Origin: an uncultured Verrucomicrobiota bacterium | Lineage (GTDB): Bacteria; Verrucomicrobiota; Verrucomicrobiia; Opitutales; Intestinicryptomonadaceae | NCBI GenBank assembly: GCA_949298545.1 | Contig: CASFWX010000018.1 | Location: 1-46,424 of the forward strand | Direction of reading: 5' to 3' | DNA: 46,424 nt | Shown here: positions 1 through 46,424 of the stretch, one piece after another | Layout: each line of letters begins with the position of its first letter | Position numbering within the stretch: the stretch's first letter is position 1 | The notes under the pieces: model-generated | The model's input: only the letters and a program-made list of their open reading frames with translations | Databases searched by the model: none | Told to the model about the DNA's origin: nothing | Position numbers and translations under genes: made by a program

Positions 1-1
1 C

Positions 2-523
2 TGCCGCTTTTTGCGCAACGAGATGCTGGCAATGCGCTTTGAGATAGGATATGCTTTGGGAGTTTGGAGCGAGGGAGTATTCTCGCGCAATATTGTCGTC
101 CGCGACTGCCTTTTCGATTCCCCCAACTCCACTGGGACTACGGTCGGCGGCTACGAGTGCTCCATCATGACCGGCGCGTACATTAAAAACTACAACGCCT
201 CTGAACTTCCAGCCGTTCCAGTCGCGGAGGATATTCTTTTCGAGAATAATGTCTTTAAAAACTCCTTCGGGTTGGTCGCAAGGCTGATGTCGGCAAAAAA
301 CATGATTTTTAAAGGCAACACCTTTATCGACGAGCTTCCGCGCAAGCTTGAAAAAGATTACCGCGCATGCTTTTATATAACCGATTCTTCCGATATAAAA
401 ATTCTGGAAAATTCTTGGGTGAAGTCGCCGTATGCGCCAAATCCCAGAATAATTGCGGATTCATCATCAAAAAATATCGTACTCTGGGATAATAAAATAA
501 TCGATAAGGACGAGGAGAAATAG
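2..523 (+). CDS. C-terminal part of a right-handed parallel beta-helix protein (5' end outside window)
   Basis: The reading frame is open from base 2 with no convincing start, so the gene begins upstream of the window and only about the last 173 residues are visible. They carry the short irregular repeats of a parallel beta-helix, each rung with an Asn-rich turn: DILFENNVFKNS, NMIFKGNTFID, DIKILENSWVK and NIVLWDNKIID. Such solenoids are typical of polysaccharide lyases and glycosidases such as pectate-lyase-like or GH28/GH110-like enzymes, but no catalytic residues can be assigned from this fragment. It ends 4 bases before the next gene, a secreted glycosidase, so both probably belong to one glycan-degradation operon. 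The fold assignment is fairly safe; the enzymatic activity is unknown. Confidence 0.75.
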   Translation, partial: CRFLRNEMLAMRFEIGYALGVWSEGVFSRNIVVRDCLFDSPNSTGTTVGGYECSIMTGAYIKNYNASELPAVPVAEDILFENNVFKNSFGLVARLMSAKNMIFKGNTFIDELPRKLEKDYRACFYITDSSDIKILENSWVKSPYAPNPRIIADSSSKNIVLWDNKIIDKDEEK

Positions 524-527
524 CGCA

Positions 528-2444
528 ATGGCGATAAGATTATCGGTTGTCGCGCGGTATGTGGTCGCATTTTCGTGCCTTTGCAATTTGTCTTTATCGG
601 GCTTGGCTGCCGAACCTAAGGCAAGGGAGTCGCGTTTTGGAGTATGCGCGCATTTCATGTGGATGAAAGACGAACGCGACCGCTTGGATCTCTGCCTCGA
701 TGCAATGAAAGAATGCGGGATTGGGTATTTCCGCACGGAAACCTCGTGGGTTGCCGCACAGCCTGAAAAGGGCGCGCCGTTTAATTTCGATTCTTGGGAC
801 GAGGTTCTCGATGGGGCGAAGCGCCGCGGCTTGAGGGTGGACGCGCTGTTGACGGGCGGCGTTCCGCCGTTTGCCAGGCATATAGCAGACAATCTCGGGG
901 CGGCTTCGGAGTTCGCGCGCGCGGTGGTTTCACACAGCGGGTTGAAAAACTGGGAAGTCATGAACGAGCCGAATCTTTCCCACTACTGGTATCGAGAACC
1001 TTCTCCTAAAGAGTATGCCGGACTATTGAAGGCTTTTTACTCCGCGGTAAAAAAAGCCGATCCCAATGCTACGGTTATGTTCGCCGGAGTGGCAGGAGTG
1101 CCTTTGGAATTCATAGAAGCGGTCTTCAAAGAGGGCGGAACGGAGCATTTCGACGAGATGAATATCCATCCCTACCAGTGGTACGGCATTCCCGAATACC
1201 CTTTGATCAGGGATATCGGCGCTCTCAAAGAGTTGATGAAGAAATATGGCGTTGGCGACAAGCCGATTTCAATCACGGAAATGGGGCACTCCACAGGAAA
1301 ATTGAAGACACCGCAAATCTTTGCTTCCGCGCTCAGGAGCTTGGGTTTGGATCCGCGCCGGATCGAATATGCCGTGATAGAAGACGCGAGGGCAAATTCA
1401 AATAGCTTGGGACTTTTCGAGAGGATCGGGGCATTAATCGACGGCGCGAGAATCCAAAAAAAAATTTCATTTTCGGAGATAGGGAAGCTCAATCCCAAAA
1501 ATAATCCCGTCCTCGTCATGCCTTTTGACGAATCTTTCCCCCACTCGGAAATTCCCGCGCTCACGGACTATATCAATGCGGGCGGAACAGTGCTATTTCC
1601 CGGGGGCTACCCGTTATGGTACGATATAGTTTTCGACGCAGACGGGCACTCCAGGAAAGTTGCCCGCATGGATGCCGGTTGCAAAGCCTTGGGCATTCCG
1701 CCCCAAAAGATAGTCGCTCCCATAAAGGGGTCTGTCCATTTCACATATTTCGACTCAGTGGAGCCTGCGGAGGGCTTCGCGGAGATAAAGCCTGAGGGTG
1801 AATTTGTCGCGCGTTGCTTGCCTGATCCCGAAGCCGGCAGCGGATACAGCATAGTTCCGATTCTGCTCGGAGTTTGGAAAGACGAACGCGGAGAGACTCA
1901 AAAATCTCCCGCGGCTGCGATATACAAAAAGCGCGGCGGAGGAAACATAATTTGCTGCACGTCCTTTATAGACGAAGTTGTCCCGCAAGACATGCAGGCA
2001 AATTATACCGTGCGTGAAATGCTTCTTTGCTATGCTTTGGGCATAAAAAAAATCGCGGTGTATTGCCTGCGCGATAGCGGATATGGCATTTCGCGAGAGG
2101 AAAACTTTGGCATTGTCGGGAAGAATATGGAAAAGAAGCCTCTGTTTTACGCCTACAAAACGTTGACGGAAAAGCTGGGGGAACTTTCAAAGCCGGCGTA
2201 CATGGAAAAGGACGGACTTTTCGTCGTAAATTGGGTTCGCCCGGAAGACGGCGGAAAAGTTTGGGCGTTCTGGTCTGCGCGCGGCATTAAAGCATTTGAT
2301 TTTAATTCTCCGGAAAAATATGTTTTTTTCGATGTTTGCGGAAAAGAGATTGCCGCGCCCGTTGCGGAGAGCGGGAAGATGAAGGCTGGTCCCTCTCCCG
2401 TGTACGCCGAGCTTAAAAAATCAACTGCACTAACTGAAAAATAA
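528..2444 (+). CDS. Secreted clan-A (GH39/GH5-like) glycoside hydrolase with an inserted domain
   Basis: A 638-residue protein with a signal peptide (about residues 1-28, ending near LSGLAA). Residues 35-255 look like a clan-A (beta/alpha)8 barrel: WEVMNEPN places the probable acid/base at Glu147 (NEP motif), and SITEMGHST places the probable nucleophile at Glu251. The usual barrel end of this type of enzyme (gradual Y-L-D-G then a 'fGl..k..pKPayyAyktL' segment) appears only at about residues 490-560. Between lie about 230 residues, including a flavodoxin/GATase-like stretch (VLVMPFDES, then ALTDYINAGGTVLFPGG). This resembles a domain inserted into the barrel. The C-terminus is probably a small beta-sandwich. 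It sits 4 bp after the beta-helix gene and 8 bp before the next secreted protein. Substrate unknown; GH39-like is a family-level guess. Confidence 0.75.
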   Translation: MAIRLSVVARYVVAFSCLCNLSLSGLAAEPKARESRFGVCAHFMWMKDERDRLDLCLDAMKECGIGYFRTETSWVAAQPEKGAPFNFDSWDEVLDGAKRRGLRVDALLTGGVPPFARHIADNLGAASEFARAVVSHSGLKNWEVMNEPNLSHYWYREPSPKEYAGLLKAFYSAVKKADPNATVMFAGVAGVPLEFIEAVFKEGGTEHFDEMNIHPYQWYGIPEYPLIRDIGALKELMKKYGVGDKPISITEMGHSTGKLKTPQIFASALRSLGLDPRRIEYAVIEDARANSNSLGLFERIGALIDGARIQKKISFSEIGKLNPKNNPVLVMPFDESFPHSEIPALTDYINAGGTVLFPGGYPLWYDIVFDADGHSRKVARMDAGCKALGIPPQKIVAPIKGSVHFTYFDSVEPAEGFAEIKPEGEFVARCLPDPEAGSGYSIVPILLGVWKDERGETQKSPAAAIYKKRGGGNIICCTSFIDEVVPQDMQANYTVREMLLCYALGIKKIAVYCLRDSGYGISREENFGIVGKNMEKKPLFYAYKTLTEKLGELSKPAYMEKDGLFVVNWVRPEDGGKVWAFWSARGIKAFDFNSPEKYVFFDVCGKEIAAPVAESGKMKAGPSPVYAELKKSTALTEK

Positions 2445-2452
2445 ACTATATT

Positions 2453-4690
2453 ATGATGAAAAAATACCTTGCCAGAAAGACAATCCGGTTATTCGCCGCA
2501 GCCGCATTTTTTGCGGCGTCGGCAAATTCATTAATCGCGTTAAAGCTTGAGGACAAGCACATTGAAGGGGCGTATTTCACCGTGCGCGACAATCCGAACG
2601 CTAAGATTTCGGCCTTTACGAAAGAAACGACCATAGCATCGGTGACGAGTGTGTTTGAGTCGGGCCGCAACTGGCGCATTTTTACGTTTACGTACCACAC
2701 GAAAGGGCAGGAGGAGGCGTTTTCCCTTCCCAAGGAACTGTTAGGGCTTTCATTTTACCAGCTGCCTTTCGGCAAAGACTTGGTTTACGACGTCCACACG
2801 GACGGGGAGATATGCGCGGTCGTTCACGACCATCCGAGCAACGATGCCGCCAAGCAGATGGAGGAGCAAGGGTTCAAGAAAATGGAGGGCGTAAAGCCGT
2901 TTCGCTTTCTGGGAATGAATGAAAAAGACAATCTTTCCCTGTATACCCGCAAGGTGAAAAAGGGCGATGTCCTGAAAAACATAAAGCCATGGGTTGTTTA
3001 TGCCGGGCTTGAGATGCCGCGCAATCTTAGAAGCGGGGAAACTCTCTACAACGGCATAATACTTCCGCGCCAATGGCCGCCGGATTACAATAAGGGCGAT
3101 AAGTATTTCGATCCGGCCGGCGATGAGCCAATGCCCGTGCCCTATTTGGAGAACAAGCCCAAGCTAATAAACATCAGCGTCGGGCGGCAGCTTTTTGTCG
3201 ACGATTTTCTCATTTCCAAAGGAAGTTTCGAGCGCGAGTACCACTATCCTAAAAAGTACGAGCACAATCCAGTTTTAAAGCCCGAAACAGAAATCGAAAA
3301 AGGCAAGCCCACACCTTTTAAGGATATGAAGACCGCTCCGGCCAGCGTTCCTAATTCCGGCGGCCTCTGGTGGAACGAGCAAAAGGGCGTTTACGAGCTT
3401 TGGTATAACGCCAGTTGGCACGGAACAATAGCATATGCCTATTCAAAGGACGGATTGACTTGGGAGCGCCCGAATCTTGGAATTTACGGGGACAACAACC
3501 AGCTGTTTCCCAGCGATGCGTTTATCGACAGCGGCGCCGCCTTCTATGATCCGTACGAGCCGGATCCCGCCAAGAAGTACAAGCAGTACAACATAGGCGG
3601 GCGCAACAACAGCCATGGAATGATGTGGTACAGCGCCGACGGTGCGGATTTCAATTACGACAAGCCGTTTTCCGCGGGGATATCCGCCGAGCGGACTACG
3701 ATATTCTACAATCCATTTCGCAAAAAGTGGATATACAGCTTGAGATGGCATACTTTCAACCGTGCGCACAGGTGCTATGCGGAGGGTGACGACTTCATGC
3801 ACGGCGCGTATTGGTCTCCCGAGGAAGTCGTCTACTGGATGCGCCCGGATAAGAATGACAAGCCCATAAAAAAATGGGCCCCAAAAACGGGTCTCTACAA
3901 TTTTGACGCGATAGCCTACGAAAGCTTGATAATAGGGTTCCTGAGTATCTGGTACGGGCCGTCGAACGAGGTTTGCTACTATGAGGGGCATCCGAAATAT
4001 ACCGCTGTAAAGTTCGCCTACAGCCGCGACGGTTTCCATTTCTCGCGCCCCGACTACCGCGAAGCCATAAAGTGGAGCGACGAGCAGTGGAAATGGGACA
4101 GGGGATATGTCCAGTCGATAAACGGCGGAATAACCGTTCACGGAGACGAAATCCGCATATGGTATGTCGGCGCGAAAGGATTCGGAAAAGGCGCTCCCAA
4201 AGACGACAAGTTTACCGTCCCCAAACTGCTGACGTCCACCGCAATGCACGGCAATTATTCCCTCGGATACGCCACTTTGCGCCGCGACGGATTTGTTTCT
4301 CTCAATTCACATGCCGACGGCAAGCCGGCTGAGATCCTAACCGAGCCGGTTCAATTCGCGGGATCTTATCTGTTTGTGAACGCAGATGCTCCAGAAGGCG
4401 CTCTCTACGCGCAGATAGAGGATATGAACGGCAAGGTGATAGAGCCTTATTCGTTTGAAAACTGCATACCAGCCAAGGGTGATTCAACCCGCGCGCGGAT
4501 AAAATGGCGCGGAGCTGAAAACATCGGCAAACTCGCCTATTTGCCGGTTCGATTCCGCTTTAAAATGGAGAACGGCAAATTTTACTCGTTCTGGGTTAGC
4601 GTCGCCGAGAACGGGCGCAGCGACGGTTATCTCGGGGCGGGAATGCCAGGCTGCCCGACGCCTGTGGACACGGTGGGCGACGGAAACTAA
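2453..4690 (+). CDS. Secreted GH32/GH43-like five-bladed beta-propeller protein
   Basis: A 745-residue protein starting at a tandem ATG pair, with a signal peptide (about residues 1-30, hydrophobic AAAAFFAASANSLIA). Residues about 30-230 form a beta-rich N-terminal domain of unknown type. From about residue 237 (GRQLFVDDFLI) to about 600 the sequence resembles the propeller proteins annotated as GH32/GH43-like in Planctomycetota and Verrucomicrobiota: GGLWWNEQKGVYELWYNAS, AYAYSKDGLTWERPNLGIYG and FAYSRDGFHFSRPDYREA are typical blade repeats with S-x-D-G-x-x-(W/F). A C-terminal beta-sandwich follows. It lies 8 bp after the preceding glycosidase, in the same probable operon, and a strong terminator follows. 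Catalytic residues cannot be assigned with confidence and the substrate is unknown. Confidence 0.65.
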   Translation: MMKKYLARKTIRLFAAAAFFAASANSLIALKLEDKHIEGAYFTVRDNPNAKISAFTKETTIASVTSVFESGRNWRIFTFTYHTKGQEEAFSLPKELLGLSFYQLPFGKDLVYDVHTDGEICAVVHDHPSNDAAKQMEEQGFKKMEGVKPFRFLGMNEKDNLSLYTRKVKKGDVLKNIKPWVVYAGLEMPRNLRSGETLYNGIILPRQWPPDYNKGDKYFDPAGDEPMPVPYLENKPKLINISVGRQLFVDDFLISKGSFEREYHYPKKYEHNPVLKPETEIEKGKPTPFKDMKTAPASVPNSGGLWWNEQKGVYELWYNASWHGTIAYAYSKDGLTWERPNLGIYGDNNQLFPSDAFIDSGAAFYDPYEPDPAKKYKQYNIGGRNNSHGMMWYSADGADFNYDKPFSAGISAERTTIFYNPFRKKWIYSLRWHTFNRAHRCYAEGDDFMHGAYWSPEEVVYWMRPDKNDKPIKKWAPKTGLYNFDAIAYESLIIGFLSIWYGPSNEVCYYEGHPKYTAVKFAYSRDGFHFSRPDYREAIKWSDEQWKWDRGYVQSINGGITVHGDEIRIWYVGAKGFGKGAPKDDKFTVPKLLTSTAMHGNYSLGYATLRRDGFVSLNSHADGKPAEILTEPVQFAGSYLFVNADAPEGALYAQIEDMNGKVIEPYSFENCIPAKGDSTRARIKWRGAENIGKLAYLPVRFRFKMENGKFYSFWVSVAENGRSDGYLGAGMPGCPTPVDTVGDGN

Positions 4691-4773
4691 TAAAGCTTTC
4701 GCAAGTTTCGCTCGGAGGGTTAATCTGCCGAGTTTCCCATTGGCTAAGTCCGGAGACAAATCTTGAAAAAGCT

Positions 4774-4808
4774 TCGGGGATTCCGCAAAGCGGATTCCCC
4801 GATTTTTT
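4774..4808 (+). terminator. Rho-independent terminator of the glycan-degradation operon
   Basis: A 13-bp stem (tcggggattccgc / gcggattccccga, one mismatch) with a 3-base loop is followed by six T residues. It lies 84 bp after the stop of the propeller gene. Confidence 0.85.
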
Positions 4809-4914
4809 ATGCTACAAATCCGCTTTTCCCACAAGGGCTCATTTATCAACGGGGGGGCAGATTTGCGGACTATAAAAAATACTCCCCGAATCAGGCTGGT
4901 CTTTGCCAAAAAAA

Positions 4915-6327
4915 TCAGTAAACCAGGTCTCTAAAATTTTTAACGCGGTGGAAAGTGATAATATTGCCGTCGTGCGCATTTGCTGCGTCTTCATCGCCGC
5001 TGCGAGACAAAATTATAAGGTCGTCCCCGTCTATGTCGAACGAAGCGTAGTGGCGCGATTCATAGGGCTTGTCGCTCTTTGTGACCAGCCCTGCGAAACA
5101 CCAATCGACGAGATTTTTAGAGAAGTGCAGAACCATGCGTTGGCGCTGTTCGCACGGCAGGCCGTTTACCCTGGGCTTGAGCCTGTCCGGGCGCGTCATC
5201 GAATAGGTTGCCTGGCTGCCGAGCATCCAAAATAGTTTCGTCTCTTTGTCGTAGAGTATGTGAAAGTACATCTGGCCGCCGGGCACTGGAAGAAACAGGC
5301 ACTTCTTGCCGCTCGGAACGGATTCGAGCCCGACCGTTATTGTGCCGTCGCCATTTTCGGAAACCTTAAATAAATTTGCGTAATTGACGGTTCCGGAATT
5401 GCATCTGGCGAGTATGTGCAGAGTCTTTTTTTCGGGGTCAAACCAGTAGTGGTCCGGATCGCTTATGCGGACTATGTTGGGCTCTAATGTGCCGATGGGG
5501 CTGAATTCCTTATAGTCAATCATCTTTCCCGATTTGTCTCTCTTTACGGACACGAGATTGCGTCCCGGATACTTTTGCTCGTAAAACGGGATTCCAAAAT
5601 ATTCCCAGGGAAATTGGTTCTCTCTAAAACCGGGCAGGAGATCGGCAAAGCATATCTCGTTGGAAAAGGTCCAGTTTTCAGCTTTTGTCAAGTCAGAGTC
5701 CTCTTTTGCGCGCATTACAACAGGCGCGAGTTCGCACGGCGTCCAGGTCATTGGCATGAGCCTGTTCTCAGTTCTGTGCATTATTGCCAGATAGATGTTG
5801 CCCTTGTCTTTCCAAACATTGGATTTGTCGTTCCAATAAAGCTCTTTCCCGCCCGAGCCTTTCAGAATTGCCGCTTGGCTCCAGGTCGAGCCATTGTCGT
5901 CGGAACGCATTATGCGAAGATCTCCGAAATTGCCGATGTAATATACGCTTTTGCCGGATTTAAATAAACGCCCGTGCACCATCTTTTCATTCGCACGCTC
6001 CGTCCAAGTTTTTCCACCGTCGTCGGAGGTCAGTATGTGGGCGTTTTTATTGTTGCCCAACTTCCCGTATTCATAAGCCGCTATCAGGCGTTTGCCGAAC
6101 CCGCGTATGATTGACGGAGAGAATGTCGGAATTTTTTTAGGATTTGGCGAACGCCCAACAACGACGTAATCCGGCGCCAATTCCCTCACGGGGGAAGCTT
6201 CCATAATTTGTTTTTCCCCGCCGTTTTCCCCAAAGATGGGCAATGATCCCAATATTATTGCCGCGCATGAGAAAATTCTTATTTTGGCTGCCATAGTTGT
6301 TTTTTTTCTTGTGATAAATCGTTGCAT
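4915..6327 (-). CDS. Secreted sialidase-like (BNR/Asp-box) six-bladed propeller protein
   Basis: A 470-residue protein with a signal peptide (hydrophobic FSCAAIILGSLPIFG). Two clear Asp boxes (S-x-D-x-G-x-x-W) are visible, SDDGGKTW (in ILTSDDGGKTWTER) and SDDNGSTW (in IMRSDDNGSTWSQ), which is the signature of the sialidase/neuraminidase propeller fold. Near the N-terminus IPTFSPSIIRG occupies the position of the family's RIP region, but the canonical Arg-Ile-Pro is not exact, so true sialidase activity is not certain. A second ATG at 6294 (Met12) also gives a good signal peptide and may be the real start; neither has a strong ribosome-binding site. The gene is convergent to the three upstream secreted proteins. 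It is probably another glycan-processing or glycan-binding protein. Confidence 0.7.
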   Translation of the reverse strand: MQRFITRKKTTMAAKIRIFSCAAIILGSLPIFGENGGEKQIMEASPVRELAPDYVVVGRSPNPKKIPTFSPSIIRGFGKRLIAAYEYGKLGNNKNAHILTSDDGGKTWTERANEKMVHGRLFKSGKSVYYIGNFGDLRIMRSDDNGSTWSQAAILKGSGGKELYWNDKSNVWKDKGNIYLAIMHRTENRLMPMTWTPCELAPVVMRAKEDSDLTKAENWTFSNEICFADLLPGFRENQFPWEYFGIPFYEQKYPGRNLVSVKRDKSGKMIDYKEFSPIGTLEPNIVRISDPDHYWFDPEKKTLHILARCNSGTVNYANLFKVSENGDGTITVGLESVPSGKKCLFLPVPGGQMYFHILYDKETKLFWMLGSQATYSMTRPDRLKPRVNGLPCEQRQRMVLHFSKNLVDWCFAGLVTKSDKPYESRHYASFDIDGDDLIILSRSGDEDAANAHDGNIITFHRVKNFRDLVY

Positions 6328-6429
6328 TGAGCTTTTGAAGTATTTTCTATTTCCTCTCTTTTGCTAGTCAAGTAGATTTTTTAGTTTTGAAATATTTTGA
6401 ATTTAATAATTTTACTTGCGAAAGTCGTT

Positions 6430-6687
6430 ATGATTTTCACTTTGAATTTTGATATGTACGACAAGGCGAAAATTAAGGCGAATATTTTACCCGCGGTAGC
6501 CAGTTTCTTGTGTCCTGGGCTTGGTCAAGCTTACGAAGGCCGATGGTTTGCGGCGGTATTTTTCTTTATTATTACTGCGGTGGGATATGCTTTCCTTCTT
6601 CCCTTGGGAATATGCGTCCATATCGTGACGATTTGCGAGGCGCTATTATACCATGCCCGCATACATTCTGCGGCAAAGGATTCTTAA
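6430..6687 (+). CDS. Small TM2-like two-helix membrane protein
   Basis: An 85-residue reading frame from ATG 6430 (an in-frame ATG at 6454 is equally possible). After a short charged start (DKAKIKANILPAV) it reads SFLCPGLGQAYEGRW, the pattern seen before the first helix in small TM2-like proteins, followed by two hydrophobic segments (AAVFFFIITAVGYAFLL and GICVHIVTICEALLY). Function is unknown. It stands alone, between a minus-strand sialidase-like gene and a TetR regulator, with no obvious partner. Existence as a gene is likely because the hydrophobic pattern and the PGLGQ motif are family-typical. Confidence 0.6.
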   Translation: MIFTLNFDMYDKAKIKANILPAVASFLCPGLGQAYEGRWFAAVFFFIITAVGYAFLLPLGICVHIVTICEALLYHARIHSAAKDS

Positions 6688-6926
6688 GATACAGTGGCTG
6701 CCGGCGCGGGGCAATTCCATAGCCGGAGCTTTAATTCCGCTGCGGGCAGATGTTCCACCTCCTTGCGCGACAGGAAAATGCGGAATTTAAAGCGCCGCGC
6801 GTTCCGCGTTTGGCAGCGGCGCACAGCTGAGGAAATCGGAGGGTGAAAAACGGCGCCGACGCTCAAAGGCAATCTAAAAGCTTGATTTCTCGCCAGCGAT
6901 TATAGAAAAACAGGCAATAAGATTTG

Positions 6927-7487
6927 ATGACTACAAAAGATAAAATATTGCGCGCAACTTTCTTATTGCTGCTTGAAAAAGGCTACGACAGGGTGAAGGT
7001 AGGGGATATCCAAGAGCGCATGGGCATAGCGCGCGGTTTGCCGTATAAATATTTTAAAAACAAATCCGAGCTAATATTTGCCGCCTGCAGAAAATTCTTC
7101 TACGACAGATATTTTATAGATGTGGATTATTCGAAAATATCCCTGAAGGAGTTTATAGATCATGTCGAGTTCGCATTGGCGCGCATGACCAGTCTCGACG
7201 GGGTCGAAGTTGAGATGCTGAAGTACAACACTCTCTATTCTGCAATGATACAGCATGACGCCGAATTTAAGCGGGAGGCGCAGGGGGAGTTCGACAAGGC
7301 GCGCGGCGTCATACGCAATGCCATAAAACGCGGGGAAATAAGGGATCTGCCGGAGAATTTTATAGGTGCGACGATATTGGCGATACTCGGGCGAACCAGC
7401 TACATCACCGATACTCCCTCAAATTCGTACATCTGCCGCCGCATGATGGAGGACGTAAGGCGTTTTTACGATCTCATAAAAAAGTGA
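6927..7487 (+). CDS. TetR/AcrR-family transcriptional regulator
   Basis: 186 residues from ATG 6927 (a TTG lies one codon earlier). The N-terminal 50 residues form a typical TetR DNA-binding domain: TKDKILRATFLLLLEKGYD, then the helix-turn-helix VGDIQERMGIARGLPYKYFKNKSELIFA. The remainder is the helical ligand-binding and dimerisation region, which does not identify the ligand. The gene lies 44 bp before glpT in the same orientation. TetR proteins usually bind about 15-16 bp palindromes; the only clear candidate sites in the window are the two palindromes upstream of the fadL-like gene at 12119-12163, so this protein is a candidate regulator of that porin. That link is inference. Confidence 0.9.
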   Translation: MTTKDKILRATFLLLLEKGYDRVKVGDIQERMGIARGLPYKYFKNKSELIFAACRKFFYDRYFIDVDYSKISLKEFIDHVEFALARMTSLDGVEVEMLKYNTLYSAMIQHDAEFKREAQGEFDKARGVIRNAIKRGEIRDLPENFIGATILAILGRTSYITDTPSNSYICRRMMEDVRRFYDLIKK

Positions 7488-7531
7488 TTTAAATAAAAGG
7501 TGTTTTGCAAAAATTAGCATTAGGATAATCC

Positions 7532-8890
7532 ATGATAAAATTTTTCCAGCCGCCGCCGCCAAAAAATCCCCTTCCGGAAGAAAAGATCGATTCCGAATAC
7601 GCGAAGCTCCGCAGAAGAGTTTTCTGCGGGATTTTCGTGGGATACGCGGGTTTTTATTTAATAAGGAAAAATTTTTCCCTTGCAATGCCCTATCTCGAAG
7701 ATGCGGGCTTTGAAAAATCTGATTTGGGTTGGGCGCTTTCTGCGGTAGCTTTTGCGTACGGGATAAGCAAGTTCGTGATGGGCAGCGTGTCCGACAGGAG
7801 CAACGCCCGCATATTTTTGCCGATGGGGCTTGCGCTGTCGGCTTTTCTCACAGCCCTGCTTGGACTCGCGGACTGGGCGACGGGCACGATATTCGCAATG
7901 GCGGCGATTTTATTTTTGCACGGCTGGTTCCAGGGAATGGGTTGGCCGCCGTGCGGGAGAGTGATGGTCCACTGGTTTTCGCACAATGAACGCGGAATGA
8001 AAATGTCCATATGGAATGTGGCGCACAATGTCGGAGGGCTTGCGATGGCGCCTTTGGCGCTTTTGGGAATGAAGCTGTTTGGAGGGGATTGGCGTTTGGG
8101 GATATTTCTGTTTCCCGCGTGCGCGGCAGTTTGCGTGGCGGGTTTGGCATATTGGCTAATTCGCGACACCCCGCAGTCTTGCGGCCTTCCTCCAATAGAA
8201 ATTTACAGGAACGACGCCGCAAAATCATATTCGTCTTCGGACGAAAAGGAGTTTTCAAGCAGGCAGATTTTCTTTGAACACGTCCTTAACAACGGGGCGC
8301 TTTGGAGCATAGCCGTGGCGAACGCGTTTGTTTATTTCGTGAGGTACGGGATTCTCGACTGGGCGCCAATTTATTTGCAGAACGAAAAAGGATTTGATTT
8401 CAGCAAAAGCGCCGGAGCTTATTTCGGATTCGAATTGGCGGGAATTCTTGGAACGATACTTTGCGGCTGGGTGTCGGACAAGTTTTTCAAGGGCAGGCGT
8501 TCTCCCGTAAACGCGCTGTTCATGGCATTGACGATGTTGGCTATACTCGTTTATTGGCTCAATCCCAAGGGGAATCCGACAGTCGACATAGCCGCGCTTT
8601 TTGCAATAGGCTTTCTCATATACGGGCCCGTCATGCTGATAGGCCTTCAAGCTTTGGACATGGTATCCAAGAAGGCCGCGGGAACTGCTGCCGGGTTTAC
8701 GGGTTTGTTTGGATATTTTGTCGGGACGGCGATTTTTGGAAATCTCGGAATGGGATACATAGTCCAGTACATGGGCTGGGGCAACAGTTTTATCCTAATA
8801 TTGTCCGCATGTGTCGTCACTATAGGGATAATGCTGGCAAATTCTTTCCTCGAGATGAAAACGCCTTGCACTACTGCAAAAAAACCATAA
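7532..8890 (+). CDS. glpT: Glycerol-3-phosphate transporter, OPA family of the major facilitator superfamily
   Basis: A 452-residue inner-membrane protein with about 12 hydrophobic segments, the usual length for GlpT. It takes up sn-glycerol-3-phosphate in exchange for inorganic phosphate. Family signatures are visible: YLIRKNFSLAMPYL near the start, GWFQGMGWPPCGRVMVHWFS in the middle of the first half, and VRYGILDWAPIYL in the second half. Residues corresponding to the binding-site Arg45, His165 and Arg269 of the E. coli protein are at Arg45, His165 and Arg271 here. The related hexose-phosphate carrier UhpT is the main alternative, but the neighbouring glpD gene, 24 bp downstream, argues for glycerol-3-phosphate. 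Confidence 0.88.
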   Translation: MIKFFQPPPPKNPLPEEKIDSEYAKLRRRVFCGIFVGYAGFYLIRKNFSLAMPYLEDAGFEKSDLGWALSAVAFAYGISKFVMGSVSDRSNARIFLPMGLALSAFLTALLGLADWATGTIFAMAAILFLHGWFQGMGWPPCGRVMVHWFSHNERGMKMSIWNVAHNVGGLAMAPLALLGMKLFGGDWRLGIFLFPACAAVCVAGLAYWLIRDTPQSCGLPPIEIYRNDAAKSYSSSDEKEFSSRQIFFEHVLNNGALWSIAVANAFVYFVRYGILDWAPIYLQNEKGFDFSKSAGAYFGFELAGILGTILCGWVSDKFFKGRRSPVNALFMALTMLAILVYWLNPKGNPTVDIAALFAIGFLIYGPVMLIGLQALDMVSKKAAGTAAGFTGLFGYFVGTAIFGNLGMGYIVQYMGWGNSFILILSACVVTIGIMLANSFLEMKTPCTTAKKP

Positions 8891-8914
8891 TAAGACGATA
8901 ATAACCTGTAAGAC

Positions 8915-10489
8915 ATGAAAGGCGATCGAAATCAACTGATAAAAACTGCCGCCGAAGAGCTATGGGACGTAATAGTAATCGGCGGCGGAGCAACCGGGTT
9001 GGGCATTGCCGTCGATTCCGCCGCGCGCGGCCTGAAAACGCTGCTGCTCGAACAATCCGACTTTGCCAAGGGGACGTCGAGCCGAAGCACGAAGCTCGTT
9101 CACGGCGGAGTGCGGTATCTTCAGCAGGGCGACGTGTTTCTTGTCCGCGAGGCACTGCGCGAGCGCGGATTGATGTTGCGCAACGCCCCGCATCTGGTTT
9201 CCGATATGCGTTTCATAATCGGCCAGTACAGGTGGTGGGAAAAGATGTTTTATACGGCAGGCTTGACTTTTTACGATCTCCTTTCGGGTTCCTTGAGCTT
9301 CGGGCGCTCCCTTCCTCTTTCAAAGTCGAAGGTTCTCTCCGAGATACCCGGGCTTCAAAAGGAGCATCTCATGGGCGGCATAGTCTATCACGACGGCCAG
9401 TTCGACGACGCCAGATTGGCAATCACTTTGGCTCTCACTGCCCGCGACGAGGGCGCGGTATGCCTAAACTACGCCAAAGTCAAATCCCTGTTAAAAGATT
9501 CCGGCGGCAGAATTTGCGGGGTTTCCGCCTCCGATGAGATTGGTTCTGCGGGAGATTTCGAAGCTAAGGGAAAAATTGTTATTAACGCGACCGGCGTATT
9601 CGTCGACGACATTATGAAGATGGACGCTCCGGAGCATAGCCGCAAGGTGAAACCGAGCCAGGGCGTCCATCTGGTGGTGGATTTGTCCTTCCTCGGTGGA
9701 AATTCGGCTCTCATGATACCAAAAACCGCCGACGGGCGCGTGCTTTTCGGCGTTCCGTGGCACGGAAAGGCTATACTCGGCACGACCGACACCCCCATGG
9801 ATTCCGAATCTCTTGAGCCGCGCGCCCTCCCGCAGGAAATAGATTTCATTCTCGACCAGGCGGGGAAATATCTCGAGCGCAAACCTGCGCGTTCGGACGT
9901 CCTTTGCGTTTACGCCGGCTTGCGCCCCTTGGCGGCTCCGGCAAATTCGGGTTCTTCCAAAACGAAAGAAATTTCAAGGTCTCACAAAATCTACGTTTCG
10001 CAAAACGGCTTGGTATCTATTACAGGTGGCAAATGGACAACCTACCGCGCCATGGCTGAAGACGTGCTCAATAAGGCTCTCAAAATTGTGGGAATCTCTG
10101 CGCGCAAGTGTTCAACCGCAAACTTAAAGCTCCATGCTTGGAAGCGCGATGTCGATCGCTCAAAATGGGACTACGTATACGGAAGCGATTCCGATTTGAT
10201 AGAGAGGATCGCGGCCGAAAAACCGGAAAACAACCAGCTTTTGCACCCCAACTATACTTTTAGAAGGGCGCATGTCGCCTGGGCGGCTCGCGAGGAAATG
10301 GCGCAAACCGTAGAGGACGTTCTCGCCCGCCGCGTGCGCGCTCTCTTTGTCGATGCGCGCGCGGCCAAGCAGATGTCGGGGCAGGTCGCGGAAATTCTCG
10401 CCCGAGAACTCGGAAAGGACGAAGCTTGGCAGAAGAAGCAAGTCGAAGAATTTAACGCCCTCGCAGACGAGTATATACTAAAAGATTAA
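8915..10489 (+). CDS. glpD: FAD-dependent glycerol-3-phosphate dehydrogenase
   Basis: A 524-residue flavoprotein that oxidises sn-glycerol-3-phosphate to dihydroxyacetone phosphate and passes electrons to the quinone pool at the inner membrane. The N-terminal dinucleotide fold is clear (DVIVIGGGATGLGIAVDSAA, residues 18-37), followed by the GlpD signature TKLVHGGVRYLQQGD and the later GGKWTTYRAMAEDVL motif. Length matches the GlpD/GlpA family. The C-terminal helical domain (FRRAHVAWAAREEMAQTVEDVLARR) is present, so the gene is intact. No Cys-rich glpC-like partner is adjacent, favouring the single-subunit GlpD type. It follows glpT by 24 bp and ends in a strong terminator, giving a two-gene uptake and oxidation operon, perhaps with the TetR gene. 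Confidence 0.92.
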   Translation: MKGDRNQLIKTAAEELWDVIVIGGGATGLGIAVDSAARGLKTLLLEQSDFAKGTSSRSTKLVHGGVRYLQQGDVFLVREALRERGLMLRNAPHLVSDMRFIIGQYRWWEKMFYTAGLTFYDLLSGSLSFGRSLPLSKSKVLSEIPGLQKEHLMGGIVYHDGQFDDARLAITLALTARDEGAVCLNYAKVKSLLKDSGGRICGVSASDEIGSAGDFEAKGKIVINATGVFVDDIMKMDAPEHSRKVKPSQGVHLVVDLSFLGGNSALMIPKTADGRVLFGVPWHGKAILGTTDTPMDSESLEPRALPQEIDFILDQAGKYLERKPARSDVLCVYAGLRPLAAPANSGSSKTKEISRSHKIYVSQNGLVSITGGKWTTYRAMAEDVLNKALKIVGISARKCSTANLKLHAWKRDVDRSKWDYVYGSDSDLIERIAAEKPENNQLLHPNYTFRRAHVAWAAREEMAQTVEDVLARRVRALFVDARAAKQMSGQVAEILARELGKDEAWQKKQVEEFNALADEYILKD

Positions 10490-10538
10490 CTTGTTTGCAT
10501 GTTTTGTTCCGATAGAAAAAAATCGGGCAGTCATTGCG

Positions 10539-10577
10539 AAATCCCTCCCGGTGTTTTCAAGGGCGGGATTTTTTTCT
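10539..10577 (+). terminator. Terminator of the glpT-glpD unit
   Basis: An 11-bp stem (aaatccctccc / gggcgggattt, one mismatch) with an 11-base loop leads into a T run, 49 bp after the glpD stop. Confidence 0.85.
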
Positions 10578-10836
10578 TTGCGGTTTTTTTTTCAGGCTTC
10601 GTACGCTTCCTCTATCCTGATATTTTTGGGCGTGCGATAGAGGGTGGCTAATCCGCGCATTGCCGAGAGGGCGAAATGCGCGGAGTTGAAAAAAATAAAT
10701 TTTCGGAAAATAAAAAAACGGCAAAACAGATTTGCCGTTTTGCCGAAATTGTCTTGCCGAAAGAGGCGGGTGCGCGCTATGTCGCGCATCTTTTCCCCGC
10801 GCCGCTTCGCTTTTTTAAATAGGAAAAACAGTGTGA
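10578..10836. other. Intergenic region between convergent glpD and the fadL-like gene
   Basis: No convincing gene was found here. Short frames on both strands overlap the terminator hairpin and have biased, unlikely translations. The only clear structure is the fadL-side terminator at 10712-10741. Confidence 0.5.
10712..10741 (-). terminator. Terminator of the fadL-like gene
   Basis: An 11-bp perfect stem (aaaacggcaaa / tttgccgtttt) with a 5-base loop. On the minus strand it runs into a stretch of T residues (the A-run at 10712-10718). It lies about 95 bp beyond the stop of the minus-strand fadL-like gene. Confidence 0.75.
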
Positions 10837-12102
10837 TTAAAATCTAAAGCTCACTTGAGTCGACACAACGTGAATATGCCCCGAATAATACCCTTGGACA
10901 TCTGAAATAGGCGCTTCGTTCATGTTTATCTGGTTGCCGCCTATGAGAAATATATACATGTATGCGATGTCAAAAGTTATATTCTCGCTATATTGATAGC
11001 CTATGCCGGTTGAGAGCCATACGCGGTCGACGCAAGGTATGCGGGTAGTTCTCAGCTCCGCGCAGCGCACGGGCGTTTCGTCGAAAGTAGAACCGATGCG
11101 GAACGTTACGCCTTCGAGGAAATCCGGGTAGTAGTGGAATCCCAAAGCTACGCGCGAGGTGTCTTTCCAGCCCTCTCTCACAGAGGATAAAACGCCTCCT
11201 TCAGCCCTTTTGATTGTGAGATCCTCGAAGAGAGACCACATTGTATATGCGTATTCGGCCATTACCGCAAACTGGTTGAGCTTTCCGGGAAGTCTCTGGT
11301 ACCAGCCGACAGTAAATGTGTGCGGAGTGTTTACTTCGGCTTCTATCGGCAACAATGTTCCCATCATTTCGGCGTTGCCGTCGAGGTTCTGGTAGACGGA
11401 GCTTCTCCAAGCAAATCCGAACCTGCCTTCCTCGGCGTAATTTATGGAGAATCCGATATTGCCCCCTATGCCCCAACCGTCGCCGCTCAATCTCATTCTG
11501 TAAGAATAGGGCGCGGCCGCCATTGGAACCGATTGCGTGAGCTTTACATACATGTATTGCGCCGACACCCCTCCGCCTATGGTCAGCCAATCGTTTACCC
11601 TATACGAGATTCCGGGGTTGAAGTCCATTGTGAAAAGAAAACTGTGCAGGGATTGAAAACGCCCTATCCAATCATTGGGGTAGTCTGCTTCCAGCCCATA
11701 GGGGGCTGTGAATGAAAATGTTCCTATAAAGTCGTCGGAGAATTTATGGAGGGCATACAAGTTCGGAACGGGCGATATGGGGGAACAGTTATAGACGTCA
11801 CCGCCGGGTTCACCAAGTATATTTGACGAACCTGTGTCGGTGAAAGTCAGGTGGGGGACTATTATGCTCAAGTTGGCGTCTATCAATGTTTCTCCGGGTT
11901 TTAAGTCCGCGTAGAAAGCCGCTCCGGGATTCCAATATGCGGCAGACGCGTTGTTGTTTGCATTGACTGTTGAGCCCGCCATGGCGGTACCCATATTGGC
12001 TGCTCCCTGTTCAATGATTTGGTAGCCCGCTCCAAAGGTGCAGATGGGGCTCGCTAATGATACCGCATATGCGGCAGTGCATAGGGACAATATTTTTTTC
12101 AT
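10837..12102 (-). CDS. FadL/OmpP1/TodX-family outer-membrane transport protein
   Basis: 421 residues with a signal peptide (cleavage about residue 24, before GAGYQIIEQGA). The family-defining N-terminus is clear: GYQIIEQGAANMGTAMAGS, the plug segment, and ASAAYWNPGAAF. Many alternating aromatic beta strands follow (YGLEADYPNDWIGRF, PGISYRVNDWLTIGGG) and the protein ends in VSTQVSFRF with the C-terminal Phe typical of outer-membrane barrels. It should form a 14-stranded barrel passing hydrophobic compounds such as long-chain fatty acids or aromatic hydrocarbons. Two 16-bp palindromes lie upstream (12119-12134, 12148-12163), implying repressor control. The real substrate is unknown, since no beta-oxidation gene is in the window. 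Confidence 0.9.
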   Translation of the reverse strand: MKKILSLCTAAYAVSLASPICTFGAGYQIIEQGAANMGTAMAGSTVNANNNASAAYWNPGAAFYADLKPGETLIDANLSIIVPHLTFTDTGSSNILGEPGGDVYNCSPISPVPNLYALHKFSDDFIGTFSFTAPYGLEADYPNDWIGRFQSLHSFLFTMDFNPGISYRVNDWLTIGGGVSAQYMYVKLTQSVPMAAAPYSYRMRLSGDGWGIGGNIGFSINYAEEGRFGFAWRSSVYQNLDGNAEMMGTLLPIEAEVNTPHTFTVGWYQRLPGKLNQFAVMAEYAYTMWSLFEDLTIKRAEGGVLSSVREGWKDTSRVALGFHYYPDFLEGVTFRIGSTFDETPVRCAELRTTRIPCVDRVWLSTGIGYQYSENITFDIAYMYIFLIGGNQINMNEAPISDVQGYYSGHIHVVSTQVSFRF

Positions 12103-12118
12103 TATGCATAAATTTCAA

Positions 12119-12134
12119 GTGAACGCACGTTCAC
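12119..12134. promoter_or_regulatory. Palindromic operator 1 upstream of the fadL-like gene
   Basis: GTGAACGCACGTTCAC is a near-perfect inverted repeat (GTGAACG / CGTTCAC arms). It begins 17 bp upstream of the fadL-like start, so a protein bound here would probably block its promoter. Form and size suit a TetR-family regulator. Confidence 0.7.
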
Positions 12135-12147
12135 TGTCAAGTAAAAA

Positions 12148-12163
12148 GTGAACGCATATTCAC
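12148..12163. promoter_or_regulatory. Palindromic operator 2 upstream of the fadL-like gene
   Basis: GTGAACGCATATTCAC repeats the sequence of operator 1 except for three central bases, starting 29 bp from it. It lies 73 bp upstream of lipA and could also affect that divergent gene. Confidence 0.65.
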
Positions 12164-12235
12164 CGGCTCGAATTTTAGCCGAGTCCAAATAATCGTCTAA
12201 ATTTCCTTGAAGAAAGCCGGCTGATTTGAAGAAAT

Positions 12236-13114
12236 ATGAATATGAATATAGAGCGAAAACCGGAATGGCTCAGAATAAAGTTTGGCGAAGGCAGGAAATA
12301 CAGCGGCACTCTCGCCATTCTCGAAAATGGCGCGATTCATACGGTTTGTCGAAGCGCGAAATGCCCAAATAGGGCGGAGTGTTGGGCCGCCGGAACGGCG
12401 ACATTTATGATACTCGGCGACATATGCACTCGCAATTGCCGCTTTTGCGCGGTATCGCACGGGCGCCCGGCAGCTCCCGATTGCGGGGAGCCCGAAAAAA
12501 TAGCCGAGGCTGTTGCAAAGCTCGCCTTAAAATGCGTTGTAATTACATCCGTCACGCGCGACGACCTGCCCGACGGCGGTGCCGGCATCTGGTCCCAGAC
12601 TGTCAGGCGCGTGAGGGAGAGAAATCCTGACGCCAAAATTGAGATATTGACACCCGATTTTCAGGGAAACGAAGAATCTCTCAAAGAGGTTTTTGAATCC
12701 CGGCCGGATGTTTTCGCGCACAATTTGGAAACCGTCGAGCGCCTTCAAAAATCTGTCCGCCTGACAGCAGATTACAAAACCTCCCTCAGGGTTTTATCTG
12801 CTGCGGCTGAATTCGGATTGGCGGCGAAGAGCGGGATTATGCTGGGCTTGGGCGAGGAGGATTTTGAAATTGAGCGCTGCCTGCGCGACATGCGCGAAGC
12901 GGGCGTTTCCATGCTGACAATAGGCCAGTACATGCGCCCGACTTCCGGGCAGATGGAAGTTGTGCGGTGGGTGGCTCCTGGGGAGTTTGAACGCTGGAGG
13001 GAAAGGGCATTGGAATTGGGTTTTCGCTTTGTCAAGAGCGCGCCCCTGGTTCGGAGCTCCTACCATGCCGCCGACGCATTTGACTGCGCTTCAGCGGAAA
13101 TTATCAAACCGTAG
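12236..13114 (+). CDS. lipA: Lipoyl synthase (radical SAM)
   Basis: A 292-residue protein that inserts two sulfur atoms into octanoyl groups on lipoate-dependent proteins. Both iron-sulfur motifs are visible: the auxiliary cluster cysteines Cys38, Cys43 and Cys49 (VCRSAKCPNRAECW) and the radical SAM motif CTRNCRFC with Cys64, Cys68 and Cys71. The C-terminal RSSYHA, which supplies the serine ligand, is also present. Length is as expected for LipA. An in-frame second ATG two codons on is an alternative start. No lipB or lipoate-protein ligase is next to it, so octanoyl transfer must be encoded elsewhere. It is transcribed divergently from the fadL-like gene and ends at a strong terminator. Confidence 0.95.
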   Translation: MNMNIERKPEWLRIKFGEGRKYSGTLAILENGAIHTVCRSAKCPNRAECWAAGTATFMILGDICTRNCRFCAVSHGRPAAPDCGEPEKIAEAVAKLALKCVVITSVTRDDLPDGGAGIWSQTVRRVRERNPDAKIEILTPDFQGNEESLKEVFESRPDVFAHNLETVERLQKSVRLTADYKTSLRVLSAAAEFGLAAKSGIMLGLGEEDFEIERCLRDMREAGVSMLTIGQYMRPTSGQMEVVRWVAPGEFERWRERALELGFRFVKSAPLVRSSYHAADAFDCASAEIIKP

Positions 13115-13192
13115 GCTGACTTGCCATTGCAAAGACATTTTCCGGGTATTTGGGCGCTTCGGCATGGCCTTCCAAAAAACCTCTTAAGATGC

Positions 13193-13229
13193 AAAAATCG
13201 GCGCTCTCTAACAATTGCGCCGATTTTTT
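13193..13229 (+). terminator. Terminator between lipA and the Bax-inhibitor-1 gene
   Basis: A 12-bp perfect stem (aaaaatcggcgc / gcgccgattttt) with a 12-base loop and T-rich flank. The A-run on the other side means it can also serve the convergent minus-strand gene. Confidence 0.85.
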
Positions 13230-13311
13230 GGAGGAATTTTACTGTGCCGAATCTATCCGCCTTTTGGCAAAACATAAAGTGCGGAGTTCTGAACGTTCTT
13301 ATCCGAAAAAA

Positions 13312-14013
13312 TTATCTTCTATTTCCCATCAGGAATTGCAGGACGTACCAGAACATCAAAGCGATAGCGGCGAATAGTCCGAGGGCTGCTGCCACATATT
13401 GCGAATCTCCATACTGGTGCACGATGAGGCTCGTCTGGTAAACTACCGCCACAGCCGCGAAGACTATCATGCCGATGGAGAACCAGAGCCCGAGCTGCAT
13501 TCCAAAGAGGAGCGCGCACGCTATCAATCCGAGAGCGATGAAGAATCCCATCGTAAGGAATGAGCCGAGGAATGAAAAGTCCCTTCCCGAAAAGAAGACG
13601 TAAGCCATCAAACCGATGGAGAGCGATGCGGTTAGTATTGCCGCCTGGGGAATGGTGTCCGGAGCAACTGCGTCGGCGAGCAGGAGCAGGGGAAGGAAAA
13701 TTATGGCTTCCGCCGCAACGTAAAGGTATAATCCCGCATATTGTTTGCCGAGTGTCGCACCGGAAAGCGCCCATGAATTTGCCAGCCAAGATACCCCCAT
13801 AAAAGCGATGAGGACTATGAGCCAATTGCCTCCGCTTACCATGCGCGCGGCAAGCTCTACCGCCGGCTGCCACGACATGAGCATTGCTTCAAGGCATATA
13901 AATACTCCGAATGCGATAGCGAGATTCAAGTAAGTCTTTTTGATGAAAGCGCTTCTTCGCGAAGCGCTCGCTGCCTGGCTTGCATAGGATTCGGAATTGA
14001 GATAGTTGTCCAT
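13312..14013 (-). CDS. Bax inhibitor-1 (YccA/YbhL) family membrane protein
   Basis: 233 residues with a hydrophilic N-terminus of about 27 residues followed by seven hydrophobic segments. The arrangement and motifs match the bacterial Bax-inhibitor-1 family: an early AFIKKTYLNLAIAFGVFI, a middle VSWLANSWALSGATLGKQYAGLYLY, and the C-terminal LIVHQYGDSQYVAAALGLFA with its conserved Asp. Bacterial members such as YccA interact with the FtsH protease or act as pH-sensitive cation leak channels. Which applies here cannot be read from the sequence. The gene is monocistronic, divergent from rph, and shares a terminator with lipA. Confidence 0.9.
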   Translation of the reverse strand: MDNYLNSESYASQAASASRRSAFIKKTYLNLAIAFGVFICLEAMLMSWQPAVELAARMVSGGNWLIVLIAFMGVSWLANSWALSGATLGKQYAGLYLYVAAEAIIFLPLLLLADAVAPDTIPQAAILTASLSIGLMAYVFFSGRDFSFLGSFLTMGFFIALGLIACALLFGMQLGLWFSIGMIVFAAVAVVYQTSLIVHQYGDSQYVAAALGLFAAIALMFWYVLQFLMGNRR

Positions 14014-14074
14014 ATTTGTTTATAATCGAAAATTTTTCTTGTGGATTAAATAAGCAGCATAATGATTGTGTCAA

Positions 14075-14866
14075 ATGGAAAACGAAAAGCCAAAGTTTTC
14101 GCGCGCCGACAGCAGGTCTGCCGACGCGCTTAGAACGATAAGTTTTAAGCCCGGTGTAGCTCCCAATGCCACGGGGTCCGTATTGGCGTGCTTCGGCGAC
14201 ACCAAAGTCATATGCGCATGCACCGCCGAGAAGCGCGTTCCGCCGTGGATGGGATCCTCCCCTTCAAAAGGCTGGATAAGCGCGGAGTATGCAATGCTCC
14301 CGTATTCGACATTGTCACGCAAACAGCGCGCTTCGTCCGCGGGAAAAGTCGACGGCAGGTCGGTTGAAATTCAACGGCTCATAGGCCGTTCCATGCGCGC
14401 GGTGGCGGATCTCGAGAAGATGCCTGGAATTACGCTTTGGATAGATTGCGACGTCCTCCAGGCCGACGGCGGCACTCGCACCGCCTCCATAAGCGGAGCG
14501 TACGTGGCGGCTAAAATTGCGGTCGGGAAACTGTTGCGCGCAGGAGAGATTCCAGCCGATCCCTTTGTGGATTCCGTGGCGGCCGTGAGCGTCGGAATCT
14601 TGGAGGGAACGAGAGTGCTCGATCTCCCGTACGTCGAGGACAAGGACGCCGACGTCGACGCAAATGTCGTAATGACGGGGAAGGGAAGGTTTGTCGAGAT
14701 ACAGGCGACGGGTGAGGAGGCGAGCTTTTCGGACGAAGATTTGAAAGAGCTTCTTTCCCTGGCAAAGAAGGGCATTTCCGAGATCGCGCTGCTTCAGGAA
14801 GCCGCTATTGCCTCAGCTGAGGAGGAATGCGTTTCGGGCGCCGCAGAAGGGGGCGGATTGCTATGA
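14075..14866 (+). CDS. rph: Ribonuclease PH
   Basis: 263 residues from ATG 14075 (a TTG three codons upstream is less likely). It is a phosphorolytic 3'-5' exoribonuclease that trims tRNA 3' ends. Family motifs are plain: SRADSRSADALRTISFKPG at the N-terminus, GRSVEIQRLIGRSMRA with the phosphate-binding arginine, and DCDVLQADGGTRTASISG. Usual length is about 240, and the extra residues are a low-complexity acidic and Gly-rich C-terminal tail (ASAEEECVSGAAEGGG). Its stop overlaps the start of the next gene as ATGA, so the two are translationally coupled. The gene is divergent from the Bax-inhibitor-1 gene across 61 bp. Confidence 0.95.
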   Translation: MENEKPKFSRADSRSADALRTISFKPGVAPNATGSVLACFGDTKVICACTAEKRVPPWMGSSPSKGWISAEYAMLPYSTLSRKQRASSAGKVDGRSVEIQRLIGRSMRAVADLEKMPGITLWIDCDVLQADGGTRTASISGAYVAAKIAVGKLLRAGEIPADPFVDSVAAVSVGILEGTRVLDLPYVEDKDADVDANVVMTGKGRFVEIQATGEEASFSDEDLKELLSLAKKGISEIALLQEAAIASAEEECVSGAAEGGGLL

Positions 14867-15201
14867 GCGAATCGCAAAAAATGCAAAAAGCCCTTGCGGA
14901 GTTTCGCAATCCCTATTCGTGTTCGCAGACGGTTTATGCCGCATATGCGGCGAATCCCGATGCGGAGGAATTGAATAATTTAAAGGCGATGAGCGGCGGG
15001 AGGGCGCCGGGCAATTTGTGCGGAGCCCTTTATGCGGCAAAACAGCTCCTTCCGGAAAAACTATCAGGAGAGGTTGAAAGGCTTTTCGCATCGGCAACGG
15101 GGTCGGCTAAATGCGCTGAAATCAAGCGCGTACATAAGACTCCGTGCCATGCGTGTGTCAAAGCGGCATGCGAGATTGTCGAAAAATTTAGCTCCGAATA
15201 A
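14863..15201 (+). CDS. Small cysteine-rich protein, C_GCAxxG_C_C-like
   Basis: 112 residues starting at an ATG that overlaps the rph stop (ATGA). An in-frame upstream extension exists but overlaps rph and lacks support. Features: an early Cys (NPYSCSQTVYAAYAA), then MSGGRAPGNLCGALYAAKQ, then a C-terminal set of cysteines in SAKCAEI and TPCHACVKAACEIV. This order matches the C_GCAxxG_C_C family, proteins proposed to be redox-active or to bind metal. The canonical GCA-xx-G core is replaced by LCGALYAA, so the match is partial. Coupling to rph is unusual and its meaning is unknown. Confidence 0.65.
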   Translation: MSESQKMQKALAEFRNPYSCSQTVYAAYAANPDAEELNNLKAMSGGRAPGNLCGALYAAKQLLPEKLSGEVERLFASATGSAKCAEIKRVHKTPCHACVKAACEIVEKFSSE

Positions 15202-15767
15202 ACCGCTTATAGCTTTGGGCATATAGGAGGATGCGGCAAATTACTTTGCTTAATATAAGATCGTTCCTCTCATTTTGGCAGGTTGGCGGCTTGCGGGTTG
15301 TTGGACTTCTGGCGGATAAGCTATTTTGAAATGCAATAATCCGGCGTTTCCCTGAACGGCGTTTTTATGTGGATTCGGCTTTTTACTGCCGATATTTTCG
15401 AATTTGTTTGCTCTAAACTTTCTTCGCAAGCCTATAATTTGAAAGATCGTAAGGATAAGAGCTAATAGAGTGTTCGAAATTTAAGCTAAAATAAGTTGTG
15501 CGGCATTAATTATTAATTGGCCCATAAAGGAAAGTATATGGAATATGTGTACAAAAATGTAGTAAAAATGGGTAAAAAAAATATGCAATAAGCTACAAAA
15601 ATGTACATTAAAAATTAAAAAAAAGGTTGAAAGGACAGCAGTCGAAGGTAAAACAAAGAGCAGTTTATTATGGATAAACCTGTCCGCGCATTTTGAAATT
15701 TATGCGGGAAAGCGGGTTGTCGATATAAAAGTTTCATGCCTTTTAAATCTAACACAGGAAATACACA
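15202..15767. other. 566-bp intergenic region upstream of pckG
   Basis: No gene is supported. The second half is A-rich and contains two copies of TACAAAAATGTA (15550-15561 and 15594-15605). A 32-codon frame at 15231 has its AGGAGG directly abutting the ATG, which is too close for normal initiation. The region probably holds the pckG promoter and control sites. Confidence 0.5.
15550..15605. repeat. Two copies of TACAAAAATGTA, 44 bp apart
   Basis: Copies at 15550-15561 and 15594-15605 are identical 12-mers with inverted TACA/TGTA ends. The 44-bp spacing is near four helical turns, so they could be paired binding sites for a regulator of pckG, whose start is 163 bp beyond the second copy. The flanking sequence is AT-rich, so chance cannot be excluded. 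Confidence 0.4.
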
Positions 15768-17561
15768 ATGATAGATCCCAAAACAGTAAAGAATAAGGCT
15801 CTCGCAGCGTGGGTGGAAAAAATAGCCGCTCTCGCCAAGCCAGAAAAAGTGTATTGGTGCGACGGTTCCCAGGAAGAGGCCGACGCCCTTTTCAACCAGA
15901 TGATAGAGAAAGGATCTTGCATCAGGCTGAATCAGGAAAAGCGTCCGGGCTGCTATTACTTCCGTTCCGATCCGCGCGACGTTGCCCGCGTTGAATCCCG
16001 CACATTTATATGCTCCAAAAACAAGGCCGATGCGGGCCCGACCAACAATTGGATGGATCCCGTAGAGATGAAAGAAAAGCTGAACAAGCTTTTCGACGGC
16101 TGCATGAAGGGGCGCACGATGTATGTCATACCTTTCAGCATGGGGCCGATAGGCGGACCTATATCGCAGATAGGCGTTGAAATAACCGACTCTCCCTATG
16201 TAGTTGTGAATATGCGCATTATGGCGCGCGTGTCGCCGAAAGTGCTCGATATTCTCGGAGCCGAGGGCAGATTTATTCCGTGTTTGCATTCCGTAGGCAA
16301 GCCGATCAACTCTCCCGAGGACGACGTCGCCTGGCCCTGCGATCCGGACAACACCTACATCACGCATTTCCCGGAGACCCGCGAGATTATAAGCATAGGT
16401 TCCGGATACGGCGGCAACGCCCTGCTCGGCAAGAAGTGCCTGAGCTTGCGCATCGCTTCCGTGATGGGAAGGGACGAAGGCTGGATGGCGGAGCATATGC
16501 TCATTCTCGGCGTGACCGATCCTAGCGGCAAAAAGACCTATGTGACGGGCGCTTTCCCGAGCGCATGCGGAAAGACGAATTTCGCAATGCTCATAGCGCC
16601 CAAGGCCATGCAGGAGAAAGGGTGGCACATCACCTGCGTGGGCGACGACATCGCCTGGATAAAACCCGCCGCCGATGGCAAGCTCTATGCGATTAACCCT
16701 GAAAACGGTTTCTTCGGCGTCGCTCCGGGGACGAGCGAAAAGACCAATCCCAACGCGATGGCGTCTTGCTCGAAGAACAGCATATTTACAAATGTCGCCC
16801 TCACCGACGACGGCGACGTCTGGTGGGAAGGCATGACCGAGGAGGCGCCCAAGCACCTCATAGATTGGCACGGCAAAGACTGGTCTCCGGACACGGCGAC
16901 AACGCCGGCGGCTCACCCGAACAGCCGTTTCACCGCCCCAATAGCAAACTGCCCCTGCCTCGACGAAAACGCCGAGAAGCTCGACGGCGTTCCGATAAGC
17001 GCGATAGTCATAGGAGGCCGCCGTCCCAAGGGAATACCTTTGGTCTTTGAATCCTTCAACTGGACGCACGGAGTCTATCTCGGCGCCATGATGGGTTCCG
17101 AGCGCACTGCCGCCGCAGAAGGCAAACAGGGCGAATTGCGTTCCGATCCGATGGCTATGCTGCCATTTGCCGGATACAATATGGCGGAATATCTGGGACA
17201 CTTGGTTAAGATGGGCAAGAATCTCGAGCAGACGCCCCGCTTCTACCATGTGAACTGGTTCCGCAAAGACGCCGACGGGCATTTTATGTGGCCAGGATTC
17301 GGCGCAAACGCGCGCGTTCTCGCTTGGATAGTCCGCAGGCAAAACGGCGAGGCCAAAGCCAAGGAGACTGCCATCGGAAGCGTGCCCAACTACGAGGATC
17401 TCGATTGGGACGGAATGGAGTTCTCGAAAGAGACTTTCAAGGAATTGATGAGTTTCGATCCCGAGACCGTGGCGGCTCAGCCCTTGAAGGAGGAGCTTTA
17501 CGAAATGCTCCCGCGCTCGCTCAAAGTGCAGCGCGAGGCTCTTCTCGAGCGCCTTTCATAG
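15768..17561 (+). CDS. pckG: Phosphoenolpyruvate carboxykinase (GTP)
   Basis: 597 residues, the typical length of the GTP-dependent enzyme, converting oxaloacetate and GTP to PEP, CO2 and GDP, or the reverse in fermenting anaerobes. The kinase P-loop is SACGKTN (residues 265-271), with the conserved active-site Cys267. Other family motifs include the PEP/oxaloacetate region [40 protein letters not shown] and the guanine-pocket stretch [17 protein letters not shown]. An AGGAA ribosome-binding site precedes the ATG. The gene is monocistronic with a strong terminator. Together with malate dehydrogenase it could run the oxaloacetate branch toward succinate, or gluconeogenesis. Confidence 0.96.
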
Positions 17562-17591
17562 GCGCTTGCCCTTTGCAGTGTTTCGATTTGT

Positions 17592-17630
17592 TCGGGGGCG
17601 TCTCTTCGGAGACGTCCCCGATTTTTTTTT
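17592..17630 (+). terminator. Terminator of pckG
   Basis: A 13-bp stem (tcgggggcgtctc / gagacgtccccga, one G-T pair) closed by a TTCG tetraloop and followed by nine T residues. It lies 30 bp after the pckG stop. Confidence 0.95.
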
Positions 17631-17904
17631 CATGGGGAAACATTTAAGCCAGTCTTGCGTGGCGCATTAAAAATACATCGCATTTTGAAGTTGTGATATC
17701 GGACAAGAATCAGGGGGGCTATCGTGCGCGGAACATTGGAATTCCGATTTGAAAAATTGTCCAGGAAAACGCTTTTGAATGCATTTTGCGGCTAAAAATA
17801 ATAAAATATAGTCGATATTTAAAAAAAGTATTTGCGTTTGCGTGATTTTTTTGTAAGTTCAAAATAATGGCATTTACTTTGTAAACGCCAAAAGGAGATT
17901 TATT
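17631..17904. other. Leader region of the glycerate kinase gene
   Basis: AT-rich non-coding sequence after the pckG terminator. Just before the gene is the small dyad TTTACTTTGTAAA (17873-17885), followed by the ribosome-binding site AAAGGAG at 17890-17896. The dyad is short and may be an operator or chance. Confidence 0.4.
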
Positions 17905-19044
17905 ATGAACAAACCCGTAAAATTTCTCGTAGCTCCCGACAAATTTAAAGGCTCGCTCTCGGCGAGTCAGGCCACGCACGCCATAAAAATGGGAGTTATG
18001 TCGGTTTTGAAAGACGCCCAGATAAGCGAGTTTCCAATGACGGACGGGGGCGAAGCATTTGTAGACATTATTGCGAGGGCGAAAGACGGGGCAAAGATCA
18101 TACGCCTCAAAACGATTGATCCCACAGGACAGACTTTGACTGCGAAGTGCGCGCTCCTCGACGACACGACCGCTCTGGTCGGCCTCACCGAGGCGTCGGG
18201 GTTGAATCTCGTATCGGAATCGGATAGAAACCCTTCAAAACTTACAAATATTGGCACGGGACAGATTCTCGCAAAGCTTGTGGAGCGCGGGTATAAAACC
18301 ATAATAGTCGGAGTGGGCGGAAGTTCCACAACCGACGGCGGAATCGGATTATTAATACCTCTCGGCTTTAAATTTCTCGATAAAAACGGCGAAAATATCG
18401 AGCCTAATGGCGCGGGGCTCGAATATCTTGCCAAAATTGTGCCGCCTGAAGATGGAGTGCGCGCAAAATTCATAGTGGCAACGGACGTCGCCAATCCTCT
18501 CCTGGGCGAGAACGGGGCGGCTCTCTCATTTTCCGAGCAGAAAGGCGCCACGCGCGCGGAGGCGGAAAAGCTTGAAGCCAATATGAAAAATTACGTGTCC
18601 GTCGCGAAAAAATGTTTTGGAAAAAGTCTCGACGCGGAAGAAGGGGCGGGGGCCGCCGGCGGGTGCGGATATGCGCTGATGAACTTTCTTGGAGCTAAGC
18701 GGGTAAGCGGTTTCGACCTTTTTGCAAAATATACGGATTTGGAGTCGCACATCAAAACTTGCAATGTTCTCATTACGGGCGAGGGGAAATTCGATTTTAC
18801 TTCTGCTCAGGGCAAGGGGCCTTTTGCATTGGCGAAGCTGGCCCTCAAGTATAAAAAGCCGGTATGGGTATTATGCGGGTCCTCTCCAATGACGGAAAAG
18901 GACGTGGAGAAACACAAGCTTGGCAATTTAAAAATAGCGCAAATTGCAAATATTGCTCCCAATATGCTTGAGGCGCAAAACAGGGCGGCTAAATTCCTAT
19001 CGCATCTCGCCAGCGATTTTGCTTCAAAAGCATTTGCTAAGTAG
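17905..19044 (+). CDS. Glycerate kinase (GarK/GlxK family)
   Basis: 379 residues, the family length. It phosphorylates D-glycerate (to 2-phosphoglycerate in most characterised members). Signatures: the N-terminal VAPDKFKGSLSASQATHAIK, PMTDGGEAFVD, and the glycine-rich VGVGGSSTTDGGIGLL, all conserved in this kinase family. A second conserved segment, LITGEGKFDFTSAQGKGP (family form: GEGriDxQTxxGKxP), is present near residue 295. The start has a strong AAAGGAG site. Glycerate could come from sugar-acid or serine catabolism. No other gene of such a pathway is adjacent, so its physiological source is unknown. Confidence 0.93.
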   Translation: MNKPVKFLVAPDKFKGSLSASQATHAIKMGVMSVLKDAQISEFPMTDGGEAFVDIIARAKDGAKIIRLKTIDPTGQTLTAKCALLDDTTALVGLTEASGLNLVSESDRNPSKLTNIGTGQILAKLVERGYKTIIVGVGGSSTTDGGIGLLIPLGFKFLDKNGENIEPNGAGLEYLAKIVPPEDGVRAKFIVATDVANPLLGENGAALSFSEQKGATRAEAEKLEANMKNYVSVAKKCFGKSLDAEEGAGAAGGCGYALMNFLGAKRVSGFDLFAKYTDLESHIKTCNVLITGEGKFDFTSAQGKGPFALAKLALKYKKPVWVLCGSSPMTEKDVEKHKLGNLKIAQIANIAPNMLEAQNRAAKFLSHLASDFASKAFAK

Positions 19045-19501
19045 CAGCAAATGTTTCGGATAATTTGCCATGGGTATTTTTTCCCGGCCGCAGTCGCCGC
19101 AGTCTTTTATGCCTTGGAAAATGTAGTTGCCATTAGAGTTTTGCCGCATTTAGTCTTTGCGCCTTTTGCGGAAGGCGGAAATATTATTTGTTTTGCCGCA
19201 GCTCTGTGAAAAACATGCGCTCCGGGATTAAATAAACTGTTTTTCAAGCTGTTTATTGAGGTCTCAAATGCCTTGCTCTGTTTTTCGGCAGGATTTTTTG
19301 ATTTGTTAAATGTCTTAAATGAGCGAGTCATGGGCGCGTTCCGTCATATTTTGCTTGATGATGGAAAAGAAAATTTTAAAACGAATAAGAGTGAATGTAT
19401 GTGCTGTAAATATGAATATGAGCGCGATGGTTTCATTATACAATTGCATGCTTATGTCGGATTTCATGCTAATATGGAGTGTAAATTGCCCGAAAAAAAA
19501 G
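19045..19501. other. Intergenic region after the glycerate kinase gene
   Basis: About 460 bp without a supported gene. Short overlapping frames (for example 19273-19521) lack a ribosome-binding site and end inside the promoter of the rhamnosidase operon. A weak 6-bp hairpin (cgcctt/aaggcg) near 19160 lacks a clean T run, so no clear terminator for glycerate kinase was identified. Confidence 0.45.
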
Positions 19502-19531
19502 TTGACTTTTTTGAGTTTTAGTTGGTAAATT
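19502..19531 (+). promoter_or_regulatory. Sigma-70 type promoter of the rhamnosidase operon
   Basis: TTGACT (19502-19507), an 18-bp spacer and TAAATT (19526-19531), preceded by an A-run resembling an UP element. It lies 33 bp before the start codon used by the GH78 gene. The same architecture (A-run, TTGACT, AT-rich -10) recurs before the last gene of the window. Confidence 0.55.
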
Positions 19532-19563
19532 ATTGTTTGTTGAAAGAATCTATGAGGAGTAAT

Positions 19564-22389
19564 ATGAAAAAAATAATATTAGGGGGAATGGCATTTTTAA
19601 TGGTGTTAACATATGCATTGGGTGCAGTGGGCGGATTTAAGCCCACAAATCTGAGCGTAGGTGAATTTTTTACAAACCCGATAGGGTATTCACTCGATGA
19701 TCTCAGTTTTAGTTGGCAAATACCGGCATTGCATCAAGGCATAAGGCAAAGCGCTTACCAGATAGCGGTTGCGGATACGCCCGAGAATCTAGAGGCAAAG
19801 CCGATATTCGACAGCGGGAAAGTAGAGTCTTCAGACTCTGTAAATGTTCCTTATAAGGGGAAAAAACCGAATTCCCGCCAGAGGCTTTATTGGCGCGTGC
19901 GCGTATGGGACGAGACGGGGAAGATGTCCGACTGGTCGGATCCAGCATTTTTCGAAGCCGGTCTTCTATCTAATTCCGACTGGTCCGGGAAATGGATATT
20001 TACGCCCGAGCCGCTGCGCAAGATGGGAGACGTGGATCTGAATCTTCCCGGAAGGAAGCGCTCATTTGAGAGGCTCGGCGTTCCTCCTGCGTACATGCGC
20101 AAGGAGTTTGAAGCTAAAAGCGGCATAAAATCCGCTCGTCTCTATGTTGCCAGCCGCGGTATATTTCGCATATCCATAAACGGCAGGAAGGTCGGAAATG
20201 ATTTTTGGGGCACCGGCTGGACGGATTATTATAAGAGAATCCAGACGAATACCTACGATGTCACCAAGCTCGTGTGGGAAGGCAGCGACAACGCTTTGGG
20301 CGCGATAATCGCCGACGGCTGGTATTCCGGCCGCATGACGTGGCACATGAGCAAGGGCAACTACGGCGGACAGAAGCCTGAGCTGCTCGCCCAGCTTGAA
20401 ATAGAATATGAAGACGGCTCCCGCCAGACAGTTTCCACGGACTCGACCTGGAAGGCGTCGTTTGGCCCGATTGTCGATTCGGACATATACGACGGCGAGC
20501 GTTATGACTCCCGCCTTGAGATGGACGATTGGGACAGAACCGGTTTCGACGATTCCGAATGGAAAAGCGCGGCGGAGAAGCCTGTGGAGGACATGCCGCT
20601 TCTCGAGCCGCGCAGGAATCAGCCGATTGTCGAAAAAGACGTCCTGTATCCCGTGTCGGTAAAAAAGGTTTCCGATGGCACTTTTATCTTCGATCTCGGG
20701 CAAAACATGGTCGGCTGGGCGCGCATAAAAATTCCGAGCGTTCCCGGCCGCGAGATAAAAATACGCTTTGCCGAAATGCTCAACAAGGACGGCACGATGT
20801 ACACCGAAAATTATCGCTCTGCAAAGTCCACCGACTACTACATATGCTCGTCTCACGGGGTTGAGGAATGGGAACCCAATTTTACCTTTCACGGGTTTCG
20901 CTATGTCGAGCTTAGCGGTTTCCCTGAAAACACAAAAGCCACGACCGATTGGGTTCGCGGAATAGTTCTCTACAACGATATGCCAGACGCCGGAACTTTT
21001 GTCTGCTCGAATCCGAATTTGAACCTCTTGCAAAACTGCGTATATTGGGGGCAGCGCTCAAATCTCTTCTCCGTTCCCACAGATTGTCCGCAGAGGGACG
21101 AGCGCCTCGGCTGGACCGGAGACGCGCAAGTATTCTGCCCGACCGCGGCGTATAATATGGATACGGCAGCCTTCTATACAAAGTGGATGTTCGATGTTCG
21201 CGATTCCCAGCGCGCTGACGGCAATGTCGCCATGATTTCTCCGCTCGTTTACCATACGCACGTCAACGGGAAGCCCGTCAGCGACATGACAGCGAACTGG
21301 TACAACGCCTCTGCCGCATGGAGCGACGCCATGGTAATAATACCATGGGATATTTACCTCGCCTACGGCAACGATAAAATCCTGCGTCAGAATTACGATG
21401 CTATGAAGAAGTGGGTGGATTTCCAAAAGGCGACTTCCGACAACTTGATACGCCCGAATGTTGGATTCGGCGATTGGCTTCAGGTCGGGCGCAAGCCCGG
21501 CAACAGCGTCGCGCCCAAGAGCGTGATAGGAACGGCATACTTTGTCCGCACTTGCGACATACTCTCAAAAACAGCCAAGCTTCTCGGGCGCGACGGCGAC
21601 GCCAAAACATACTCGGAGCTTGCCAAATCCGTCAGGGGCGCTTTTGTCGAAAAATTTGTAAAGCCCGACGGCACGATAATGAGCGACTGCCAGACGGTTT
21701 ATCTCTTGGCGCTGGCATTTGACATTCTGCCCGAGCATTTGCGCCAAAAGAGCTTTTCCAAGCTTGTTGACGCTGTTGAAAGGGTCGGCAGGCACTTGGA
21801 TACTGGGTTTGTCGGCACTCCTCTCGTATGCGAAGTGCTCACTCGCTTCGGCAGGCACGACCTCGCGTGCGCTGTTGTCCAGCAGGAGGATTATCCGTCG
21901 TGGATTTATCCCATAACGCAAGGCGCCACCACCATGTGGGAACGCTGGAACAGCTATACCCACAAGGACGGCTTTGGCGATGTTAACATGAATTCCTTCA
22001 ACCATTACGCCTATGGGGCGATCGGGCAGTGGATGTATAGGCATTTGGGAGGTTTGTGGCTCGACGAAAGCAAGCCCGGATATAAAAACATAATTTTCGC
22101 GCCGAAACCCGAAGGCGGAATAAACTTCGCCTCGACCAGCCATATTACTCCTTATGGAACGGCGATGTCGTCGTGGAAAATATCCGACGGAGTAATGGAA
22201 TGGAAAGTTGTCATACCTCCGAATTCGACTGGGACTTTGGAATTCCCCACTGACAATCCCAAGCTGATTCGCGTCAATGGTCACGTCGTCCCTTCGGGAA
22301 CTTTGGAAAATGTAAACGGCGTTCCGACAATCCGCGAGATGCCAAGCGGCACATACAGCATTTTGCTCAAAGCGAAAAAACAAAAGTAG
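19564..22389 (+). CDS. Secreted alpha-L-rhamnosidase, GH78
   Basis: 941 residues from ATG 19564, chosen because a GAGGAG site sits just upstream and the sequence then starts with a signal peptide (MKKIILGGMAFLMV to about residue 22); a longer in-frame ATG at 19522 overlaps the -10 promoter box. Domain order follows GH78: an N-terminal fibronectin-like domain (SFSWQIPALHQGIRQSAYQI), two beta-sandwich domains including FDLGQNMVGWARIKIP, then an (alpha/alpha)6 barrel with the hallmark DCPQRDERLGWTGDAQ (from Asp507; Glu513 is a candidate acid) and the later TTMWERWNSY, followed by a C-terminal sandwich. It removes terminal L-rhamnose from plant or microbial glycans. It is 6 bp from a second rhamnosidase-like gene. 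Confidence 0.95.
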   Translation: MKKIILGGMAFLMVLTYALGAVGGFKPTNLSVGEFFTNPIGYSLDDLSFSWQIPALHQGIRQSAYQIAVADTPENLEAKPIFDSGKVESSDSVNVPYKGKKPNSRQRLYWRVRVWDETGKMSDWSDPAFFEAGLLSNSDWSGKWIFTPEPLRKMGDVDLNLPGRKRSFERLGVPPAYMRKEFEAKSGIKSARLYVASRGIFRISINGRKVGNDFWGTGWTDYYKRIQTNTYDVTKLVWEGSDNALGAIIADGWYSGRMTWHMSKGNYGGQKPELLAQLEIEYEDGSRQTVSTDSTWKASFGPIVDSDIYDGERYDSRLEMDDWDRTGFDDSEWKSAAEKPVEDMPLLEPRRNQPIVEKDVLYPVSVKKVSDGTFIFDLGQNMVGWARIKIPSVPGREIKIRFAEMLNKDGTMYTENYRSAKSTDYYICSSHGVEEWEPNFTFHGFRYVELSGFPENTKATTDWVRGIVLYNDMPDAGTFVCSNPNLNLLQNCVYWGQRSNLFSVPTDCPQRDERLGWTGDAQVFCPTAAYNMDTAAFYTKWMFDVRDSQRADGNVAMISPLVYHTHVNGKPVSDMTANWYNASAAWSDAMVIIPWDIYLAYGNDKILRQNYDAMKKWVDFQKATSDNLIRPNVGFGDWLQVGRKPGNSVAPKSVIGTAYFVRTCDILSKTAKLLGRDGDAKTYSELAKSVRGAFVEKFVKPDGTIMSDCQTVYLLALAFDILPEHLRQKSFSKLVDAVERVGRHLDTGFVGTPLVCEVLTRFGRHDLACAVVQQEDYPSWIYPITQGATTMWERWNSYTHKDGFGDVNMNSFNHYAYGAIGQWMYRHLGGLWLDESKPGYKNIIFAPKPEGGINFASTSHITPYGTAMSSWKISDGVMEWKVVIPPNSTGTLEFPTDNPKLIRVNGHVVPSGTLENVNGVPTIREMPSGTYSILLKAKKQK

Positions 22390-22395
22390 TGCGTT

Positions 22396-25300
22396 ATGTC
22401 ACATTCATATATAAAATATTTCACAGTAGCACTATTGACAGCCGCGGAGGTTTGCGCCTTCGGGAAAGAGATGCAGCCTCCGGCGGTGGAGTCGGCGGCT
22501 TTCGACTTGGATTCGTTTAGAAACCCTTCCTCCGAATATAGGAGCGTCCCATTTTGGAGTTGGAACGAACAAATGCTTCCCTCCGAGATAAAGCGCCAAG
22601 TTGCCGAAATGAAAGACGCCGGCTGGGGCGGGGCTTTTGTCCATAGCCGCGTCGGCTTGACAACCCCATACATGAAAGATGAATGGTTTAAGGCTGTCGA
22701 CGCTACAATCGAGGCGTGCAGGGAGAACGGCATGTACGTTTGGCTTTACGATGAAGACAAGTTCCCAAGCGGTTTTTCCGGCGGCGAGGTGCCATTTGCC
22801 GATCCCGCTTTTCGTGAAAAGATGCTCATCGCAAAAAAGGTTGGAGATAAAGCTCCCGAAAACGCCGTTGCCATAGGCTCTCCCGCGGACGGAATCCAGG
22901 TGTATTCGTATACGACTCCGATAGGAAACGCTTGGTTCAACGGAGCGTGCTATGTCGACACGATGTCGGAGGCTGCAATGCGGAAGTTTATCGACAGCGC
23001 CTATGAGCCTTATTGGAAGCGGTATTCCGATTCCTATGGGAATTTGATACTCGCCGAATTCACGGACGAGCCGTCAATGAGGCGCGGTGTTCCCCCGCGC
23101 TCGGCTGGATTTTCGACAGATGTAATAGCCGCCTTTAAAGAGATGTGGGGGTATGATCCGAGCGACCAGCTCTATAAATTGTTTCTGGATAGGGACGGCG
23201 CGAAAAAGTTTAGGCTGCACTATTCACGAACTTTAAACGCCTTGATGGAGCGAAACTTTTTCAAGCAAATCGGCCAGTGGTGCGATTCGCGCGGCATAAG
23301 CCTCACCGGACACTGCCTCTGGGAATGGCCCCTCTACCGCCAGCAGTGTTCGAGCGGAAGGGTCATGCCATATTATCGGCATATGGGCATTCCCGGCGTC
23401 GACGCTCTCGGCATGGAGACAAAATTCCATGCAGGAACCGTAAAGCAGTGCGCGAGCGTCGCAAACCAGTACGGGAAAAACCGCATAATATCCGAGATAT
23501 ACGGAGTTTGCGGCCAGGGCATGTCGTTTGCCGACAGAAAGTGGCTGGCGCTCAGCCAAATGTCATATGGGGTCAATTTGATAAATCCCCATATCAGCCT
23601 TTATACGATGTCCGGGTGCCGCAAGCGCGACTATCCGCAAAATATCTACTATCCGCAAGCGTGGTGGAAGCTCAATAAATATCTCGACGAGCCGTTGGCG
23701 CGCCTGTGCTATCTCCTGTCCAAGGGCAAGCCCGACGTCGACACCCTCGTGATACATCCTTTCGAGAGCATACAGTCAAGATGGGCGATAGACATCGATA
23801 CCGGCAAAGACGTCAACCGCAACGTCTATATGACCGCCACAAAGAAATCCTATGACGACGTTGAAAAAATAGCCTCGAATTTCGACGCGGTAATACAGTC
23901 GCTGGCTTCTTCGCAAAACACCTTCGACTTTGCCGACGAGCAGTTGCTCGAGGAGGACGGATTTGTAAAGGACGGTAAAATAGGCATTGGCAATATGGCT
24001 TATAAAAACGTCGTGGTTCCTTCAATGTACACTATGCGCCCCTCGACATTCGCCTTTTTGAAAGAATTTGCCGCCGCCGGGGGAACGGTTATTCTCGCTG
24101 GCGATCCTCCGTCGGAGCTCGATTGCGAGGAGAACGACGAGATTGTCGAGTGGTTTAAAAAGGTTCATAAAGTTTCTCCGGAGGAGCTCGGAGCGGCTTT
24201 GGCTCCGGAAAAGACAGTATCTTTGAAATCTTCCACGCCCGGAGCCGACAAGTTTATGCGGGTCTTCATAAAAGAGATGGAAGACGGTTCAAAGACGGTA
24301 TTTGTTGCAAACCTTGGGCGGGTGGAAACTTTTAAAGGCGAAGTTTCCATTTCCGGTGGCTCTTTTTCACGCGCGCAAAAATACGACTATAACGACGGAA
24401 AAATAAAGGACATATATTCCCAAAAGACGGAAGGCGGAATCAGCGTTCCCGTTGAAATTCCGCCCGCCGACGCTGTTGCCTTGCGCGCGGCTTCGGGCGT
24501 GTCTCCCGTGAACAAACCCGCCAAGCTTTACACGATAGCGTCTGAAACGATAGGCGATTGGAGCGTCCGCAGGTTGGACGACAATTGCCTGACTCTCGAT
24601 ATGGCTCGCTATTCCTTTGACGGATCCGAGATGAGCAAGGCTGCCGTCCCCGTGATAGAAATACAGCGCCACTTGAACAGGCTCAAGCAGGACGGTCAGC
24701 TGGTTTTGTCATACCCTTTCAAAGTCGAAGGGCTTTCAAAGAATCGGCCTGTGAAGCTCGTTGTTGAGTATCCCGAGCGTTGCCAGATAAAGGTAAACGG
24801 AGAAATCGTCGAATACGATCCAAAGCTCGGATTTTGGCTGGATTTTCGGTGGATGCCGATAGATATCACCGGAAAATTGCGTGACGGCGAAAATACGGTG
24901 GAGCTCTTTTACAAAGATTTTAAATACGGAGATACCGCCGTATATGAACCGGCATGGCGCAGATACGGTACGGAAATAGAGTCCGTTTACTTGGTCGGAG
25001 ACTTTTCGGTGAAGGCTGAATATTCCGACATGAAGATGCCCGAACAGCCCGATATCTCTGCGTGTCCTCCCTACGGCAAACCTGTGCGCAATGCCCAATA
25101 CGAGTTTGTTCCGCCGAATTTGGTTTTGGCGTCGGCTCCGTCGATTGCACTATGCGAGCCGCGCGAAATATCCACCGGAGACGTCACAAAACAAGGCATG
25201 CCGTTCTATACTGGCAGGATTTGCTACACCGCCATGCTCAAGGACATTTCGGTGCCGAACGGCGCGCGCGCCGAACTGGAGATTGAAGGCGCTCTCGATG

Positions 25301-25635
25301 TTCCCGTCGCGGAAGTCTTTGTCAACGGGAAGCGCGCGAAAGTAATTTATGAGGCTCCTTTGAGGGCGGACATTACCGACTGCCTCGACGGAAAAATTGC
25401 AACAATCGAGATAGTTCTCTATACCACTTTGCGCAACCTAATGGGGCCTCACCATAATACGCAGGGTGAGCCTATGTGGTGCGGGCCATCCTCATTCGAT
25501 TCGGCTTGCAATGCCAAGCAGTTTGAAAAATGGTCCCAGACAGGGCAGATACAGGGCAGGTGGTTGCCAGACTACTGTCTCCGATCCATCGGAGAGCTCG
25601 GGAAGATAAGCCTAAAAATCCGCAAAGAAATTTAG
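22396..25635 (+). CDS. Secreted GH106-like alpha-L-rhamnosidase-type glycoside hydrolase
   Basis: 1079 residues with a signal peptide (about residues 1-23, YFTVALLTAAEVCAFG). The beginning is typical of the large GH106-type proteins: FRNPSSEYRSVPFWSWNE, then GWGGAFVHSRVGL, and YDEDKFPSGFSGGEVP. A barrel-like region with ISLTGHCLWEWPLYRQQ and a GATase-like stretch (ASSQNTFDFADEQLLEE to FAAAGGTVILAGDPP) follow. The C-terminal half holds beta-sandwich carbohydrate-binding-like domains (KVNGEIVEYD, EVFVNGKRAKV). Substrate is inferred as rhamnose-containing glycans from the family and from its position 6 bp after a GH78 rhamnosidase. Catalytic residues are not assigned here. Confidence 0.85.
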   Translation: MSHSYIKYFTVALLTAAEVCAFGKEMQPPAVESAAFDLDSFRNPSSEYRSVPFWSWNEQMLPSEIKRQVAEMKDAGWGGAFVHSRVGLTTPYMKDEWFKAVDATIEACRENGMYVWLYDEDKFPSGFSGGEVPFADPAFREKMLIAKKVGDKAPENAVAIGSPADGIQVYSYTTPIGNAWFNGACYVDTMSEAAMRKFIDSAYEPYWKRYSDSYGNLILAEFTDEPSMRRGVPPRSAGFSTDVIAAFKEMWGYDPSDQLYKLFLDRDGAKKFRLHYSRTLNALMERNFFKQIGQWCDSRGISLTGHCLWEWPLYRQQCSSGRVMPYYRHMGIPGVDALGMETKFHAGTVKQCASVANQYGKNRIISEIYGVCGQGMSFADRKWLALSQMSYGVNLINPHISLYTMSGCRKRDYPQNIYYPQAWWKLNKYLDEPLARLCYLLSKGKPDVDTLVIHPFESIQSRWAIDIDTGKDVNRNVYMTATKKSYDDVEKIASNFDAVIQSLASSQNTFDFADEQLLEEDGFVKDGKIGIGNMAYKNVVVPSMYTMRPSTFAFLKEFAAAGGTVILAGDPPSELDCEENDEIVEWFKKVHKVSPEELGAALAPEKTVSLKSSTPGADKFMRVFIKEMEDGSKTVFVANLGRVETFKGEVSISGGSFSRAQKYDYNDGKIKDIYSQKTEGGISVPVEIPPADAVALRAASGVSPVNKPAKLYTIASETIGDWSVRRLDDNCLTLDMARYSFDGSEMSKAAVPVIEIQRHLNRLKQDGQLVLSYPFKVEGLSKNRPVKLVVEYPERCQIKVNGEIVEYDPKLGFWLDFRWMPIDITGKLRDGENTVELFYKDFKYGDTAVYEPAWRRYGTEIESVYLVGDFSVKAEYSDMKMPEQPDISACPPYGKPVRNAQYEFVPPNLVLASAPSIALCEPREISTGDVTKQGMPFYTGRICYTAMLKDISVPNGARAELEIEGALDVPVAEVFVNGKRAKVIYEAPLRADITDCLDGKIATIEIVLYTTLRNLMGPHHNTQGEPMWCGPSSFDSACNAKQFEKWSQTGQIQGRWLPDYCLRSIGELGKISLKIRKEI

Positions 25636-25655
25636 TTTGTTAGCCTATTTGCAGC

Positions 25656-25692
25656 AGTTCGCCTTCCAAAGCGGTAGGCGAACTTTTCTCTT
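25656..25692 (+). terminator. Terminator of the rhamnosidase operon
   Basis: An 8-bp stem (agttcgcc / ggcgaact) with a 13-base loop followed by a T-rich stretch, 20 bp after the stop of the GH106-like gene. Confidence 0.75.
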
Positions 25693-25916
25693 TATATCTG
25701 GCGGGCGGCTTTGTTTTGTGCAGGGCGTCTTAATGAAATTTTTTATAGTTTAGCGAGCTTTTAGCAGTTAAATAGCGATATATGCTTGAAAGCTTTCCAA
25801 GATATGAATTGTACATAGGCAATGCATTTTTGCTTTAAGCGGAATATTTTTTTGCGAAATATAGTTGGTGTTTGCAGTAATAGGGCGGAGTTCTGAAAAA
25901 TTGTATTTTTATATTT

Positions 25917-27551
25917 ATGAATAAAGCTAAAAAGGTGGTTATAATAGGCGGAGTTGCCGCCGGAGCAAGTTCTGCCGCACGTCTCAGGCGATTAGACGAA
26001 ACGGCAAAAATACTCATTCTTGAGCGCGGAAAATACGTTTCCTATGCAAACTGCGGGCTGCCGTACCATATAGGAGGGATTATCTCCGACAGAAATGATT
26101 TAATAGTTACGAAGCCGGAAAAATTTTCAGATTGGTTTAATATAGAAGTTAGAGTTTCTTCGGAAGTGCTATCAATAGACAGAGCGAACAAGCGGGTCCT
26201 TGTCAGAAATGAAAGCGGGGAATATTTTGAAGATTACGACAAACTCGTGATAGCCACTGGAGCGCGCCCTTTTAGCCCAAAGACCGATGGCGATGACAAC
26301 GGCAAGATCCGGCATTTATGGACGATGTCAGACATGGACAACATTATATCCTCTCTCAAGGGAGGTTCCGCGAAAGTAACGATTGTCGGTGGAGGCTTTA
26401 TTGGTTTGGAAACAGCCGAAAACTTGAGGCACAGGGGCGTAGATGTCACGTTAATACAGCGGAGCGGACATGTGCTTCCGGTTTTCGACGAGGAAATGGC
26501 ACGTCCGCTGACGGATGAGCTGAAGGCGTTAGGTGTAAATGTACTACTCGGGCGTGTCGTGAAAAGATACGAGAATGCCGAAGATGGTATTGCTGCTGTT
26601 TTAGACGACGGTACGAGAATTTTTTCAGATATCGTTATATCGTCAACAGGAATAAAGCCCAACTCTAAGCTCGCTTCAGATGCCGGATTAGAATGTTCGA
26701 AAGACGGATTTATAAAAGTGGACGCCCACATGAAAACCTCCGACGAGAACATATATGCCGCCGGAGACGTAGTTGAGATTTCCGAGCCGATATTCAACTC
26801 GAGGACTCACATACCGCTTGCGGGGCCGGCGAACAAACAGGGGAGAATAGTCGCAGACAATATCGCCGGCATCAAAAGCACTTATAAGGGAACCTATGGA
26901 GCTTCGGTGATAAAACTCGGGAAATATACCGCAGGCAGTGTAGGTATGACAGAGAAGCGCTTAAAGTCTGCTGGCAAGAAATACCGAAAGATATACACCC
27001 ATCCGTCCTCGTCAGCCTCCTACTATCCCGAAGCGGCGCGCATGGACATAAAACTTATTTTTGCCGACGACGGAACGATATACGGCGCCCAGATAATAGG
27101 CGAAAAAGGAGTTGACAAGCGCATAGACACTATCGCCCAGGCGATGTTCAACGGATTGAAGGCCGATCGGCTCGGAGATCTTGAGCTTTCTTACGCTCCC
27201 CCTTTTAGTTCCGCAAAGGATCCGGTAAATTATCTCGGCTATGTGGCTTCAAATGTTCTGTCAGGAAAGTCTGATCCTGTTTACGCCGCCGAAATTCCAG
27301 ATGGCGCCATTATTCTTGATGTGAGGGAAACATCTGAGGTTTCTAACGGAAAGATACCGAATTCCGTAAATATTCCGCTTGGGCAGCTTAGAAATCGCTT
27401 AAGCGAATTAGACAAAACTCGCCTTGTAGTGGCATCATGCCAAGTCGGGCTAAGGGGATATTTGGCAGAGCGCATATTGAAACAAAACGGATTCAATGCG
27501 GCAAATCTTTCCGGCGGATATCTGACTTGGAAAGCGGTCAATTTAAAATAG
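25917..27551 (+). CDS. CoA-disulfide-reductase-like flavoprotein with C-terminal rhodanese domain
   Basis: 544 residues. Residues about 1-450 form a pyridine-nucleotide disulfide oxidoreductase: FAD site VVIIGGVAAGASSAARLRR, single active-site Cys46 in SYANCGLPYH (the CoA-disulfide reductase signature, which uses one cysteine rather than a CxxxxC pair), NAD(P) site VTIVGGGFIGLETAENL, and the second FAD motif NIYAAGDVVEI. Residues about 460-544 are a rhodanese domain with candidate catalytic Cys508 (VASCQVGLRGYLAERIL). This matches the CoADR-rhodanese fusion type that reduces CoA disulfides, persulfides or polysulfides. It is probably co-transcribed with the YgaP-like rhodanese 7 bp downstream, which supports a sulfane-sulfur role. 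Upstream Shine-Dalgarno is weak. Confidence 0.9.
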   Translation: MNKAKKVVIIGGVAAGASSAARLRRLDETAKILILERGKYVSYANCGLPYHIGGIISDRNDLIVTKPEKFSDWFNIEVRVSSEVLSIDRANKRVLVRNESGEYFEDYDKLVIATGARPFSPKTDGDDNGKIRHLWTMSDMDNIISSLKGGSAKVTIVGGGFIGLETAENLRHRGVDVTLIQRSGHVLPVFDEEMARPLTDELKALGVNVLLGRVVKRYENAEDGIAAVLDDGTRIFSDIVISSTGIKPNSKLASDAGLECSKDGFIKVDAHMKTSDENIYAAGDVVEISEPIFNSRTHIPLAGPANKQGRIVADNIAGIKSTYKGTYGASVIKLGKYTAGSVGMTEKRLKSAGKKYRKIYTHPSSSASYYPEAARMDIKLIFADDGTIYGAQIIGEKGVDKRIDTIAQAMFNGLKADRLGDLELSYAPPFSSAKDPVNYLGYVASNVLSGKSDPVYAAEIPDGAIILDVRETSEVSNGKIPNSVNIPLGQLRNRLSELDKTRLVVASCQVGLRGYLAERILKQNGFNAANLSGGYLTWKAVNLK

Positions 27552-27558
27552 CAGTAAG

Positions 27559-28077
27559 ATGGAAAACGAACTATATAAAAATCTGGTTAATTATTCCGAA
27601 CTGCCAGAAGATGCAATCATACTCGATGTTAGAAACGGGAATGAACATTCCGAAATGGCTTTGAAGCGAAAGCACTATTTTGTCGAATTGCCGCGCTTTG
27701 ACGCGGAGACTTTTATCAAGGAGCACAGGCTGAAGGGCGAGCGCGTTTACATCCTTTGCAAGAGCGGAATGCGCGCGAGCAAGGCAGCGGCAATGCTTGA
27801 GGCGTCAGGTTATCCAAATGTGTGCGTAATAAATGGCGGAATATCCTCTATTCAGGGAAATCCCGATCTCGTCAACGAGAGCTCAACAATGTCGATGGAG
27901 CGGCAAGTGCGCATAGCGGCAGGCATGCTTGTCCTCTTGGGAAGCGTTTTGGCTCTGCTCGTAAATACTTTCTTTATTTTATTGCCGGCTTTTGTCGGGT
28001 GCGGGCTAATCTATGCCGGAATTTCAAACACGTGCGCTATGGCGTCGCTGTTGGGCAAGCTTCCGTGGAACAAGTAG
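27559..28077 (+). CDS. YgaP-like membrane rhodanese
   Basis: 172 residues. The N-terminal 110 residues are a rhodanese domain with the catalytic loop ILCKSGMRASKAA (Cys67). The C-terminal part has two hydrophobic segments (IAAGMLVLLGSVLALLVN and LLPAFVGCGLIYAGI) and ends SNTCAMASLLGKLPWNK, a close match to the tail of E. coli YgaP-type proteins. These bind and transfer sulfane sulfur at the inner membrane. It follows the CoADR-rhodanese gene with a 7-bp gap. Confidence 0.9.
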   Translation: MENELYKNLVNYSELPEDAIILDVRNGNEHSEMALKRKHYFVELPRFDAETFIKEHRLKGERVYILCKSGMRASKAAAMLEASGYPNVCVINGGISSIQGNPDLVNESSTMSMERQVRIAAGMLVLLGSVLALLVNTFFILLPAFVGCGLIYAGISNTCAMASLLGKLPWNK

Positions 28078-28217
28078 TTGCTTGTTGGCTCTATTTATGC
28101 TTCTCGATGCGAGGGGCAATTAGGGCCCGCAAGGGGGCAAACGGCAACAAAGAGATTATATGTTTGCGCATGGGCTTTGATTCTTAGGCTTAAGCGCATG
28201 TGAAACCGCCCTTCATG

Positions 28218-28250
28218 AAAAAAAATGCCCGCCGTTTTTCAGGCGGGCAT
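28218..28250 (-). terminator. Terminator of the catalase gene
   Basis: A 9-bp perfect stem (atgcccgcc / ggcgggcat), 8-base loop, then a T run on the minus strand (A-run at 28218-28224). It is 23 bp past the catalase stop and may also stop convergent transcription from the rhodanese genes. Confidence 0.85.
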
Positions 28251-28272
28251 CGCATGCTTATTTGCGAGCTGG

Positions 28273-29712
28273 CTATTCCAACCCAAGCGCTTTTGCTACG
28301 CCTATGCCGTACTCGGGATCTGCTTTTGAGCAGTTTTCAATATGCCGGCGTTTTATGAATTCTGGGGAGTCTCCCATTGCCCGCGCCGTGTTTGCAAAGA
28401 GCCTTTCCTTTTGTTCCGCGGTCATTGCGCGAAAACGCCTTCCCGGTTGCGAGTAGTAGTCGTCATCGTCCTCGCGGAAATTCCAGGAGTCACCGTCGCC
28501 GCAAACAGGGGTTTGGGGAATCCGATATTCCGGCTGCTGGGTCCATGCTCCGTAGGAATTCGGCTCATACGAGGTCTTCGCACCATGGTTCCCGTCAACC
28601 CGCATTTGCCCGTCTCGCGAATATCCGGTGACCGGACAGCGCGGGCGGTTGACCGGTATTTGATAATGGTTTACTCCGAGCCTATAGCGCTGGGCGTCCC
28701 CGTATCCGAATAGGCGCGCCTGCAGCATCTTGTCTGGCGAAAAACCTATTCCGGGAACGACGTTCGCAGGATTAAATGCCGCTTGTTCCACGTCCTGAAA
28801 ATAGTTTTCGGGATTCCTGTTTAATTCCATAATGCCCACTTCGATTAGCGGAAATTCGTCGGTATACCACTCCTTTGTGAGGTCGAAAGGATTATACGGC
28901 ATCTTTTTTGCCTGTTCTTGGCTCATCACTTGAATGCAAAGTTTCCACTTCGGGAAGTCTCCTTTTTCAATGTGCTCAAATAGATCGCGTTGGTTGCTAT
29001 CCCTGTCTTTGGCAATTACAGCTTCAGCCTCTTCGTCTGTGAGAAATTTTATGGGCTGCTGGCAAACCCAGTGAAATTTTACCCATACCAGATTGCATTC
29101 GGCATCATACATGCTGAATGTGTGGCTTCCAAATCCGTGCATGTTGCGGTAGGATGCCGGAATGCCGTCGTCGCTCATCGTAATGGTTATTTGATGGAGA
29201 GCCTCGGGAAGGCTCGTCCAAAAATCCCAATTGTTCTTTGCAGAGCGCATATTGGTTTTGGGATCGCGCTTCACAGCGTGGTTTAGATCGGGGAAGTGGT
29301 GCCCGTCGCGCAGAAAAAACACTGGCGTATTGTTCCCAACCAAGTCCCAATTCCCCTCTTCTGTGTAAAACTTTACGGCAAATCCGCGGATGTCCCTTTC
29401 AGCATCGGCTGCCCCGCGCTCGCCCGCTACCGTTGAGAAGCGCACAAACACATCGGTTTTTTTCCCTATTTCTGAGAATAACTTTGCGCGCGTATATTTC
29501 GTAATGTCGTTTGTGACAGTAAATGTGCCGAATGCCCCCGAGCCTTTTGCGTGCATGCGCCTTTCCGGAATTACTTCGCGGTTGAAGTTTGCCATCTTTT
29601 CCTGAAACCATACGTCTTCCATCAGCATCGGCCCCCTCGGCCCGGCTGTGCGTGAGTTTTGGTTGTCGGGTATCGGAATTCCGAAGTTGCTTGTCAGTTT
29701 ATCTTTTTCCAT
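28273..29712 (-). CDS. katA: Heme catalase, small-subunit type
   Basis: 479 residues, the length of small-subunit monofunctional catalases, which dismutate hydrogen peroxide. Catalytic His54 lies in [15 protein letters not shown], the distal Asn127 in [14 protein letters not shown], and the proximal heme ligand Tyr337 in [14 protein letters not shown]. No large C-terminal flavodoxin-like domain is present, so it is not the HPII type. An AAAGGAAA ribosome-binding sequence precedes the start. A Fur/PerR-type gene is divergent and a 19-bp Fur-box-like palindrome lies 97 bp upstream, so peroxide-inducible control is likely. katA is used here as the generic name for this subclass. Confidence 0.95.
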
Positions 29713-29808
29713 AGCTTATTTCCTTTCTTTATCAGCATATTAGCTTGAGGTTTAGTCTATTGTCTCCGGCGCGCCTTTGGCGCATGCTTGGCGGAGTGTA
29801 TTTTTGAA

Positions 29809-29827
29809 GTTAATGTAAATAATTAAC
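29809..29827. promoter_or_regulatory. Fur/PerR-box-like palindrome between katA and the Fur-family gene
   Basis: GTTAATGTAAATAATTAAC is a 19-bp dyad with perfect 6-bp arms (GTTAAT/ATTAAC), the same overall length as classic Fur/PerR boxes. It lies between the divergent catalase and Fur-family genes, a position suited to control of both. Confidence 0.5.
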
Positions 29828-29893
29828 AATAGTAGTCAAGTATTATTTATTAAAATCTTGCAATTCGTCTCGGGACGGGCACTCTTATCCGCG

Positions 29894-30316
29894 ATGAAAA
29901 TAGAGGAAGATTCCTTAGAGGCGGCATTTGGGGCGTTTTGTAAGAAAGCGGGATTTAGAAAGACCATGCCGCGCAAAATTGTTTACAGGCTTTTTTACGG
30001 GGCATGCAGGCATCTTAGCGTGGACGATGCTATGTCAATAATATCCAAGAGGAATCCCGAACTCAGAGAAGAGAGCGTCTATAGAATTTTGAAAGATTTT
30101 GAGAAGGCCGGATACATAAGGAAAGTCGAAGTTCCGGGAGTAAGGAAATATGAATACGCCTCAGAAAAACACGGGCATTTCCTATGTTCAAAATGCGGAA
30201 AGATAATAGATGTGGACATTTCCGGGATAACAGTTCCCAGTGCCCTGGTTGACGTTTCGGACGTCAGCATTACATTCAACGGCATTTGCCCGTCGTGCGC
30301 CAAAAGGAAAAGATAA
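29894..30316 (+). CDS. Fur-family metalloregulator, probably PerR-type
   Basis: 140 residues from ATG 29894; an upstream in-frame TTG at 29858 would add 12 residues of no family character. A winged-helix DNA-binding half (RKIVYRLFYGACRHLSVDDA, then REESVYRILKDFEKAGYIRKV) is followed by a dimerisation half with the structural zinc cysteines in two pairs (LCSKCGK and GICPSCAKRK). HGHFLC supplies the family's metal-ligand region. Being divergent from catalase across a Fur-like box, it is most simply a peroxide regulator (PerR), though Fur proper or Zur cannot be excluded by sequence alone. Confidence 0.88.
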   Translation: MKIEEDSLEAAFGAFCKKAGFRKTMPRKIVYRLFYGACRHLSVDDAMSIISKRNPELREESVYRILKDFEKAGYIRKVEVPGVRKYEYASEKHGHFLCSKCGKIIDVDISGITVPSALVDVSDVSITFNGICPSCAKRKR

Positions 30317-30365
30317 AAGTAAACGCCTTTATAACCGGAATCTTTCCTATTGGAATGAGGGGATT

Positions 30366-30536
30366 ATGATATATTGCATTGCAGGGGCGACGGCCCTTGG
30401 ATTTTTTAAGCAATGCCCCTTACTACTGCCGGCATTGACAATGCCAGCTGCCGCATTAAATTGCGCAATAGCTTGGTTTATTTCGATGCTTGGCAATTTG
30501 ATGGCATGGGCAGAGCAAAATATTTATGCTGTCTAA
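30366..30536 (+). CDS. Possible small hydrophobic protein (56 aa)
   Basis: ATG 30366 is preceded by GAGGGGATT, a good Shine-Dalgarno at normal distance. The predicted peptide is almost wholly hydrophobic (LPALTMPAAALNCAIAWFIS) and would span the membrane once or twice. It lies 50 bp after the Fur-family gene in the same direction. No family was recognised. It could be a real small membrane protein or a chance frame. Confidence 0.3.
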   Translation: MIYCIAGATALGFFKQCPLLLPALTMPAAALNCAIAWFISMLGNLMAWAEQNIYAV

Positions 30537-30590
30537 AAAAGTCTTTTTGAATAATATTATAAAAAACGCAGTCAGCGCGCCAGTTTTATA

Positions 30591-30622
30591 GCGGTATCGG
30601 GGCGCAAGCGGTATCGGGGCGC
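30591..30622. repeat. Imperfect tandem duplication of a 17-bp unit
   Basis: GCGGTATCGGGGCGC occurs twice in tandem (30591-30605, 30608-30622) separated by AA, in the otherwise unassigned gap 30537-30787. No gene overlaps it. Confidence 0.6.
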
Positions 30623-30787
30623 CGCAAGAGGCTTATTCGTTCCCGATGCCGGTTTCATTTGCGCGGCGAATGGATTATAGTTCTCAAGGCGATTGAGGCA
30701 GGAGAGCTTTTATAGAGAGAGCGTCTTATTTCAGACTATTGGGGCATGCCGCCAAATAGTCTTTCAAGCTATTCGATTTTTTCGGCT

Positions 30788-30952
30788 CTAACGGCATGGT
30801 TTATGGGGCTTCTTGCGGAAGATTTTATCGTAATTGTCGCAATACTTTTTGAGGTCGGAACCTTTTCGCCATGATTCCCCTTTGCCGTTGTCGTTCCAGT
30901 GGGAGTCTTTGGAGCTTGTTTCTTGTGAAGGTTTTGATTCTTTTGTTTCCAT
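30788..30952 (-). CDS. Small charged protein (54 aa) downstream of dinG
   Basis: A 54-codon frame from ATG 30952 to TAG 30788, starting 13 bp after the stop of the dinG-like gene on the same strand. The N-terminal half is hydrophilic and Ser/Glu-rich, and the C-terminal half reads SWRKGSDLKKYCDNYDKIF followed by a short Lys-rich end. The WRKGSDLKKY...NYDKIF segment looks like a conserved small-protein motif and not like random translation, but I cannot name a family. There is no strong ribosome-binding site, so expression may rely on coupling to dinG. It is below common ORF length cut-offs. Confidence 0.5.
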   Translation of the reverse strand: METKESKPSQETSSKDSHWNDNGKGESWRKGSDLKKYCDNYDKIFRKKPHKPCR

Positions 30953-30965
30953 GTTTATGCGAATT

Positions 30966-32987
30966 TTATTTTAGGGAAATTCTCGTGATTTTTGCCGTGG
31001 GAATGGCGGCTACAAATTTCTTGCCGTAGGGCTTGCTAGCTATGCGCGAATCTAGTATTACGATCCTTCCCTCGTCGGAGGAGTTTCTGATGAGCCGCCC
31101 GATGCCTTGCCGGAATTTTATTATGGCGTTCGGCAGCGATATTTTTTGAAAAGAGCTCTCGCCGTCGGCTTCGACCCTCTCCATGCGGGCTTCAATCAGG
31201 GGGTGGCGGAAGTTGTCGAAAGGGAGGCGGGTAATTATAACTTGGCTCAGAGCAGGGCCCGGGACGTCTATGCCTGTCCAAAATGTGTCGGTTCCTAAGA
31301 GTATTGCATTGCCTGCATCGGAAAATCTCTTTGTTATCTCGCTCCTTCCGAGTTCGCCCTGCACGAAAATTTCGCGTTCTTTCAGCGGGGAGGAATTTCT
31401 GAGAAAATCGGCGGTTCCTTTCATGTCGGAGCGGTTTGTAAATAGGACGAGCGTGCCTCCGTCCCATTCGGCGCTGAATTTTTCAACGCTTTTGCCTATG
31501 CATTCCGGATCGAGTTTTTTTGTTTCGGCGTCCGGCTCGGGGGCGTTAACGCAAAGCAGCGCGGACATTTGCCTGTCGTAGTCGAAAGGCGAGCTGCAAA
31601 TAAAGTTTTCCGCTCCTTCGGCGCCGATGCGCTCGGAGAAGGGGGACATGTCGCCGTTTACCGCGAGGGTTGCGGAGGTCATAAGAACTCCGACCCCCCT
31701 GTCGAATATTGCCCGGCGCAGTATTTTCGAGACGTCTACAGGAGCAGAATTTATGCGGGCGTCGCAATTTCCCCTGCCGCAGCGCTCTAGCCAATATACG
31801 CTGTCCCTGTCTCCGAGGGACAGGCAGTCTTCGATGCTGTTGTGCATGCCGACTACGCTTTTGCGCAAGTCTTTTATTTCTGCGGACAGCTTTTCGTCCT
31901 TTGCGTTTTGGGCGAAGGAATCGAGCAGGCGGGCAAGCGCGTCGAGTTTTAAAAGGATTTCGCCGTCGTTCCAATCCGGAGAGTGCAGGCGCACGGTGTC
32001 GGACTCGGCGAGCATGTCCTTGCGGATATTTGCGAAGAAGGTTTCGCAGGTTGATATCGCTTCGCAGACTTTCTGCTTGTCGACGTATTCCGCCATTCCT
32101 CCGCGCGTAATTAGCCCGCGTTTTTTTCTGGGATCGTATATGCGCCTCAAGATTCTGAGGGCGCCCCCGCCGCTCAGGGATATTCCAAAAGCTTCCGATG
32201 CCGTATCTGGAGCCAGATGTGCTTCGTCCATTACGAGAAAGTCGTTGGGGAAGAGAACGCCGCGCTCGTCGGACTCCGTTCCCAGTCCCGAGGCGAGCAG
32301 GGAGAATAAAAGGCTATGGTTGAGTATGACGACATCAGCTTGCGCCGCGTTTTTTCTGGCGTTTTGGTAGAAACAAGTGCCGTCGGAGCAGTTTCGCGGA
32401 GTGCATGAGGAAGAGTCGGCATTTACCCAGGCCCAAACTTCCGGATTCGGGGGAGGATTCAGCTCCTCGACAAGCCCGGTTTTCGTGGAGATTGCCCAAT
32501 CCGCGATGCGGTCGAGTTCCCGCGATTCTTCGCTGTCGAACAATTCCCTGCGTTCTGCGAGGGCGCGTTTGAGCCTGTGGGAACAGAGATAGTTGGAGCG
32601 TCCAACGAGTATTGCAGATTTAAAACCGGCGCAGTCTGCGAGCGCATCGCGGTTGGAGAAGAGCGCCCTTACCCTCTCCAAATCTTTTTTTACTATCTGC
32701 TGCTGTAAAGCTATTGTGTGGGTTGCGACAACGAGTTGCCTCCCGCTTCTCACTGCGGCTATAATCCCGGGGACAAGATAGGCGAGGCTCTTTCCGACGC
32801 CAGTTCCCGCTTCGAATAATATCGGAGAGTCAGAAGCGAAAGCCTGGGCTGCGCAGTAGGCCATTTTTTCCTGCTCCGGCCTGTGTTCAAAATTGGGAAG
32901 AATGGACGCATACCCGTCGCGCGCGAAGATTTTTTCGCACAGGTCGGGAAGGAATGAGAGGTCGAGAGTATGGTCAAATCCGTCCAC
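30966..32987 (-). CDS. DinG/YoaA-like ATP-dependent DNA helicase (XPD-type)
   Basis: 673 residues from GTG 32987. This start was chosen because it lies just after the upstream radical SAM stop, whereas the longest frame (from 33146) runs far into that gene. Walker A is EAGTGVGKS (Lys66), the DEAH box is MDEAHLAPD, and helicase motif VI is near FRQGIGRLIRNSSDEG. Cysteines in SNYLCSHRLK, SSCTPRNC and GTCFYQNA supply the four-cysteine iron-sulfur cluster of the XPD/DinG group. The TDTFWTGIDVPG motif is typical of DinG. These 5'-3' helicases resolve R-loops, D-loops and forks. It is the second gene of a minus-strand unit after the HpnH-like gene. Confidence 0.9.
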   Translation of the reverse strand: MDGFDHTLDLSFLPDLCEKIFARDGYASILPNFEHRPEQEKMAYCAAQAFASDSPILFEAGTGVGKSLAYLVPGIIAAVRSGRQLVVATHTIALQQQIVKKDLERVRALFSNRDALADCAGFKSAILVGRSNYLCSHRLKRALAERRELFDSEESRELDRIADWAISTKTGLVEELNPPPNPEVWAWVNADSSSCTPRNCSDGTCFYQNARKNAAQADVVILNHSLLFSLLASGLGTESDERGVLFPNDFLVMDEAHLAPDTASEAFGISLSGGGALRILRRIYDPRKKRGLITRGGMAEYVDKQKVCEAISTCETFFANIRKDMLAESDTVRLHSPDWNDGEILLKLDALARLLDSFAQNAKDEKLSAEIKDLRKSVVGMHNSIEDCLSLGDRDSVYWLERCGRGNCDARINSAPVDVSKILRRAIFDRGVGVLMTSATLAVNGDMSPFSERIGAEGAENFICSSPFDYDRQMSALLCVNAPEPDAETKKLDPECIGKSVEKFSAEWDGGTLVLFTNRSDMKGTADFLRNSSPLKEREIFVQGELGRSEITKRFSDAGNAILLGTDTFWTGIDVPGPALSQVIITRLPFDNFRHPLIEARMERVEADGESSFQKISLPNAIIKFRQGIGRLIRNSSDEGRIVILDSRIASKPYGKKFVAAIPTAKITRISLK

Positions 32988-32988
32988 T

Positions 32989-34023
32989 TTACGAATCCGG
33001 CCCGCTTCTCTTGGAGAAATTGGCGAAGTGTTTTGCCGCGCGCACGAGGCCTCCGAAACTTCCGAAGATGTCGCGCACGGCGCTCGCCTCGTATCCGCTA
33101 TGGAGCATGCAGTCCTTGCATTCTGGGCGCGTGCCTTTGTGCCCAAGCCCGTAGGAGTCTATGCAGTCCATGAGCTCTTTGTAGGTTTTGCAATATCCGT
33201 CGTTTATAAGATAGCAGGGCTTCTGCCAGCCAAAGATGGAGTAAGTCGGATTCCCCCACGGAGTGCATTCGTACTCCTGCTCGCCCTTGAGAAACGCAAG
33301 GAAACCCGGCGAATGGTTGAAAACCCAATTCTTTTTCGGGTTGCAAAGTATTTTCCTAAAAAGCTCAACCGTCTTGTTGCGCTCGAGAAATATGTCCTGG
33401 CTGGGCGCTTTGTCGTAGGGGAAACCTGGCGAAATCATCATGCCCTCGACTCCGAGCGACATCGCTTCGTCAAAAAACTTCCTGACTTCCTCCGGATCGG
33501 CGTTGTTGAAAATGGTTGTGTTGGTCGTTACGCGGAATCCGCGCTTTACGGCTTCCTTTATGGCTTTCACCGCGATGTCGTAGGCGCCGGGCTTGTTCAC
33601 GCTCCTGTCGTGCATTTCCCGCGTGCCGTCGAGGTGGACGCCGAGAGACAGATATTTGTTGGGCTTGTAAAGGTCAATTTTGCCCATGAGGATTTGGGCG
33701 TTGGTGCACATATAGACGAACTTTTTGCGCTCGATGAAACCGTCTATCATTTGCGGCATTTCCGGGTGCAGGAGTGGTTCCCCGCCTGCTATGCTGACTA
33801 CAGGCGCCCCGCATTCCTCTATCGCCGCCCATGCCTTTTCCTTGGGCATTCTAACGGCGAGAACATCTTTGGGATATTGTATTTTCCCGCAGCCAGAGCA
33901 GGCGAGGTTGCACTGAAAGAGGGGCTCCAGCATCATTACAAGCGGGTAGCGCTTTTCGCCTTTCAATGTTTTTGATATCGCGTATTTCGCGACGGTATAT
34001 GCCTGCGACAAAGGTACTGCCAT
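32989..34023 (-). CDS. hpnH: HpnH-like radical SAM protein (adenosyl-hopene transferase type)
   Basis: 344 residues. The radical SAM motif is CNLACSGC (Cys38, Cys42, Cys45) in EPLFQCNLACSGCGKIQYP. SIAGGEPLLHPEMPQMIDG and the long MISPGFPYDKAPSQD region match the HpnH subgroup, which also has the C-terminal domain of unknown function seen here (TPWGNPTYSIFGWQKPCYL, GYCKTYKELM, ECKDCMLHSGYE). HpnH adds the 5'-deoxyadenosyl group to diploptene in making extended hopanoids. No squalene-hopene cyclase or other hpn gene is adjacent, so the role in hopanoid synthesis is unproven here. A GGAG site precedes the ATG. The dinG-like gene follows directly. Confidence 0.85.
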   Translation of the reverse strand: MAVPLSQAYTVAKYAISKTLKGEKRYPLVMMLEPLFQCNLACSGCGKIQYPKDVLAVRMPKEKAWAAIEECGAPVVSIAGGEPLLHPEMPQMIDGFIERKKFVYMCTNAQILMGKIDLYKPNKYLSLGVHLDGTREMHDRSVNKPGAYDIAVKAIKEAVKRGFRVTTNTTIFNNADPEEVRKFFDEAMSLGVEGMMISPGFPYDKAPSQDIFLERNKTVELFRKILCNPKKNWVFNHSPGFLAFLKGEQEYECTPWGNPTYSIFGWQKPCYLINDGYCKTYKELMDCIDSYGLGHKGTRPECKDCMLHSGYEASAVRDIFGSFGGLVRAAKHFANFSKRSGPDS

Positions 34024-34227
34024 GACTGTTTCTCCTTTTATTATGCTTTAAAGGCGATAAGAATGTAGCCGTACGCTTTTTATTCAATAATTTTTTTTAT
34101 TTCCGTTTTGCATATAAAAAACGCTTGTAAGAATATTTGCCGGTGCCATTGTCAAAATCGGCGATAAGAACGGATTTATTTATATATATCCGCCTTTTGC
34201 TTTTACGAGCAATGCGAATCTCGGGTT

Positions 34228-35271
34228 ATGAATATAAGAAAATTTATATATGCAACTTTATCGCTCGCCGCCTTTTCTACAATGGCAGGTGCGGAAGTTG
34301 TAAGTTTGTCTAACGGTGACAGGATTACAGGTTCCGTCCTAAAAAGTACGGCAGACGGCATTCTTCTTCAGACCCAGTTCGGAACGGTTGTAATACCGCA
34401 AAATCTCGTAAAGACAATAGCTGCGGAATCGCAAGCGGAGGATTCGGCTGCTGCGCAGGGCAGTGCCGCAACAGGCGAAGCTGTCGCTTCGGCCGCCGCG
34501 GAGGATCCTGCGGCTCCAGTTCCGGAAGACAAAGACCCGGAGTGGCTTGTGGCGTATAGAAATTTTATAAAGGAGAATTGTCCGGACGGCTGGCAGTTTC
34601 GCCTTCGCGGGGGGCTTGACTATCGAAAAACGACCTCATCTGTTTTCGCTTTGAGCGCGAATTTTGACGTCGTAAAGGAATGGAACGACATCAATAAATT
34701 TACAGCTACGGCGTATTATCTCTATACAACAGAGACGAGCGTTGACAATATTACAAGCACCACGTTGGATAAATACGGAGTTGATACCACTTACCGCAGG
34801 CAGTTCGACGAAGCTACAAATTGGTATTTGGAAAATATCCTTTCGTATCGCAAAGATATGGTTAAGGGGATTCGGGACCAAGTTGACGAAGCCGTGGTCG
34901 TCGGATACAGTTTCGATTTTAAGCGTTATAACTTGACAATAGACATCGCTCCCGGTCCCGCAGTCCGCTATGTCAATGCAAACGGCTACGACGAGCATTG
35001 GGCGGCTATGGGGGTTTTAGCCGAAGATATTACTTGGAAAATAAGCAAGCTTTTCCGCTTCGAACAGAACGGCTATATGGGGTTTTCGCTCACAAATCCG
35101 AGCAAATATTCCGCCTATTTGCGCTTGGGCTTTATATTGCACGCCGACGACGCCATGGATATCGCCCTCAGGTATTCCTATGAATACGACTCAATCAACG
35201 CCGCCGATGCGCAGAAGAGCGAGGAGCGGCTTATGCTTTCATTTGAATTTCCCTTCGGGTGGAAGTACTGA
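34228..35271 (+). CDS. DUF481 outer-membrane beta-barrel protein (YdiY-like)
   Basis: 347 residues with a signal peptide (cleaved near AGA-EVV, residue about 22). Residues 23-70 (VVSLSNGDRITGSVLKS) form a small beta domain often found before DUF481 barrels. A Glu/Ala/Pro-rich linker (about 70-110) follows, and the rest shows alternating barrel strands typical of DUF481 (WQFRLRGGLDYRKTTSS, RLMLSFEFPFGWKY at the end, terminating in an aromatic residue). DUF481 members include the salt-induced protein YdiY. Function is otherwise unknown. It is monocistronic, 84 bp before mdh. Confidence 0.85.
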   Translation: MNIRKFIYATLSLAAFSTMAGAEVVSLSNGDRITGSVLKSTADGILLQTQFGTVVIPQNLVKTIAAESQAEDSAAAQGSAATGEAVASAAAEDPAAPVPEDKDPEWLVAYRNFIKENCPDGWQFRLRGGLDYRKTTSSVFALSANFDVVKEWNDINKFTATAYYLYTTETSVDNITSTTLDKYGVDTTYRRQFDEATNWYLENILSYRKDMVKGIRDQVDEAVVVGYSFDFKRYNLTIDIAPGPAVRYVNANGYDEHWAAMGVLAEDITWKISKLFRFEQNGYMGFSLTNPSKYSAYLRLGFILHADDAMDIALRYSYEYDSINAADAQKSEERLMLSFEFPFGWKY

Positions 35272-35355
35272 TTCGGATATTCTGCCCGCGTCGGGAACAA
35301 TTGCGCACAATTTTCATAAATATAAGGACTTAACAACTTAAACCGAAAAAATCAT

Positions 35356-36342
35356 ATGAAAAAACCAATAGTACTGTCAATAACCGGAGCTGCCGGACAA
35401 ATCGGCTACTCTCTCTTGTTTCGCATAGCCAGCGGTGCGATATTCGGGCCTGATCAGCCCGTGGAACTCAGGCTTATAGAAATAGAGCCCGGCATGAAGG
35501 CTCTCGAAGGCGTCAAGATGGAGCTTGACGATTGCGCATTCCCGCTGCTTTCAAATATTGTGACGACCTGCGATCTCAACGAAGGTTTTAAGGGTGCGAA
35601 CTGGTGCCTATTAGTGGGCAGTGTTCCCCGCAAACAGGGTATGGAGCGCGGAGATCTTCTCGGCATCAACGGAAAGATTTTCATAGGCCAGGGCAAGGCA
35701 ATAGAGGCAAATGCGGCTTCCGACGTCCGCGTATTGGTCGTTGGAAACCCCTGCAATACAAATTGTTGGATAGCCAAGCAGAATGCGCGCGACATTCCGG
35801 AAAACCGCTGGTTTGCGATGACCCGCCTCGACGAGAACCGCGCCAAGACCCAGTTGGCTCAAAAAGCCGGCGTCCACGTTTCCGACGTCACCAACATGAC
35901 CATATGGGGCAATCACTCCTCCACGCAATATCCCGATTTTTACAATGCAAAGATTTGCGGCAAGCCCGCGACTGAAGTTATAAAGGACGAGGCATGGCTG
36001 AAAGACACATTCATTCCCGTAGTTCAAAAGCGCGGGGCTGCCATAATAGCCGCCCGCGGGCTTTCCAGCGCTGCGAGTGCCGCGAACGCCGCCATCGACA
36101 CTGTCCGTTCTCTCGTCACGCCCACGAAACCCGGAGATTGGTTTAGCGTCAGCGTTTGTTCCGACGGCGCCTACGGAACTCCGGCGGGAACGATTACTTC
36201 TCTTCCCGTCCGTTCCGACGGCACGAATTGGGAAATCGTCCGCGATCTCGACATAAATTCCTTCTCGCGCGAGAAGATAGACGCGACTAACGCAGAGCTG
36301 CTCGCCGAGCAGAAGACAGTCGCCGAGATATTCGCAAAATAA
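35356..36342 (+). CDS. mdh: Malate dehydrogenase (NAD-dependent, cytosolic-type)
   Basis: 328 residues, matching the MDH type-2 subgroup (cytosolic-like). NAD-binding [11 protein letters not shown] (Gly11-x-x-Gly-x-x-Gly), the substrate arginines in [12 protein letters not shown] and [12 protein letters not shown], and the catalytic His187 in [11 protein letters not shown] are all visible. It interconverts malate and oxaloacetate. With PEP carboxykinase in the same window it could supply fumarate reduction or the TCA cycle. A strong terminator follows, so it is probably monocistronic. Confidence 0.96.
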
Positions 36343-36366
36343 TTTTTAGATTTTATGCGATTCTGG

Positions 36367-36406
36367 GAGAGGCTTGTGCCAAATGGCATTAGTCTCTCTT
36401 TTTTTT
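36367..36406 (+). terminator. Terminator of mdh
   Basis: A 14-bp stem with three non-canonical or wobble positions (gagaggcttgtgcc / ggcattagtctctc), a 4-base loop and a run of eight T residues, 25 bp after the mdh stop. Confidence 0.75.
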
Positions 36407-36697
36407 AAAAAGCGCGGATTAGCCACTTGGGAGGGCTGCCAATTGCCGCATGCAAAGCTGGCCATCGATTAAAAGGAGGAGATTTTTTTGCGGAATTTTT
36501 TATATGCCCGAGTTTTTTTGCGTATAGTTTCAAAAGGCAGAGGTTAAATGTGTTTTTGAAGAAGCAATTGCATGCTTTAAAAGATGGAAATATTTTCTGT
36601 ATGGCTCGCATTAAAAGCCATAGAAATGGCGTGAGCTTATGGCGGGGCGCTTTCTATTGATGCGGATCAGTATTTGCAGATATAATGCGGGCGAGAT
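36407..36697. other. Intergenic region between mdh and trxA terminators
   Basis: A 77-codon plus-strand frame (36427-36660) is open but has no ribosome-binding site, family character or operon context. No gene is supported. Confidence 0.4.
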
Positions 36698-36739
36698 AAA
36701 AAAACGCGGGAGTTCAAATAATACTCCCGCGTTTTTTTT
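36698..36739 (-). terminator. Terminator of trxA
   Basis: A 14-bp perfect stem (aaaaacgcgggagt / actcccgcgttttt) with a 9-base loop. The A-run gives a T run on the minus strand, 12 bp past the trxA stop. Bidirectional use is possible because T residues also flank it on the plus side. Confidence 0.9.
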
Positions 36740-36750
36740 CATATGTGGAA

Positions 36751-37065
36751 TTACATGAGTTGTTTTAGCTTTGCCAATAAAGAGTCTTTAGATGACATTC
36801 CCGCCGCTCCGACCCTTTCGCCGTTTTTGAAGAAAATAATTGTCGGAATTTGGTTTACTCCAAATTTTTGGGCGATTTCCGGAGATTGGTCCACGTCCAC
36901 TTTGCATACGAGTGCGGAATCTCCGACTTCCTCTGCGAGCGCGTCGATTGTCGGGCCCAACATTCTGCATGGGCCGCACCATGGCGCCCAAAAATCAACG
37001 AGAACAGGCTTAGGGGAAGATATTGTTGAATCGAAGTTTGATGAATTTAAATGTAGTACTGGCAT
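36751..37065 (-). CDS. trxA: Thioredoxin
   Basis: 104 residues with the active site WCGPC (Cys30, Cys33) in VDFWAPWCGPCRMLGP and the conserved cis-proline in QIPTIIFF. It is a cytosolic disulfide reductase, the length being that of classical thioredoxin. It follows the proline-rich gene by 55 bp on the same strand and ends in a perfect terminator, so it may be the second gene of a two-gene unit. Confidence 0.97.
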   Translation of the reverse strand: MPVLHLNSSNFDSTISSPKPVLVDFWAPWCGPCRMLGPTIDALAEEVGDSALVCKVDVDQSPEIAQKFGVNQIPTIIFFKNGERVGAAGMSSKDSLLAKLKQLM

Positions 37066-37120
37066 ATTTGTTCGATATCGGGTTTTCCGATTAAAAATTT
37101 ACTCGAAAATTGTATTTTAA

Positions 37121-37507
37121 TTAGATGTCCAAAATTATCATAACGGCAAAAGCCACCGCGACTGCCGCGGCGATAAAATCGACAGCCACCGACAGTGTTC
37201 CCGGAGCGTCGTCGGCGCGCGCGGGAGCCGGGCGCGAAAACTGCGCTTGCGGTTTAAACGCGACATTTGCTTTGGCCTTTGGCAATTCAAAGGACGGCGC
37301 GGCGGGTTTTTTTGCGGGGGCCGCCTCGTCCGAGAATGAAAGAACCGGCGCTTTGGGCAGAGTGGGCTTAGCTTCTGGAAGCACAGCTTTGGGGGCTTCC
37401 GGAAGCACGGGTTTTGACTGGGCTTCCGCTTCCGCGGGCTTGGCTTCAGGAAGCACTGGTTTTGCGTTGCCGTTTTCCGGCAGTTGGGGTTTGTTTTCTT
37501 CCGGCAT
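37121..37507 (-). CDS. Proline-rich protein with C-terminal membrane anchor
   Basis: 128 residues with no signal peptide. Residues 1-65 repeat a KPVLPEA-type unit (KPVLPEAKPAE, KPVLPEAPKAV, VLPEAKPTL), giving a stiff Pro/Glu/Ala/Lys stretch. A second Pro/Lys linker follows, and the last 25 residues are a transmembrane helix (VAVDFIAAAVAVAFAVMII) with a tail of only two residues. Such proteins may act as spacers or as tail-anchored membrane proteins with the repeat on the cytosolic side. The opposite strand is also open (37125-37523), but the minus frame has sensible architecture and a possible operon with trxA. Function unknown. Confidence 0.6.
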   Translation of the reverse strand: MPEENKPQLPENGNAKPVLPEAKPAEAEAQSKPVLPEAPKAVLPEAKPTLPKAPVLSFSDEAAPAKKPAAPSFELPKAKANVAFKPQAQFSRPAPARADDAPGTLSVAVDFIAAAVAVAFAVMIILDI

Positions 37508-37660
37508 CTTTTTCTTTCGTTAAAAAATTATAAAATGCTCCGCTTGAAAAAAGCGAAGCGAACTTTTCGAGTTGTTAGTATTGTTTCGTCGTTATTTCTT
37601 TTCAAGCATTTTTTAGGGTTTTGAGTTTTTAGTGTTGCTCTTCACTCCCGCTTTGGAAAA

Positions 37661-38822
37661 ATGTGGCGCATTATGACTGTGGATACTGATGTAAAAAACG
37701 TTTGCGAAGATATAAAAAGGCGGTTTGGGCAGTTGTGGAGGTTTCTTTGACGTACCTGGCAAACGTTCTGAGATAGCGGCGCTTGAAGCGCGCGCGGCTT
37801 CTCCCGATTTTTGGAATTCCCAAAGCGAGGCTCAAAAAACAGTGGCGGACTTGTCGCGCCTGAAGGGACTTGTCGCGCCGCTTGAAGCATTTGAAAAGTC
37901 TCTGTCTGATCTCGAGGCCCTCATTGAGCTGGCGGAAGAGTCTGATTCGCCTGACGAACTTCTTTCCTCTGAGTTGTCGGCGGAATCTTCGAGGCTCTCC
38001 GGCAGCCTCGACAGGCTGGAAATAGAATCTTTTCTAAGCGGCCCGCACGACTCGTGCAATGCCATTGTCACCATTCATGCAGGCGCAGGCGGCACCGAAA
38101 GCTGCGACTGGGCCGAGATGCTTTTGAGAATGTATACTCGATGGGCGGAGCGGCGCGGGTACAAGCCGGAGATTGAGGATATTCAGGCAGGAGAGGAGGC
38201 GGGTGTTTCCCGCGTGACTTTCAGGGTTGTCGGGGCGAACGCATACGGCTATTGCAAGGCAGAACGCGGGGTGCACAGGCTTGTCAGGATAAGCCCTTTC
38301 GATTCCAACAAGCGGCGCCATACGAGTTTTGCGTCTGTGGACGTTATCGCTGAAATAGAGGACGACCGCGACATGGATATCAAGGACGAGGAGCTGAAAA
38401 TAGACACTTACCGCTCGAGCGGGGCGGGCGGGCAGCATGTCAATAAGACAGAAAGCGCCGTTCGCATAACCCATATTCCCACCGGCATAGTAGTGGCATG
38501 CCAAAATGAGCGCAGCCAATTCAAGAATAAAGCAACTGCCATGAAAATCCTGAAGAGCCGAATATTTGAGAAGCTCGCCGATGAGCGGCGCGCCGATATG
38601 GACAAATTTTACGGCCCCAAAGGTGAAATTTCGTGGGGCAATCAGATTCGCAGCTACGTCTTGCAGCCCTACCAAATGGTGAAGGATTTGCGGACCGGAG
38701 CTGAAACTGGCAACGTGCAGGCGGTCCTGGACGGGGATATTGATTTGTTTATCGACGCATGGCTTCGCGCGGGAGGCCCAACGGTGCGAACCAAAGCCAT
38801 AAATGTAAACGACGCCGAATAG
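37661..38822 (+). CDS. prfB: Peptide chain release factor 2 with programmed +1 frameshift
   Basis: The gene is read in two frames. A first frame from ATG 37661 (or the in-frame ATG 37673) ends at TGA 37748 after ...QLWRFL. The sequence there is GGAGG (37737-37741), three bases, then CTTTGAC: the classical RF2 frameshift site, where a Shine-Dalgarno-like element and a poor UGA context shift the ribosome +1 to read CTT GAC. The second frame continues to 38822 with about 357 residues. RF2 hallmarks are clear: [16 protein letters not shown] (GGQ motif) and [15 protein letters not shown] (SPF, stop-codon recognition for UGA). Total is about 382-386 residues. RF2 auto-regulates its own synthesis in this way. 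Confidence 0.97.
37737..37751 (+). promoter_or_regulatory. prfB programmed +1 frameshift element
   Basis: GGAGG-TTT-CTTTGAC: a Shine-Dalgarno-like pentamer placed three bases before the CTT slippery codon, followed by the in-frame UGA and C. Spacing and sequence match those known from other bacterial prfB genes. Confidence 0.95.
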
Positions 38823-38881
38823 CCAAAGAAACGCTTGCTGAATGGCTGAAAATCTGAAATATTTTAAAATTTGAATCGCAC

Positions 38882-39379
38882 ATGGACTGGCAGATAAAAT
38901 CTCTTGCTAAAGTTTCAGGAATAAGCGGCCGCGAAATCAAGCCGGGCGATACTGTCGTCTGTACAGTGTTTATCGACGACATGGGAAATCTCGACAGGCT
39001 CGACGCCCATGCAGATGAATTTGACGATTCTAAAATTCGCGGAAAAATCATCGGCAGATGGGAGCGCGAAGTCGCGGCAAATCCCGATGCAGACGAACGC
39101 GCCGCGCGCCGCCTGGCACTGGCGAGCTCGGAGGACTTTTTCCTGTCCATGTTTGATGATTCTTCTCCGGTAAAGGCCGACGAGGCAGATGCCGTAAAAC
39201 AGATACTTGCCCTCATGCTCGAGAGGAAAAGAATCCTGAAGCCTGTAGGGCGCCCGTCGCGCGGTATCCAAAAGTATATACATACCTCAAGCAAGCGCGA
39301 GTTCGATGTCCCCCAGAAAGAGATGGACGCGGAACTCGTATTAAAAATTCAAACTCAACTCGGAAGCATAATAATATGA
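38882..39379 (+). CDS. Conserved-looking hypothetical protein, 165 aa
   Basis: No family was recognised. The protein is cytosolic (no signal or membrane segment) and mixed alpha/beta. The first 60 residues (GREIKPGDTVVCTVFIDDMG) look like a small beta barrel; a charged, helical middle follows (WEREVAANPDADERAARR, SSEDFFLSMF). Its C-terminus ends in a helical, amphipathic segment. The start lies 59 bp after prfB and its stop overlaps the next start as ATGA, so it is probably translated in a chain with the following lipoprotein. From memory of similar genes it may be conserved in related bacteria, but this is not established here. Confidence 0.7.
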   Translation: MDWQIKSLAKVSGISGREIKPGDTVVCTVFIDDMGNLDRLDAHADEFDDSKIRGKIIGRWEREVAANPDADERAARRLALASSEDFFLSMFDDSSPVKADEADAVKQILALMLERKRILKPVGRPSRGIQKYIHTSSKREFDVPQKEMDAELVLKIQTQLGSIII

Positions 39380-39981
39380 TTACACTGGTTTCTTCTCTCT
39401 GCCATGCGCCTTCACATGGAAACGCTTCTTGCGCTGGGCGCTTTTTGTCAGCTGTGGGCGCGAAATTCCTGAGAATTGCGCTTTTTTGCGGATTCTGTTC
39501 CCTCATTTGCGGCTGTTCAATAGACGGCCCTACCAAAATGTTTACTTTTCATTTGGGGAATTCGCGCTCTATTGCTTCGGAACTTGCCCGTTCGTCGGTG
39601 ACGATGCCCGTTTCGGGGTTCACGGTGGTTACGAACAACGACTATTTTATGTATAGCGGCGATTTGGAACACGTGGACTGGTCTTATTGCAAGGCTGTCG
39701 ACAATGAGAAAGTTTACGGTTTTACATTCAAGTGCAACGATAGGGGCAGAAAGCGGCTTCTACAGGCGACCGCAGGCAATATGGGAGGATTCATCGTAGT
39801 CAAGTATGACGGGACACCTATAGGAATCCGCTTGATAGATACCGCCATCACAAACGGAGAGCTGTTTGTCGTCGCGGAGATACCTGACACTTCGGAAAGC
39901 GAGATAGCAAGGCTGCTCAAAGAGATGAACGAAAGCATAGAAAACATAAACAAAATAGCCGAGGAGGCGCGCTTGCTTTGA
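39376..39981 (+). CDS. Lipoprotein with a SecD P1-head-like domain
   Basis: 201 residues. Its ATG overlaps the stop of the previous gene (ATGA). A hydrophobic stretch ends in a plausible lipobox (LICGC, lipidated Cys47). The remainder (VYGFTFKCNDRGRKRLLQAT, then NMGGFIVVKYDGTPIGIRLID, then NGELFVVAEI) follows the pattern of the SecD P1 head: 'f.f...G..k...~T..n.g..iaiv.Dg..i....i...i..g..~i'. It lacks SecD's membrane domain, so it is not a translocase itself. Function unknown; may be a periplasmic adaptor. Confidence 0.6.
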   Translation: MITLVSSLCHAPSHGNASCAGRFLSAVGAKFLRIALFCGFCSLICGCSIDGPTKMFTFHLGNSRSIASELARSSVTMPVSGFTVVTNNDYFMYSGDLEHVDWSYCKAVDNEKVYGFTFKCNDRGRKRLLQATAGNMGGFIVVKYDGTPIGIRLIDTAITNGELFVVAEIPDTSESEIARLLKEMNESIENINKIAEEARLL

Positions 39982-40023
39982 GGGCGGGCTTAATGTCGGT
40001 GCGTGGGGAGAGTGTTCTCGTCA

Positions 40024-41058
40024 ATGCTTAACGGGGTTGCATCGCATTTGTCGCGCGCTTTGCGGAGAGGCGCTTATCTTGCTTTTGCCTCAACCTGCCT
40101 GCTTGCGCATTGCCGGGCTTTCGGGCTTGAGGTGTGCTGGCCGACCCCCAATGACGGATTTTCCCGCGGGCTCCCACCCGAAGAGGTGCTTCAGCCTACT
40201 GCCGGCGGAAAACCCCTCAGCGGAGCTTTTGGCGATGTCAGAAGCGGGGGATATAAATTTCACGAGGGAATCGATATCCGCCCGGTCAAGCGCTCTCGCA
40301 AGGGTGAGCCGCTCGACGAAATATTTTGCATGGCCAATGGCAGGGTCGCAATGATAAACCGCATCGCAGGCAATAGCGGATATGGCAGATACGTCGTAGT
40401 GACCCATCAGTCTGCCGACATTGAAATATATACTCTGTACGCGCATCTCTCGGAAATCTCTCCCGATATTTCCATAGGTTCGCGCGTATCCGCCGGAACG
40501 GTTTTGGGAAAGATGGGGCGCAGCGCCTCCTACAGGATAGCCCGCGCGCAGGCGCATTTGCACTTTGAGATAGGCTTGCGCCTCAGCGACGGCTTCGACA
40601 GATGGTATTCCGCCCAAAAGTACACCCAGCCGAATCGCTTTGGGAATTGGAACGGATTGAATCTTGTCGGTTTCGATCCGTGGGATTTTTTCGTCAAGGC
40701 GAAGTCGGGAGCGCTCGCAAATGGGATTGCCGCGTATCTCGATGCCATTCCAACTGCTTTTGTGGCCAGAATATACACTTCTAAAACGCCGGATTTTGCG
40801 GGAATATATCCGGAACTTGTCGATAAATCTGGCGACGATTGCGGTTGGGATATACACTTTACCTGGTATGGCTTGCCGAAAAAGTTGGAGCGCATTAAAA
40901 ATCCGAAAAAGAATCCGCGGGAGGGAGAATTGGAGATAATTTCCTACAATCCTTCCGAGATAGGCCGCAAGTGCCGGCGCATGATAAGCGTTTCCGAAGA
41001 AGGAGAGGCGCGCGCTACCGAGGATTTTAAAGACTTGCTTAGGAAATTGTTTCCGTGA
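40024..41058 (+). CDS. M23-family (LytM/lysostaphin-like) peptidase domain protein
   Basis: 344 residues from ATG 40024; a GTG at 40003 is an alternative start. A signal peptide or anchor (RGAYLAFASTCLLAHCRA) is followed by the peptidase domain at about residues 60-195. The catalytic zinc motifs are present: HEGIDIRP (HxxxD) and the HLHFEI (HxH) pair, with VSAGTVLGKMG between. The region after the peptidase is about 150 residues of unknown fold (YWCTWYGLP-like beta strands, e.g. WDIHFTWYGLPKKLE). It should cut peptidoglycan cross-bridges or, without a full site, activate an amidase. It leads a run of envelope genes. Confidence 0.85.
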   Translation: MLNGVASHLSRALRRGAYLAFASTCLLAHCRAFGLEVCWPTPNDGFSRGLPPEEVLQPTAGGKPLSGAFGDVRSGGYKFHEGIDIRPVKRSRKGEPLDEIFCMANGRVAMINRIAGNSGYGRYVVVTHQSADIEIYTLYAHLSEISPDISIGSRVSAGTVLGKMGRSASYRIARAQAHLHFEIGLRLSDGFDRWYSAQKYTQPNRFGNWNGLNLVGFDPWDFFVKAKSGALANGIAAYLDAIPTAFVARIYTSKTPDFAGIYPELVDKSGDDCGWDIHFTWYGLPKKLERIKNPKKNPREGELEIISYNPSEIGRKCRRMISVSEEGEARATEDFKDLLRKLFP

Positions 41059-41141
41059 ATTGCCGCAACCGGAATGCGGCGAGTAAAAAAGGTTTGCCAT
41101 TTTCCTGGCGCGCAGATAGCATTTTTAAGAAAGCAAAATAT

Positions 41142-42344
41142 ATGAAGAAATTATTTTTGTGTTTTCTCGCGGCTTGTCTTGGGGCTTCTGGCGCGCGGGC
41201 GCAGAGCGGAAACGCTCCGCAAACCGGAGACCGCGAAACCGTGGCGGTGTTCGTCCGCGCCGACGGGGAGACGGCGAAAGTTTATCTCGACATGTTCGAC
41301 GCTGCGCTGTGCGCAAAGGTAAATTCCGAAGGGTTTTCCGTAGTGAGCAGGAAGGTCGCGGTTTCAGAGCTTTCCAATATAGGCGCTGAAAACTCCGCGG
41401 CGGTAAAATTGGCAGGGGCTTCAAAGCTCGCAGAAGCCCTGCGCGACGGAACCCTTGCGGGCTCCGAAGACGTTTGGACCTCGGCGTCGATGCTTTCTGT
41501 GGCGCGAATGCTCGGGGCGGATTTTCTCCTTGACGCAGTGCTTTTTCCGGCGGCTTCCGAAGAGCGCGTTTATTCAGATATGGGGGTGGATACCGTTTCC
41601 GTCCGAACCGTGATGCGAGCGAGCTACTCCCTTTACGAAACCGGTTCCGGCAGGGGCCTGGCTGGCAATACTGTGCTCGCCGACAAGACTGTCAGGCAGT
41701 CCAAGAATTTGGCGATAATTGACAGGGATTCCGCCGCGGCAATAGTCGACGAGCTCGCCGCGAAAATCGCCAGCTCCCTGCGCCAGGATAGGCCCGAAAG
41801 CGGGAGCTTTGTGGCAAAGAGCTCTAAAAATTTCGACGTGCATATTGTATGTTTCATAGAGGGAATGCGTTTCCCCGTGATAGAGAAGACAGCAGAAGGT
41901 GAATATATTGTCGGCGAAAAAACATTTGCCGCGGAAGCTTCCGGGGTGTCCGTCATGCTCGACGGCTTGATGCTCGGCGGGGCCGGCGCAGATTCAAAAA
42001 CGGGAAATGTGTTTTCCCTGCCTTCCGGCGTCCATCAAATCCGATTTGAAAGGGCGGATTTGCAGCCTTATGCGCGCATGATAAACGTGTCCGAAAATAT
42101 GAAGACGTTTTCGGTGTATCTTCGCATGAGCGATTCCGCGCGTGAAAGATGGAAGGCTGACTCCGAATTCTTCGAGTCTCTCAAGGCGGGCTCCAAGCTC
42201 AGCGACGCCCAGGTGAAAGTTCTCGAAGGGCTAGCCGAGTCTTATAAAAATTCTGGTTTCAGGGTATATTATAAAACCGATACCGACCAGCCGCCCACAA
42301 TCCAGCAAAACACGAGCCTTCTTCCGCAACCTATATTGAGATAG
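41142..42344 (+). CDS. Secreted CsgG-like protein with a PEGA-like C-terminal domain
   Basis: 400 residues from ATG 41142, the start that gives a clean signal peptide (MKKLFLCFLAACLGASGARAQ); an in-frame start at 41055 overlaps the M23 gene and lacks a signal. The N-terminal half (FVRADGETAKVYLDMFDAAL, later ARMLGADFLLDAVLF) resembles the CsgG/TolB-N type fold that opens the next gene, and residues about 250-340 (ASGVSVMLDGLMLGG to PSGVHQIRFERADLQPYARM) resemble a PEGA beta-sandwich. A C-terminal helical tail follows. The resemblance is by pattern only. It is 8 bp before the CsgG-family gene, so they are co-transcribed. Confidence 0.6.
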   Translation: MKKLFLCFLAACLGASGARAQSGNAPQTGDRETVAVFVRADGETAKVYLDMFDAALCAKVNSEGFSVVSRKVAVSELSNIGAENSAAVKLAGASKLAEALRDGTLAGSEDVWTSASMLSVARMLGADFLLDAVLFPAASEERVYSDMGVDTVSVRTVMRASYSLYETGSGRGLAGNTVLADKTVRQSKNLAIIDRDSAAAIVDELAAKIASSLRQDRPESGSFVAKSSKNFDVHIVCFIEGMRFPVIEKTAEGEYIVGEKTFAAEASGVSVMLDGLMLGGAGADSKTGNVFSLPSGVHQIRFERADLQPYARMINVSENMKTFSVYLRMSDSARERWKADSEFFESLKAGSKLSDAQVKVLEGLAESYKNSGFRVYYKTDTDQPPTIQQNTSLLPQPILR

Positions 42345-42352
42345 CCAAAAAC

Positions 42353-43285
42353 ATGAAAAAGACAACGATAGCATTGATAGCAATCCTTTCCGCGGCGTGC
42401 CCAATTTTTGCCCAATCCAAGGCGACGCTTGGCATATACGGGGTAAAAGCTCTTCCGGCTCTCGAGCAAAAGCTGAAGGCGGAGGGAACCATTTCAACTC
42501 TCGACAGGGTGAGGCAGTCTATGGACGCGAACTTTATCGACGCGATGGCTTCCACGCGCAAGTTTGACGTCGTTGCGCGTTCGGATTGGGAGTCGGTGCT
42601 GCGCGAGCAGGATTTCGGGCAGTCTGGTTCGGTAGACCAGGCAAGCGCCGCAAGGCTCGGAAAGGCTTTGGGCGCAAAGTTTATTCTTGAAACTACGATA
42701 ACGGATTTTCAGGACTATGTTGAGACGGCAAATTTCCCGAGCTTGGGAAAGACCGCGCAAAAGCGCATATTGCGCTTTGGAGCGGTTGCCAAGCTTTACG
42801 ATTCAAGCACGGGAAAGCTTGCCGAGAGCGCCAATATAACGGTAGACGGCTCCGATGTTGCGGAAATTGCCTCGTACTCCGTCCGCAACGGAAATCTCAA
42901 CGACGAGCTTGTCGCGAAGATAGCCAAAGCAATGGCAAAAAAAATAGCCGCCCGCATAAGCGATGTCGCATTTCCGCCGAAGGTGATTTCACTCATAGGA
43001 AACCAAATAATAATCAACCGCGGCGACGGCACGGGAATATCGGTTGGGGATAAATATAAAATAATGGCTACTGGAGAGCGCATGGTAGATCCCGACACCG
43101 GCGAAGACCTCGGATTCGCCGAGGCAGATGTGGGGGTGGCGGAGATTACGGAGGTGCTCCCGAAATTTTCAAAAGGGGTTTTAAGCGAAAATTTCGGGGT
43201 GGAAAAGGGCCATATAGCCCGCAAAATCGCGCCGGCTTCCCCGTCTGGCGGGCGCGCCGATGGGGATTCCGGGGGCGAGAGATAG
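42353..43285 (+). CDS. CsgG-family outer-membrane/periplasmic protein
   Basis: 310 residues with a signal peptide (MKKTTIALIAILSAACPIFAQ). There is no convincing lipobox, since the only Cys in the signal region is followed by PIFAQ. The CsgG domain is recognisable: FIDAMASTRKFDVVARSDWESVLREQDF, then AARLGKALGAKFILETTITDF. The C-terminal part (VISLIGNQIIINRGDGTGISVGDKYKI) is an extra beta domain seen in CsgG-like proteins that lack curli genes. Given its neighbours (LpoB-, YcfL- and COG3014-like lipoproteins) its role is probably in envelope biogenesis and not curli export. The protein ends in a low-complexity Gly/Ser/Asp tail. Confidence 0.85.
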   Translation: MKKTTIALIAILSAACPIFAQSKATLGIYGVKALPALEQKLKAEGTISTLDRVRQSMDANFIDAMASTRKFDVVARSDWESVLREQDFGQSGSVDQASAARLGKALGAKFILETTITDFQDYVETANFPSLGKTAQKRILRFGAVAKLYDSSTGKLAESANITVDGSDVAEIASYSVRNGNLNDELVAKIAKAMAKKIAARISDVAFPPKVISLIGNQIIINRGDGTGISVGDKYKIMATGERMVDPDTGEDLGFAEADVGVAEITEVLPKFSKGVLSENFGVEKGHIARKIAPASPSGGRADGDSGGER

Positions 43286-43306
43286 CGCCGAATAAATCTT
43301 TGGGAG

Positions 43307-44752
43307 ATGGCTGGGCGAAGCTTTGATTTTGTCAGGGCGTTCATCGCGGTGTCGGGGTGCGCTTGCCTGTGCGCCTGTTCAACTTACCGCGACGATACTC
43401 GCGCTGCGGTGTCGGATTGGATGCGCGGCAACTATTCCGCCGCCGCCGGGCGTTTTTCCGATGGTGCCGGCGAGAGCTCCGGAAGCGCCGATGAACTCGT
43501 TTGGAAGCTCGAACAGGCTTCGGCGCTTAGGGCATCGGGAGATTTAACCGGGAGCGCGGCGGCATTTGAAGAAGCTTTTAAGCTGGTCGCTAAATTTGAT
43601 GCCGAACCGGAAATAGATTTGGCGGGGGAGACGAAAGCCGCATTTACAAATCTTTCATATTTGCCGTATGTCGGCTACAACTACGACCGCATAATGTTAG
43701 GCGTTTATCAGGCTCTAAATTTTATGGAGTTGGGAAAGTTTGACGAGGCGGCAGTTATGTTCAAGCGGGTGGAAAATTTTCAGAATGCTGCGGAGAGGGA
43801 AAACGCCTCGAAAGTAAATAAAAGCATATCGGAAGCTTCTAAAATCTCAGGACAGAAGAGAAGCGACGGAACAGTTTACAATTACAACGCGGCAATGGGC
43901 GATGCTAAATTTCGCAGTTCTCTTATGGCGCAATACGGGATTGGCGCATTCGGAAGGGCAGGCGGGGGCATCTCGGCGAGGGGATTGTATGTCAACCCTT
44001 TCGCGTATTGGCTCGACGGGGTTTATTTCACCGTCTGCGGGCTAGATTCGGCTGATAGGGCAAGGGCGGTGGACAGCCTGCGGTTAGCTCGGGATATGGT
44101 CGCTGCCTCTTGCATAGATTCCGATTTGGAAATTGCCCGCAGGGTTTCTGACGGAGAAGCCTTCCCCGACAGGACTTATGTTATATTTGAAACCGGGGCG
44201 GCTCCTTCGCGCAAGCAGATAAGGATAGACATACCGCTATTTATCGCCACGCGGGACGTCCCGTACGTGGGTGCGGCGTTCCCGAAGCTCGAGCGCAATG
44301 CCGACTGGTCGCCGTCGTTAATCATAAATGCCGGAGGCAAGGCGTTTGAAACGGAAATGCTCGCAGACATGGACGCTATCGTCGAGCGGGAATTTCAGGA
44401 TTTGCTGCCCATGGTGATTGCGAAAACCCTCATTTCGGCTGGAACGAAGGCTGCTATGCAATACGGATTTCAGGAGGCGGTCAGGCAGTCGGACAACCAG
44501 TACGCGCTGCTGGCGGCAATGATAGTCGGGTCGATATACCAGGCTTCTATGAACGACGCGGATTTGCGCTCTTGGAGAACACTCCCAAAACAAATACGCG
44601 CCGCTTCCTTCCCAACTCCAAAAGACTTGAAGCTGCTGGTGGGAACAAAGGAGATAAAACTCGCCGACGCCAAGGCGAATTTCGTCCTCGTCAGGCGCAC
44701 CGGCGCCAATTCCAAAATTTCAGTCTCGACCTTTGCGGTCGGGAAACGGTAA
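43307..44752 (+). CDS. COG3014-like lipoprotein with TPR-like repeats
   Basis: 481 residues. The N-terminus ends in a lipobox (LCAC, lipidated Cys24). Residues about 35-180 are helical with TPR-like spacing (MRGNYSAAAGRFSDGAGE, LTGSAAAFEEAFKLVAKFD, YQALNFMELGKFDEAAVMFKR). The rest is mixed: GLYVNPFAYWLDGVYF, FETGAAPSRKQIRIDIPLFI and PQQ-free beta regions. This resembles the uncharacterised COG3014 lipoproteins, which typically occur beside CsgG/LpoB-like genes. It is 21 bp after the CsgG-family gene and 55 bp before the YcfL-like gene. Function unknown. Confidence 0.75.
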   Translation: MAGRSFDFVRAFIAVSGCACLCACSTYRDDTRAAVSDWMRGNYSAAAGRFSDGAGESSGSADELVWKLEQASALRASGDLTGSAAAFEEAFKLVAKFDAEPEIDLAGETKAAFTNLSYLPYVGYNYDRIMLGVYQALNFMELGKFDEAAVMFKRVENFQNAAERENASKVNKSISEASKISGQKRSDGTVYNYNAAMGDAKFRSSLMAQYGIGAFGRAGGGISARGLYVNPFAYWLDGVYFTVCGLDSADRARAVDSLRLARDMVAASCIDSDLEIARRVSDGEAFPDRTYVIFETGAAPSRKQIRIDIPLFIATRDVPYVGAAFPKLERNADWSPSLIINAGGKAFETEMLADMDAIVEREFQDLLPMVIAKTLISAGTKAAMQYGFQEAVRQSDNQYALLAAMIVGSIYQASMNDADLRSWRTLPKQIRAASFPTPKDLKLLVGTKEIKLADAKANFVLVRRTGANSKISVSTFAVGKR

Positions 44753-44807
44753 AATGAGCTCGAATTATTTTGAAATGGGGAAATTTTAATGCTAAAAAAG
44801 GAGTGAG

Positions 44808-45227
44808 ATGAAAAAAATATTTTTTATGGGCGTTTTGTTCGCTTCTTTGTTTTCGGGCTGCTCGAGCGTAAATATGGTCGAAAGGGCAACTCCCGAGGCG
44901 GAAAAAAGCATGGTCGACGACAAGCGCGTCATTACCGATTCGGGGCTTGACGATATAGTATATATCGCGGGCGTGAACCAAACCCGCACTGAAACGGGCC
45001 TCCTGAAAATTCAAGTCGAGCTCGTCAACCGGACGGAAGCGGCGCGCAATTTTAATTATAAATTCGAGTGGTACGACGCTTCCGGAATGGTCATTGGAAC
45101 TCCCGCTCCGGTGTGGATTGCATCGGTTATCGACGCGGGCGAGGCCAAATTCATATCGGCGGTTGCTCCGTCCTCAAAAGCCGTGGATTTCAGGCTGAAA
45201 CTGCTTGGAAATGTCAGGGGTGAATAA
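44808..45227 (+). CDS. YcfL-like (DUF1425) lipoprotein
   Basis: 139 residues with a lipoprotein signal (LFSGC, Cys18) and a strong AAAGGAGTGAG site. The mature protein is an immunoglobulin-like beta sandwich: LLKIQVELVNRTEAARNFNYKF, then WYDASGMVIGTPAPVW, the characteristic DUF1425/YcfL pattern. In E. coli the YcfL gene is next to lpoB (ycfM), the same order as here. Function unknown. Confidence 0.85.
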   Translation: MKKIFFMGVLFASLFSGCSSVNMVERATPEAEKSMVDDKRVITDSGLDDIVYIAGVNQTRTETGLLKIQVELVNRTEAARNFNYKFEWYDASGMVIGTPAPVWIASVIDAGEAKFISAVAPSSKAVDFRLKLLGNVRGE

Positions 45228-45258
45228 TTTTTCTACAAGTTTAAAAAAAGGCAATAAT

Positions 45259-45816
45259 ATGAAAAAGGCGATTTTGATTTCCATAGTTTTGGCGCACATG
45301 CTCTTTTGGGTTTCAGGGTGCGGTTCAAACGCGACTTATGTCGAAGCGGGAGGGGCGCGTTCGCTCATATCCACAAACAAGATAAACGTTGCCGATTGGA
45401 ACAAGGCGGCAGATCAGCTTGTTAATTCGATGTTGGCTTCGTCGGCTTTTGAGAAGTTTAAAAAGCCCGTTCTCCTGGAGGTGAGCCGCATTGTAAACCG
45501 CACGAGCGATAGGATCGATACCGACATGCTCACAAAGCGCATCACAATAGCATTGAATAACTCCGGGGTTGCAATAGCCAAAACTTCCGATCAATATTCA
45601 AAGGAGCTCGCCGAATACAATAGGTTTATGTCAAACAAAGGAACTGTACCCGCGGCAAAAATTACTATAAGCGGAAAAATTCTTGAGGACAGAGAGAGCG
45701 TAGATAGGGACAGGGAGGTGACATACACTTTTCAAATGTCTATAAATAGTGATGGAGTGATGATTTGGGAAGATCAAGTGCAGATTGCTAAGCAGGAGAC
45801 CCGTTCGCTCTTTTAA
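45259..45816 (+). CDS. LpoB-like penicillin-binding-protein activator lipoprotein
   Basis: 185 residues from ATG 45259, the start that gives a lipoprotein signal (WVSGC, Cys21); an in-frame start at 45205 overlaps the YcfL-like gene. The mature part has the LpoB core: DWNKAADQLVNSMLASSAF, then KKPVLLEVSRIVNRTSDRID, LTKRITIALNNSGV and the C-terminal strand VTYTFQMSINSDGVMIWEDQ. E. coli LpoB is an outer-membrane lipoprotein that stimulates the bifunctional peptidoglycan synthase PBP1b through its UB2H domain. Whether this protein contacts such a synthase here is not shown. It closes the run of lipoprotein genes and ends at a perfect terminator. Confidence 0.85.
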   Translation: MKKAILISIVLAHMLFWVSGCGSNATYVEAGGARSLISTNKINVADWNKAADQLVNSMLASSAFEKFKKPVLLEVSRIVNRTSDRIDTDMLTKRITIALNNSGVAIAKTSDQYSKELAEYNRFMSNKGTVPAAKITISGKILEDRESVDRDREVTYTFQMSINSDGVMIWEDQVQIAKQETRSLF

Positions 45817-45864
45817 TTTCCATTGCGGAAACTTATTTTTAGTTTCCCATTTAAGTTGCGCATG

Positions 45865-45893
45865 CGGCTCCATTCCTTGGAGCCGTTTTTTTT
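45865..45893 (+). terminator. Terminator of the lipoprotein operon
   Basis: An 8-bp perfect stem (cggctcca / tggagccg) with a 5-base loop followed by eight T residues, 49 bp after the lpoB-like stop. Confidence 0.95.
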
Positions 45894-46148
45894 GTATTTA
45901 TTTAATTGCCATATACTTACAATGGTAAAATATCTTGTGTTTCCCATAGAATGCATGAAATAGCAACTGTTTTGCATTATGATTGTATAACATTTTTTAA
46001 AAAATAAAAAAAAACTTGACTCGCGGAGGGGGGGGGGTATGTTCGCCTCTACATAAGAGTAAACGTTATCTTTAAAATTTTGTGAAGGAATTTTTGGATT
46101 AATGTTTTTTTTCTGTGAACTTCCTCATCATCTCTCACATATTATCAT
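45894..46148. other. Regulatory region upstream of the last gene
   Basis: AT-rich sequence without a gene. It includes an A-rich tract (about 45999-46014) that may act as an UP element, the promoter at 46016-46043 with its ten-G spacer, and an untranslated leader of about 100 bp that contains a GAAGGA sequence too far from the ATG to serve as its ribosome-binding site. Confidence 0.6.
46016..46043 (+). promoter_or_regulatory. Promoter with a ten-G tract in the -35/-10 spacer
   Basis: TTGACT (46016-46021), a 16-bp spacer whose last ten bases are all G (46028-46037), then TATGTT (46038-46043). Gain or loss of a G would change the spacer around the optimal 17 bp, as in the phase-variable porA promoter of Neisseria. 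Upstream A-tract is UP-element-like. Confidence 0.6.
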
Positions 46149-46424
46149 ATGGGTAAAAGTATGAAAAATAAAAAGAATATTTTGTTTGCCTTAGGATTGT
46201 TTATTTATGGTCTTTTTGCAAGTGCGGCGAACATTGATTTGTATTACTGGCCCCAGAAACAAGGTACATATGTTTCTTGGACTGCTGGTACGAACTGGAT
46301 GTATGAAAGCGGCGGCGAACAAATAACAACAAACGTTAAAGAACAAATAGATGCTGGAAATACCATCAATATGATATTTGATTGGAATATGCCCGGTTTT
46401 ATTCCAAGCAATAGAACAGATATA
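46149..46424 (+). CDS. N-terminal part of a secreted or surface protein (3' end outside window)
   Basis: The frame is open from ATG 46149 (or the in-frame ATG 46161) to the window end, 92 codons. The start is a signal peptide (KNKKNILFALGLFIYGLFASAA), then NIDLYYWPQKQGTYVSW and TAGTNWMYESGG, which look like the start of a beta-rich extracellular passenger of the autotransporter type. The codon use is more AT-rich than in neighbouring genes (many AAA, ATA, TTT). Because only the start is visible, adhesin or autotransporter is a guess. Its promoter with the poly-G spacer suggests a variable surface protein. Confidence 0.65.
   Translation, partial: MGKSMKNKKNILFALGLFIYGLFASAANIDLYYWPQKQGTYVSWTAGTNWMYESGGEQITTNVKEQIDAGNTINMIFDWNMPGFIPSNRTDI

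Follow-up and report, generated by a model that had tools for sequence, protein, structure and literature searches.

The region analysed in the present study (the window) is a stretch of 46424 nucleotides that makes up an entire contig (C18) of a Verrucomicrobiota draft assembly (G000) of 112 contigs and 1.88 Mb. The features described below lie close to its 3′ end, all on the forward strand. An ORF at positions 45205–45816 matched the LpoB family TIGR02722 with an E-value of 1.2e-21, under the curated cut-off, and we refer to it as an LpoB-like lipoprotein gene. It is followed by an intrinsic terminator (45864–45893), formed by a 9-bp stem (GCGGCTCC...GGAGCCGT) and then a run of eight T residues, which shields the promoter further downstream from read-through of the LpoB-like gene. 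Since this terminator with its T8 tail ends the LpoB-like gene, the secreted-protein gene that lies beyond it probably depends on the G10 promoter.

The original prediction had described this promoter as an A-tract, a TTGACT hexamer, a 16-bp spacer ending in ten G residues and a TATGTT hexamer, and direct reading of the sequence showed that the description was exact. An A9 tract (46006–46014), which is UP-element-like, lies just 5′ of the −35 hexamer TTGACT (46016–46021). The spacer CGCGGAGGGGGGGGGG (46022–46037) consists of CGCGGA plus the G10 homopolymer (46028–46037), which is the proposed slippage tract, and the −10 hexamer TATGTT occupies positions 46038–46043. Thus the tract, a homopolymer of slippage length (at least eight residues), lies within the spacer and is flanked by sigma-70-like hexamers at a near-functional spacing (TTGACT-16-TATGTT). 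Both hexamers are imperfect, which counts against a phase-variable promoter at this site.

A gene with a signal peptide had been placed about 105 bp further on. An ATG at 46149 does lie 105 nt past the −10 hexamer, but the likelier start codon is the ATG at 46161, from which a typical signal peptide, MKNKKNILFALGLFIYGLFASAA, can be read. Only the 5′ part of this gene (46161–46424) is present, as the contig ends at 46424, and so the surface location of the product rests on the signal peptide. The tract precedes a gene for a predicted secreted or surface protein. The 88 residues present gave no match in Pfam or NCBIfam, and no homologue of the protein was found in 13 congeners. A possible leader ORF of 20 codons (MFFFCELPHHLSHIIIWVKV, followed by a stop codon) is located at 46102–46164 on the same strand, and its stop codon overlaps the main start as ATGA; a T8 run (46105–46112) comes directly after the ATG of this candidate leader.

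Poly-G tracts in the same genome and in a congener

The G10 run is the sole run of at least eight G or C residues within the window, and a run of ten G residues arose in none of 200000 simulations of the intergenic stretch (first-order Markov model, with the tract collapsed), in line with the earlier view of the tract as striking. Genome-wide, tracts of at least nine G residues numbered 13 compared with approximately 11 predicted from composition by a rough estimate. This near-agreement speaks against a phase-variable promoter and would favour a functionless poly-G that lies beside promoter-like hexamers by chance, as would a generic scan with the promoter consensus, in which matches stayed at background (three compared with 2.7 expected) and the window site was not singled out. 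Chance is nevertheless extremely improbable in our view, since it agrees neither with the outcome of the simulations nor with the recurrence of the −35/G-tract/−10 order, for which control matches were zero. As the number of tracts is close to the prediction from composition, it is their placement, and not their count, that carries the signal: in this assembly, TAT lay directly 3′ of the tract in eight of the 13 cases, and four of the 13 were placed between −35-like and −10-like hexamers. The consensus scan was uninformative here, and recurrence was therefore chosen as the test. As a check, the original prediction had proposed a search for further TTGACT plus poly-G plus −10 promoters before surface genes; its outcome was strongly positive within this genome, in a sister species, throughout the order and in bacteria at large.

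In the same genome, C86 contains CTTGACTTACTTC-G10-TATGTT, with the −10 hexamer of the window site, upstream of a signal-peptide ORF. C43 contains CTTGACTTACTTC-G13-TATTTT, also followed by a signal-peptide ORF, only the first codons of which are present before the contig end. The whole −35 side is identical in these two copies and the tract differs (G10 compared with G13). A looser copy on C5, CTTGAACTTATTCGGC-G9-TATCGT, has CTTGAAC...GGC as its −35 side and again a signal-peptide ORF downstream. On C87, a G11 tract lies in the part of a PEP-CTERM gene that encodes its signal peptide (L082:963-2643). In the assembled sequence, the start codon of this gene and its open PEP-CTERM frame are not in the same reading frame, and the gene carries a PEP-CTERM tail. 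A homopolymer in coding sequence that shifts the reading frame in this way is phase variation in its classical coding form. C9 or C10 runs with ATA before them on the coding strand were observed on C17 (L085:1790-1799), C48 (L084:1268-1277) and C71 (L086:1466-1474), approximately 60–270 nt 5′ of secreted or PEP-CTERM-type ORFs. Reading of these ATA-C9/10 sites on the coding strand gave no recognisable −35/−10 spacer, so they were rejected as promoters and set apart from the promoter class. The other five tracts of at least nine G residues (C4, C10, C39, C67 and C80) had no link to such promoters.

A congener (G003) has five matches to TTGAC-N-G8+-TAT, of the form CTTGACAAA...-G8 to G10-TAT, each of them before a protein with a signal peptide, and three of the five downstream proteins end in a PEP-CTERM-type tail, e.g. 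VPEPAEWAMIFGAVALGFVAYRRRK. Signal-peptide and PEP-CTERM-type proteins are thus what lies downstream of sites akin to that of the window. Two of the five matches are at contig ends, where the start of C15 and the end of C26 of this congener overlap. The flanks agree with 0 mismatches for 117 nt on the 5′ side of the tract and 24 nt on its 3′ side, but one contig has G9 and the other has G10. Identical flanks around G9 and G10 are the pattern that an assembler yields when the reads hold both lengths; the pair may therefore be the nearest approach to both lengths in one population, sequencing error being the alternative. When eight sites of the two genomes were aligned, the CTTGA of the −35 element was invariant and A- or T-rich runs lay 5′ of it in all eight, and tract length in equivalent sites ranged from 8 to 13 G. 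Within the family, tracts of at least nine G followed by TAT are present in some genomes only, and the TTGAC-type form was found in only two of 14 congeners, indicating that it is not a conserved trait of the genus.

Distribution across the order and across bacteria

A scan of 373 genomes of the order gave 13 pattern matches compared with none for the reversed-pattern control. In a small genome from another family of the order (G091), two promoters of the form CTTGACATnCCTCGA-G9-TAT (L074 and L075) are near-identical, have a spacing of 17 bp and precede two different ORFs with membrane segments. A candidate match in G086, at a contig end, has 20-bp spacing. The matches in G065 and G298 were rejected as promoters: both fall within coding regions, with chance as the probable origin. 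Relatives also had matches with exactly eight G residues before TAT, most of them in coding sequence or unrelated, and these were left uncounted.

Public genomes were scanned with the pattern CTTGAC-N7-12-G9-TAT, which gave at least 126 sites in at least 120 stretches. The matches listed are not independent, because related genomes and paralogues are included, and come from Clostridia, Bacilli, Treponema, Gardnerella, Streptococcus, Rickettsiales, Planctomycetes, Elusimicrobia and others. Among these non-independent matches, 117 of 126 carried T at position 6 of the −10 element, a base that the pattern leaves free (background T 29%, p ~1e-51), and 100 of 126 carried A at position 6 of the −35 element. 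The unqueried bases among the matches listed thus follow the sigma-70 consensus. By a crude hydrophobicity rule, 79 of 108 ORFs downstream of the matches listed were export-like compared with 208 of 718 control ORFs (odds ratio 6.7).

These results bear on the possibility that poly-G is an artefact of sequencing or assembly, for example through no-signal G calls of two-colour chemistry. The fragmented draft assembly, in which several tracts are near contig ends, would be consistent with such an origin. However, an artefact cannot give T at the unqueried −10 position, the window tract lies inside continuous flanking sequence in register with the promoter hexamers, and the matches listed include some from isolates and from complete genomes, such as those of Treponema vincentii OMZ 806 and Gardnerella. 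We therefore regard an artefact as highly improbable.

Counts per genome rose to 41 and 32 sites in two Bacilli MAGs, Lapin-017__bin44 and Lapin-028__bin30 (G373 and G374; L128 and L094; 1.4 and 1.7 Mb), with none for the control. In G373, one flank, TTGACAATACCACCCT, is followed by G9 in 12 copies, by G10 in ten and by G11 in two. Few distinct flanks occur among the sites of either genome, a pattern suggestive of a large phase-variable regulon. The distance between the hexamers peaked at 18–19 bp in the wide sample (among the matches listed) and at 19–20 bp in the two MAGs. Set against the 17-bp rule, a peak at 18–20 bp means either that most assembled copies are off or that G-tract DNA raises the optimum.

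The clustering of lengths is also what would be expected if the tract were a fixed structural or regulatory element (a G-rich spacer, a binding site or DNA prone to form G-quadruplexes) by which a constitutive promoter is tuned, with no functional switching of tract length. The promoter architecture is real, G-rich spacers can alter promoter geometry, tract length is tightly clustered in several genomes (19-bp spacers in 26 of the 32 sites of G374), and the CRP of T. pallidum works with poly-G at tpr promoters (PMC7864442). Against this, copies with the same flanks differ in length, as seen for G9, G10 and G11 in G373, for G10 and G13 in G000 and for the G9/G10 overlap in G003. Furthermore, a lone G10 run gives no ordinary four-run G-quadruplex, and G000 also has G11 in a coding position, where length alone matters. 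A fixed element is thus improbable, and a promoter with a tract of variable length remains the preferred reading.

Proposed slipped-strand promoters and known systems

Promoter switching by poly-G is textbook knowledge for a few pathogens. In the porA promoter of Neisseria meningitidis, poly-G is located between −35 and −10 and the length of the spacer determines transcription, activity being lost when the spacing falls (as summarised in PMC7864442), in agreement with the porA-type spacer having been put forward as a known precedent for phase variation. The window site has in common with porA a poly-G spacer before the gene of a predicted surface or secreted protein, and differs from it in the unrelated phylum and gene, in the presence of several paralogous promoters in one genome and in being known from sequence alone. 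Poly-G is also located between −35 and −10 in tp0126, an OmpW homologue of Treponema pallidum, where transcription is maximal at 17 bp (PMC7864442). The phylum and the protein class are different from those of the window, for which the assembly has a spacing of 16 bp.

We consider it very likely that the window site is a slipped-strand promoter of the porA/tp0126 type, through which the gene downstream would be switched on and off, and, jointly with this, that the genome holds several contingency loci acting on secreted proteins, most of them of PEP-CTERM type, with control exerted at the promoter for at least four loci and through the reading frame for one. Recurrence supports the phase-variable promoter that had been predicted, with switching of the window gene itself a presumption from the motif. 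What was observed is the architecture, its recurrence, the signal peptides downstream and the differences in length between copies with the same flanks. From these we infer an effect of slippage on expression, which state would be on, and a benefit that would lie in surface diversification of a host-associated bacterium. In the proposed mechanism, a sigma-70-type promoter would contain a hypermutable G tract in its spacer, and slipped-strand mispairing at replication would add or remove G residues. Each gain or loss would alter the distance between −35 and −10 by one base per step, and the changed spacing would switch or tune transcription of the secreted protein in a fraction of the cells. 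By analogy with the 17-bp optimum of tp0126 and the loss of porA activity at shorter spacing, the assembled 16-bp (G10) state of the window promoter is probably low or off, and additional G residues would move it towards the optimum.

The kind of element is already known from porA and tp0126, and the unexpected part looks to be the apparent breadth of the class. With its recurrence from this genome and a sister species up to the order and bacteria at large, what was a single motif becomes a class. We give about even credence to the wider proposition that poly-G spacer promoters form a widespread contingency class in host-associated bacteria of many phyla, with regulons of 30–40 switches in some gut Bacilli, an optimum of approximately 18–20 bp through the geometry of the G tract, and many secreted proteins that could be switched independently. 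The occurrence before secreted and PEP-CTERM-type proteins in a Verrucomicrobiota genus, together with the recurrence in bacteria of the gut, vagina, rumen and termite, suggests that commensals diversify their surfaces likewise. As the sequence signature is simple, existing assemblies could be used to identify switchable genes, and raw reads to count their states.

A literature search that covered mainly papers outside subscription did not reveal any account of promoters with a poly-G spacer, either in this order or upstream of PEP-CTERM genes. In Akkermansia muciniphila, which shares with the window genome its place in the Verrucomicrobiota and its PEP-CTERM proteins, phase variation by slippage at homopolymeric tracts has been proposed; unlike that of the window, those tracts are inside genes, two capsule genes included, and the available part of the report mentions no poly-G promoter spacers (PMC3048395). 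A general survey of homopolymeric tracts, as far as its accessible text goes, is likewise concerned with tracts within coding genes (PMC2831843). In Gardnerella, approximately 70% of long G/C tracts are upstream of ORFs and one tract varied in vitro; in contrast with the window site, the account, in its available part, is without a promoter-spacer mechanism and relates to surface proteins of Gram-positive type (PMC11287997). The Gardnerella sites among our matches listed read TTGACTTTTTCGAAC-G9/10-TAT. At two Streptococcus loci (L162 and L182), TTGACAAGTATTTAC-G9-TAT with 18-bp spacing was observed upstream of a large gene for a secreted protein that begins with MNKKKMILTSLASV.
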